NCBI GenBank assembly: GCA_017542125.1
Contig: JAFXXU010000007.1
Coordinates: 1-41,713, forward strand
Length of the DNA: 41,713 nt
DNA from: Ruminococcus sp.
GTDB lineage: Bacteria; Bacillota; Clostridia; Oscillospirales; Ruminococcaceae
Reading direction: 5' to 3'
Shown here: positions 1-41,713 of the stretch, one piece after another
Layout of the letters: the number at the start of each line of letters is the position of its first letter
Numbering within the stretch: the stretch's first letter is position 1
Translations under genes and position numbers: made by a program
Notes under the pieces: generated by a model
The model's database searches: none
Seen by the model: only the letters and a program-made list of their open reading frames with translations
What the model was told of the DNA's origin: nothing

Positions 1-1
1 C

Positions 2-223
2 GAGATACCCTACATCATCACGGGCGGCACTATGAACACATCCACCTTCGTTATCGACACGATCAATACAGCTTTCAGCAAAAACAAGGTCGGACTGGCG
101 AGTGCTATGGCTGTGATACTGCTGGTAATAATAATCATTGTCACGCTGCTGCAAAAATACTTCTTCCGTGAGGACGGCAGCAAGCTCCGGCAGCGCCGCA
201 AGACGAAGGAGGGCAAACGATGA
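2..223 (+). CDS. Sugar ABC transporter permease, MalF/UgpA type (C-terminal end, partial)
   Basis: The frame is open from the window edge and reads EIPYIITGGTMNTSTFVIDT, a hydrophobic helix (AMAVILLVIIIIVTLLQKYF), then a basic cytoplasmic tail rich in Lys and Arg. This is the usual last transmembrane helix and tail of the first permease of a CUT1 carbohydrate importer. The stop overlaps the next gene's ATG (ATGA), so the two permeases are translationally coupled. The substrate-binding protein and the rest of this permease lie outside the window. The family call leans on the partner gene, because only about 73 residues are visible. Confidence 0.8.
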   Translation, partial: EIPYIITGGTMNTSTFVIDTINTAFSKNKVGLASAMAVILLVIIIIVTLLQKYFFREDGSKLRQRRKTKEGKR

Positions 224-1098
224 AAAAGAGTTCAAAGGTCAGACACTCCGTTATCAGGCAGAAAAAGCCTATTTACTGGAGCAGGATAATCGTTAAGACC
301 TTCTCGTATCTGGTTCTGGCAATAGGCTGTATCATGGTCTTCATTCCTATCGCCGCTGTAATATTCGGAGCTTTCAAGGACAGCAAGGATGTGGCAAACA
401 CAGGAGCCCTCAAGCTGCCCACCCATTGGGTGTTTGACAACTTCAAAACTGCATTCATAGACGGCAAGGTACTGAAAGGTCTCGGCAATACGGCGATAAT
501 CATTGTTATCTCCTGCGCCGGCACCATCATGACCGGCACCATGACGGCCTTCGTTATCCAGCGCTTCGACGGCAAGATGACGCGGTTCATCAAGGCGGCC
601 TTCCTGCTCGCGACGCTGCTGCCGAATATCTCGATGCAGGTAACTGTTTTCCAGATCATGTACAAGCTTGGCCTTTATCGAACCTTTGCGGCACCCATCG
701 TTCTGTACGTTGGCACGGATATAATCTCGATCTACATATTCATGCAGTTCCTTTCGCAGATACCCACCTCTCTTGACGAGAGCGGCATCATTGACGGCGC
801 AAGCTATCCGAGGATATATTTCTCGATCATCCTCCCGAACCTCAAGCCCGCCATAGCGACTGTGCTTATCATCAAGTTCGTGGGCATCTACAATGATTTC
901 TATACCCCGAATCTCTATATGAGTGAGGACGATCCGGTGGTATCCACAGTGCTTTACAGCTTCATAAGCGGCAAGCGCACGCAATGGGAGATAGTCTTTG
1001 CGGGGATAATCCTCTGCATAATCCCGACGCTGATAATATTTCTTTCTTTGCAGAAATATATTTACAACGGCCTGGTCTCCGGGGCAGTCAAGGAATAA
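220..1098 (+). CDS. Sugar ABC transporter permease, MalG type
   Basis: This 292-residue membrane protein has about six predicted helices and the cytoplasmic EAA-type loop near residues 188-205 (DESGIIDGASYPRIYFSIILP), which docks the ATPase in CUT1 importers. It ends in GLVSGAVKE, the C-terminus typical of MalG-like permeases. It forms the membrane channel with the gene just upstream, and the start overlaps that gene's stop by 4 nt. Substrate cannot be read from the sequence; an oligosaccharide is likely. No ATPase is encoded nearby, which is normal because CUT1 systems often share a remote MsmK-like ATPase. A hairpin 60 bp downstream closes the unit. The same C-terminal motif recurs as a ghost gene at 37893-37948. 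Confidence 0.92.
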   Translation: MKKSSKVRHSVIRQKKPIYWSRIIVKTFSYLVLAIGCIMVFIPIAAVIFGAFKDSKDVANTGALKLPTHWVFDNFKTAFIDGKVLKGLGNTAIIIVISCAGTIMTGTMTAFVIQRFDGKMTRFIKAAFLLATLLPNISMQVTVFQIMYKLGLYRTFAAPIVLYVGTDIISIYIFMQFLSQIPTSLDESGIIDGASYPRIYFSIILPNLKPAIATVLIIKFVGIYNDFYTPNLYMSEDDPVVSTVLYSFISGKRTQWEIVFAGIILCIIPTLIIFLSLQKYIYNGLVSGAVKE

Positions 1099-1157
1099 CA
1101 GCACGCCCGAACAGATGACAAACTATTTATTTGAATGTATTGCTATACTCTAAATCA

Positions 1158-1189
1158 AAACCGCTGCTACATTGAAGTAACAGCGGTTT
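1158..1189. terminator. Bidirectional intrinsic terminator
   Basis: Perfect 9-bp arms AAACCGCTG and CAGCGGTTT flank a 14-nt loop. The hairpin sits between the convergent permease gene and the small minus-strand gene. On the minus strand it is followed by TTTTGATTT and on the plus strand by a short T-rich stretch, so it probably serves both. Confidence 0.75.
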
Positions 1190-1191
1190 CG

Positions 1192-1380
1192 TTATATCTT
1201 CTCAAATCCATATATGATCTGTTTATCCGAGAACGAGAACAGCTTGCCGTCCGACCATTCTATGAAAACATTGTCCATTTCGTCTATGTAAAGTATCGTT
1301 GCCGCAGAGCCGACGGGATAATCCCCGGTAACTGCTTCTGTCATTCTGATCTTTGCACCGACTGTGATAGAGTCCATCAT
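1192..1380 (-). CDS. Small DUF4314-like protein, 62 aa
   Basis: The protein reads MMDSITVGAKIRMTEAVTGD and ends IIYGFEKI. The pattern of a VGAKIRM strand, a Gly/Ala turn, then VFIEWSDGKLFSF resembles the SH3-like fold of DUF4314 proteins, which are small accessory proteins often found near mobile elements. The start was placed at the double ATG because AGGCGG lies 8 nt upstream; the longer reading frame to 1443 would begin inside the promoter. It has its own SigA-type promoter and ends at the shared terminator. Function is unknown. Confidence 0.6.
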   Translation of the reverse strand: MMDSITVGAKIRMTEAVTGDYPVGSAATILYIDEMDNVFIEWSDGKLFSFSDKQIIYGFEKI

Positions 1381-1414
1381 AGTTATAACCGCCTGAAATT
1401 CACACACTTGATCT

Positions 1415-1443
1415 ATTATACTACAATGGTGACTGAGTGTCAA
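1415..1443 (-). promoter_or_regulatory. SigA-type promoter for the DUF4314-like gene
   Basis: TTGACA at 1438-1443 and TATAAT at 1415-1420 are separated by 17 bp. Both hexamers match consensus. It lies directly upstream of the 62-aa gene. Confidence 0.8.
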
Positions 1444-1449
1444 GCTCTG

Positions 1450-2646
1450 CTATTCTTTTATCAACAGTTTTTGATAACTTCTGTCTATCCCTATCGCCCC
1501 AAGCGGAGCTGTTATCAGTATTGCAAGCACCGCCACCGACAGCACGATCTTTCCGCAGGGCAGACCGAGCGACAGCGGCACCGAGCCGATAGCCGCCTGC
1601 ACCGTTGCTTTTGGAAGATAGGCGATCACGCAGAAAATACGCTCTTTTGCATTCAGATTCGTTCCGAGCAAGCAAAGGCACACGCCCACAGCCCTGAAAG
1701 CAAGGGCTATGAAGATCATCAGCACCGCCATTCCGCCTGCCGACAATGTATAACGCACATCTACCGCCGCACCAACAAGTACGAACAGCATGACCTCAGC
1801 AGCTATCCACAGTTTGCCGAACTTTTCGGACAGCCGAGCAGAAACGCTACCCTCGGTTTTCAGCTTGACAACGCAAGCCATAGCCACAACAGCAAGCAGT
1901 CCCGATAATGCAATATAGGGCTTTACAAGCGTTTCAATGCTCATCAGCAGGAACGCTGTGCCAAGCAGGATTACGACCTTCGTGCTGTTCCTTATCTTGT
2001 GCTTGTGCTGATATGACCGATCAAACAGCAGATACAGCCCGATCCCGACCACCGCACCGAGCAGAACGCCAAGCACAATGGATATGGGAATATTCAAGAA
2101 GTCGGTGACCTTAGCCGAGCCGCCCTGTGCCATCGTCACAAATGTGGAGAACAGCACGATCACAAAAATATCATCGCATGACGCTCCTGCAAGTATCATC
2201 TGGGGTATGCTTTTTTTCGTACCCCATTTTTCTTCGATGAGCTTCACCATTCGTGGTACGACCACCGCAGGAGACACCGCACTCAGCACCGCACCCATGA
2301 CGGCTGCTTCGATACGATCTACCCCAAGCAAGATAGGTGCGAAAACAACATACCCGACTATCTCACAGCAGGCAGGCACAAATGACATCAACACCGCAGG
2401 TCTGCCGACTTTTTTCAGGTCGGACAAATTCAGCGAAAGCCCTGCCTTTATCAGTATGATGATGAGGGCTATCTGCCGAAGCTCAGAGGATATACCGAGT
2501 ATTTTCGGATCGAGCAGATCAAGCACATAGGGGCTTGCCACGATACCCACACCGAGCATACCGATGATACGGGGCAAGCCTATCCTTTCAAAGATCGCAG
2601 CGGCAGACAGCCCAACAAGAAAAATGATCGCAAGTGATAACAGCAT
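1450..2646 (-). CDS. Kef/CPA-type cation:proton antiporter under fluoride-riboswitch control
   Basis: A 398-residue integral membrane protein with roughly twelve hydrophobic segments and the CPA Na+/H+ exchanger fold. Visible signatures include IFERIGLPRIIGMLGVGIVA near the N-terminus, AVLSAVSPAVVVPRM in the middle and GASCDDIFVIVLFSTFV, the last with the paired Asp residues typical of electrogenic CPA2 exchangers. There is no C-terminal TrkA-N or USP domain. The ATG at 2646 is chosen because GGAGGAATTTTA precedes it; the longer frame begins at a TTG inside the RNA leader. The leader holds a crcB-like aptamer and terminator, so expression is predicted to rise with fluoride. The inferred role is relief of fluoride stress by ion exchange; whether F- itself or a cation is moved cannot be told. 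Confidence 0.88.
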   Translation of the reverse strand: MLLSLAIIFLVGLSAAAIFERIGLPRIIGMLGVGIVASPYVLDLLDPKILGISSELRQIALIIILIKAGLSLNLSDLKKVGRPAVLMSFVPACCEIVGYVVFAPILLGVDRIEAAVMGAVLSAVSPAVVVPRMVKLIEEKWGTKKSIPQMILAGASCDDIFVIVLFSTFVTMAQGGSAKVTDFLNIPISIVLGVLLGAVVGIGLYLLFDRSYQHKHKIRNSTKVVILLGTAFLLMSIETLVKPYIALSGLLAVVAMACVVKLKTEGSVSARLSEKFGKLWIAAEVMLFVLVGAAVDVRYTLSAGGMAVLMIFIALAFRAVGVCLCLLGTNLNAKERIFCVIAYLPKATVQAAIGSVPLSLGLPCGKIVLSVAVLAILITAPLGAIGIDRSYQKLLIKE

Positions 2647-2665
2647 TAAAATTCCTCCATAAAAT

Positions 2666-2708
2666 AAAAAAGCCGACAACTATTGCGTAAAACGCAGAAG
2701 TCATCAGC
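2666..2708 (-). terminator. Riboswitch-controlled intrinsic terminator (expression platform)
   Basis: Ten pairs join GCUGAUGACU (2699-2708) to AGUUGUCGGC (2672-2681), with an inner stem UGCGU/ACGCA, followed by six U residues. The 5' arm is the conserved 3' part of the aptamer, so ligand-bound folding would block the terminator and allow read-through into the antiporter gene. Confidence 0.88.
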
Positions 2709-2767
2709 TTATGATAAGCGGTTTCGTAGGCTCAGTACGAGCCGTCCGTGGGAGAACATCATTCCCG
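2692..2767 (-). promoter_or_regulatory. Fluoride (crcB-type) riboswitch aptamer
   Basis: On the minus strand the leader follows the crcB consensus. P1 is GGGA (2763-2766) with UCCC. The P1 loop contains AUGAUGUUC. A variable hairpin GGCUC/GAGCC follows. Then come AACCGC, a hairpin GCUUA/UAAGC, and the invariant GCUGAUGAC followed by UUCUGC. The loop dinucleotide GA and the 3' UC replace the usual GG/CC pseudoknot pair, a change that keeps pairing. The aptamer begins about 13 nt after the predicted transcription start, and its 3' strand overlaps a terminator stem. The match was made by eye, with no covariance-model score. Confidence 0.85.
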
Positions 2768-2786
2768 ATATTCAGTTTGTGTTATA

Positions 2787-2815
2787 ATTATACCACAGAT
2801 CTATCCATAAGTCAA
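2787..2815 (-). promoter_or_regulatory. SigA-type promoter of the riboswitch-antiporter transcript
   Basis: TTGACT at 2810-2815 and TATAAT at 2787-2792 are spaced by 17 bp. Transcription would begin near 2780, just before the aptamer. Confidence 0.85.
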
Positions 2816-2823
2816 TCTTTTTT

Positions 2824-3375
2824 TCAAAACTCAGGATAAGCACCGAGCATCTTCCTGACCTCAGCAAGATACTCGTCCCGAACATTTGCAGGAGAAATCA
2901 GTTCAATTCCGTCACCGCAGCTCATTACCCAAAGATAGAATCTCTGGTTGACACCAACATGAACGGTAATAGTAACGCTATCGTCAGTTTCAGAGTATGG
3001 GGAAATTGAAGCATAGTCTCCGAAATGTTCAAGCATATCGTCAAGCAGATAGCACTTGACTCTGAGCGTGACATACTCAAAGTATTCCGTCTCAAACATA
3101 TCGGTCACAAAGCCTTCGGACTTTTTCTCTTTTGGCAGCAGAGTGTGTGAAACATCACCGCCTACGATATTTCTCATACGGTCAACACGGTAGATACGCC
3201 AGCGTTCATCTGCTTCGTTATAGCATTTCAGATAGATACGCTCATTGAAATATACCACCCTCACAGGCAGAAGGTCACGCTTCTTCTTGTAATGCTTTAT
3301 ACCCTTGTCGGTATCATACCTCCCATACTCAAAGTTTATCTTCCTGCGGTCAGCGATCAGCCTGTGAATCTTCAT
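2824..3375 (-). CDS. WYL-domain regulator, N-terminal HTH lost or replaced
   Basis: The 183-residue frame carries a WYL domain: LLPVRVVYFNERIYLKCYNE then RWRIYRVDRMRNIVGG, followed by a WCX-like C-terminal half ending AEVRKMLGAYPEF. Full WYL regulators are about 300 residues with an N-terminal winged helix, which is missing here. The frame stays open upstream to a TAG at 3490-3492. Those 38 codons read GRVTSKAWLITFLCNKGM, a near copy of the C-terminus of the protein at 4087-4626. No Shine-Dalgarno is placed usefully before the ATG at 3375. It is likely a truncated regulator fused to a duplicated fragment, and possibly a pseudogene. WYL domains bind nucleic acid or nucleotide ligands. Confidence 0.7.
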   Translation of the reverse strand: MKIHRLIADRRKINFEYGRYDTDKGIKHYKKKRDLLPVRVVYFNERIYLKCYNEADERWRIYRVDRMRNIVGGDVSHTLLPKEKKSEGFVTDMFETEYFEYVTLRVKCYLLDDMLEHFGDYASISPYSETDDSVTITVHVGVNQRFYLWVMSCGDGIELISPANVRDEYLAEVRKMLGAYPEF

Positions 3376-3606
3376 CCCTTTGTTGCAGAGAAAAGTTATA
3401 AGCCATGCCTTGCTCGTTACCCTGCCGTTCTGAGTAAGTGCAGAACGGAGTTTGCCTATTTCGATCCAGCAATTGGAACAATTAATTATCTATCGGCAAA
3501 TATTGAATTAAATTCCAAATAATGATATTGTCAGGATTTTGATATGGTGCGGAAACAATTCAGCCCGCCTTGCCTTTTTAGCAAACCAGGCTGATGTGTT
3601 ATTCGG

Positions 3607-3925
3607 TTACGCCGGCTTGCCCTCGGCAAGCACCTTGACTTCCTCGACTGTAAGTCCGGAGTATAGAGCAATCTTTTCAAAGGATAATTCGCCGTCTTTG
3701 ATCATCGTCAAAGCAACTTCGATCTGTCTGTTTCTATCGGCTTCTCTCGCTGCCTTTTCGCTTAGCTTATTCATTATCTCACACATAGTCTCACGACCTC
3801 ATTCTGTGTTCTTTATCGTTTCTACACGACTGGCTAACTGTGAATAGTACATTTCGTCGGGATTCTTGCATTTGAAATCGTGCATCAGCTTGCTGAGAGG
3901 GGTGTCCTCGCTGTCGATATTTCGT
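3607..3925 (-). pseudogene. Rpn/PD-(D/E)XK nuclease-family protein, C-terminal remnant
   Basis: The minus strand reads DTPLSKLMHDFKCKNPDEMY, then VETIKNTE, a TGA stop (3799-3801), and GRETMCEIMNKLSEKAARE continuing to FEKIALYSGLTVEEVKVLAE and a natural TAA. This is the characteristic tail of recombination-promoting nuclease (transposase_31) proteins common in Ruminococcus. The catalytic N-terminal region of about 200 residues is absent; the remnant begins immediately after a promoter. The in-frame TGA looks like a point mutation of a Glu or Gly codon. No functional nuclease is expected. Confidence 0.8.
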
Positions 3926-3929
3926 TTTT

Positions 3930-3958
3930 ATTATACCACAGTTCTAATCAAAAATCAA
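3930..3958 (-). promoter_or_regulatory. SigA-type promoter left in front of the Rpn remnant
   Basis: TTGATT at 3953-3958 and TATAAT at 3930-3935 have a 17-bp spacer. The flanking CTGTGG before the -10 matches the promoter at 2787-2815. It joins coding sequence with no room for the missing gene start, which supports an internal deletion. Confidence 0.7.
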
Positions 3959-4018
3959 TAGTCCTTGAGCGAGGTGTTTCACAGAATTCCAGCAAATCTT
4001 GGATACTGACCTGTTCCT

Positions 4019-4042
4019 CAACTTGTTCTGCGGAACAAGTTG
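4019..4042. repeat. Short perfect inverted repeat
   Basis: Ten-bp arms CAACTTGTTC and GAACAAGTTG enclose a TGCG loop. No U-tract follows on either strand, so it is not a clear terminator. It lies between the Rpn promoter and the HTH gene. Confidence 0.5.
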
Positions 4043-4086
4043 TTAGTGCTTCGTCAAGAGCAACCGTTACCGACCGCACTGTTCTT

Positions 4087-4626
4087 TTATTCTGCCGACC
4101 TCAGCAGCTCCCGATGCCACTCATTCTTCTTCGTTATCCTCATTCCCTTGCCGCAGAGAAAGTCTATAAGCCATGCCTTACTCGTTACCCTGCCGGTCTG
4201 TGTGAGCGCGGAACGAAGGGTTCCTTTGTCAAGCCAACGATTCACAGAGGTGTCGGAGTAGCAGGTCAGCCTGCTGACGGTCACAGGAACAAGGATATCG
4301 GGGATGCTGTACCACTCGTCCTCCAGCGCAAGTCGGAGGGCTTCGGTATCGACCTTCGGGGTGATGCAAGGCTTTGAGTTGAACTGCCCTGCCGGAGCAG
4401 CAAAGCTGTCGGGAGAGCGCTCGTACTCTTTGATGAATCTGATAGCATCTTCAAGGCGGATAGTGTAACGTCTGGTCCTGGCGCCGTTGTCGGTGTGAGG
4501 TATGTAATTCTGCATCAGCCAGACGCATCTGCGTTTGCTGACGTGAAGCAAGATGCGGAGCTGCTCACTTGATATGATCGGCGGGTAGGCATGCCAAATA
4601 GCTTCGGGATCAGTCATCGGAGCCAC
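4087..4626 (-). CDS. HTH-containing mobile-element accessory protein
   Basis: The 179-residue protein has two DNA-binding-like modules. Residues about 17-60 (IISSEQLRILLHVSKRRCVW through TIRLEDAIRFIKEY) look like an excisionase-type helix-turn-helix. Residues about 110-165 (YSIPDILVPVTVSRLTCYSD, then SALTQTGRVTSKAWLIDFLC) look like a second one. The start overlaps the end of the excisionase-like gene upstream by 17 nt, so the two are co-translated. Its C-terminal motif (AWLIDFLCGKGM) recurs upstream of the WYL gene and, more loosely, in the protein at 7854-8510 (VWLIDYWCGKDI). A role in excision or regulation of the element is inferred. Confidence 0.65.
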   Translation of the reverse strand: MAPMTDPEAIWHAYPPIISSEQLRILLHVSKRRCVWLMQNYIPHTDNGARTRRYTIRLEDAIRFIKEYERSPDSFAAPAGQFNSKPCITPKVDTEALRLALEDEWYSIPDILVPVTVSRLTCYSDTSVNRWLDKGTLRSALTQTGRVTSKAWLIDFLCGKGMRITKKNEWHRELLRSAE

Positions 4627-4885
4627 CTGCCTTGAAACGGCTGCCGCTGCTGTCCTCGCAATGCTCCGCGAGGTAGTCGATGAGGTCAGCCCTGCTGATG
4701 ATGTATCCGCCCTGATATTTGAACGATCTTAGCTCTCCGCTTTTCAGAAGCTCATATATCCTGTTCTTTCCGAGGGGCGACCATCTGGCTGCCTTTGCCG
4801 GGGTGAGGATGTCGGGGCATTTCCTTAGCAGGTGTTCAAGCTGCTGACGGTAGTATTCTGATTTGGTATCAAATTCTTCATTCAT
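4610..4885 (-). CDS. Excisionase-family DNA-binding protein, 91 aa
   Basis: Residues about 25-72 form an excisionase-type (MerR-like) winged helix: ILTPAKAARWSPLGKNRIYE, then LLKSGELRSFKYQGGYIISR and ADLIDYLAEH. Such proteins bend DNA at attachment sites and direct the integrase towards excision. AAGGA sits upstream of the ATG. The gene faces away from the tRNA-Ser attachment scar at 5067-5124. Three TTTCTCGCA repeats lie between it and that scar, the usual position for Xis or integrase arm sites. The matching integrase is not intact in this window. Confidence 0.8.
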   Translation of the reverse strand: MNEEFDTKSEYYRQQLEHLLRKCPDILTPAKAARWSPLGKNRIYELLKSGELRSFKYQGGYIISRADLIDYLAEHCEDSSGSRFKAGGSDD

Positions 4886-4941
4886 AGTCGAACATTCCTT
4901 TCGATATTCTGTCCAAAGATTTGGTCAGTTGTTCCACTATG

Positions 4942-4972
4942 TTTCTCGCACTTTTCTCGCAAATTTCTCGCA
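4942..4972. repeat. Three direct repeats TTTCTCGCA with 11-bp period
   Basis: Copies lie at 4942-4950, 4953-4961 and 4964-4972. The 11-bp period places them on one face of the helix. They sit between the excisionase-like gene and the tRNA-Ser attachment core, consistent with recombinase arm-type or Xis binding sites. Confidence 0.7.
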
Positions 4973-5066
4973 GATTTCCAAAAAAGGCGTTAAATACCGT
5001 TAAATTTCGCCGTTTTGAGGGTTCAGAAATGACGCCCGGGGACGAAACGGGACGAAGTCCGAAGGG

Positions 5067-5124
5067 CTCGAAATGCGTTAGCCCTTAAACGGGCTCGTGA
5101 GTTCGAATCTCACCGTCTCCGCCA
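5067..5124 (+). other. 3' half of tRNA-Ser(CGA): attachment-site scar
   Basis: The sequence starts in the anticodon loop (CTCGAAA, anticodon CGA) and runs through the 3' anticodon strand TGCGT, a long variable arm (AGCCC/GGGCT), a T arm GTGAG-TTCGAAT-CTCAC and acceptor CGTCTCC-G-CCA. The 5' half is absent: no GGAGACG acceptor strand or D arm precedes it. This is what remains when an element recombines in the anticodon loop of a tRNA gene. A terminator follows, as for a tRNA gene, so the right flank looks like original chromosome and the left flank like element DNA. Confidence 0.85.
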
Positions 5125-5146
5125 GCGGCAGCGGCCGCGCGCAATT

Positions 5147-5176
5147 CCCTCGCCATTTACTTTGGCGAGGGCTTTT
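5147..5176 (+). terminator. Terminator behind the tRNA-Ser fragment
   Basis: Perfect 9-bp arms CCCTCGCCA and TGGCGAGGG are followed by CTTTTC. It is probably the native terminator of the tRNA-Ser gene that supplied the fragment. Confidence 0.8.
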
Positions 5177-5244
5177 CATTTTGTTTGGCTCGGGGTCGGG
5201 CTTTGTGCAGAGCTGAACATTATAAGCCCTATGATTTTTCAACT

Positions 5245-5270
5245 TCCCTGTCCTATCGGCAGGGATTTTT
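5245..5270 (+). terminator. Terminator-like hairpin
   Basis: Arms TCCCTG and CAGGGA are followed by TTTTT. It lies between the tRNA-Ser fragment and the 3' end of the convergent integrase remnant. Confidence 0.55.
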
Positions 5271-5299
5271 GCTGCCCTATATAATAGTATAGTCTATGC

Positions 5300-6311
5300 T
5301 CACCCCTTCCTCGGCTCGTTTTCAGCCAGCGCCAGCTCTATTGCCTTTGCGGACATCTTCTTGCTCTCACTGTCAACGTGGGAATAGACATTGCTCGTCG
5401 TTGAGATGTCACTATGTCCTAACCACTCCTGTATCAGCTTCATCTGCACGCCGTTGGCAAGGAGCAGGCTGGCACACGAATGTCGCAGATCATGGAACCG
5501 TATCTTTCGCAAGCCGTTCTGTTTGAGTATCACCTTGAAATGATCGGTCACATAGTTCGGCTTGATAAGCTCCCCTACCGCATCAACGCAGATGTATTCT
5601 TCATAATTGCGGTTGTAGCTCATCCCGAAGACACGCTTCATCTCGGCCTGCCGCTCACGCTCTGCTATCAGCTCCTGCTCGACTATGGGAATCAGCGGCA
5701 GGGTTCTGTATGACGACTTAGTTTTCATCACATCGAAGCCTTTGAGGTCGGATCCGTCCTGCAAGACTTTGTGCTTGATGTTCACCGTCCGTCCGCTGAA
5801 ATCTATTGCCGACCATTTCAGCCCCACAACCTCGCTCCGGCGCAATCCGTAGTATGCGGCTATCAGTATGACGATGTGCAGAGGGTCATTCTTTGTGCAG
5901 TCAAACAGAGCCTTGATCTCGTCAGCGTTGTAAAAGCTCCCGCACTTTCAGCATCATCGGCTTGAAAAACGGTATCATGTGGACGTTGATATACATCTGA
6001 TAGCTCTCGTAGGTCGAGTCGGTGACGCTGCCCTTGTAGCCTGCGAGCTACTCGGTCAGGTAGTCTTCTATTTTCAGATCGGCTATCCGGTTTCGCTCAC
6101 GCTCCGCGTGGGTCATCGTCTCGCGGAGGTAAAGGTCGCCGCTGTTGTAGCGCTCCAGTATCTGATTGAGGCGGTGGTTGGCCTCGGTCTTGGTGCCTTT
6201 CTTTGCAGCGAGATCGAGGCTCTGCCATTTCTCGATGCGTAGCTCCTTTGCCGCCTCCGGCACCGACATCATATCGGGTGTATGCCGGAACATTGCATCT
6301 GTTTTTATCAT
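5300..6311 (-). pseudogene. Tyrosine integrase pseudogene fused to an excisionase N-terminus
   Basis: The C-terminal catalytic domain is intact (GLRRSEVVGLKW, HDLRHSCASLLLANG, LGHSDISTTSNVYSHV: Arg, His-x-x-Arg, His and Tyr). Upstream, the SAM-like core (YKGSVTDSTYESYQMYINVH) is followed at once by MMLKV and REFYNADEIKALF in another frame, so about 80 residues and the frame were lost. A TAG near 6048 interrupts YLTE/LAGYKG. Further upstream, an excisionase start (MMSVPEAAKELRI) runs directly into integrase sequence (EKWQSLDLAAKKGTKTEANH), a second deletion joining xis to int. The start at 6311 has GAGAGG upstream. The protein cannot be functional. Confidence 0.88.
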
Positions 6312-6442
6312 CGTTTTCCTCTCTTTCATAATCCGTTTTAAGCGCCCACAAACCCTCACAACCGCCCCTACACCCCCTCCGACCCGTTCCCCGTCAACGC
6401 GTTCGGCTCGGAGCATCGGCGGCACACAGGGCGCTGTGGGGC

Positions 6443-6754
6443 TTACATCGTCTGCTCATCCATTTGCTGTTCCTGTTCTTGTTCTTCGGTTTCTTCTGTC
6501 CGTTCTTCCTGCTCCGGCTCGGTTTCAGGCTCCGGCTTAGCCTCCCGCTCCGATTCATTACGCACCTCATCTGGAAAGGACTGCGCCGTTCTCCGCTCGT
6601 CTATCTCGTTGAGTTTCTCCAACAGCTTTACGATAATATCCATAACGAATTTAAGATTCTGCGATGCGAGATATGCTTCATACCTCCGGCGCTGTTCCTC
6701 GGGATCGTTGGAAGAGTCTAACTCAGCCAGTGCAACGGCGACGTGGGTAAGCAT
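6443..6754 (-). CDS. Mobile-element protein with acidic Glu-rich tail, unknown
   Basis: From the ATG at 6754 the 103-residue product has a helical N-terminal half (MLTHVAVALAELDSSNDPEE, NLKFVMDIIVKLLEKLNEID) and a very acidic Glu/Gln-rich tail. The frame is open further upstream, but that part contains a terminator-like hairpin and reads as non-coding. It lies just upstream of the xis-int remnant in the same orientation, so it is probably part of the same decayed element. I do not recognise the family. Confidence 0.45.
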   Translation of the reverse strand: MLTHVAVALAELDSSNDPEEQRRRYEAYLASQNLKFVMDIIVKLLEKLNEIDERRTAQSFPDEVRNESEREAKPEPETEPEQEERTEETEEQEQEQQMDEQTM

Positions 6755-6814
6755 TGGCTTGCGCTCTACACCACCAAGGATAAGGCAGCAGGCGTACAAG
6801 AATAAAATGAAAAG

Positions 6815-6839
6815 CAGCCGGGCTGAAATAGTCCGGCTG
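6815..6839 (-). terminator. Terminator-like hairpin within the decayed element
   Basis: Arms CAGCCGG and CCGGCTG (7 bp) are followed on the minus strand by CTTTTCATTTTATT. The gene it once served is not identifiable. Confidence 0.5.
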
Positions 6840-6921
6840 TTGCTATATGAAAATATGAAACTTAAATCTGTGGGGGTAATACAGGGCTTTCCGACCAAAT
6901 GAAAGTGAGTTTTTCAAAAAC

Positions 6922-6940
6922 AGTGCCCTAATAGTGCCCT
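6922..6940. repeat. Two direct repeats AGTGCCCT with 11-bp period
   Basis: Copies at 6922-6929 and 6933-6940 lie about 60 bp from the tRNA-fMet fragment. Their 11-bp phase matches that of the repeats beside the tRNA-Ser scar, suggesting integrase arm sites. Confidence 0.5.
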
Positions 6941-6999
6941 GAAACAGAAAAATGGACAAAAAACACGCTGCTTAAGATGCCTCAAACAGCGTATTTGCG

Positions 7000-7042
7000 T
7001 GGTTGCGGGGGCAGGATTTGGACCTACGACCTTCGGGTTATG
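7000..7042 (-). other. 3' half of initiator tRNA-fMet: attachment-site scar
   Basis: The minus strand starts at the anticodon CAT and reads CATAACCCGAAGGTCGTAGG, then TCCAAATCCTGCCCCCGCAA and CCA, which is the 3' half of an initiator tRNA. No 5' half lies at higher coordinates. The break point is again in the anticodon loop, as at the tRNA-Ser scar. It probably came in as an attP copy that integrated at a secondary site, or lost its partner half by deletion. Confidence 0.88.
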
Positions 7043-7077
7043 CACTTTTCGAGGCCTTTTTGTGCTATTCTATTTTA

Positions 7078-7569
7078 TCACAAACACATTCCCGTTCTGA
7101 TGTAATGCCCTTCCTGAACAGCTGCAAAAGTCGCCACTGTACATACCGTAATCGCTGAATATTTCAGTTGTACTATCGAAAATGTCAACGGTAGTATAAA
7201 AAGCAATATCCCTGTCACCTTATTCATTATTGAATGAACAGCCACCAGCTTTCTTTGTGCATTGAATCCTGAAATGATGTTGACTATCTTTATCAGCGCT
7301 ATCAATACGATCCATACATATAGCCATGTAGGGATATTAAAGACAGGGAGCAGCTTTATCAGGCAACAGACTACAAAAATAAAATCAGCAGCAGTATCAA
7401 GTTTCGATCCAAGTGCACTGACGGTACCTGTTTTCCTTGCAACCGTACCGTCTATCATGTCGCTGATCCCCGCTGCAATGTACAGAGTATAAAACGGCGG
7501 TGAAAATGCGGGAAAGAGCAGCAAAGCTATACTGCAAACAATTCTGATAGCGGTAATAATATTCGCCAT
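7078..7569 (-). CDS. CDP-alcohol phosphatidyltransferase family protein
   Basis: The 163-residue membrane protein carries the complete family signature D-x2-DG-x2-AR-x8-G-x3-D-x3-D as SDMIDGTVARKTGTVSALGS followed by KLDTAADF. This metal-binding motif transfers a phosphoalcohol head group onto CDP-activated lipid. About five hydrophobic segments follow. It ends EGHYIRTG, common in short Firmicute homologues. The start at MANIITAIR is preferred because it lies 1 nt after the TAA of a VOC-family remnant, which suggests translational coupling. The longer frame overlaps that remnant. The acceptor alcohol is unknown. Confidence 0.85.
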   Translation of the reverse strand: MANIITAIRIVCSIALLLFPAFSPPFYTLYIAAGISDMIDGTVARKTGTVSALGSKLDTAADFIFVVCCLIKLLPVFNIPTWLYVWIVLIALIKIVNIISGFNAQRKLVAVHSIMNKVTGILLFILPLTFSIVQLKYSAITVCTVATFAAVQEGHYIRTGMCL

Positions 7570-7570
7570 T

Positions 7571-7684
7571 TTAAACAGGTGTTCCCACTTCGATAAGATT
7601 GCCGTCAGGGTCATAAAATCGTATCACCTTCTGTCCCCAGCTGTGCGTCATGAGGCGGTTCACATTCCGAAGAAAGTACCTTCC
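7571..7684 (-). pseudogene. VOC/glyoxalase-family C-terminal fragment
   Basis: Thirty-seven codons end in THSWGQKVIRFYDPDGNLIE and VGTPV, the last beta-strand and metal-ligand Glu of vicinal-oxygen-chelate enzymes. The TAA is followed after 1 nt by the ATG of the phosphatidyltransferase. The upstream domain halves are gone. The head of the fragment overlaps the end of the small ORF at 7660-7824 in another frame. Confidence 0.65.
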
Positions 7685-7824
7685 TTAGGCATACTGTAAA
7701 TTCTCGTTTCTTTTTGTATGAAATCATTGATGTTTTCATCAAAAACATATGTAAGAAGACCACGATTATCGACTCGCGAGCGAAGCCTGTATATTTTCAC
7801 TTTTTCAAATAATTCTTTTATCAT
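7660..7824 (-). CDS. Small ORF, 54 aa, unknown
   Basis: The frame reads MIKELFEKVKIYRLRSRVDN, RGLLTYVFDENINDFIQKET and RIYSMPKEGTFFGM. It has a plausible protein composition but no clear Shine-Dalgarno and no family I recognise. It stops inside the VOC fragment and could be the head of another deleted gene. Confidence 0.35.
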   Translation of the reverse strand: MIKELFEKVKIYRLRSRVDNRGLLTYVFDENINDFIQKETRIYSMPKEGTFFGM

Positions 7825-7853
7825 CACATTCAATCACATTAACAGAATTTATG

Positions 7854-8510
7854 TCATTTGTGTATTTTACTCTCAATACGCAAACTTGCTTCTATATGCA
7901 TAATCCAATGTCTTGAAAACGGCATCTGTATCAAACCGCGAATATCTTTGCCGCACCAATAATCAATAAGCCACACAGCATTCTCGTTACTGCTTACAAC
8001 ATTCAATTTCTGCAGGATTTCTTTGCGTTCCGCCGATATTCTTTGTTTAAGCATTTCATAAGACAATTCACGCAGAATTGCTTCGGTACTTTCTTTGACC
8101 TCCGAAATATATGAATATAGTTCATTTATATCTAATTGCTTTGAAAAATCAAATATTTCATTTTTTACAAGCTCGTTACCTGTTGTGATGATAGGGGAAT
8201 TAATGCGCTCTTTGTAATTGCCTGAAAAGAATATCTGTTCATCACAATTTATCAGTGTGTGTGCGACAATATCCTCAATTCTGAAAATATGCCATAAAGA
8301 ATATGCGATCGTCTTACTATGGTAGCCGTCTGCATTTATGAAAGGAATCGCATTAAATTCCTCTCTGTGAAGATTATTCTTGAATGATATGATTGTCCGC
8401 ATAAGACTATTACGCAATTCAAATAAGGTGCTTATTCCGTCAATATAAGTATCTTTCTTTTTCATTTGAGCTTGCATTGTTTTGTTAAGTTCAGACAATT
8501 CTTTATTCAT
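7854..8510 (-). CDS. DinB/YfiT-like helical protein
   Basis: The 218-residue protein contains YHSKTIAYSLWHIFRIEDIV, resembling the metal-binding His helix of DinB-superfamily four-helix bundles, and ends MPFSRHWIMHIEASLRIESK. The start at 8510 is supported by AGGTGAAAAAT directly upstream; the ORF overlaps the stop of the isochorismatase fragment. A motif near residue 185 (VWLIDYWCGKDI) resembles the C-terminus of the element protein at 4087-4626. DinB-like enzymes are often thiol-dependent transferases or stress proteins, but the role here is unknown. It is probably co-transcribed with the TetR gene. Confidence 0.55.
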   Translation of the reverse strand: MNKELSELNKTMQAQMKKKDTYIDGISTLFELRNSLMRTIISFKNNLHREEFNAIPFINADGYHSKTIAYSLWHIFRIEDIVAHTLINCDEQIFFSGNYKERINSPIITTGNELVKNEIFDFSKQLDINELYSYISEVKESTEAILRELSYEMLKQRISAERKEILQKLNVVSSNENAVWLIDYWCGKDIRGLIQMPFSRHWIMHIEASLRIESKIHK

Positions 8511-8658
8511 ATTTTTCACCTGCATGCTTGATATAATTGATCTGCATATTCTCTGTCACAGCCCAGTCGATAGCCTGATTGATCCGATCAATGATCTTTC
8601 TGTAATTCTTAGTAATATCATTTTGAATGTCAATGATGACGAGTGCTTTATTATTCAT
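8503..8658 (-). pseudogene. Isochorismatase-family hydrolase, N-terminal fragment
   Basis: The 51-residue frame MNNKALVIIDIQNDITKNYR, KIIDRINQAIDWAVTENMQI, NYIKH is the first beta-alpha unit of isochorismatase-like hydrolases, with the catalytic Asp in IDIQND. It then runs into AGEKYE and a stop overlapping the DinB-like start. The family is normally about 170-200 residues, so Lys and Cys of the triad are missing. A good GGAGTG ribosome site remains, and the frame overlaps the TetR gene by 8 nt. Confidence 0.75.
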
Positions 8659-9253
8659 TTCTATCACTCCCATAAGTTTTGATAAAATGCCGGCTGAATG
8701 CTTTGATCTGTGATATAGCCTCAGCCGCTTTTCCAGGCTCACGGTCACAAAGATGTATCAGTGAAGAAACAGGCGCAGTATAGGCAAACGCAAGCATTTT
8801 GGGGTCATCGTTCCTCAGCAAGCCTTTATTCATCATGCCGTCAAAAATATATGTGAACATCTCGGTCAGTCCCGTCAGGAAGTGCTTCGTTGCGAGCTGC
8901 CTTGCACGGTCGTCACGGTACTGCTCAATAGACAGCAGCTTTCTTGTCATCACTATTCTTTCATCATGCACCGTAATATCGACCATTCGCATTGTCATTG
9001 CAACAAGTTCATCAAGAGTATCGGGTACAGGCGGCAGATTCTCCGCCGAACCGAAGCGTTCATTGTAATATACGATCATTCTGTCCAGCAAAGAGTTCCA
9101 TATCTCCTCCTTGCTCTTATAATGCTTATACATTGATGACTTCACAAGCCCCAGCGATGCGGTCAGCTCACGGATATTCGTACCGTCATATCCCTTCTGC
9201 GAAAACTGCCTGAGTGCTTCATCGAGTATTCTTTCCTTTGTATCCTTTGCCAT
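8651..9253 (-). CDS. TetR/AcrR-family transcriptional regulator
   Basis: The N-terminal HTH spans residues 5-50 (KERILDEALRQFSQKGYDGT, then LGLVKSSMYKHYKSKEEIWN), typical of TetR. The remaining about 150 residues form the divergent helical ligand domain. Total length of 200 aa is standard. A strong promoter upstream contains two copies of an operator (see 9274-9330), so autorepression is very likely. The downstream co-transcribed genes are the isochorismatase fragment and the DinB-like gene. The inducer is unknown. Confidence 0.92.
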   Translation of the reverse strand: MAKDTKERILDEALRQFSQKGYDGTNIRELTASLGLVKSSMYKHYKSKEEIWNSLLDRMIVYYNERFGSAENLPPVPDTLDELVAMTMRMVDITVHDERIVMTRKLLSIEQYRDDRARQLATKHFLTGLTEMFTYIFDGMMNKGLLRNDDPKMLAFAYTAPVSSLIHLCDREPGKAAEAISQIKAFSRHFIKTYGSDRNE

Positions 9254-9273
9254 AATTTCCTCCGATAATAAAG

Positions 9274-9330
9274 AGTGACCTATCGTTCACTTACTATCTA
9301 TATTATAGCGAACGATAGGTCACTTGTCAA
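9274..9330 (-). promoter_or_regulatory. TetR promoter with paired operators
   Basis: TTGACA (9325-9330) and TATAAT (9302-9307) have a 17-bp spacer. Two 15-bp arms, AGTGACCTATCGTTC (9274-9288) and its exact inverse (9310-9324), flank the -10. Each arm is itself part of an 18-bp imperfect palindrome (9274-9291 and 9307-9324), with centres 33 bp apart (about three helical turns). One site fills the -35/-10 spacer; the other covers the start point. Confidence 0.88.
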
Positions 9331-9345
9331 TAGGCATTTATATAT

Positions 9346-9624
9346 TTGCGCATATCAAACAACCAATCCGATGATCTTTTAGTGTTAATGGCGAAAAACA
9401 CTTGGGATGCCCTTTATGATATCGTTGGCGACGAGGAAGTAGAAGTTATCATCACTCTTAACGACTATGATGTAACTACTCCCGATGAGTCCGAGCCTAA
9501 GGAGACCGAGAGCAAGGCTGACGAGAAGAAGTCCGATAACCCCAAGACCGGTGCTGTTGCAGCTGTTATCGCTGTTACCGCTCTTGCCGGTGCTGCAGTA
9601 GTTATCACCAAGAAGAGAAGCTGA
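9346..9624 (+). pseudogene. C-terminal fragment of a secreted protein with sortase-type NPKTG signal
   Basis: The frame carries a charged Glu/Lys linker, then NPKTGAVAAVIAVTALAGAA and VVITKKRS: a sorting-type motif, hydrophobic helix and basic tail. The preceding WDALYDIVGDEEVEVIITLN looks like the end of an extracellular domain. There is no signal peptide and no Shine-Dalgarno before the ATG at 9388. Only the tail of a larger surface protein therefore seems to remain. A strong terminator follows. Confidence 0.6.
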
Positions 9625-9670
9625 TCAAGCCTTAAATAGACCTGACAGTTTTATCTGAATAATAATTATG

Positions 9671-9704
9671 CGCCTCTGCGGAACGCTCCGCGGAGGCGTT
9701 TTTC
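9671..9704 (+). terminator. Intrinsic terminator
   Basis: CGCCTC and TGCGGA pair with TCCGCG and GAGGCG around an ACGC loop, followed by TTTTT. Confidence 0.85.
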
Positions 9705-9755
9705 TGTCCCGGGGGAAAGGCGGCAGGAAATTGGTTTGATATGACCCGCAAACAC

Positions 9756-9784
9756 TTGAAGAATAACAGCAGTTGTATTATAGT
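9756..9784 (+). promoter_or_regulatory. Promoter of the diguanylate cyclase gene
   Basis: TTGAAG (9756-9761) and TATAGT (9779-9784) are 17 bp apart. The ATG at 9821 follows AAAGGAAG. Confidence 0.6.
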
Positions 9785-9820
9785 ATTATTCGGAGATCAA
9801 ACGAAAGGAAGTTCCGGTCG

Positions 9821-11672
9821 ATGAATTCCATAAGGACGAAAACAACGCTGATAACCGTTGCGTCCATAGTTCTTGCGGTCACGGTGACTGCTGTGCTGGC
9901 TATCAATGCGATCATAGATATAGGCAAGAAAAGCTCGGATCAGATCCTCCGTCTGCTCTGCGAGACAGGCGAGAAGAACCTGGACGCATATTTTGACAGC
10001 GTGGAACACGCTGTTGCCACCGTGTCCTCCTATGCGGAGACCGACCTTGAAGAGACCGATTCTCTTGAGCTGGAGAGCCACATGGAGCGCTTCAACACCT
10101 TTTTCAGAAAGGTGGCTTCACAGACCAACGGCGTTCTTACATACTACTATCGTATAGACCCCGCCTTTTCCAAGGAAAGCAAGGGCTTCTGGTATGTGAA
10201 TGAGGAGGGCACCGGCTTCGTTGAGCACGAGGTCACGGATATAACCTCCTATGACACCACCGACACCTCCGCTCTTGTGTGGTTCACGGTGCCGAAAATG
10301 ACCGGTAAATCGGTATGGCTTCAGCCTTATTTCACGGAGAACCTGGATGTGCTGGTGCTTTCCTATAACGTTCCGATATATCAGTTCGGCAGGTTCGTGG
10401 GGGTCATCGGCATAGAGACAGATTACAACATTATCTCCGAGATCGTGAACAGCATAGAGCTCTACGACAACGGCTATGCCTTCATCAACGAAGACAACGG
10501 AGATATAATCTGCCACCCGAATATCAATGTTGAGACCATTACCGGGCCGAACAAGCCGAAGGTGCCGGAGGGGCTTTTGAGCAGCGAATCAGTGATAACC
10601 TACACCTTCGAGGACGTCGAAAAGCAGGCGGTGTGGTTAAGGCAGGGCAACGGAATGCGGCTGAACGTTACGGTGCCGGTGTCGGAGGATAAACGGAGAT
10701 TGGGAGAGCATCGTGTGGAAGATAGCTATTGTCTCTGTGGTGCTGCTTATCGTGTTCATCCTTATCACTACCCATTTTTCAGGGCATATCACCAAGCCGC
10801 TGCGGGAGCTTACCAAGGCTGCGGCACAGGTTACTGAGGGCAATTACGATGTCAAGCTCGACTACCACGGCAGCGACGAGGTGGGAGTGCTTTCCCAGAG
10901 CTTCGGGCAGCTGGTGGGGAATATCAAGACCTACATTGGCGAGCTCAACGAGCTGAACGATCAGCTTAAGGAGGACAACCTTACTCTTGAAGCCGCCACG
11001 CTCCGGGACTCTCTGACCGGTGTACGGAACCGCTTTGCGCTGCGCCGGGACTACAATTTCTACGGCGAACAGCACATTCATCTTATGATGCTGGATATAG
11101 ACGATTTCAAGGGAGTCAACGACAATTTCGGTCATTCGGTGGGAGACTATCTGCTGAAAAAGACCGGAGATGCACTGATAGACATTTTCGGCTCGGAGTA
11201 CAGCTATCGCTACGGCGGCGACGAGTTCACGGTTATTCTTCCGGACTATGCGGAGGAAGATTTCCAGAGTGCTGTAGAGGTGCTGAAAGATAGGCTGGAG
11301 TCTATCCGCCTTGAAGACAAAAAGCTGCCTGTGCATTTCTCGGCGGGTTATGTTTACGGGAGGACGGACTTAGGCGACGACCTGCGGCTCATGCTCCGGC
11401 AGGCGGATGAGCTGCTTTACAAGTCCAAGGGCAGCGGCAAGAGCACCTTCAAGGGGGAGCCCTACGACAGGGAATACGCTGCCGACAACTCTGGTACGGC
11501 AGCCCATATAAGCGATCTCGCTGTTGGGGTCGCCCTTTTTATAATAGTGCAGGTTGTATGGAGCGTCGATGAAGGAGAAGTTGGGGAAAAGTCTCTTTGC
11601 CGATACGCGGCAGGCCAGCTTGAAGAGGTCGTAGTTGCTGTGCTTTTTGCAAGTTTTTCTGCAAGCAAATAG
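9821..11672 (+). pseudogene. Membrane diguanylate cyclase (dCACHE-HAMP-GGDEF), frameshifted
   Basis: The first frame has a TM helix (residues about 8-30) and a dCACHE-like ectodomain (GFWYVNEEGTGFVEHEV, VLSYNVPIYQFGRFVGVIGI, YAFINEDNGDIICHP). One extra G in GGAGGAT near 10687 shifts the frame; the correct sequence would give VPVSEINGDWESIVWKIAIV. The second frame supplies TM2, HAMP (ITKPLRELTKAAAQVTEGNY) and a GGDEF domain with an intact RYGGDEF site. No RxxD inhibitory site precedes it. After KGEPYDRE the frame runs through the antisense of an nrdD fragment, so the native C-terminus is also lost. The single-base shift could be a sequencing error or phase variation. Confidence 0.85.
11470..11655 (-). 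pseudogene. nrdD: Anaerobic ribonucleotide reductase (nrdD) internal fragment
   Basis: The minus strand encodes KHSNYDLFKLACRVSAKRLF, PNFSFIDAPYNLHYYKKGDP and NSEIAYMGCRTRVVG. This is an unmistakable internal block of class III ribonucleoside-triphosphate reductase, which is normally about 700 residues. Only about 60 codons are present, with no start or end. It is wedged between the truncated cyclase and the truncated permease. Confidence 0.85.
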
Positions 11673-11734
11673 TCAGTATTGAATATCTTTCTTCTCGATA
11701 TGCGGCTGAACTCATGCAATTCAACACACGAGTG

Positions 11735-11959
11735 AAGTGTCTTCTTTGTGCGCTCGGGCGGAAAGAAGCTCTGGATATACGAAACAATAAATATCAGCAG
11801 ACAAAGCAGCAGCATTATCTTTATGATATCATAGATAAAGAATTGCAGGCTTCCGCCAACCTTGCCCCCGGTATCAAGACCGCAGGCGTTCAGCAGCGAG
11901 CCTATGAGCCTGTTCAGCCATTTCATTCCGAATATATCGTCTTGTATGAAGTCCCACAT
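11735..11959 (-). pseudogene. ArsP/DUF318-like permease, N-terminal fragment
   Basis: About 74 codons read MWDFIQDDIFGMKWLNRLIG, SLLNACGLDTGGKVGGSLQF, then FIYDIIKIMLLLCLLIFIVS and SFFPPERTKKTLH. This matches the head of the permease family linked to ArsR and C_GCAxxG genes, putative metal(loid) or metal-thiol exporters of about 300-350 residues. Homology ends after KKTLH, and the frame drifts into non-homologous sequence. The ATG shares its A with the TAA of the C_GCAxxG gene, so coupling is retained though the product is lost. Confidence 0.75.
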
Positions 11960-12405
11960 TACCGATCCTCTCTCCCGAGCATTTCGGCAACGATCTCGGC
12001 GGCTGCCCTTACCATTTCAGGGCACAGGGAACGGAAAAGACCGTTAGCTCGTGCGCAGCTTTTGCCCTCATTGTTGGAGATATCACAGTCAAGCAGCTCC
12101 CGGCAGATATACGAGCCCTTACGTTTTTTGAACTCCTCAAGGAACTGAGCTGCTTTTGCCCCCTGAGCGGCGCGGCTGTCGGTATCGTTCAGATCGAACT
12201 GACCGTATTTCATTCCGAGCACCATCAGCGCACCGGTACACGCACCGCAGACCTCTGCCTTGCTCATACCGCCGCCGAAGCAAGCACCTATCAGAAGCGC
12301 CTGTTTTTCAGTTATCCCGAACTGATCCGCAAATGCGGCAAACACCGCCTGTGAACATATAAATCCGTTTTTGTAGTACTGTACTGCTTTCGTTGCAGTA
12401 TCCAT
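11959..12405 (-). CDS. C_GCAxxG_C_C family redox-type protein
   Basis: The 148-residue protein has the family's Cys pattern: FICSQAVFAAF, GACFGGGMSKAEVCGACTGA and, near the C-terminus, CRELLDCDIS, CARANG and SLCPEM. Members are thought to bind metal or Fe-S or act in thiol redox, and are often encoded with ArsR regulators and permeases, as here. The RBS is AGGAGCGTAAGAAA before the ATG. It ends by overlapping the permease fragment. A palindromic ArsR-like site lies just upstream. The biochemical activity is not established. Confidence 0.85.
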   Translation of the reverse strand: MDTATKAVQYYKNGFICSQAVFAAFADQFGITEKQALLIGACFGGGMSKAEVCGACTGALMVLGMKYGQFDLNDTDSRAAQGAKAAQFLEEFKKRKGSYICRELLDCDISNNEGKSCARANGLFRSLCPEMVRAAAEIVAEMLGREDR

Positions 12406-12426
12406 TTTCTTACGCTCCTATCGTTA

Positions 12427-12446
12427 TATTTAGATATATCTATATA
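12427..12446. promoter_or_regulatory. Palindromic site between arsR and the C_GCAxxG gene
   Basis: A perfect 12-bp core TAGATATATCTA (12431-12442) is extended by TAT/ATA. Its TCTATA half-site also occurs in the arsR promoter, suggesting a second ArsR operator. Confidence 0.5.
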
Positions 12447-12483
12447 AAGCCGTTTTTATAAGCCGTATCAGGGATACGGCTCG

Positions 12484-12792
12484 TTATTTATTACAGCATT
12501 TACTTTCTGTGTCTTTAACAGCGGTGATATCTTTCAGGCAATCCATAGCGATCTCAGCGCCCTCGGAAGAAATGGAATAGTGCATCCACTTGCCCTCTTT
12601 CCTGCCCACCACAAGACCGCTGTCGCAGAGGACTTTCATATGGTGAGAAAGCGTGGGCTGGCTCAGGTGCAGTTCTTCAAGAAGATGACAGGCACACAGC
12701 TCACCTTTTTGCAGGATCCTGATTATCTGCACTCTGTTTTCATCGCACAGGGCTTTGAAGATAACTGTTATCTGCTTGTTGGAAAGCTCCAT
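12484..12792 (-). CDS. ArsR/SmtB-family metalloregulator
   Basis: A 102-residue winged helix of standard length. ELCACHLLEELHLSQPTLSH contains the CxC-type metal(loid)-binding pair on the alpha-3 helix, as in arsenic-responsive ArsR proteins (ELCVCDL), followed by the recognition helix (SQPTLSHHMKVL). A terminal KCCNK adds two Cys. It likely represses itself and the downstream C_GCAxxG and permease genes, releasing DNA when thiophilic metal(loid) binds. Arsenite or antimonite is the best guess. Confidence 0.9.
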   Translation of the reverse strand: MELSNKQITVIFKALCDENRVQIIRILQKGELCACHLLEELHLSQPTLSHHMKVLCDSGLVVGRKEGKWMHYSISSEGAEIAMDCLKDITAVKDTESKCCNK

Positions 12793-12816
12793 TCAATCAC
12801 CTCATATTGAAGATTT

Positions 12817-12850
12817 TCTATATTATAGCACACATATAGAAAGTTGTCAA
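12817..12850 (-). promoter_or_regulatory. arsR promoter with embedded operator
   Basis: TTGACA (12845-12850) and TATAAT (12822-12827) have a 17-bp spacer. Inverted arms TCTATAT (12817-12823) and ATATAGA (12834-12840) overlap the spacer and the -10. Confidence 0.8.
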
Positions 12851-12880
12851 TGTGTTTTTGAAAGATTTTTCGGAATAATA

Positions 12881-12911
12881 TAACGGAGCTGCTGCGTACA
12901 GCTGCTCCGTT
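12881..12911 (-). terminator. Terminator of the MBL-fold gene
   Basis: Arms AACGGAGCAGCTG and CAGCAGCTCCGTT pair at 11 of 13 positions around a TACG loop. The T-tract is weak (ATATTATT). Confidence 0.6.
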
Positions 12912-12916
12912 GTTAT

Positions 12917-13735
12917 TCATAGGATCCCGCTCACTGTTTCCCCGCTGTGCAGAGCGCGGAGCTTATCTCCCATGACCGTTTTCATCAAGTCAAATGCGGG
13001 GATGCCCGTGCAGTGGCCACTGTAAAAGACGGTGTTCAGCTGCACAAGCTCACGGGCTGTTTCGAGGATGACTGATTTTTCTTCGACGGTATGTTCACCG
13101 TCTTTTTTCATCATATGGAAACCACTAAGGACATAGTCCGGCTCACTGCCGAACACCTCGCGGTAGCGGTCGAGGATGTTCAGTATGCCGTTGTGGGCGC
13201 AGCCGGACAGCAGCAAGCGCTTTCCGTTCTGCGTGATGACAAGGCACTGCTCATGTCTGAAATCGTCGGGGACTTTCCCGCCGTTTTCTATACGCGAGAG
13301 CTTACAGTTGCCCTGGGGATAGCACCGTCTGCCGGTGATGCCGCTGAACAGGAAAAGCTCATCGTCGAGGCGCAGATCACCGTCGATAAGCCGGACATTC
13401 GGCAAATCGAGGATATCCTTGTCGATGCCGATATAACGCTCACCGTTATAGTGCGGTTCTGCTGCCCGGCGCTGCATGATTATATGCGCTTTACTGTTTA
13501 TCTTTGATAACGGGACGATCCCGCCCGAGTGATCGTAATGCCCGTGGCTGAGTATCACGGTATCAACTGCTGAAAGGTCAACGCCCACAGCCTCGGCATT
13601 CTTCACAACAGCGTCCGTCTGTCCCGCATCGAGAAGGAGCCTGTGCTTTTCGGTCTCGATGTAGAGCGAGAGGCCGTGCTCGGCGATGCAGTCCTCCCGG
13701 CCGCAGGTGTTCTCCACAAGTGTGATAATTTTCAT
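12917..13735 (-). CDS. Metallo-beta-lactamase-fold hydrolase
   Basis: The 272-residue protein has the zinc motif LSHGHYDHSGG (residues about 62-72), a CAHNGILNILDR segment typical of the subfamily annotated as dihydropterin-ribofuranosylaminobenzene phosphate synthase-like, and a final SGHCTG His. It is coupled to the DUF134-NifX gene: its ATG overlaps that gene's TGA. The same pairing is common in anaerobes, where these genes are grouped with Fe-S or Mo/Fe cofactor handling. The substrate is unknown. Confidence 0.85.
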   Translation of the reverse strand: MKIITLVENTCGREDCIAEHGLSLYIETEKHRLLLDAGQTDAVVKNAEAVGVDLSAVDTVILSHGHYDHSGGIVPLSKINSKAHIIMQRRAAEPHYNGERYIGIDKDILDLPNVRLIDGDLRLDDELFLFSGITGRRCYPQGNCKLSRIENGGKVPDDFRHEQCLVITQNGKRLLLSGCAHNGILNILDRYREVFGSEPDYVLSGFHMMKKDGEHTVEEKSVILETARELVQLNTVFYSGHCTGIPAFDLMKTVMGDKLRALHSGETVSGIL

Positions 13736-14448
13736 CAGTGCTTACCGCAGCCGTGGTCGCCGCAGGAGTGCCCCTCGCCGTGATCGTGGTGGTGATCGCA
13801 GGTGGGGTTGGAATTCTGAACAAGGGTCTGTGCGAGGAAGGCTTTTACTGCGTCGTCGGCGCTGCCGGAGTTACCGCCGTAGAGGGTGATGCCCGCTTCC
13901 TGCATAGCCATCTGAGCGCCTCCGCCGATGCCTCCGCAGATAAGCACATCGGCTCCCGCGTTTTTCAAGAATCCCGCAAGTGCGCCGTGGCCTGCGCCCA
14001 TTGTTCCGACCACCTGCTCGCTGATTATCTTGCCGTCGGCGACGTCATAGAGCTTGAAATGCTCCGTTCTGCCGAAGTGCTGGAAGATCTGTCCGTTTTC
14101 ATAAGTTACTGCTATTCTCATAATCGTGCTTCCTTTCCGTGCGATCTCCTCCGAGACCGTGTTATCGAGAGTGTAATTTCCGCCCGAAATGACGATGCGC
14201 CTGCCCTCCACCAAAGCCTGTGCCAGCTTTTTCCGGGCACTGTCGTATATCGCCGTAACGGTGGTCCGGGCAACGTTCATCTCGCCCGCGCACTGCTCCT
14301 GGGTCTTGCCGGCGTAGTCGATAAGGCGTATGGTCTCAAACTCGTCCAGCGACATTGTCACCGTATCGTTTGCCGTGTCCTGATCCGGGGCAAAGCTCCA
14401 GTAATCGGGGTAACAGCAGATACGGCGGGATTTCTGAGGTCTTGGCAT
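13735..14448 (-). CDS. DUF134 regulator fused to NifX/NafY-type cofactor-binding domain
   Basis: Two domains are fused in 237 residues. The DUF134 part (residues about 1-100) starts MPRPQKSRRICCYPDYWSFA and contains a sigma-70 region-4-like HTH (KTQEQCAGEMNVARTTVTAI). The second (residues about 109-215: MRIAVTYENGQIFQHFGRTE, ADVLICGGIGGGAQMAMQEA) is a dinitrogenase iron-molybdenum cofactor biosynthesis domain. The tail DHHHDHGEGHSCGDHGCGKH is a strong metal-binding motif. GGAGATG precedes the ATG at 14448. The protein may sense a metal cluster and regulate its own operon and the divergent chromate transporter; the target is inferred. Confidence 0.87.
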   Translation of the reverse strand: MPRPQKSRRICCYPDYWSFAPDQDTANDTVTMSLDEFETIRLIDYAGKTQEQCAGEMNVARTTVTAIYDSARKKLAQALVEGRRIVISGGNYTLDNTVSEEIARKGSTIMRIAVTYENGQIFQHFGRTEHFKLYDVADGKIISEQVVGTMGAGHGALAGFLKNAGADVLICGGIGGGAQMAMQEAGITLYGGNSGSADDAVKAFLAQTLVQNSNPTCDHHHDHGEGHSCGDHGCGKH

Positions 14449-14465
14449 GGTCACATCTCCTTTCT

Positions 14466-14505
14466 GACTTATGTCGATTATAACACAGTTTTCGACGTAT
14501 GTCAA
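14466..14505 (-). promoter_or_regulatory. Promoter of the DUF134-MBL operon with twin GACnTATGTC boxes
   Basis: TTGACA (14500-14505) and TATAAT (14477-14482) are 17 bp apart. On the plus strand, GACTTATGTC (14466-14475) and GACGTATGTC (14494-14503) repeat 28 bp apart, one over the -35 and one past the -10. They are candidate operators. Confidence 0.75.
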
Positions 14506-14523
14506 GTATTAACACAAAATTCA

Positions 14524-14552
14524 TTGACTGTATTCTTTGCCTGTGATATAAT
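14524..14552 (+). promoter_or_regulatory. Promoter of the chromate transporter operon
   Basis: TTGACT (14524-14529) and TATAAT (14547-14552) are 17 bp apart, with GGAGGTGA before the ATG at 14574. It is divergent from the DUF134 promoter about 20 bp away. Confidence 0.85.
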
Positions 14553-14573
14553 GACCTTGACGGAGGTGACGGC

Positions 14574-15131
14574 ATGAAAAAGAGCATAGAACTGTTCCTG
14601 ACCTTTATGAAGATCGGGGCATTCACTTTCGGAGGCGGGTATGCCATGATCCCGCTGATACAGAAAGAGGTCTGCGAGAACAAGAAATGGCTGAGCGAGA
14701 AGGATATCTCCGATATCGTTGCGATCTCCGAATCCACCCCCGGCCCCATAGCCATAAACGCCGCCACATTCATCGGATACCGCAGAGCAGGGCTTTTCGG
14801 AGCCTGTATGGCTACCCTCGGAGTTGTGCTGCCGTCGTTTCTGATAATATCCCTGATCTCTCTGATGCTCACGGAGTTCCAGAACTATAAGCCTGTCCGC
14901 TATGCTTTTATGGGCATCCGAGCGGCGGTGCTGGCTCTTATACTTAAAGCCCTGTGGATGATGTTCAGGTCCTCAAAGAAAAATGTGATCTCCTATTGCA
15001 TTATGGGCGTTTCTCTTGTCCTTACCGCGTTTCTGAAGATCGACGCTGTCTTTGTCATTATCGGCTGCGGGCTCTTCGGGCTGCTGTGGTCGCTGACGGC
15101 GGGAAAGGAGCAGAGCAATGATACTGACTGA
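14574..15131 (+). CDS. Chromate transporter family subunit 1 (CHR)
   Basis: The 185-residue membrane protein carries the CHR signatures FGGGYAMIPLIQKEVCENKK and ESTPGPIAINAATFIGYRRA. In Firmicutes, CHR proteins occur as two short paralogous subunits encoded in tandem, forming one transporter; the next gene is the partner and overlaps by 14 nt. Substrates of short-chain CHR proteins are not always chromate, and sulfate-like oxyanions are possible. The operon diverges from the DUF134-NifX gene with shared regulatory DNA. Confidence 0.9.
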   Translation: MKKSIELFLTFMKIGAFTFGGGYAMIPLIQKEVCENKKWLSEKDISDIVAISESTPGPIAINAATFIGYRRAGLFGACMATLGVVLPSFLIISLISLMLTEFQNYKPVRYAFMGIRAAVLALILKALWMMFRSSKKNVISYCIMGVSLVLTAFLKIDAVFVIIGCGLFGLLWSLTAGKEQSNDTD

Positions 15132-15684
15132 GCTGTTCCTTATCTTTATGAAGATCGGCGCCTTCACCTTCGGCGGCGGGTATGCCATGATCGCCATGAT
15201 CCAAGCCGAGGCAGAGCAAAACGGCTGGCTGACACAGGAGCAGCTTGTGGATTTTGTGGCTCTGAGCGAGAGCACTCCCGGGCCTCTTGCCTTAAATATG
15301 GCCACTTTCGTGGGTCTGAAAACAGGAGGCATACTCGGTGCTATGATCGCCACGGCGGGCATCGTTCTGCCCTCATTCATTATAATACTTATCATAGCCA
15401 AGTGCTTTGAAAAGTTCAGAAAGAGCAAGGCCTTGGACGGGATAATGTCTGGCTTGAAGCCTGCCGTTGTGGGACTCATCGGAGCCGCATTTATCTCCGT
15501 TGCAAGGACAGTCTTCTTTCCCTCGGGGGTCAGCTTCGCTGCTTTGTCCGAAGCGAGCTTCTGGGTATTCCTCAGCATATTTGCGCTGACCGCAGTGCTG
15601 GCATTCAAAAAGATACACCCCATCCGCATTATCCTGCTCTCGGCTGCAATAGGCATCGGGGCAGGGTACGGCTTGGAACTATAA
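15118..15684 (+). CDS. Chromate transporter family subunit 2 (CHR)
   Basis: The 188-residue paralogue of the preceding gene has the same landmarks (FGGGYAMIAMIQAEAEQNGW, ESTPGPLALNMATFVGLKTG) and about six hydrophobic segments. It overlaps the first subunit by 14 nt, indicating coupled translation and a heterodimer with opposite membrane topology, as known for two-gene CHR transporters. A truncated GNAT gene follows after 19 nt. Confidence 0.9.
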   Translation: MILTELFLIFMKIGAFTFGGGYAMIAMIQAEAEQNGWLTQEQLVDFVALSESTPGPLALNMATFVGLKTGGILGAMIATAGIVLPSFIIILIIAKCFEKFRKSKALDGIMSGLKPAVVGLIGAAFISVARTVFFPSGVSFAALSEASFWVFLSIFALTAVLAFKKIHPIRIILLSAAIGIGAGYGLEL

Positions 15685-15703
15685 AATTATTAGGAGAATA
15701 GGA

Positions 15704-15898
15704 ATGACAGAAGTTCAGCTCATCCCCCTCGACCCCTCTGACCGGGAGCAGTTCATCAGGGACAATCAGGAGGCCTTCAAGTACGGTGCTTTGGAGGAGT
15801 TCGGGCAGCGTGACGATCACTTTGAGGAAGACGGCGCCACAATCCCCGTAGATGTGCGATCTACGGGGGATTTTTTTTGCTTGTGTAACGGTAAATAA
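15704..15898 (+). pseudogene. GNAT acetyltransferase, N-terminal fragment
   Basis: The frame begins MTEVQLIPLDPSDREQFIRD, NQEAFKYGALEEFGQRDDHF EED, the start of a GNAT-family acetyltransferase seen in gut Firmicutes. After about 45 residues it enters a terminator stem, so the acetyl-CoA-binding core is missing. TAGGAGAATAGGA supplies a ribosome site. It is probably a deletion product joining the gene head to its terminator. Confidence 0.6.
15841..15878 (+). terminator. Strong intrinsic terminator of the chromate operon
   Basis: ATCCCCGTAGAT pairs with ATCTACGGGGGAT around GTGCG, followed by eight T residues. Confidence 0.92.
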
Positions 15899-15956
15899 TG
15901 ACCAAGAATATTGTTCTGCTGAAACGATTCAAAATGCATCATCGGTTTTGCCTGAA

Positions 15957-15988
15957 CAAAAAACCAGACCGCCTTTTCAGACGGTCTG
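15957..15988 (-). terminator. Terminator / right-end hairpin of an IS200-like remnant
   Basis: On the minus strand CAGACCG and CGGTCTG (7 bp) enclose a 10-nt loop, followed by GTTTTTT. It overlaps the stop codon of the metallophosphatase-TnpA fusion, where IS200/IS605 elements carry a subterminal hairpin. Confidence 0.65.
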
Positions 15989-16929
15989 ATCGGATTGCTT
16001 GGGTCTTAGGCTCATTTGATTCTGCATATAATCTTCTTCGGTTTGATTCTTTATGTATTCACGTATGACTTTTTCGTTTCGTCCTACAGTGATGACATAC
16101 TTTCCTTCCGGTCTTGCCTTGAGCTCATTCACGGCGATGCGTTTATCACAGTCATAGTCCTCTCTGCCGAGGATCACAAGATCATCAAGTTCAAAATATT
16201 CATCACATAGAATGTGGATCCCGTTTGATGTTATCGCATTTTCCAGTTCGCTGTCAGAGTAGGTCCTGCCGCCCACGTCATCACTGTGGTTCTGACGGTC
16301 ATGATTGCCGTAGGTAAAATAGGTGGGGATACCCAGCGAGCCGATCAGCTCATAGATATACTCCATATCCTCTTTCGTCGTGAACTCATCGGTGATATCG
16401 CCGCCCAGCACCAATAGTTCCGGCTGCTCGTTTTTGATCTCGTTAAACACCTTTTCGACTGTTCCCTTGGTCTGGGTATTTCCATAGTGCAGATCTGAGA
16501 TATAGACCAGCTTATGATCGCGCATGAGTTTGTCTGAGGTATAAGTATGGATCTTCGGAGTGACGACCTGCGAATTGATCACCATTTACGCAAGATACGC
16601 AAGGGTCACTGTCATGCCTGCGATAAAACGGAGGAGCATTTTCATGCCGTTCTTTTTAAACAGTTTAATAAGGAGGAATACCAGCTCTGTCACGGCATCC
16701 GCCAGCAGCGCTGTATAGAGCATAGCAAGGAAGCACTGGAGCAGACGCGGCAAAAGTGCTGCGGACGCGATATCAAGATAAGCGCACACGACAGCAAGCA
16801 GTGTTTCCGAAACGATACCTATAACACTGATCCACCGTCTGTCTTTCTGAGAGGTATCCACGCCGCGAACAACGCGCCGTAAACCGCCGCAGTCAATATG
16901 AACCAAAGGATGAATTTGAATACTGTCAT
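15977..16929 (-). pseudogene. Membrane metallophosphoesterase, broken and fused to an IS200 TnpA tail
   Basis: The gene starts at 16929 (MTVFKFILWFILTAAVYGAL FAAW) and frameshifts near 16820 into frame 2 (AYLDIASAALLPRLLQCFLA, then LLADAVTELVFLLIKLFKKN). An in-frame TAA at 16586-16588 is followed by the catalytic part: YISDLHYGN, VLGGDITDE and YGNHDRQN. These are calcineurin-like metal motifs. The C-terminal GHTH motif is absent. After GKYVITV the sequence becomes GRNEKVIREYIKNQTEEDYM QNQMSL, which resembles the end of IS200/IS605 TnpA transposases. Three lesions make it a pseudogene, although the 202-aa segment from 16585 could still be translated. Confidence 0.8.
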
Positions 16930-17186
16930 ATTATCACCGCCATTAGCTTTCTCTGATATAATCGGTAATGTAATGCATGCTTACTGCAAAAAGGAAACGC
17001 TGAACCTATCCTGCATTTCATGTCCGGTCACTATTCAGTCTGACCATCTGCTCATTATGAGCAACGCTCTGAACAAGTGAATCTGAACAACGCCCTGGGC
17101 AAGACCTCGGCTCCCACCTGTGGCAGAATATTGCTCACCGCGTTGCACGCACCCGCCGCTGAACCTGATCACACATATAAACAAAG

Positions 17187-17215
17187 GCCGACCCGGACTA
17201 ACGTTCAGGTCGGCT
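17187..17215. terminator. Bidirectional terminator-like hairpin
   Basis: GCCGACC and GGTCGGC flank a 13-nt loop. T-rich sequence follows on both strands (TTTGATGTTTT; TTTGTTT). It lies in a 400-bp stretch (16930-17338) where I see no convincing gene. Confidence 0.5.
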
Positions 17216-17338
17216 TTGATGTTTTCATTGCAGCGGGTGCAGGTCTTTATGTTTATTTCAGAATGACCCACTCCCCCAGCTCGGGCGGGCATTTATGTGT
17301 GATCCTGCTCTAGGGATGGGCGTGCCCTCCCGGGGAGA

Positions 17339-17524
17339 TCACTTTGTATTTGTTTTGACAGCGTGGCACTTACCGTGCATAGCACAGTTCGCACAGCCGC
17401 ATCCGCAGCCGCCCTTGCCGGACTTTTTGTCCTTTATCATCGAACGAACCGCAAGAGCGATCACCGCCGCCAATACGAGGATAACGATAATAGTTCCGAT
17501 GTTTGCGCTTAACCATGCTGCCAT
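17339..17524 (-). CDS. FeoB-associated Cys-rich membrane protein
   Basis: This 61-residue protein has one TM helix (IGTIIVILVLAAVIALAVRS), a basic stretch and the Cys-rich tail GKGGCGCGCANCAMHGKC. It matches the small FeoB-associated family that follows feoB in Firmicutes and may bind Fe2+ at the membrane or help assemble FeoB. It lies 13 bp after feoB in the same operon. Confidence 0.88.
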   Translation of the reverse strand: MAAWLSANIGTIIVILVLAAVIALAVRSMIKDKKSGKGGCGCGCANCAMHGKCHAVKTNTK

Positions 17525-17537
17525 ACTTACATCTCCT

Positions 17538-20048
17538 TTATGCCTTGCTGTTTGCGAGCCTTGCGCTCAGTTTTGTTGCTTCCTTATAGGGCCTGAAAAG
17601 CATATAGATCATACCGGCGAGTATCAGCACAGCGGCGATAAGGCCGATGACGTTGACACCGCTCGTAAAGAGCAGGCCAAACTGGTTTATCATCAGCGCG
17701 ATGCAGTACGCAAAGCCGCACTGATAGCCTACTGCGAACAGCGTCCACTTGGGGCTGTTCATCTCGCGCTTGATAGCGCCGATAGCCGCAAAGCAGGGTG
17801 CGCAGAGCAGGTTGAACACCAGGAATGAGAAGCCTGCAATTCCGGTGAAGGAGACGGCAAGGTTCTGCCAGGTGGTGAGCTCTCCGCCGCCGTAGAGGAT
17901 ACCCATTGTGCCGACGATGTTTTCCTTTGCCACTAGACCAGTGAAGGAGGCCACAGCTGCCTGCCAGTTGCCCCAGCCGAGAGGCGAGAAGATCCATGCG
18001 ATGCCGTTTCCGATCTTCGCAAGGATAGACGCATCAAGCTGATCCTTCTCAAGCATTGAGAAGCTGCCGTCAACAAAGCCGAAGCGGCTGGTGAACCATA
18101 CAAAGATAGTTGAGATCAGGATGACAGTACCTGCTTTCTTGATGAAAGACCAGCCGCGCTCCCACATTGAGCGGAGCACGTTGCCCGCGGTGGGCAGGTG
18201 GTAGGCCGGCAGCTCCATAACGAAGGGAGCAGGGTCGCCGGCAAACATCCTGGTCTTTTTCAGCATAATGCCGGAGATGATTATTGCCGCCATACCGATG
18301 AAATATGCCGAGGTGGATACCCAGGCCGAGCCGCCGAAAAGGGCTCCTGCTATCATTGCGATGAACGGCACCTTTGCTCCGCAGGGGATGAAGGTGGTGG
18401 TAATTATGGTCATACGGCGGTCACGTTCATTCTCGATGGTACGGGAAGCCATGATACCGGGAACTCCGCAGCCCACGCCTACCAGCATAGGTATGAAGCT
18501 CTTGCCCGAAAGACCGAACTTGCGGAAGATCCTGTCAAGGACGAAGGCGATACGAGCCATATAGCCGCAGGCTTCAAGGAAGGCCAGCAGCAGGAACAGC
18601 ACAAGCATCTGCGGAACAAATCCGAGAACTGCGCCCACACCTGCGATGATGCCGTCAAGGATCAGTCCCTTGAGCCATTCGGCAGCGCCTGCATTGTCGA
18701 GACCTTTCTCAGCAAGCGCAGGCAGTGAGGGTACGAACACGCCGTAATCCTCCATAGCGGGGGCATCATAATGGGGCTTGTATTCGGTATTGAGATACTG
18801 GGCAGCCGCATCCTCCAGAGCTGCTTTGTCAGCGGTCTCGGTGGAGGTCTCCAGAGTTTCCTCATCTTCAAGGGTGTACTCCACGCTCGCATCAGCCGGC
18901 GTTGCTGCGATCAGCCCGTCAAGAGCCGCCTTTGCGGCTGCCTCGTCGAAATCCTCAGCCTCGGTGTCGAGAGTTGCGGAAAAAGCCTCGACGTCGCCGT
19001 ACTGCTCCGCAAAGGCGAGGAGTATGTCATTGGTGTCTCCGTATTTTTCCTCCGCCTCTTCAAAGTCTCCGGAGCCGATACCCAGCAGGTGCCAACCGTC
19101 ACCGAAGACGCCGTCGTTGACCCAATCGGTCATGGGAGTTCCCACGGCTACCATTGAGATCCAGTAGACCGCGAACATTATCACCGCGAAGATCGGCAGA
19201 CCCAGCCAGCGGTTAGTAACTACCCTATCGATCTTATCAGATGTGGAGAGTGACGCGGTGCTCTGCTTCTTGTAGCAGGACTTTATCACATCAGATATGT
19301 AGATATAGCGCTCGTTGGTGATGATGCTCTCGGCATCGTCATCAAGCTCCTTTTCTGCGGCGGCGATGTCCTTCTCGATGTGGGAGAGGGTCTGCTCCGG
19401 GAGGTTAAGCTGTTCAAGGACTTTTTCGTCACGCTCGAATATCTTTAAGGCGTACCAGCGCTGCTGCTCCTCCGGCAGATCGTGAACGACAGCCTCCTCG
19501 ATGTGGGCAATGGCGTGCTCCACTACGCCGTTAAAGGTGTGCATGGGAACAGTCTTTTCGTTCTGCGCCGCGTCGATGGCTGCCTCGGCGGCCTCGGTGA
19601 TGCCCGTACCCTTTAGAGCGGAGATCTCCACTGCCCGACATCCGAGGCGCAGACCCAGCTCTGCGGTGTCGATCTTATCTCCGTTCTTCTTCACCACATC
19701 CATCATATTTACTGCAAGCACCACCGGGATGCCCAGCTCGGTGAGCTGTGTGGTGAGGTAGAGGTTTCGCTCCAGGTTCGTGCCGTCGATGATGTTCAGT
19801 ATGGCATCTGGGCGCTCACCGATGAGGTAATTCCTCGCCACCACTTCTTCAAGGGTGTAGGGCGAGAGCGAATAAATGCCCGGCAAGTCAACAATAGTGA
19901 CGTCCTCGTGCTTTTTGAGCTTGCCCTCTTTTTTCTCCACAGTTACTCCCGGCCAGTTCCCGACAAACTGATTTGAACCTGTAAGCGCATTGAAAAGCGT
20001 GGTCTTTCCACAGTTCGGATTACCCGCAAGCGCTATTTTAATACTCAT
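17538..20048 (-). CDS. feoB: Ferrous iron transporter FeoB
   Basis: The 836-residue GTP-gated Fe2+ permease has G1 GNPNCGKTT (residues 9-17), G3 DLPG, G4 NMMD (114-117), a GDI-like helical linker, then a membrane domain with Gate motifs (GCGVPGIMASRTIENERDRR; IPCGAKVPF). The start at 20048 is supported by GGAGGAAAGAGAT. A segment of about 120 residues (about 327-450), acidic and rich in Ala/Asp/Glu, sits between the first TM helix and the next (after VNDGVFGDGWHLLG), making the protein longer than typical FeoB. The gene follows two feoA genes and a DtxR/IdeR-like box. Confidence 0.96.
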   Translation of the reverse strand: MSIKIALAGNPNCGKTTLFNALTGSNQFVGNWPGVTVEKKEGKLKKHEDVTIVDLPGIYSLSPYTLEEVVARNYLIGERPDAILNIIDGTNLERNLYLTTQLTELGIPVVLAVNMMDVVKKNGDKIDTAELGLRLGCRAVEISALKGTGITEAAEAAIDAAQNEKTVPMHTFNGVVEHAIAHIEEAVVHDLPEEQQRWYALKIFERDEKVLEQLNLPEQTLSHIEKDIAAAEKELDDDAESIITNERYIYISDVIKSCYKKQSTASLSTSDKIDRVVTNRWLGLPIFAVIMFAVYWISMVAVGTPMTDWVNDGVFGDGWHLLGIGSGDFEEAEEKYGDTNDILLAFAEQYGDVEAFSATLDTEAEDFDEAAAKAALDGLIAATPADASVEYTLEDEETLETSTETADKAALEDAAAQYLNTEYKPHYDAPAMEDYGVFVPSLPALAEKGLDNAGAAEWLKGLILDGIIAGVGAVLGFVPQMLVLFLLLAFLEACGYMARIAFVLDRIFRKFGLSGKSFIPMLVGVGCGVPGIMASRTIENERDRRMTIITTTFIPCGAKVPFIAMIAGALFGGSAWVSTSAYFIGMAAIIISGIMLKKTRMFAGDPAPFVMELPAYHLPTAGNVLRSMWERGWSFIKKAGTVILISTIFVWFTSRFGFVDGSFSMLEKDQLDASILAKIGNGIAWIFSPLGWGNWQAAVASFTGLVAKENIVGTMGILYGGGELTTWQNLAVSFTGIAGFSFLVFNLLCAPCFAAIGAIKREMNSPKWTLFAVGYQCGFAYCIALMINQFGLLFTSGVNVIGLIAAVLILAGMIYMLFRPYKEATKLSARLANSKA

Positions 20049-20066
20049 ATCTCTTTCCTCCATGTT

Positions 20067-20082
20067 GTTAGCCTTAGCTAAC
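20067..20082. promoter_or_regulatory. DtxR/IdeR-like box upstream of feoB
   Basis: GTTAGCCTTAGCTAAC is a GTTAGC/GCTAAC inverted repeat close to the iron-box type TTAGGTTAGSCTAACCTAA. It lies between feoA and feoB, suggesting separate or extra iron control of feoB. Confidence 0.65.
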
Positions 20083-20130
20083 CCTGCATCAAAAATTTAT
20101 CGCCCCAGGCGATACCTGAATCATCAACTG

Positions 20131-20352
20131 TCAATTAACCTCGACCATTTCCGCATCGGCCTTACGGATCGACAGCTCGTAGCCGCGGACGGTTATCTCC
20201 ACCGGGTCCCCGAGGGGTGCTACCTTGCGGACGGTGACATCCGTACCCTTGGTCATTCCCATATCCATAATGCGCCTTCTTACCGCGCCCTCGCCGTGTA
20301 TCTTGACTATCTTAGCCGTCTGCCCTATGGGTATATCTCTGAGTGTTTTCAT
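20131..20352 (-). CDS. feoA: FeoA-family protein (second of two)
   Basis: The 73-residue SH3-like protein (MKTLRDIPIGQTAKIVKIHG, GAVRRRIMDMGMTKGTDVTV, DPVEITVRGYELSIRKADA) has the full FeoA pattern. FeoA binds the cytoplasmic side of FeoB and is needed for Fe2+ uptake. A second feoA lies 9 bp upstream and feoB follows. Confidence 0.94.
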   Translation of the reverse strand: MKTLRDIPIGQTAKIVKIHGEGAVRRRIMDMGMTKGTDVTVRKVAPLGDPVEITVRGYELSIRKADAEMVEVN

Positions 20353-20361
20353 TCTTTCACC

Positions 20362-20574
20362 TCATATCATTATCTTTCTTGCAAGCTCTTCGCTGACTGC
20401 GATACGCGACTCCTTGACCTTGACTATCACATTGCCGCCCAGCTTTGAAACCACGCTGACCGTGCCTCCCGCATGGAAGCCCAGATCCTCAAGGTGTTTC
20501 TTAACCTCGGGAGTCCCGCCTATCCTGCGGATGACGAATTCCTTTTCCATATCAGCCATTACCAAAGGCATCAT
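20362..20574 (-). CDS. feoA: FeoA-family protein (first of two)
   Basis: The 70-residue protein reads MEKEFVIRRIGGTPEVKKHL, EDLGFHAGGTVSVVSKLGGN, VIVKVKESRIAVSEELARKI. This is the FeoA SH3-like fold, more divergent than its neighbour. The ATG at 20574 follows AGGTGAAACA; the longer reading frame belongs to the DUF2325 remnant. Tandem feoA genes are usual in Clostridia. Confidence 0.9.
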   Translation of the reverse strand: MMPLVMADMEKEFVIRRIGGTPEVKKHLEDLGFHAGGTVSVVSKLGGNVIVKVKESRIAVSEELARKIMI

Positions 20575-20578
20575 TGTT

Positions 20579-20792
20579 TCACCTCTTATCCCTGTATTCT
20601 GAAAACAGCTCCCTGAGCGCACTGACACTTGAACTGTGCAGGTGTCTAACAGGCGTTCCCGACCTTTCGGAATGCTTCTTGACCCCTCCCGGCATCTTGT
20701 GCGAACACATTTGATTTGAAGCCCCTTGCGGTGCATATATCCTTATACCGGCCTGCCATGCGGTCGTTTCCGCCTACGATCACTACACTCAT
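20579..20792 (-). pseudogene. DUF2325 protein, internally deleted
   Basis: It starts MSVVIVGGNDRMAGRYKDIC TARGF, the head of DUF2325, then stops after a frameshift. In another frame it resumes KMPGGVKKHSERSGTPVRHL HSSSVSALRELFSEYRDKR, the true C-terminus, ending by TGA 4 nt before feoA. Roughly 25 central residues are missing. DUF2325 genes often lead feo operons. The remnant keeps the GGAGG-type start and probably serves only as the leader. Confidence 0.75.
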
Positions 20793-20810
20793 TTTCGCCT
20801 CCGTTACTAT

Positions 20811-20862
20811 GTTAGTCAAAGCTAACCGATAAGCATTAAATACGATTAGCTCTCGCTAACCT
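20811..20862. promoter_or_regulatory. Two DtxR/IdeR-like boxes over the feo transcription start
   Basis: GTTAGTCAAAGCTAAC (20811-20826) and GATTAGCTCTCGCTAACCT (20844-20862) are both GTTAGC/GCTAAC-type palindromes. The second lies just downstream of the -10, placed to block transcription when iron is plentiful. Confidence 0.7.
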
Positions 20863-20868
20863 ACATTT

Positions 20869-20897
20869 ATAATATCACCTTATCTGACGGCTGTCAA
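20869..20897 (-). promoter_or_regulatory. feo operon promoter
   Basis: TTGACA (20892-20897) and TATTAT (20869-20874) have a 17-bp spacer. Transcription would start within the downstream iron box. Confidence 0.8.
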
Positions 20898-20941
20898 GAA
20901 CGAACCGCCGGATCAATAAGAATTTGTAGATTTGTATAAAT

Positions 20942-20957
20942 AATTAGCCTAACCTAA
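20942..20957. promoter_or_regulatory. Distal DtxR/IdeR-like box
   Basis: ATTAGCCTAACCTAAT resembles the iron-box consensus and lies about 45 bp upstream of the feo -35. I see no gene in 20958-21119. Confidence 0.5.
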
Positions 20958-21119
20958 TCGATTTTTATAGAATATTGAGAACTGATCTCAACATACTGCA
21001 GACTTATCACCGGTTTCCGACTTGTGTCAGGTATTTACACAAAGCACATAAAACAATTTATAAAAGCTAAATCCGTAAGACACGCCGCCCGCGCATCTTC
21101 CGGCTTTTCACAAACTCAG

Positions 21120-21275
21120 TAATATACAGGCAATACCGCACAATGCACACTAAAAACGAGATATATCCCACCTGTTTCAGTTCCGCAGGGCGCACTTTAT
21201 CAAGCCAACAAGTTTTTCTTGTCAGCCAGATAAAGATTCGCCAGTGCGAATGTGATATTGAATTTGGCCTGCTGT
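21120..21275 (-). mobile_element. Insertion-sequence remnant: transposase C-terminus plus terminal repeat
   Basis: The minus strand encodes RKQQAKFNITFALANLYLAD KKNLLA then TGA, like the last helix of a DDE transposase. About 90 bp later comes TTGTGCGGTATTGCCT (21128-21143), nearly identical to the terminal inverted repeats of the MITE copies in this window. It is therefore probably the end of the IS that mobilises those MITEs. It interrupts a peptidase gene. Confidence 0.55.
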
Positions 21276-21687
21276 TTTCTCCGAGAGTCGTGCTGACGAA
21301 CCATGCGAACTGCCGCTCGGAAAAATCGGGCAGCTCAGACGCATCGCAGTTATTGGCATCTATGCCCAGCTTGTAAAGCACATCGGTCTCCAGACAGGCC
21401 ATAGCGGAGTATGCCCAGCAGTTATTCGCCTGGTGCTGATTTTTAACGGGAGTTACATAATTCTTCCCGTCAACATCACGCAGATCTAACTTTCTCTGTG
21501 CAGGAGCGGGAACTGGTATTTCCGGGTCATCAACGGTATAGTTAAAAATTGTATCGACCATTGACCTTGCACAGACCGTTACAAGGTCATTGAACTTCTC
21601 CTCATAGCTTTTATTCCCTTCGGGAGCGCCGTCATCGGCGAATGAGGTAAAGGCAGCTGACTGTGCCGTATAGGCCAGCATCATCAC
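21276..21687 (-). pseudogene. Papain-like (C1) cysteine peptidase, truncated
   Basis: The frame includes KLDLRDVDGKNYVTPVKNQH and QANNCWAYSAMACLETDVLY, with the catalytic Cys in NNCWAYS after the oxyanion Gln, then ERQFAWFVSTTLGENS. The His and Asn parts are missing because an IS remnant follows. The N-terminus begins GTG ATG ATG with no Shine-Dalgarno, so the signal peptide is probably damaged too. A complete C1 peptidase lipoprotein lies at 23777-25123. Confidence 0.8.
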
Positions 21688-21696
21688 GTATCACGA

Positions 21697-21725
21697 TTGA
21701 CTATGCAAGGGACATATGATATAAT
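21697..21725 (+). promoter_or_regulatory. Promoter upstream of the sigma factor gene
   Basis: TTGACT (21697-21702) and TATAAT (21720-21725) are 17 bp apart. The leader to the ATG at 21979 would be about 245 nt, with no ORF or clear RNA structure that I recognise. Confidence 0.7.
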
Positions 21726-21978
21726 AATAATCAACAGTTCAGGCCATAAACAGGATCAAACCTTAAGTCTGTATTACATATCCGGGTCAGGGACAGGCGG
21801 ATACAGCAAGATTGTTTTTGTAAGTCGTGCACAAATCGCAGCCTCGCTATTTGTGCATTACATAGAAAGAAAAATGTTTTTCAGTTTTTTTCAGACCAAA
21901 GGAGCTGTTTCAGTCATACTGAGATGCAAGGGCTGATACAGCAGACCTTATGTCGGAAAAACGAAAGGAAGTTAAACA

Positions 21979-23433
21979 ATGAACGATGAGAAATGGCGGG
22001 AACTCACCAGACGGGCGTTAAAGGGCGACAGCTCTGCCTTCGGGGAGCTTTACGAAGCGTCGAAGAAGTCGGTGTACTTCATCTGCCTCAAGATGATCGG
22101 CAATGAGAATGACGCCAAGGACGCGATGCAGAACACCTACCTGACGGCCTATCAGAAGCTCGGCGAGCTTGACGACGGCGCTAACTTCGTAAAATGGGTC
22201 AACGGTATCGCTGCCAACAAGTGCCGGGAGATGTTCCGCATCCGCAGCGATGACTCTCTGGACGAGAAGGTCGAGGAGGGTGTAGAGTTCCGGGACGAGG
22301 AATTCATCCCCGAGGACTACATCACCGACAAGGCAAAGCGCAGGATCATAATGCAGATCATCGAGCGGGAGCTCACGGACGTTCAGCGCCAGACTGTGAT
22401 ACTCTACTATTACAATCAGCTGACCGTCACGCAGATAAGCCAGATAATGGGCTGCACCGACAGCGCCGTAAAATACCGCCTGTGTACCGCCAGAGACAAG
22501 ATCCGGGAGGCGGTGCTTATCTACGAAAAGGAACACGACGACAGGCTCCACGCTATCATACCCACACCTGTCCTCACCAAGATATTCCGCGCAGAAGCGG
22601 AAGAACTGATCGTACCCGACATACGATCAGCTGCCGTGAATGCTGTATCGAAGTCCTCTGCAAATTCTATTACTGAAGAATTAGGAGGAAATCAAATGAA
22701 AAACGCAGTTATCGGAAAGGTAGTCGCAGGAGTTGCAGCAGGAGCATTGGCAGTAGGAGGTCTGGTATTCGTACTGACCCGAAACAGTGAGCCGGAGAAG
22801 GTAAAGGAAGTTCCCTCTGTTGAGAGCACTGCTGTGAGCGACACAGTCACAAGCGCCCCGGCCTTTGTCCCGGAGGATGTATCCTCACAGGAGGTCTCGG
22901 AGGCTTCTTCCACTGAGGGATCCCAGGCAGCGCAGTTCTCCTTTGAGGGGATGGACTCGTTCAGAGTATCTCTGCCGGAATACAAGGCTATCGTGGTCTA
23001 CTTTGACAAGGAGACCTGGACAAAGAGCGGAGAGTCTGCCGGCAAGAAATGTACTCTGCACAATAATGAGCTGGACTTCGATGTCGAGCTCCGCAACGAG
23101 ACCTGGAAGCTCGCCGATTTCAGCGGTATGGGCGCCGAGGAGGTCTACATAGGCGGCAGCTTCAAGACCCACGTTGAGTATCGCTCCGAGGAATTCGCTA
23201 CTCAGTACCATTGGGAGCTTGCCGAAAAGGAGACCCGGGAGATCAACGACTACACTGTTCCCTCAGCCGCGTCAACACAGGGAGACCGGTACAAGAAGGC
23301 ATACTACTTCATCATCGGAGAGAACCAGGTGCTGGTATATGAATTCATCTGCAATTCAGCCGATAAGGATAACGCAGTCAAGGCTGTGGAGACCCTCTTT
23401 GAGCACTTTTATTATCCGCCCCTCGGGAATTAA
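21979..23433 (+). CDS. ECF-type sigma-70 factor fused to a membrane anchor and ectodomain
   Basis: Residues about 10-90 form sigma region 2 (ALKGDSSAFGELYEASKKSV, KDAMQNTYLTAYQKL) and about 125-185 region 4 (ELTDVQRQTVILYYYNQLTV, IMGCTDSAVKYRL). After a linker, a TM helix spans about 243-266 (IGKVVAGVAAGALAVGGLVF), followed by a Ser/Glu/Val-rich stalk and an ectodomain of about 160 residues (VYFDKETWTKSG, YKKAYYFIIGENQVLVYEFI). The ectodomain is outside if the sigma part is inside, so the factor is likely membrane-tethered and signal-controlled. AGGAGGAAATCAA precedes an in-frame ATG at 22696 (Met240), which could make the membrane part alone. The final TAA lies in the end of a MITE. Confidence 0.85.
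   Translation: MNDEKWRELTRRALKGDSSAFGELYEASKKSVYFICLKMIGNENDAKDAMQNTYLTAYQKLGELDDGANFVKWVNGIAANKCREMFRIRSDDSLDEKVEEGVEFRDEEFIPEDYITDKAKRRIIMQIIERELTDVQRQTVILYYYNQLTVTQISQIMGCTDSAVKYRLCTARDKIREAVLIYEKEHDDRLHAIIPTPVLTKIFRAEAEELIVPDIRSAAVNAVSKSSANSITEELGGNQMKNAVIGKVVAGVAAGALAVGGLVFVLTRNSEPEKVKEVPSVESTAVSDTVTSAPAFVPEDVSSQEVSEASSTEGSQAAQFSFEGMDSFRVSLPEYKAIVVYFDKETWTKSGESAGKKCTLHNNELDFDVELRNETWKLADFSGMGAEEVYIGGSFKTHVEYRSEEFATQYHWELAEKETREINDYTVPSAASTQGDRYKKAYYFIIGENQVLVYEFICNSADKDNAVKAVETLFEHFYYPPLGN
22683..22698 (+). promoter_or_regulatory. Strong internal ribosome site and in-frame ATG
   Basis: AGGAGG lies 7 nt before the ATG at 22696, inside the sigma gene and in frame. The internal product would be a 245-aa membrane protein MKNAVIGKVV... 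Confidence 0.7.
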
Positions 23434-23608
23434 GGCAACACCGCACGACCCGCGGCTGACGCCTCTGCACGCCATCTGCTTGCCAGCTTTCCGTCATATT
23501 ACCCAAATTCTCCTTGCCGGGCGCCAGCCCGCCTGCGTCGAATTTATGCACTCTGACGGAAAAATTGACTGCGTATCTGACGCACAGGGGTTGTGCGGTA
23601 TTGCCTAA
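23431..23608. mobile_element. MITE copy 1
   Basis: About 178 bp bounded by TAAGGCAACACCGCACGACC on the left and TTGTGCGGTATTGCCTAA on the right, which are imperfect inverted repeats. It carries no transposase. The left TAA supplies the sigma gene's stop codon. Same orientation as copies 2 and 4, opposite to copy 3. Confidence 0.88.
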
Positions 23609-23663
23609 ATGCAGCGTTGAGCAATACGGGCTGCTCACCACGACAAAGAGAGCAGAAAAAGTC

Positions 23664-23692
23664 GGGACAAAAGCATCCCTGTATGATATAAT
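23664..23692 (+). promoter_or_regulatory. Promoter of the C1 peptidase lipoprotein gene
   Basis: GGGACA (23664-23669) and TATAAT (23687-23692) are 17 bp apart. The ATG at 23777 follows AAAAGGAGAA. Confidence 0.6.
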
Positions 23693-23776
23693 GATACTGC
23701 ACCGGATTCCTTTAAGCAGGGCATCAAAGCGGTGAAACAATACTAGAACGATCATTCAAAAGGAGAATCTCAGGGT

Positions 23777-25123
23777 ATGAAGAATATGAAAAAAGCCATC
23801 ACAGTATTTCTTCTTGCAGGTATGCTGCTCCAGAGCGGCTGTGCAGGCACGGAGAGCAGCTCAGAGACGGAAACTACGGCCGCCGCTGCGGTTAGCAACT
23901 CGGCAGCTCCGGTCAATTACGACTACGTCCACGGCGACGACGGATACTATAACCTCGCCGATGAACTCACATATCTGAAAATGCCTTTGCAGACTTCCGG
24001 TACCTGCTGGCTGCACGCCGCAAGGGCGAGCATAGAGACCGCCTATGAAAAAAGCACAGGCAAGGAGATCAAGCTTACCATTGATGAGCTTCTGGAGGAT
24101 ATCTACGGCAGCGAAAAGCAGGACGGCATTTTTATCAAAGAGGGTATAGCCAGAGACGCTATCGGCGGCTATCAGGGATTTGTCACCGAAAGGCTGTCAA
24201 GAGACTGTAAATACGGCGTCACCCTGGACAGCTCAATGCTGATCGACCCCTCCGACCGGGAGGCTGTCAAAAACGCCGTAAAAACAAGGGGCGGCGTTGC
24301 GGTTTCCATCTGCGAAAAAAATGTTAACAACGGAACGTTCGGAAAATACGTGACTTTAAACTACGATCAGCCCGAAGAATATGACCACTATGTTACTATC
24401 ATCGGCTGGGACGACCACTTTCCTAAGGAGTATTTCAAATTACCCGCAGCGGAAGACGGTGCATGGATAACCTACAATTCAAACGTTGCCAGCGGGACCT
24501 ATTACTACATCTCCTACTGCTCGCCCATCGACCACATGGTGAGCCATACGGTCAGCGATGAATATTCAGAGGTGCTAAGCTACGATGCCGGCAACGAAAT
24601 AGATGCCTACATCACAACAGGCGACTCCGCCAGGGCCGCAAATGTTTTCCATAAAAAAGGCAAGCTTGCAGCCGTCGGTACCTTCAACGATTTCGACAGT
24701 CAGGACATAAAGATCGAGATCATGTCCGCCGACTTCAAGGATCTGTTATACTCTCAGGACGCTTCCCTTGACTGGCACGGCTACCAGACGGTCAAGCTGA
24801 CTACGCCCGTTGATGTCGAGGACTTCGCTGTCGTTATCACCTACTCAAAGGGCGCACCTGTTGAGGGCGAGAGCATTGATACCGCTGCGGCCTGCTACAA
24901 GACCTCCATAGAAAAAGGCCAGTCCTTCGTATTTGTTGACGGCAAATGGAAGGATATGTCCGACAGCGACATAAAGACGGCGGTCAGGGCCGAAAAAGGC
25001 AAGCCGGTCTTCTTCAACGAGAAGGGTGCCTGGAGGAACTTCCTGAGCGACAGTGATATGGAGGCGCTGCTCAAAGCGGATTTTGCCCCGGGCAACTGCT
25101 GCATCAAGGCGCTGTTCCTGTGA
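23777..25123 (+). CDS. Secreted C1-family cysteine peptidase lipoprotein with lectin-like C-terminus
   Basis: A 448-residue protein with a lipoprotein signal (FLLAGMLLQSGC, lipidated Cys22). The papain-like domain has Cys77 in LQTSGTCWLHAARASIE, His204 in YDHYVTIIGWDDHF and Asn234 in AWITYNSN, so all three catalytic residues are present. From about residue 290 a beta-rich region (KLAAVGTFNDFDSQDIKIEI, WHGYQTVKLTTPVDVEDFAV) matches the lectin-like domain that follows C1A peptidases in clostridial surface proteins. It probably cleaves proteins or peptides at the cell surface. A truncated C1 relative lies 2 kb upstream. It is followed by a terminator. Confidence 0.88.
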   Translation: MKNMKKAITVFLLAGMLLQSGCAGTESSSETETTAAAAVSNSAAPVNYDYVHGDDGYYNLADELTYLKMPLQTSGTCWLHAARASIETAYEKSTGKEIKLTIDELLEDIYGSEKQDGIFIKEGIARDAIGGYQGFVTERLSRDCKYGVTLDSSMLIDPSDREAVKNAVKTRGGVAVSICEKNVNNGTFGKYVTLNYDQPEEYDHYVTIIGWDDHFPKEYFKLPAAEDGAWITYNSNVASGTYYYISYCSPIDHMVSHTVSDEYSEVLSYDAGNEIDAYITTGDSARAANVFHKKGKLAAVGTFNDFDSQDIKIEIMSADFKDLLYSQDASLDWHGYQTVKLTTPVDVEDFAVVITYSKGAPVEGESIDTAAACYKTSIEKGQSFVFVDGKWKDMSDSDIKTAVRAEKGKPVFFNEKGAWRNFLSDSDMEALLKADFAPGNCCIKALFL

Positions 25124-25137
25124 TCGGATAAAGAATA

Positions 25138-25177
25138 AAGGCTATACATCGCCGGGATGGGATGGATAGCCTTTTTG
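25138..25177 (+). terminator. Intrinsic terminator
   Basis: AAGGCTAT and ATAGCCTT (8 bp) enclose a 20-nt loop and are followed by TTTTTGTTT. Confidence 0.8.
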
Positions 25178-25262
25178 TTTCATTTGATAAGATACTATGC
25201 CGCCGGCCGGAACGCGCTGCGGCAGCGCACAACGTATCAGCTTTTTTGCCGGACGCCGCTTT

Positions 25263-26699
25263 CTATGCCCTCTTTCTGTTTATCAGCTTACGTATCATTA
25301 ACAGCATGGGCTTGATGTTCAATAAGATCAGTACCGCACCCGGTATCAGCGTGATGAGGAAGTACTCCTCCTGCGCCGCTATCACACACCCGCACATCAC
25401 GAACAGCAAAAAGGTGTTGAGTATCAGCTTGCCCTTTGAGTAGGAAAAAGGCTCAAAGCGCTGAATGTCCTGCATTCGTATGATAAAGCAGATGATGTAG
25501 CTGCAGCAGGTCGCCAGAGACGCCCCCTGTATCCCGATAAGAGGGATGAACACGGCGTTCATCGTAAGGTTCGAGCAAAGCGCCGCTGCTACTGTATAGA
25601 ATGCGTTACGGCTGTGTTTCGTCGCGGTATATATGCCGTATTCAAAATGATTGAGACACACAAATACCGCCGCCGTAATAAGAAGCGGAGTGTAGAGGTA
25701 TGCCCTGCCGTATTCCGGGAAGGTATTTATGTTTATCAGCAGCATGGATACCGGCTTCACCAGCAGTATCAGCCCTGCTGCTCCCAGGAACAGCACAGAT
25801 TGGTAGGCATCGAATACGTTGGAATAGAATACGTGCTTGTCCTTTGACCTGTTCTCCGTGATAGCCGACATATTCCACGCCATGGAAAAAATGGTAGCCA
25901 CCATTGAAAGCAGGTTCGGCACCTTTGTTGCCGCTGAGTATATACCCGCTGCGGCTTCACCCAGCTGCACCCGGCTGCTGTGCATATTGGATATGAATAT
26001 CTGGTCGGAAAAGCCTGTCAGCGTCCACATTACCGTGGTGGGTATCAGCGGCACCGCAAAGCGGAGCATCTTCTCTCCGAGGCGGCGGTCTATACACCGC
26101 AGATCAAAATATTTCCTGATGCTCGCCGCAAGGAACAGGAACATCGCCGAAAAGCTGTCCGAGAGTATGGTGGCAAGCATAAAGCCCTTTACGCCCAGAT
26201 CCATATAGCTGATGAAGATCAGGCTGAATATGAACAGCGTCACCGTGGTGGCTATGCCGTCGAAGGAGAAAATCTTTACAAGATTCCGGGACCTTGCGAA
26301 CTGCGAACACAGCGCCCTCATCGACGAGGCAAACACATATATGCAGAGCAGCCCCGAATAGCCGCTGATCTGCCTGAGTACCGGGATGAAATGCAAAAAC
26401 GGGACTATCGCCGCCATCAGAGCCATTCCGAAGGCTATGATGCAAGTGGCGGTGGTAAAGACCTTTTTCTTGTTATATGCGTCGTCGAGGCCGAAGCGGA
26501 TCACAGCCTCGGTCATCGAGAAGGTGAACACCGGGATCAGGAACAGGGCTAGGGTCTCAATAAGCGACTTGGTATAGAATGAGGCAGGGTCGATCCGCTT
26601 GGTATAGAGGTTGTTGAGGATAAGAGCGAATATCTTGGAGGAAAAGCTGCCCACCGCGAAAATGAATATATTGAGTATCAGGCGCTTGTATTTATTCAT
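25263..26699 (-). CDS. Polysaccharide flippase (MATE/Wzx-like, PST family)
   Basis: A 478-residue membrane protein with 12-14 hydrophobic helices. It opens with MNKYKRLILNIFIFAVGSFS SKIF, the usual start of oligosaccharide flippases, and includes VPLIPTTVMWTLTGFSDQIF in the middle. These proteins move lipid-linked glycans across the membrane for capsule or wall polymers. No glycosyltransferase genes lie next to it, so its substrate is open. The segment 26700-26881 upstream has no gene. Confidence 0.88.
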   Translation of the reverse strand: MNKYKRLILNIFIFAVGSFSSKIFALILNNLYTKRIDPASFYTKSLIETLALFLIPVFTFSMTEAVIRFGLDDAYNKKKVFTTATCIIAFGMALMAAIVPFLHFIPVLRQISGYSGLLCIYVFASSMRALCSQFARSRNLVKIFSFDGIATTVTLFIFSLIFISYMDLGVKGFMLATILSDSFSAMFLFLAASIRKYFDLRCIDRRLGEKMLRFAVPLIPTTVMWTLTGFSDQIFISNMHSSRVQLGEAAAGIYSAATKVPNLLSMVATIFSMAWNMSAITENRSKDKHVFYSNVFDAYQSVLFLGAAGLILLVKPVSMLLININTFPEYGRAYLYTPLLITAAVFVCLNHFEYGIYTATKHSRNAFYTVAAALCSNLTMNAVFIPLIGIQGASLATCCSYIICFIIRMQDIQRFEPFSYSKGKLILNTFLLFVMCGCVIAAQEEYFLITLIPGAVLILLNIKPMLLMIRKLINRKRA

Positions 26700-26881
26700 C
26701 TTATCCCCCTCACATCATCTTACTCGGCCGGAAAACCGCGGGAGTTGTATATCCAGTAAAAATCCGACGATCTGTGTTTTGACAACAATAAACAGTATAT
26801 CACACTTTTCTGCATTTGTCACTATTTTCTGCGTTTTTTATATGCAGATTTACATAAAGCGCCAAAATACGGCGAAAGCCC

Positions 26882-26910
26882 TTGACGCAGGTATGCGTTT
26901 GTGATACAAT
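26882..26910 (+). promoter_or_regulatory. Promoter of the TIM barrel-yqeG-vanW operon
   Basis: TTGACG (26882-26887) and TACAAT (26905-26910) are 17 bp apart, upstream of three co-directional genes. Confidence 0.75.
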
Positions 26911-26973
26911 TCTATTTGTCGAATTATTGATTTTTGTAGATGTATGGGAATTAGTAAACTGAGGGTGATAAAT

Positions 26974-27657
26974 ATGAAGAATACCCCTGAGCTTATAGTT
27001 ATGCTCACTTATAACGACAAGACCGCCGCGAACGCGCCCGAGATATTCGAGAGCTGCCGCAGCTGCAAGGCTGACTACTTCGGCTTCAAGGAAGAGGACC
27101 TTCCACTGCCCGAGATGAAGAAGCTGTTTGCCGAGATAAAGAAATGCGGCAAAAAGACTGCTCTTGAGGTAGTTGCCTACGACGAGGAGCACTGCCTTGC
27201 AGGAGCGCAGATGGCAGTTGACTGCGGCTGCGATTTCCTTATGGGAACGATGTTCTACGACTCGGTCCTTGAGCTGTGCAAAAAGCACGGGATGAGATAT
27301 ATGCCCTATGTGGGGAAGGTCTATGACAGACCTTCGGTGCTGGGCGGAACGATAGACGGTATGATCGCCGAGGCAAACAGCCTTATCGAAAAGGGTGCCG
27401 ACGGCTTCGACCTTCTTGCTTACAGATACACCGGCGATGCTCACGAGCTTATCCGCAGGTTCGTTTCCGAGGTAAAGGCTCCTGTATGCCTTGCCGGAAG
27501 CGTGGACAGCTACGAAAAGCTGGACGAGATACTTGAAGTATCTCCCTGGTCGTTCACCATTGGCAGCGCGTTTTTTGACAATCAGTTTGACGGCACCTTT
27601 GCCGAGCAGATCGACAAGGTCTGCGATCATCTTACCAAGACGGCTGTGGCAGTATAA
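26974..27657 (+). CDS. TIM-barrel protein of unknown function
   Basis: The 227-residue product starting MKNTPELIVMLTYNDKTAAN shows repeated beta-alpha units and a C-terminal phosphate-site pattern (VCLAGSVDSYEKLDEILEVS, WSFTIGSAFF) like that of HisA/TrpF/ThiG-type barrels. GAGGGTGATAAAT precedes the ATG at 26974; an upstream in-frame ATG at 26944 lacks a ribosome site. It leads an operon with yqeG (9-bp gap) and vanW. I do not know its substrate; a small phosphorylated metabolite is a guess from the fold. Confidence 0.7.
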   Translation: MKNTPELIVMLTYNDKTAANAPEIFESCRSCKADYFGFKEEDLPLPEMKKLFAEIKKCGKKTALEVVAYDEEHCLAGAQMAVDCGCDFLMGTMFYDSVLELCKKHGMRYMPYVGKVYDRPSVLGGTIDGMIAEANSLIEKGADGFDLLAYRYTGDAHELIRRFVSEVKAPVCLAGSVDSYEKLDEILEVSPWSFTIGSAFFDNQFDGTFAEQIDKVCDHLTKTAVAV

Positions 27658-27666
27658 GGAGCAGAT

Positions 27667-28197
27667 ATGCTTAAGATGTTTTATCCCTGGGAATACGCAC
27701 AAAGCGTGTTTGCCATAGATTACGAAAAGCTATACGAATACGGCTTCCGCGGGCTTATCTTCGATGTGGACAACACCCTTGTCCACCACAACGACGACTC
27801 GACGCCGGAGGTTGACGAGCTTTTCCGGAGGCTTCACAGGATAGGGTTCAGGACCGTACTGCTCTCAGACAATGAGAAAAGCCGGATGGAGCGATTCATC
27901 AGAAACATAGACACGCCCTATATCTGCGATGCTGACAAGCCTTCGCCGGAGGGCTACAAAAAAGCCCTTGCGATGCTTAAAATGAAGAAAGCCAAGACCG
28001 TTTGCATAGGCGACCAGATGTTTGTTGATATTATCGGTGCGAACAGGCTGGCTATCCCGAATATCCTTGTCCACTACATCACAGTGCCCGGCGAGACCAG
28101 GATAGGCAAGAAGCGCTACATCGAAAAGCTGATACTTAAAATATACAGTCACAGGAAGAAATACACTCACCGCCTGGGTGAGGGCGTTGCAAAGTAA
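27667..28197 (+). CDS. yqeG: YqeG family HAD IIIA-type phosphatase
   Basis: The 176-residue HAD protein has motif I FDVDNTLVHHND (Asp nucleophile and Asp+2), motif II LLSDN, motif III Lys in the KPSPEGYKKAL region and motif IV GDQMFVDIIGANR. It matches YqeG (PGP1-like phosphatidylglycerophosphatase relatives) in length and order. AAGGAGCAGAT supplies the ribosome site. A phospholipid or small phosphoester substrate is likely, but not shown by the sequence. Confidence 0.9.
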   Translation: MLKMFYPWEYAQSVFAIDYEKLYEYGFRGLIFDVDNTLVHHNDDSTPEVDELFRRLHRIGFRTVLLSDNEKSRMERFIRNIDTPYICDADKPSPEGYKKALAMLKMKKAKTVCIGDQMFVDIIGANRLAIPNILVHYITVPGETRIGKKRYIEKLILKIYSHRKKYTHRLGEGVAK

Positions 28198-28266
28198 ATA
28201 CCGCTTTGGGTATCCTGCGCTCCCGCTGACGGCGAGGGCAAGAAAACACAAAAAGGAGAACATTCC

Positions 28267-29103
28267 ATGATCTTTCTGAAAGGCAAGAATTTCTGCGACC
28301 TCGGCCCCATACCCTATGCTATCTCTGAGAAGAAGGAGATATTAAAGCACAAGGCCAGGGACATAAAGAACGGAGTTAAGTTTGCTAAAGACAGGAAAAA
28401 CAAGAAGCTCCCATGCCTTGTATCCTCCCACGTGGGCACGATAGTCAAGACGGGGCCGGGTATCGACCCTGTGCTCCAGGAGAACAAGGCGGTGAACATA
28501 AGGCTTGCAGGCGGAAGGATGAACGGGCTTATCATACATCCCGGCGAGGAATTCTCCTTCTGGAAGACAGTAGGCAGCATCACCAAGAAGAAGGGCTACA
28601 AGGACGGAAGGATCATATTCCAAAACAAGCTGATCCCGGGGCCGGGCGGCGGGCTCTGCAATCTGAGCAACACCGTCCACCTCTTAGTGCTGGACAGCCC
28701 GCTGGAGGTAACCGAATTCCACACTCACTCAGACGCACTTGCGCCTGACGGTGAGAAGAGAGTCCCCATGAGCGCCGGGACATCCGTATATTACAACTAC
28801 ATAGATTTCAGGTTCAAGAACAACACGGATCAGGACGTTCAGCTCTGCATCTGGACTAAAGACGGCAAGCTCTACGGAGAGCTCCGCAGCGAGAGGCCCT
28901 TCCCCTACACCTTCGGCATCTCGGAGGAGGGGCATCATTTCCGCAAAGAGGGAGATAAATACTTCCGGGTATCCAGGATCTACAAGGACACATACGACAA
29001 AGAGACCGGAGAGCTGATAGACAAACAGCTGATCTGGGACAATCACTCGGAGGTAATGTTTGATTACAGCCTTATCCCGGCGGATCAGATTAGAGAAGAC
29101 TGA
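28267..29103 (+). CDS. VanW family protein
   Basis: The 278-residue protein contains the VanW core: NIRLAGGRMNGLIIHPGEEF SFWKTVGSITKKKGYKDGR, then PGPGGGLCNLSNTVHLLVLD and SAGTSVYYNYIDFRFKN. VanW proteins are found near vancomycin-resistance genes and in many Firmicutes; their function is unknown, probably linked to the cell wall. No van ligase genes are present, so it is not resistance evidence. The protein lacks a clear signal peptide. AAAGGAGAA precedes the ATG. Confidence 0.9.
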   Translation: MIFLKGKNFCDLGPIPYAISEKKEILKHKARDIKNGVKFAKDRKNKKLPCLVSSHVGTIVKTGPGIDPVLQENKAVNIRLAGGRMNGLIIHPGEEFSFWKTVGSITKKKGYKDGRIIFQNKLIPGPGGGLCNLSNTVHLLVLDSPLEVTEFHTHSDALAPDGEKRVPMSAGTSVYYNYIDFRFKNNTDQDVQLCIWTKDGKLYGELRSERPFPYTFGISEEGHHFRKEGDKYFRVSRIYKDTYDKETGELIDKQLIWDNHSEVMFDYSLIPADQIRED

Positions 29104-29153
29104 ATAAGACAGCCTCCCGATCTGCGGGGGACGAACTAAGAGATATTGATATT

Positions 29154-29190
29154 GACGCTTTCGCCAGATTACTGACGAAAGCGTCTTTGC
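29154..29190 (+). terminator. Intrinsic terminator of the vanW operon
   Basis: Perfect 10-bp arms GACGCTTTCG and CGAAAGCGTC are followed by TTTGCGTTTTATTT. Confidence 0.88.
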
Positions 29191-29241
29191 GTTTTATTTG
29201 ATATGGAGCTGTTTTCTCGTTTCATTAAATGGGCGGCTGAT

Positions 29242-30405
29242 CTATGCCGATTCCCCGATGCGGCGGTAAGCGAATTCGAGAAGACCGATATTCAGCACCG
29301 CAAAGACCGCAAGGTAAACCGGCATTATCCCAATGCCGACGGCCTGCTGCAAAAGGCCGAAGACCATAGGCATGAACGTGCTTCCGATATAGGCCGAGGC
29401 CATTTGCAGACCTATCACCGCGGCGCTGTTCTTCCTACCGAAATTGGCAGGTGCCATATGCTGTATGGCGGGGTATACAGGCCCCATTCCTGTTCCGATG
29501 ATGACAAAGGCAATTGCCGCGAAAACATATCCTGGCAGCGGCAGGAACAGCAGCAGTATGCCGAAAGTCTCGACTGCGATGCCGATCCGTATGAGCAGCT
29601 TGTCCCCAAGCCGGTTTGACACGAATGCGGAGATGAGCCTCCCCAGCATAAGTCCTCCGAATATCAGCGAGCCGAAGGCCGCCGCGAGCTTGGCGCTCAC
29701 ACCCTCCTTCGTTCCGGCGAAGTAGCTCGAAGTCCAGAGAAAGCAGGTCGCTTCACCCGCACAGTAGGCAAAGAACGCGCTCAGCGTCGGGATCACTCCC
29801 CTGATCCTCAAAGCTTCCAAAATGCCAGTGCTGTCGCTCTCATCGTCCTCCTCCGACTCTGAATTCTTTCTCCACAGCGGAACGGAAAGCAGGCACACAA
29901 GCATTATCCCCGACTGTATGTAAGCCGTCCAGCGGTAGCCCTCGTTCCAATGTGCGCGGGCAAGTGCCAGGGACATTATATAGGGGCTTATCATAGCGCC
30001 CACGCCGTAAAAACAGTGAAGGAAATTCATCACCGAGGAGGAATAGTGCTTAGCGACATAATTGTTGAGGGCAGAGTCAACTGTCCCCGCGCCGAAGCCG
30101 TAGGGAACGACGAACAGGAAAAGCATCCCGTAGCTTGTGGAGAATGAAAAGCCGATGAGTCCTATCACGGTCAGGAGTATCGAGAAGACGACCAGCCATT
30201 GGGTCCTGACCTTCCGGATAAGCGTAGGTGCCAACAGAGCTGACAGTATGGTCATAAAGGAGATGGACATCGAAACATATCCCGCATAGGACGAGGGCAC
30301 GCCGAAATCGGTCTGCATCGCAGGCCATCCCGAACCGAGCAGCGAATCCGGCAGCCCGAGGCTGACAAATGCAAGATATATTACTGCAAGGAGCAGGCCG
30401 GTCAT
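29242..30405 (-). CDS. MFS transporter
   Basis: The 387-residue protein has 12 hydrophobic segments and begins LLLAVIYLAFVSLGLPDSLL GSGWP, typical of MFS permeases related to FucP and YbjJ. The conserved cytoplasmic loop appears as APTLIRKVRTQW. A VVPYGFGAGTVDSALNNYVA segment fits the helix-4/5 region of sugar-type MFS carriers. Substrate unknown. It is the last gene of a minus-strand run and may be co-transcribed with the nucleoside phosphorylase. Confidence 0.85.
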   Translation of the reverse strand: MTGLLLAVIYLAFVSLGLPDSLLGSGWPAMQTDFGVPSSYAGYVSMSISFMTILSALLAPTLIRKVRTQWLVVFSILLTVIGLIGFSFSTSYGMLFLFVVPYGFGAGTVDSALNNYVAKHYSSSVMNFLHCFYGVGAMISPYIMSLALARAHWNEGYRWTAYIQSGIMLVCLLSVPLWRKNSESEEDDESDSTGILEALRIRGVIPTLSAFFAYCAGEATCFLWTSSYFAGTKEGVSAKLAAAFGSLIFGGLMLGRLISAFVSNRLGDKLLIRIGIAVETFGILLLFLPLPGYVFAAIAFVIIGTGMGPVYPAIQHMAPANFGRKNSAAVIGLQMASAYIGSTFMPMVFGLLQQAVGIGIMPVYLAVFAVLNIGLLEFAYRRIGESA

Positions 30406-30479
30406 AGTATCACTTCTTTCGGTTATTCATTTGGCCTCGACCGGATCAAGCAGAAGATCAGCCTTTTGAACGCCGATCA

Positions 30480-31226
30480 TCATATCTCCGCTGCCGCATC
30501 CAAAGCAATAAGCAGCTTACCGATGCTGTGGTTTGCCTCGTGGAGGCCTTCGGTCTCGTAGCCGCTCTCCGCGAGGACATCCCCCGCTTCAAGGAATGCA
30601 TAGAGCTCCAGGCCGAAGGAATCACAAACTGCCTGCACTCCCGCCAGCTCCATTTCAACGGCTATGCAGCCTTCTTCCTTCCGCTTTGCGACAAGTCCCC
30701 TGGTCTCGCGCAGCATAGAATCCGTCGTCCATACTCTGCCCTTGACATAAGGGATGCTATGCCTGTCAAATATTACAGCCAGCTTATGGGAGTTTCGTAT
30801 CTTTATGTAATCGGCAGGGGGAGCGTAATAGTACGAGGTCCCTTCACCACGATAGCTCTCGGTGGGGATGATGAATCTGCCCGTGGTCTTTTCTCTGTCA
30901 AGACTTCCGCAGGAGCCGAACAGGATGAACTTATCAGCCCCCACCACCCAGTGAGCTTCATAGCACATACCGGATGCAACAGCAGAGCCCAGCCTCGACA
31001 GATAAAAGGCTATCTTCTCACCCTTATACTCCATAGCATAGATCGGGATATTGCCGTTGCACGAGCCTATCATCCCTATCAGCTCACAGTCATGATTATC
31101 GAGCAGATGATCGTGTATCTGCGCCGAAAATATGATCAGACATTTTTCGGCGATATGCTTCTGCTCGCCGTAAAAGCTCTCGACGTTTGTCAAAGGTTCG
31201 GTTTCATCATAGCATTCGGTTATCAT
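30480..31226 (-). CDS. Uridine phosphorylase-like nucleoside phosphorylase
   Basis: The 248-residue PNP/UDP family enzyme shows the phosphate/ribose-site pattern (FYLSRLGSAVASGMCYEAHW, FILFGSCGSLDREKTTGRFI) and the ribose-binding CIAVEMELAGVQAVCDSFGL, where Glu in VEMELA contacts the 2'-hydroxyl. It would cleave a nucleoside to base and ribose-1-phosphate for salvage. The neighbouring MFS transporter might supply the nucleoside, but this is only context. It lies 2 nt from the small gene upstream. Confidence 0.87.
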   Translation of the reverse strand: MITECYDETEPLTNVESFYGEQKHIAEKCLIIFSAQIHDHLLDNHDCELIGMIGSCNGNIPIYAMEYKGEKIAFYLSRLGSAVASGMCYEAHWVVGADKFILFGSCGSLDREKTTGRFIIPTESYRGEGTSYYYAPPADYIKIRNSHKLAVIFDRHSIPYVKGRVWTTDSMLRETRGLVAKRKEEGCIAVEMELAGVQAVCDSFGLELYAFLEAGDVLAESGYETEGLHEANHSIGKLLIALDAAAEI

Positions 31227-31228
31227 AG

Positions 31229-31534
31229 TTATCTCCCGGAGTCGTCATCATCAAGTCCGTAATTGAGCACGTTGTTATATACTGTATTCGCCCTCTCGCA
31301 CTCTTTCTTCTCGCGCCACCTGTCAATATCGCTTTTGATCGCCAGCATCTCGTCAACGATGAGCTCAACGCGCTCGGGGCGGACATAGCAAAGATATGAG
31401 ATCATCCGCTCCATACCCTTGGGGCTGCCGATATGCTCGGCGATGACATTTCCCAGCTCCGCAGGATATCCGAGGGATACCAGCGCGGATATAAGCCTGT
31501 CGCGGGTCTGCGACCAGATAGTTCTGCTGTCCAT
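31229..31534 (-). CDS. Conserved hypothetical protein, 101 aa
   Basis: The protein is helical and charged: MDSRTIWSQTRDRLISALVS LGYPAELGNVIAEHIGSPKG MERMISYL. It has a plausible conserved core but no family I can name with confidence. It sits tightly between sfsA (6 bp) and the nucleoside phosphorylase (2 bp), so it is very likely expressed. Confidence 0.6.
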   Translation of the reverse strand: MDSRTIWSQTRDRLISALVSLGYPAELGNVIAEHIGSPKGMERMISYLCYVRPERVELIVDEMLAIKSDIDRWREKKECERANTVYNNVLNYGLDDDDSGR

Positions 31535-31540
31535 ACCCTC

Positions 31541-32218
31541 TCACTTTCCTTCGATCATTCCGGTGATAACAAGGCTGTCGGGCTCAACGCGGCAGGGAAA
31601 GAACAGCACCTTAACCCCGGCCTTTTTCGCATCCTCAAGAGCGGAGGCGAATTCCGGGTGAGTGGCGGTGTTCCCTCGGACTTCGCTGACGCCCTCCATC
31701 TGTATCACAAAGGCGATAGCGGCGTTGTACCCCTCAGAATTCGCCTTTATCAGTTCCCGGATATGCTTGATCCCCCGCTCCGTCGGCGCATCGGGGAAAT
31801 AACCTATGCCGTCGAATTCAAGAGTGCAGCCCTTGACCTCCATAAGATAGTTCTCGCCGCTGCGCTCCATATAAAAATCTATCCGCGAATCGCCGTAGGT
31901 GTACTCGGGGATGACCTTATCAAAGCCCTGCTCTGCCAGCCATTCTCCCATGACCTTGTTGGGGGCCTGGCTGTCGATATTGAAAACCGTCCCCGTGGCT
32001 TTTCTGACGGAAATAAGATCGTACTTCGTTTTCCTGCCGGGCGATCCGGGAGCCGTGAGCCAGACCTCGCAGCCGGGGATAAGCAACTCTTTGCACCTGC
32101 CCGTATTCTTAACGTGAACGGTCTCCTCTTTACCGTCTGTCTCCACCACGGCTATAAAGCGGTTGGGGCGGGAGATAAACTTCCCTTTGATGAAGTTATC
32201 GTATCTCACAAATATCAC
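31541..32218 (-). CDS. sfsA: DNA/RNA nuclease SfsA
   Basis: The 225-residue protein aligns throughout with SfsA: FISRPNRFIAVVETDGKEET VHVKNTGRCKELL, the nuclease-type segment DSRIDFYMERSGENYLMEVKG (Asp and Glu-x-Lys of a PD-(D/E)XK core), and GYFPDAPTERGIKHIRELI. SfsA was first described as a sugar-fermentation stimulation protein and is now regarded as a nuclease. It is part of the minus-strand run from 34.4 kb. Confidence 0.94.
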   Translation of the reverse strand: MIFVRYDNFIKGKFISRPNRFIAVVETDGKEETVHVKNTGRCKELLIPGCEVWLTAPGSPGRKTKYDLISVRKATGTVFNIDSQAPNKVMGEWLAEQGFDKVIPEYTYGDSRIDFYMERSGENYLMEVKGCTLEFDGIGYFPDAPTERGIKHIRELIKANSEGYNAAIAFVIQMEGVSEVRGNTATHPEFASALEDAKKAGVKVLFFPCRVEPDSLVITGMIEGK

Positions 32219-32262
32219 CTGCTGCCGGATGTTCTTAACTGTCCGATTTTATGGACAGTAAT

Positions 32263-32934
32263 TCATTGTTCTGCAACGAGCCTGCGGTCCTCTATCCTGT
32301 AGACCTTATCCGTCAGGTCAAGGATACGGGTATCGTGGGTCACCATTATCGCTGCCTTATTGCGCTTCTTGACCTCGGCCTTAATCATTTCCGCCACAGC
32401 TCTGCCCCTCTCGGCGTCAAGGCTGGCAGTGGGCTCATCGGCAAGGATGATATCGGGGTCATTGATAAACGCTCTTGCGATGGCCGTCCGCTGTCTTTCT
32501 CCGCCGGACATTTTTGCAGGGTATGAGCTTCTGCAGCTCTCGATGCCAAGCTCCCGCAGGAGCTCGTCGATCTTGCTTTTATCCTTAACGCCCCTGTCCT
32601 GCACGAAGGAGAGCTGATCCTCGGTCTTCAGGAAGGGCAAAAGATTGTGGTTCTGAAAAACAAATCCTATCTGCCTGCGCCTGATGCCTGTACGCTCCCT
32701 CTTGGAAGCGGACGTCACATCCTTGCCGGCGATAAGTATGCTCCCGCTGTCGGGAGTGAGAAGAAGCCCTGCAACGGAGAGCAGCGTGCTCTTGCCCGAG
32801 CCCGAGGGGCCGACTACCGCCGCGAATTCTCCCGCCTCAACGGAGAGGGATATGTTTTCGAGTATCAGTCGTTTCTCCGAACCGTCCTGATAGGCTTTGC
32901 AGATGTCTTTAAGCTCCAGCAATACTTTACTCAT
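32263..32934 (-). CDS. ABC transporter ATPase, LolD/MacB type
   Basis: The 223-residue ATPase has Walker A GPSGSGKST (42-50), Q-loop FQNHNLLPF, signature MSGGERQR, Walker B DIILADEPTASLD and H-loop VTHD. Its length and sequence suit MacB/LolD/FtsE-like mechanotransmission exporters. It overlaps the permease gene by 8 nt, so the two form one transporter. Confidence 0.93.
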   Translation of the reverse strand: MSKVLLELKDICKAYQDGSEKRLILENISLSVEAGEFAAVVGPSGSGKSTLLSVAGLLLTPDSGSILIAGKDVTSASKRERTGIRRRQIGFVFQNHNLLPFLKTEDQLSFVQDRGVKDKSKIDELLRELGIESCRSSYPAKMSGGERQRTAIARAFINDPDIILADEPTASLDAERGRAVAEMIKAEVKKRNKAAIMVTHDTRILDLTDKVYRIEDRRLVAEQ

Positions 32935-34021
32935 TGTCCCCGCCTCCTATCGCTATGATCGGATCAATACGCGAAATGTTTATCACCGAAAGCAAACTGC
33001 TCAGCACCGAGATCACCACAAAGGCCGCCGTTACTGTGACCGCATTGGACACCTCAAGATAGAAGGGCATCTTCTCAGGCATTGCCGCAGCCATACCGAA
33101 GGTCAGCCCGAGTGAAACGATACCCGCAAAGACCGACACGATGCATACCTCGCATATCAGCATACCCGCCAGTTCTCCGCCGCTTAGACCTATGGCTTTC
33201 ATCACGCCGAACTGCCGGCGCTTCTGCAGGGTCATGATGTAGTTGAATATCCCTATGATCACCGCCGAAATGATCACCAGCACCCAGACGATCATAGTAA
33301 TGGTCATATTCTCCGCGGTATATGAGGGGATGTTTTTGATGATCTCCTTTTTGCTGACGCTCTCCAGGATATCGGGGTCAAGCCCAAGATCCTTATCGCC
33401 CTTTACGGCGATAGCGTGATACTCTGGGACGTACATAGGGCTGAGGGCCTGACGCAGCTTTGTGTAGCTGTCCGTGGTGATATATCCCACGGAGGTATGC
33501 CCGTACATCCTGTCCTTGACAAATCCCGCCACGGTGAACTCGGTCCCTGCGGCAGCATCGACCACCTTATCACCTACGGAGATGCCCTCGACTCTGAAGT
33601 CGTCGTCAAGCAGGATAGTAGCCTCGCCGTCTGAATGTGAGAGCCCCTTGCCCTCAATGACCTCCGGCTCGATAAAGCTGCCGGCTTCTATGGCAAAATA
33701 GGTGATGTTCAGCTTCTCGTCATCGTCCTGCTTTCTGATATGCATTCTATGGATATCGAGGGGCGCTGCCTCAACGCCCTTGGCTCTCAGCTCATCGAGG
33801 AGGCCGGTCTCCACCTTGGATACGGTGATCATCTTTTCGGCGGATTCATCCACCACAAAGCTGTCAGCGTCCATAGTTTCTATTGCCGAAGTCACCGCCC
33901 GACCGAGACCCGAAGCCAGTCCCGACAGGAAAAGCACCATAAACATCAGCAGTATCAGGAGCAGCTCGATCAGTATGTATTTTTTCTTTTCAAAAGCTAT
34001 TTCTTTCAAGGCATATCGCAT
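32927..34021 (-). CDS. ABC transporter permease, MacB/FtsX type
   Basis: The 364-residue protein has one N-terminal TM helix (about 12-36), an extracytoplasmic domain of about 200 residues (MacB_PCD type), and three C-terminal TM helices containing FtsX motifs (GVMKAIGLSGGELAGMLICE). GGGGAGGTCTGACA before the ATG at 34021 fixes the start. With the adjoining ATPase it forms a type VII ABC system. No membrane-fusion protein is encoded nearby. The substrate could be a peptide or lipoprotein. Confidence 0.9.
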   Translation of the reverse strand: MRYALKEIAFEKKKYILIELLLILLMFMVLFLSGLASGLGRAVTSAIETMDADSFVVDESAEKMITVSKVETGLLDELRAKGVEAAPLDIHRMHIRKQDDDEKLNITYFAIEAGSFIEPEVIEGKGLSHSDGEATILLDDDFRVEGISVGDKVVDAAAGTEFTVAGFVKDRMYGHTSVGYITTDSYTKLRQALSPMYVPEYHAIAVKGDKDLGLDPDILESVSKKEIIKNIPSYTAENMTITMIVWVLVIISAVIIGIFNYIMTLQKRRQFGVMKAIGLSGGELAGMLICEVCIVSVFAGIVSLGLTFGMAAAMPEKMPFYLEVSNAVTVTAAFVVISVLSSLLSVINISRIDPIIAIGGGDNE

Positions 34022-34065
34022 TGTCAGACCTCCCCTGTCATGAGATGAATAATACAACGGCCTGC

Positions 34066-34359
34066 CTACCGAACCTTTTCACCGTTCACAAGGACAACGT
34101 TCATAACTTCGACCTCGGTCTTCACCCATACGCCCTCGGTGACATAGGGCTCCTCAGCCAGGTATTTATCCACAGCGGCACGGTCGGGGAGATCGACTAC
34201 CAGCAGCGAGCCCTTCATCCTGCCTTCATCGTCAAGGAGGCCGCCTGCACAGATCACCTGCCTGCCGAGCTTAGCCATACCCTCCAGATGCCTCGGACGT
34301 ACTTGCATCCTCTTTTCCAGCATATCCTCGCCGTCAAGCGCTTTTATCATAAACTGCAT
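34066..34359 (-). CDS. YciI-like family protein
   Basis: The 97-residue protein MQFMIKALDGEDMLEKRMQV RPRHLEGM has the YciI ferredoxin-like fold pattern with the conserved His of RPRHLE and a central GGLLDDEGRMKGSLLVVD strand pair. Such proteins may be small enzymes or chaperones. GGTGGATAAT supports the ATG at 34359. It leads the minus-strand operon and is preceded by a promoter and a short gene ghost. Confidence 0.82.
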   Translation of the reverse strand: MQFMIKALDGEDMLEKRMQVRPRHLEGMAKLGRQVICAGGLLDDEGRMKGSLLVVDLPDRAAVDKYLAEEPYVTEGVWVKTEVEVMNVVLVNGEKVR

Positions 34360-34360
34360 A

Positions 34361-34436
34361 TTATCCACCTATCACCTTTCCCGCAAACTCTGCTGCGGCT
34401 TTGATATATTCTTCGTTGGGGATGCCCACCTTTTCT
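34361..34436 (-). pseudogene. Gene tail or leader peptide upstream of yciI-like gene
   Basis: The frame EKVGIPNEEYIKAAAEFAGK VIGG ends in TAA (34361-34363) with the next ATG overlapping. A promoter starts only a few bases upstream, so most of a gene is missing, or this is a leader peptide from a GTG. No family can be assigned. Confidence 0.4.
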
Positions 34437-34445
34437 GCTTCCGTT

Positions 34446-34474
34446 ATTATACCATATTCCCGAATGCTTTTCAA
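34446..34474 (-). promoter_or_regulatory. Promoter of the yciI-ABC-sfsA run
   Basis: TTGAAA (34469-34474) and TATAAT (34446-34451) are 17 bp apart. Confidence 0.8.
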
Positions 34475-34533
34475 CCACATTTTCCAACATCCTGACGTTC
34501 CCCGAGCATTTTGTATAAACGGTAATAAGCGAT

Positions 34534-34573
34534 AAGCCCCGGAAGCGGCCTTGAACGGCTTCCGGAGCTTTTC

Positions 34574-34576
<3 letters not shown>
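34534..34576. terminator. Terminator hairpin after beta-galactosidase
   Basis: AAGCCCCGGAAGC pairs with GCTTCCGGAGCTT at 12 of 13 positions around an 11-nt loop. The T-run (TTTTCTT) is stronger on the plus strand than on the minus strand, where lacZ ends. Confidence 0.65.
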
Positions 34577-37570
<2,994 letters not shown>

Positions 37571-37602
37571 TTACGGTACAGCCCGGCGTATCGACGTTTG
37601 TA

Positions 37603-37695
37603 TTAAGGCAACACCGCACAACCACCGGCTAACGCCTTTGTACATCATCCGCTTGCATATTTTCCATCATATTACCCAAATTCTCCTTGCCTTGC
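37603..37695. mobile_element. MITE copy 2 (partial)
   Basis: TTAAGGCAACACCGCACAAC begins the copy, which continues through CATATTACCCAAATTCTCCT and stops after TTGCCTTGCG. Only the left half is present. It lies between the lacZ promoter and the lacZ start, in the transcribed leader. Confidence 0.82.
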
Positions 37696-37835
37696 GTTAA
37701 AAACGGCGTCCTCAAGAGTACCGCTTCTGCGGGCACCGATATACTGTTCACGGTCATCTTCTTCTCTCAGGATGACGGCTGTAAAACACTTCACTGTCGG
37801 TCAAACGGAAAGCACCCGTTTGCCTTACAATATAT

Positions 37836-37864
37836 ATTATAACACAGCATTTATCATTTTTCAA
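37836..37864 (-). promoter_or_regulatory. Promoter upstream of lacZ
   Basis: TTGAAA (37859-37864) and TATAAT (37836-37841) are 17 bp apart. A 7-bp hairpin CAAACGG/CCGTTTG follows in the leader. Transcription would cross the MITE fragment before reaching lacZ. Confidence 0.75.
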
Positions 37865-37892
37865 GGACGGGATTGAAAAAAACGGGATCCTG

Positions 37893-37948
37893 TCATTCCT
37901 TGACCGCCCCGGAGACTAGGCCGCTGATAAGACCGTGCCTGTTTTCAT
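37893..37948 (-). pseudogene. Ghost of a MalG-type sugar permease gene
   Basis: GGAGGAATTATTATGAAAAC gives an intact ribosome site and start. Within a few bases a different frame reads NRHGLISGLVSGAVKE then TGA, the C-terminus of a CUT1 permease (compare 1066-1098). Nearly the whole gene, about 0.85 kb, has been deleted. Confidence 0.75.
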
Positions 37949-37972
37949 AATAATTCCTCCATTCCATTTGAT

Positions 37973-38170
37973 TAAGGCAATACCGCACAACCCCTGTGCG
38001 TCAGATCGCGCGCAAGCTCAATAAAGTTGAGCTGAGATTTTTCGTCAGAGTGCATAAATTTGACGCAGGCGGGCTGACGCTCGGCAAGGAAAATTTGTGT
38101 GCTATGACGGAAAATATGCAAGCAGATGACGTGCAGAGGCGCAAGCCGCGGGTTGTGCGGTGTTGCCTTA
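37973..38170. mobile_element. MITE copy 3 (complete, inverted)
   Basis: A 198-bp element with termini TAAGGCAATACCGCACAACC and GGTTGTGCGGTGTTGCCTTA, near-perfect inverted repeats of about 20 bp. It is inverted relative to copies 1, 2 and 4. Its right end contains ATGACGGAAAATATGCAAGC, reading outward to a stop at 38211. Confidence 0.92.
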
Positions 38171-38214
38171 AGTTTATCCATCCAGTTAAACTCAACCTGT
38201 GTGAAGAATAACTC

Positions 38215-38243
38215 TGGACTTTTAGGTCATACCGTGGTATAAT
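38215..38243 (+). promoter_or_regulatory. Promoter upstream of the sugar kinase
   Basis: TGGACT (38215-38220) and TATAAT (38238-38243) are 17 bp apart. Confidence 0.65.
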
Positions 38244-38254
38244 GAGATTATCAA

Positions 38255-38469
38255 CGATAACCGATACCGCTTTCAAGGAGTTTTCGCTGGTGCTTGCCGA
38301 TGTGCTCACGCCGGTTTATCGCGGCGGTGAGTTGATGCTGCGGTTTCTCGGTGAGACCGTGTCCTCTGCGAGGATGTACCCTGCCGATACACAGGTGAAG
38401 CACATAACCTAGGGCATCACAGGCACGCTTTACACACTTAACGGAATAGAGGTGAGCTTTGATGAATGA
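38255..38469 (+). pseudogene. Enzyme C-terminal remnant upstream of the kinase
   Basis: The frame TDTAFKEFSLVLADVLTPVY RGGELMLRFLGETVSSARMY contains a TAG at 38410-38412, then GITGTLYTLNGIEVSFDE and a TGA that overlaps the kinase start. It starts directly at a promoter, so the rest of the gene is gone. A C-terminal beta-domain of a glycoside hydrolase is possible given the kinase, but I cannot confirm the family. Confidence 0.5.
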
Positions 38470-39433
38470 TATACTTGCAGCGATAGGCGAGGCGCTTATC
38501 GACTTCATCCCCGACCGAAGCGGCTGCGGATTTGATGAGGTTGAGGCATTCGCGCCGAAGGTAGGCGGTGCGCCGGCGAACGTCTGCGCCGCATTCTCGC
38601 GGCTCGGAGGGAAATCAAGGCTGCTGACCCAGCTTGGCGACGACCCCTTCGGGCACAGGATAATCCACAGGCTGGAAAGCGTCGGAGTGGATACAAGCTG
38701 CATCTCCCTGACCGACAGGGCCAACACCGCTCTCGCTTTTGTATCCCTTGCCGAGAACGGCGACCGCACATTCTCCTTCTACCGCAAGCCCTCGGCGGAT
38801 ATGCTTTACAGCGCCGAAAGCATCCGCGAGAATTACTTCGACGGTGTCTTCTGCCTGCACTTCTGCAGCGTATCCATCGGGGATTTCCCCATGAAGGACG
38901 CCCACAGGCGAGCCATAGATATCCTGAAGCGCCGCGGCGGCATCGTGAGCTTCGACCCCAATCTGCGGTTCAACCTCTGGGAGAGCCTCGAAGCGCTGAA
39001 AACCGCCGTCCGGGAATTCATACCTTTCAGCGATATCGTAAAGCTTTCTGAGGAGGAGCTGGAGTTCATCACGGGCTGCACCGCCCCGGAGGAGGGTGCA
39101 AAATGGCTGTTTGATCAGGGCGTGAAGCTGATGCTCTATACTCTCGGCAGCAAGGGGGCTTATGCCTTTACCGAAAACACCAAGGCCTTCTCCCCTGCAT
39201 ACAAAGTCTGTGCAGTTGATACCACAGGTGCCGGGGACGGCTTCACAGGGGCTTTTCTCTACAGGCTGCACGAGCTCGGCGCAGAGGCCGGGAGCCTTGG
39301 GGCGCTGTCGGCAAAAACGCTTACGGAGTGCCTCGATTTCTCCAACAGGTTCTGCGCGTTGAGCGTTACAAAAAAAGGAGCTATCGCATCCTATCCCGAC
39401 GCAGAGGAGCTGCGCAGCCTTGAACTGAAATAA
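38462..39433 (+). CDS. PfkB-family carbohydrate kinase (fructokinase-like)
   Basis: The 323-residue kinase has GEALIDFIPD and VGGAPANVCAAFSRLGGKSR at the N-terminus, and the catalytic/anion-hole motif VDTTGAGDGFTGAFLYRL (catalytic Asp in GAGD). This layout matches fructokinases of the PfkB/ribokinase family. GAGGTGAGCTTTG precedes the ATG. It would phosphorylate an imported sugar using ATP. The sugar cannot be fixed from the sequence; fructose is most likely. Confidence 0.9.
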   Translation: MNDILAAIGEALIDFIPDRSGCGFDEVEAFAPKVGGAPANVCAAFSRLGGKSRLLTQLGDDPFGHRIIHRLESVGVDTSCISLTDRANTALAFVSLAENGDRTFSFYRKPSADMLYSAESIRENYFDGVFCLHFCSVSIGDFPMKDAHRRAIDILKRRGGIVSFDPNLRFNLWESLEALKTAVREFIPFSDIVKLSEEELEFITGCTAPEEGAKWLFDQGVKLMLYTLGSKGAYAFTENTKAFSPAYKVCAVDTTGAGDGFTGAFLYRLHELGAEAGSLGALSAKTLTECLDFSNRFCALSVTKKGAIASYPDAEELRSLELK

Positions 39434-39439
39434 TGAGCC

Positions 39440-39476
39440 AGCCCCGGTACGGATTATCTGCACCGGGGCTTTCTTA
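39440..39476 (+). terminator. Intrinsic terminator of the kinase gene
   Basis: Perfect 9-bp arms AGCCCCGGT and ACCGGGGCT are followed by TTCTTATCTT. Confidence 0.82.
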
Positions 39477-39513
39477 TCTTGGAATATGGATGATCCGGTC
39501 ATAGGATTTGCAA

Positions 39514-39542
39514 TTGAAATCCGATCAGGGCTGTGGTATAAT
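39514..39542 (+). promoter_or_regulatory. Promoter of the GH120 gene
   Basis: TTGAAA (39514-39519) and TATAAT (39537-39542) are 17 bp apart, and CTGTGG precedes the -10. ACAGGAGGTCG is the ribosome site for the ATG at 39584. Confidence 0.85.
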
Positions 39543-39583
39543 ATACATCAAGCAATTATTCTTACAGACAGGAGGTCGTTCAA

Positions 39584-41569
39584 ATGATATTCTATGTTGA
39601 TGCAAACGCAGGCAGAGGCGGCAACGGCTCCAAAGAGATGCCCTTCAAGCGTATCGGCGAGGCGGCTGCTGCAGCGAGAGCCGGTGATGAAGTCCTGGTT
39701 ATGCCCGGAGTTTACCGGGAGTATGTTGACCCCCGCTTCGGGGGCAGCAAGGACGCCAGGATCGTTTACCGGAGCGCCGAGCCCCTCGGTGCCGAGATCA
39801 CGGGAGCCGAGCTGCTGACAGGCTGGGAGCCCTATGAGGGCACCGTCTGGACCGCAAGCGTGGACAGCAGCATCTTCGGGGATTACGACCCATATACCAC
39901 CTTCGTTTACGGCGATTGGTACTTTGCCGGCAAGAGCAAGCACACCGGTGCCGTGTACCTCAACGACCGGGCTCTCTACGAGGCTTCAAGCATTGAGGAA
40001 TGTGTGAAAGGCGAGAGATCGGTCTACTCATGGGAGCCGGAGAACTCGGTATATAAATGGTATGCCGAAAAACAGGGCAGCAGGACGGTTTTCTACTGCA
40101 ATTTCCAGGATAAGGATCCCAACAGGGAAAAGGTGGAGATAAACGTCCGCAGAAGATGCTTTATGCCCTCTCATAAAGGCGTGGGGTATATAACCGTCAG
40201 CGGGTTCAGGATCAGCAAGGCTGCTACCACCTGGGCGCCTCCCGCTGCCTATCAGGACGGAATGATCGGCCCCCACTGGTCAAAGGGCTGGATCATCGAG
40301 GACTGCGATATCAGCAACAGCAAGTGCGCGGGGATCAGCGTCGGGAAATACTATGACCCCGACAACGACCACTACTTCACAAACAAGCACGTCAAGAACG
40401 CCACCCAGATGGAGCGCGACGCCGTCTGCCGCGGACAGTACCACGGCTGGCTCAAAGAAAAGGTGGGCAGCCATATCATCAGGCGCAACAACATCCACCA
40501 CTGTGAGCAGGGCGGCATCATCGGCAGAATGGGCGGCGTGTTCTCGGTCATCGAGGATAACCACATCCACCACATCAACAATATGATGGAGCTGGGCGGC
40601 GCCGAGATCGCAGGCATCAAGATGCACGCTGCTATCGACGTAACAATGCGCCGCAACCACATCCACCACTGCACTATGGGCATCTGGTGCGACTGGGAGG
40701 CTCAGGGCACCCGCCTCTCCCAAAACCTTCTCCACGACAATCAGCGCCCCGGCTTTGCCAAGCCTCTGCCCGGCGGTATGATGAGCCAGGATATATTCGT
40801 TGAGGTCAGCCACGGCCCCACCATCATTGACAATAACATCCTGCTCTCCGAGGCCTCACTGCGTATGCCCTCAGAGGGCATCGCCGTGGTGCATAACCTG
40901 ATATGCGGCGCTTTCACCTCTATCGACGCCGGATGCGACAATGTGGTGGAGGGCAGGCTCCGTCAGCGCTACACTCCTTACCATATGCCCCACCGCACCG
41001 AGGTCATGGGCTTTATGACTATCCTCCACGGTGACGACAGGATCTATAACAACATCTTTGTCCAGAGGCAGAGCCAAGAGGGTCACGACGACCGGGACAA
41101 CCATGAGGTCGGCACCCGGGTCTTCGATGCCTTCCCCACCTACGACGAGTGGATCGTCAATTTCGATATGGACTCCGACACTCCCGATATGGGCAAGCTG
41201 GACAAGTTCCACCACCGCTATCTTCCGGTATGGTGCGCAGGCAACGTTTATCTGAACGGAGCTAAGTCCTGGAAGAACGAGACCGCGAACCTCGTTGACG
41301 ACGGCGCTGTATCCGTTGAGCTGGAGGATATGGACGGCCAGCCTGTACTGAAGACAGATATCTACGGCAAGCTCTCCGGCTTCACTGCCGGGCTTATTCA
41401 GACCGGAATGCTGGGGGCGGCTTTTGAGCCGGAGCAGAGATTTGAAGCCCCCGACGGCCGAGATATCGTCTTTGACCAGGATTACCGCGGCGACCATCGG
41501 GGCACAGTGATCCTCCCCGGACCCTTTGCCGCCCCCTCGGACACCTTCGACGGGCTGTTTGCTCTGTAA
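39584..41569 (+). CDS. GH120 beta-xylosidase-like enzyme (parallel beta-helix)
   Basis: The 661-residue protein matches the GH120 family typified by Thermoanaerobacterium XylC: MIFYVDANAGRGGNGSKEMP, AATTWAPPAAYQDGMIGPHW SKGWIIED, GGVFSVIEDNHIHHI, EIAGIKMHAAIDV. The nucleophile is predicted as Asp370 (GIWCDWEAQGTR) and the acid/base as Glu407 (DIFVEVSHGP). They lie 37 residues apart, against 23 in XylC, because about 14 residues (around PGFAKPLPGGMMSQ) are inserted. No signal peptide is seen, so it would act on imported xylo-oligosaccharides. Substrate preference could differ because of the insertion. Confidence 0.88.
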   Translation: MIFYVDANAGRGGNGSKEMPFKRIGEAAAAARAGDEVLVMPGVYREYVDPRFGGSKDARIVYRSAEPLGAEITGAELLTGWEPYEGTVWTASVDSSIFGDYDPYTTFVYGDWYFAGKSKHTGAVYLNDRALYEASSIEECVKGERSVYSWEPENSVYKWYAEKQGSRTVFYCNFQDKDPNREKVEINVRRRCFMPSHKGVGYITVSGFRISKAATTWAPPAAYQDGMIGPHWSKGWIIEDCDISNSKCAGISVGKYYDPDNDHYFTNKHVKNATQMERDAVCRGQYHGWLKEKVGSHIIRRNNIHHCEQGGIIGRMGGVFSVIEDNHIHHINNMMELGGAEIAGIKMHAAIDVTMRRNHIHHCTMGIWCDWEAQGTRLSQNLLHDNQRPGFAKPLPGGMMSQDIFVEVSHGPTIIDNNILLSEASLRMPSEGIAVVHNLICGAFTSIDAGCDNVVEGRLRQRYTPYHMPHRTEVMGFMTILHGDDRIYNNIFVQRQSQEGHDDRDNHEVGTRVFDAFPTYDEWIVNFDMDSDTPDMGKLDKFHHRYLPVWCAGNVYLNGAKSWKNETANLVDDGAVSVELEDMDGQPVLKTDIYGKLSGFTAGLIQTGMLGAAFEPEQRFEAPDGRDIVFDQDYRGDHRGTVILPGPFAAPSDTFDGLFAL

Positions 41570-41574
41570 TAACA

Positions 41575-41713
41575 TTAAGGCAACACCGCACGACCCGCGG
41601 CTAACGCCTCTGCACATCATCTGCTTGCCAGCTTTCCGTCATATTACCCAAATTCTCCTTGACTTGCGTCAGCAAGCCTGCGTCGAATTTAGGCAATCTG
41701 ACGAAAATCTGGA
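41575..41713. mobile_element. MITE copy 4 (cut by window end)
   Basis: Starts TTAAGGCAACACCGCACGAC six bases after the GH120 stop and follows copy 1 closely through CATATTACCCAAATTCTCCT to the window end. The right terminus is not visible. Confidence 0.85.

Follow-up and report, generated by a model that had tools for sequence, protein, structure and literature searches.

A fluoride riboswitch ahead of an NHA2-like antiporter in Ruminococcus and its relatives: a candidate stand-in for the Fluc exporter

Results

The riboswitch-antiporter locus

The window, i.e., the whole stretch of DNA that was analysed, comprises the 41,713 nucleotides of contig JAFXXU010000007.1 (assembly GCA_017542125.1) of a Ruminococcus sp. 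(Ruminococcaceae). Between 2815 and 1450 on the minus strand, a promoter, an aptamer, a terminator, a ribosome binding site and an antiporter gene follow each other in the order given by the initial annotation:

2810..2815 (-): -35 hexamer TTGACT (promoter-like pattern match)
2787..2792 (-): -10 hexamer TATAAT, 17-nt spacer, preceded by TG (promoter-like pattern match)
2688..2775 (-): fluoride riboswitch aptamer (Rfam RF01734, searches of the window and of its own genome)
2670..2710 (-): intrinsic terminator hairpin (predicted fold, -20.9 kcal/mol)
2666..2671 (-): six-U run of the terminator (sequence; first two U paired in the predicted stem)
2654..2658 (-): ribosome binding site GGAGG, 7 nt ahead of the ATG (sequence)
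1450..2646 (-): NHA2-like transporter of the cation/proton-antiporter fold, 398 aa (PF00999, 140.5 bits; fold)

The promoter-like match (2815-2787, minus strand) agrees with the consensus at 11 of 12 positions and carries the TG ahead of its -10 element; a scan of 1.5 kb gave eight such matches, against 1.5 expected. Directly downstream of the antiporter gene (1443-1415, minus strand) lies a perfect match to the sigma-70 consensus promoter (12/12). The proposal that a fluoride riboswitch stands upstream of a CPA antiporter was checked with the covariance model and confirmed: RF01734 matches 2688-2775 (-) over its full length (model 1-64 of 64) with 45.7 bits (cut-off 34) and an E value of 1.1e-9, and is the sole gathering-level Rfam match within the window. 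The first aptamer stem is followed by a 23-nt insert, within which a small hairpin is predicted.

The predicted terminator begins 23 nt inside the aptamer, so that the 23 nt at the aptamer's 3' end make up its 5' arm. This agrees with the earlier proposal that the 3' part of the aptamer serves as the 5' arm and, because of this shared strand, aptamer and terminator would be mutually exclusive. The terminator had been described as a 10-bp stem with six U residues; the six U are indeed there, two of them paired, and the stem has 12 bp followed, past a 2x2 internal loop, by another 5 bp. It is absent from the list of a pattern scan for terminators, presumably because the internal loop breaks the scan pattern. 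None of 200 shuffled sequences was as stable as the terminator stretch (z -7.0) or as the 112-nt leader (z -4.6). The aptamer stretch alone is unexceptional (z -1.8; equalled by 9 of 200 shuffles) in minimum free energy, pseudoknot-free folding. A chance match to the riboswitch model was considered and rejected on the E value of 1.1e-9 and on the stability of the terminator stretch, which no shuffle equalled. By its layout the leader is a transcriptional fluoride ON switch, the response to fluoride being that presumed from its family.

Elsewhere in the window, a phage-integrase gene (PF00589; 5300-5845, minus strand) has nearby, at ~5090-5124, a sequence similar to a tRNA 3' end, a possible integration site; ARAGORN found no tRNA in the window.

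The antiporter protein

The protein scores above the PF00999 cut-off and has the NHA2 fold. PF00999 is its sole match, and homology to Fluc or CLC-F (PF02537, PF00654) was not found. The NCBIfam models for the K+/H+ antiporter PRK05326 and the CPA2 subfamily 2a37 scored below their curated cut-offs (66.5/355, 45.3/309 and 36.9/238.3 bits). Its closest named relatives are the proteins of Ruminococcus sp. RGIG6026 (97%) and R. albus 8 (96%). Across the 101 Bacillota-clade rows, residues E95, D158, R318 and K346 are invariant and D159 is present in all but one; E95, the pair D158/D159, R318 and K346 align with the Glu, the Asp pair, the Arg and the Lys of NHA2, which we take to be the residues of an NHA2-type ion site. 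In the two cyanobacterial relatives D158 is replaced by Ser. Position 132, a Ser in NHA2, is R or K in 100/101 Bacillota-clade rows. Five plasmid relatives had been considered as an outgroup devoid of the riboswitch, a role for which they were rejected when fluoride riboswitches were found in them; their comparison therefore shows only common features, and with S, G or A at position 132 in four of the five, R/K at this position is a weak lead.

Distribution of the riboswitch-antiporter pair

RF01734 was found in 70 of 247 genomes of the window's family, the Ruminococcaceae, at 76 places. A homologue of the antiporter clade stands behind 61 of these (59 genomes), 37-342 nt away; two of the remaining places precede crcB, four precede a CLC gene and nine have none of the three behind them, including two at contig ends (G191, G211). 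With only riboswitch places above the family cut-off, 57 of 65 precede the NHA2-like clade. The initial annotation had the antiporter under control of the riboswitch instead of crcB or CLC-F; the target is right, and the arrangement is no oddity but the usual one in this family. One genome (G033), which also has a riboswitch-crcB pair, carries two further fluoride riboswitches before MutS-family and MFS transporter genes (L069 2899-2973 and 4891-4963).

The loop and tail strands of the aptamer pseudoknot are not given by the Rfam line, and the strands used here are those that we presume to form it. In the window, loop GAUG faces tail CUUC with three of four pairs and one U.U. The change from GG/CC to GA/UC, which was said to keep pairing, thus does so for one pair, the next being the U.U. 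The same variant occurs in 13 of the 68 leaders that could be parsed (8 of the 76 could not), the window's included. All four pairs are present in 47 of the 68 and three pairs in 15, the other six rows being parse artefacts of the pattern. With the strands so assumed, compensatory variants are found as well (GGAG/CUCC, GAAG/CUUC, GAUG/CGUC and GACG/CGUC).

At least 566 relatives were found on genome contigs, and among the best 80, which were analysed, 66 have a gathering-level riboswitch upstream, at 36-165 nt in 65 cases and at 732 nt in one. In a strict test, a hairpin of at least 8 kcal/mol begins inside the aptamer in 62 of these 66 (median -21.9); the other four have, by eye, similar stems that are interrupted or doubled. 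For two of the 14 loci lacking a gathering-level match there is no upstream DNA (L112, L159), in three a weaker aptamer is recognisable by eye (L144, L145, L154), and in eight no aptamer is visible upstream. In the last (L114), all that is left of the riboswitch in the ~75 nt before the antiporter is its terminator half, the 5' part of the aptamer not being seen; this remnant, if it acts, would terminate regardless of fluoride. Three relatives (L121, L134, L157) contain in-frame stop codons as bounded, which may reflect broken genes, assembly errors or the bounds chosen. In the 247-genome family sample the antiporter lacks a riboswitch at seven places. At three of these the riboswitch is cut at a contig end (L071), the match is weak (L074, 20.9 bits) or the gene is a split-gene fragment (G007 C25); before the antiporters of G188, G081, G145 and G046 no riboswitch match was found on re-examination.

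All ten relatives examined from viral contigs and plasmids have the riboswitch (four viral-contig relatives, two of them nearly identical, and six of the eleven best among 798 plasmid records), and the riboswitch-linked ones reach Ilyobacter, Cetobacterium, Picosynechococcus and Leptolyngbya (34-40% identity). The antiporter copies in records classified as viral or phage (L161 and L162 from IMG/VR, and MT837274.1; 87, 86 and 79% identity) are possibly host DNA. The cyanobacterial plasmid relatives, with a fluoride riboswitch upstream, are longer (L169 2001-3617, 538 aa; L170 2001-3626, 541 aa), and a domain scan of L169 revealed a C-terminal universal stress protein domain. In a Peptoclostridium relative (L166 1317-3140) the riboswitch, a gene for a small CBS-domain protein and the antiporter gene form an apparent operon. 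On an E. coli plasmid (NZ_KR259130.1, L171 3016-3564) a C-terminal fragment of the antiporter clade (query 212-398, 54% identity) adjoins rmtB; such partial matches make up 29 of the 40 rows listed among the 798 plasmid records, which hints at a bacterium with the NHA2-like clade as the source of the DNA next to rmtB.

In a tree of 106 rows the deep branches carry the riboswitch, and the ten rows that lack it are scattered and nested among those that have it (8 changes; L144, L145, L154 and L074 scored as riboswitch-bearing). This is a quick tree of modest support: 41 of its 101 inner branches are open, and a long-branch warning was raised. The association of riboswitch and antiporter looks old, and the NHA2-like clade has the look of a dedicated fluoride-regulon family, as judged from these sequences.

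Antiporter and crcB in genomes

Profile searches for PF02537 (crcB, Fluc) and PF00654 (CLC) gave no match in the window's draft genome, which is 90.5% complete; the statement that no Fluc or CLC-F gene lies nearby thus holds across the whole draft, and a hidden Fluc or CLC, considered as a candidate, was not found in it. In the family sample PF02537 occurs in 29 and the antiporter clade in 65 of the 247 genomes, and the two never occur together, against 7.6 genomes expected (two-sided p 1.6e-4). The class sample of 243 genomes gave PF02537 in 49 (48 above cut-off) and the antiporter in 40, again never together, against 8.1 expected (one-sided p 5e-5, or 6.9e-5 after leaving out the own family's four genomes). 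In both samples combined, none of the 490 genome rows (with four genomes counted twice) holds both genes, against ~15.7 expected; the one-sided p of 1e-7 is computed as if the genomes were independent, which they are not.

Within seven genera (g1, the window's own, g6, g14, g29, g70, g83 and g94) crcB and antiporter are swapped between species, the probability of no overlap within genera being 0.003-0.008 if, as inferred from the tables, at most three genomes were sampled per genus and four in g1. In seven families of the class sample both genes are present, in different genomes. Replacement of Fluc by the antiporter in genomes is supported by these distributions, for which control is at the genus level only. 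Antiporter, crcB and any CLC are all lacking from 90 of the 247 family genomes, so none of the three would be obligatory for defence.

Two comparator sets of transporters show no such avoidance. Other PF00999 genes occur in six of the eight crcB genomes of the swap genera. In the family sample, CLC genes below 270 bits, a class that includes seven CLC-F-like genes, four of them riboswitch-linked, share 29 genomes with the antiporter, against 25.5 expected, and 12 with crcB, against 11.4; any CLC and the antiporter share 31, against 30.3. The crcB genomes hold CLC genes above 270 bits more often than chance predicts (8 against 2.0; p 1.6e-4), so counts of this kind are influenced by lineage or habitat. 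CLC was rejected as a clean stand-in for CLC-F since the PF00654 matches fall into two groups: seven genes share 45% identity or more with a riboswitch-linked CLC-F, four of them riboswitch-linked and three not, and the other matches listed are 30-40% identical. For one of the latter that was tested, the PDB matches were CLC-F structures only. CLC-F proper (at least 45%) occurs in 7 of the 247 family genomes, once with the antiporter (G236, 45% identity) and never with crcB, which is too few to test.

Discussion

Proposed function of the antiporter

In the mechanism that we propose, fluoride that enters the cell would bind the nascent leader RNA, and the folded aptamer would keep the strand GCUGAUGACUUCUG, blocking the terminator so that RNA polymerase could read into the antiporter gene; when fluoride is absent the terminator would form and win. 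The antiporter would be the cell's main fluoride-defence transporter, standing in for the Fluc channel, and would most likely remove fluoride itself, probably by F-/H+ exchange on an NHA2-type scaffold. We lean slightly towards this explanation as a whole, i.e., a fluoride ON switch and an antiporter as main defence and putative F- remover in place of Fluc, and consider the chances of the putative exporter function itself to be about even.

That the window RNA is a decayed copy, or a switch for another ligand, could be argued from the U.U in its pseudoknot and from the unremarkable folding energy of the aptamer alone. However, a score of 45.7 bits, the recurrence of GAUG/CUUC among the parsed leaders, an intact promoter, terminator and gene, and a leader position that is kept across phyla make this exceedingly improbable. 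It is far harder to choose between export of fluoride and an accessory function, in which a fluoride-induced antiporter would exchange Na+ or K+ for H+, adjusting pH and ion balance and so lowering the build-up of fluoride or its damage, with no movement of F-. The kept NHA2 ion-site residues are what is expected of such an exchanger, and our doubt about the exporter reading stems mainly from this intact site. Riboswitch-linked Na+/H+ antiporters have been interpreted in terms of pH homeostasis (PMC11139923), and the apparent operon of CLC and NhaP in C. difficile (excerpts of PMC11477304) is perhaps an example of an accessory beside an exporter. But an accessory should accompany an exporter, at a rate near chance or above, and a replacement should avoid it; the avoidance seen in the 490 rows favours an alternative exporter, and a genome with the antiporter alone would otherwise have no known route for F- removal. 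Export of F-, probably against H+, is therefore deemed somewhat likelier than cation exchange, which we still regard as a real possibility.

The avoidance of crcB might instead reflect habitat or lineage, e.g., gene exchange among gut Clostridia, and no shared function. The sampled genomes are not independent, gut and rumen bacteria account for many of the named relatives, and crcB genomes are also associated with high-scoring CLC genes. Against this stand the swaps within genera and within families of the class sample, and the comparator transporters that do not avoid crcB, and we consider this explanation improbable. A wider reading, which we place just short of an even chance, is that bacterial fluoride exporters include a third class, structurally unrelated to the others, in the form of a putative F-/H+ antiporter of the NHA2 (CPA) fold that is riboswitch-controlled in Bacillota, Fusobacteriota and Cyanobacteriota, replaces Fluc in many gut Clostridia and exports an anion through a site which elsewhere serves Na+. 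If true, a cation-exchanger fold would have been turned to anion export. In the literature surveyed, including parts of PMC9495176 and PMC9484302, we came across no description of a CPA protein transporting F-, though one may have been published. Fluoride riboswitches have flagged misannotated transporters before, as the EriC proteins were once mistaken for chloride transporters (PMC7266159), and the NHA2-like clade may prove to be another example.

Comparison with known systems

The coupling of fluoride riboswitches to antiporters is already known: Na+/H+ antiporters are the next commonest riboswitch-linked genes after exporters (Baker 2012, as cited in PMC11139923). Knockouts in Enterobacter cloacae FRM, the operon of which includes crcB and uspA, show that riboswitch-linked genes besides crcB matter (PMC5533749). 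Our locus resembles theirs in having an antiporter gene behind a fluoride riboswitch. It differs from that set, which may be the same clade, in that one NHA2-like clade is resolved, which spans Bacillota, Fusobacteriota and Cyanobacteriota and was never found with crcB in the samples of 247 and 243 genomes. In the literature surveyed, a partial survey, we did not come across the definition of this clade, its persistence from phylum to phylum together with the riboswitch, or its avoidance of crcB. The crcB motif and its overlapping terminators have been described (PMC2864571, in part), and the window shares with this class (RF01734) a full-length model match, an overlapping terminator and the ON-switch layout, differing by the insert past the first stem and by GAUG/CUUC with its U.U. 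Compared with NHA2 (SLC9B2), the window protein is bacterial, under fluoride control as judged from the riboswitch match, and lacks ~110 N-terminal residues. With the CLC-F F-/H+ antiporter it has in common the control by a fluoride riboswitch and that it would be a transporter, not a channel; it differs in Pfam family and fold, and only 4 of the 76 riboswitch matches in the window's family precede a CLC gene.
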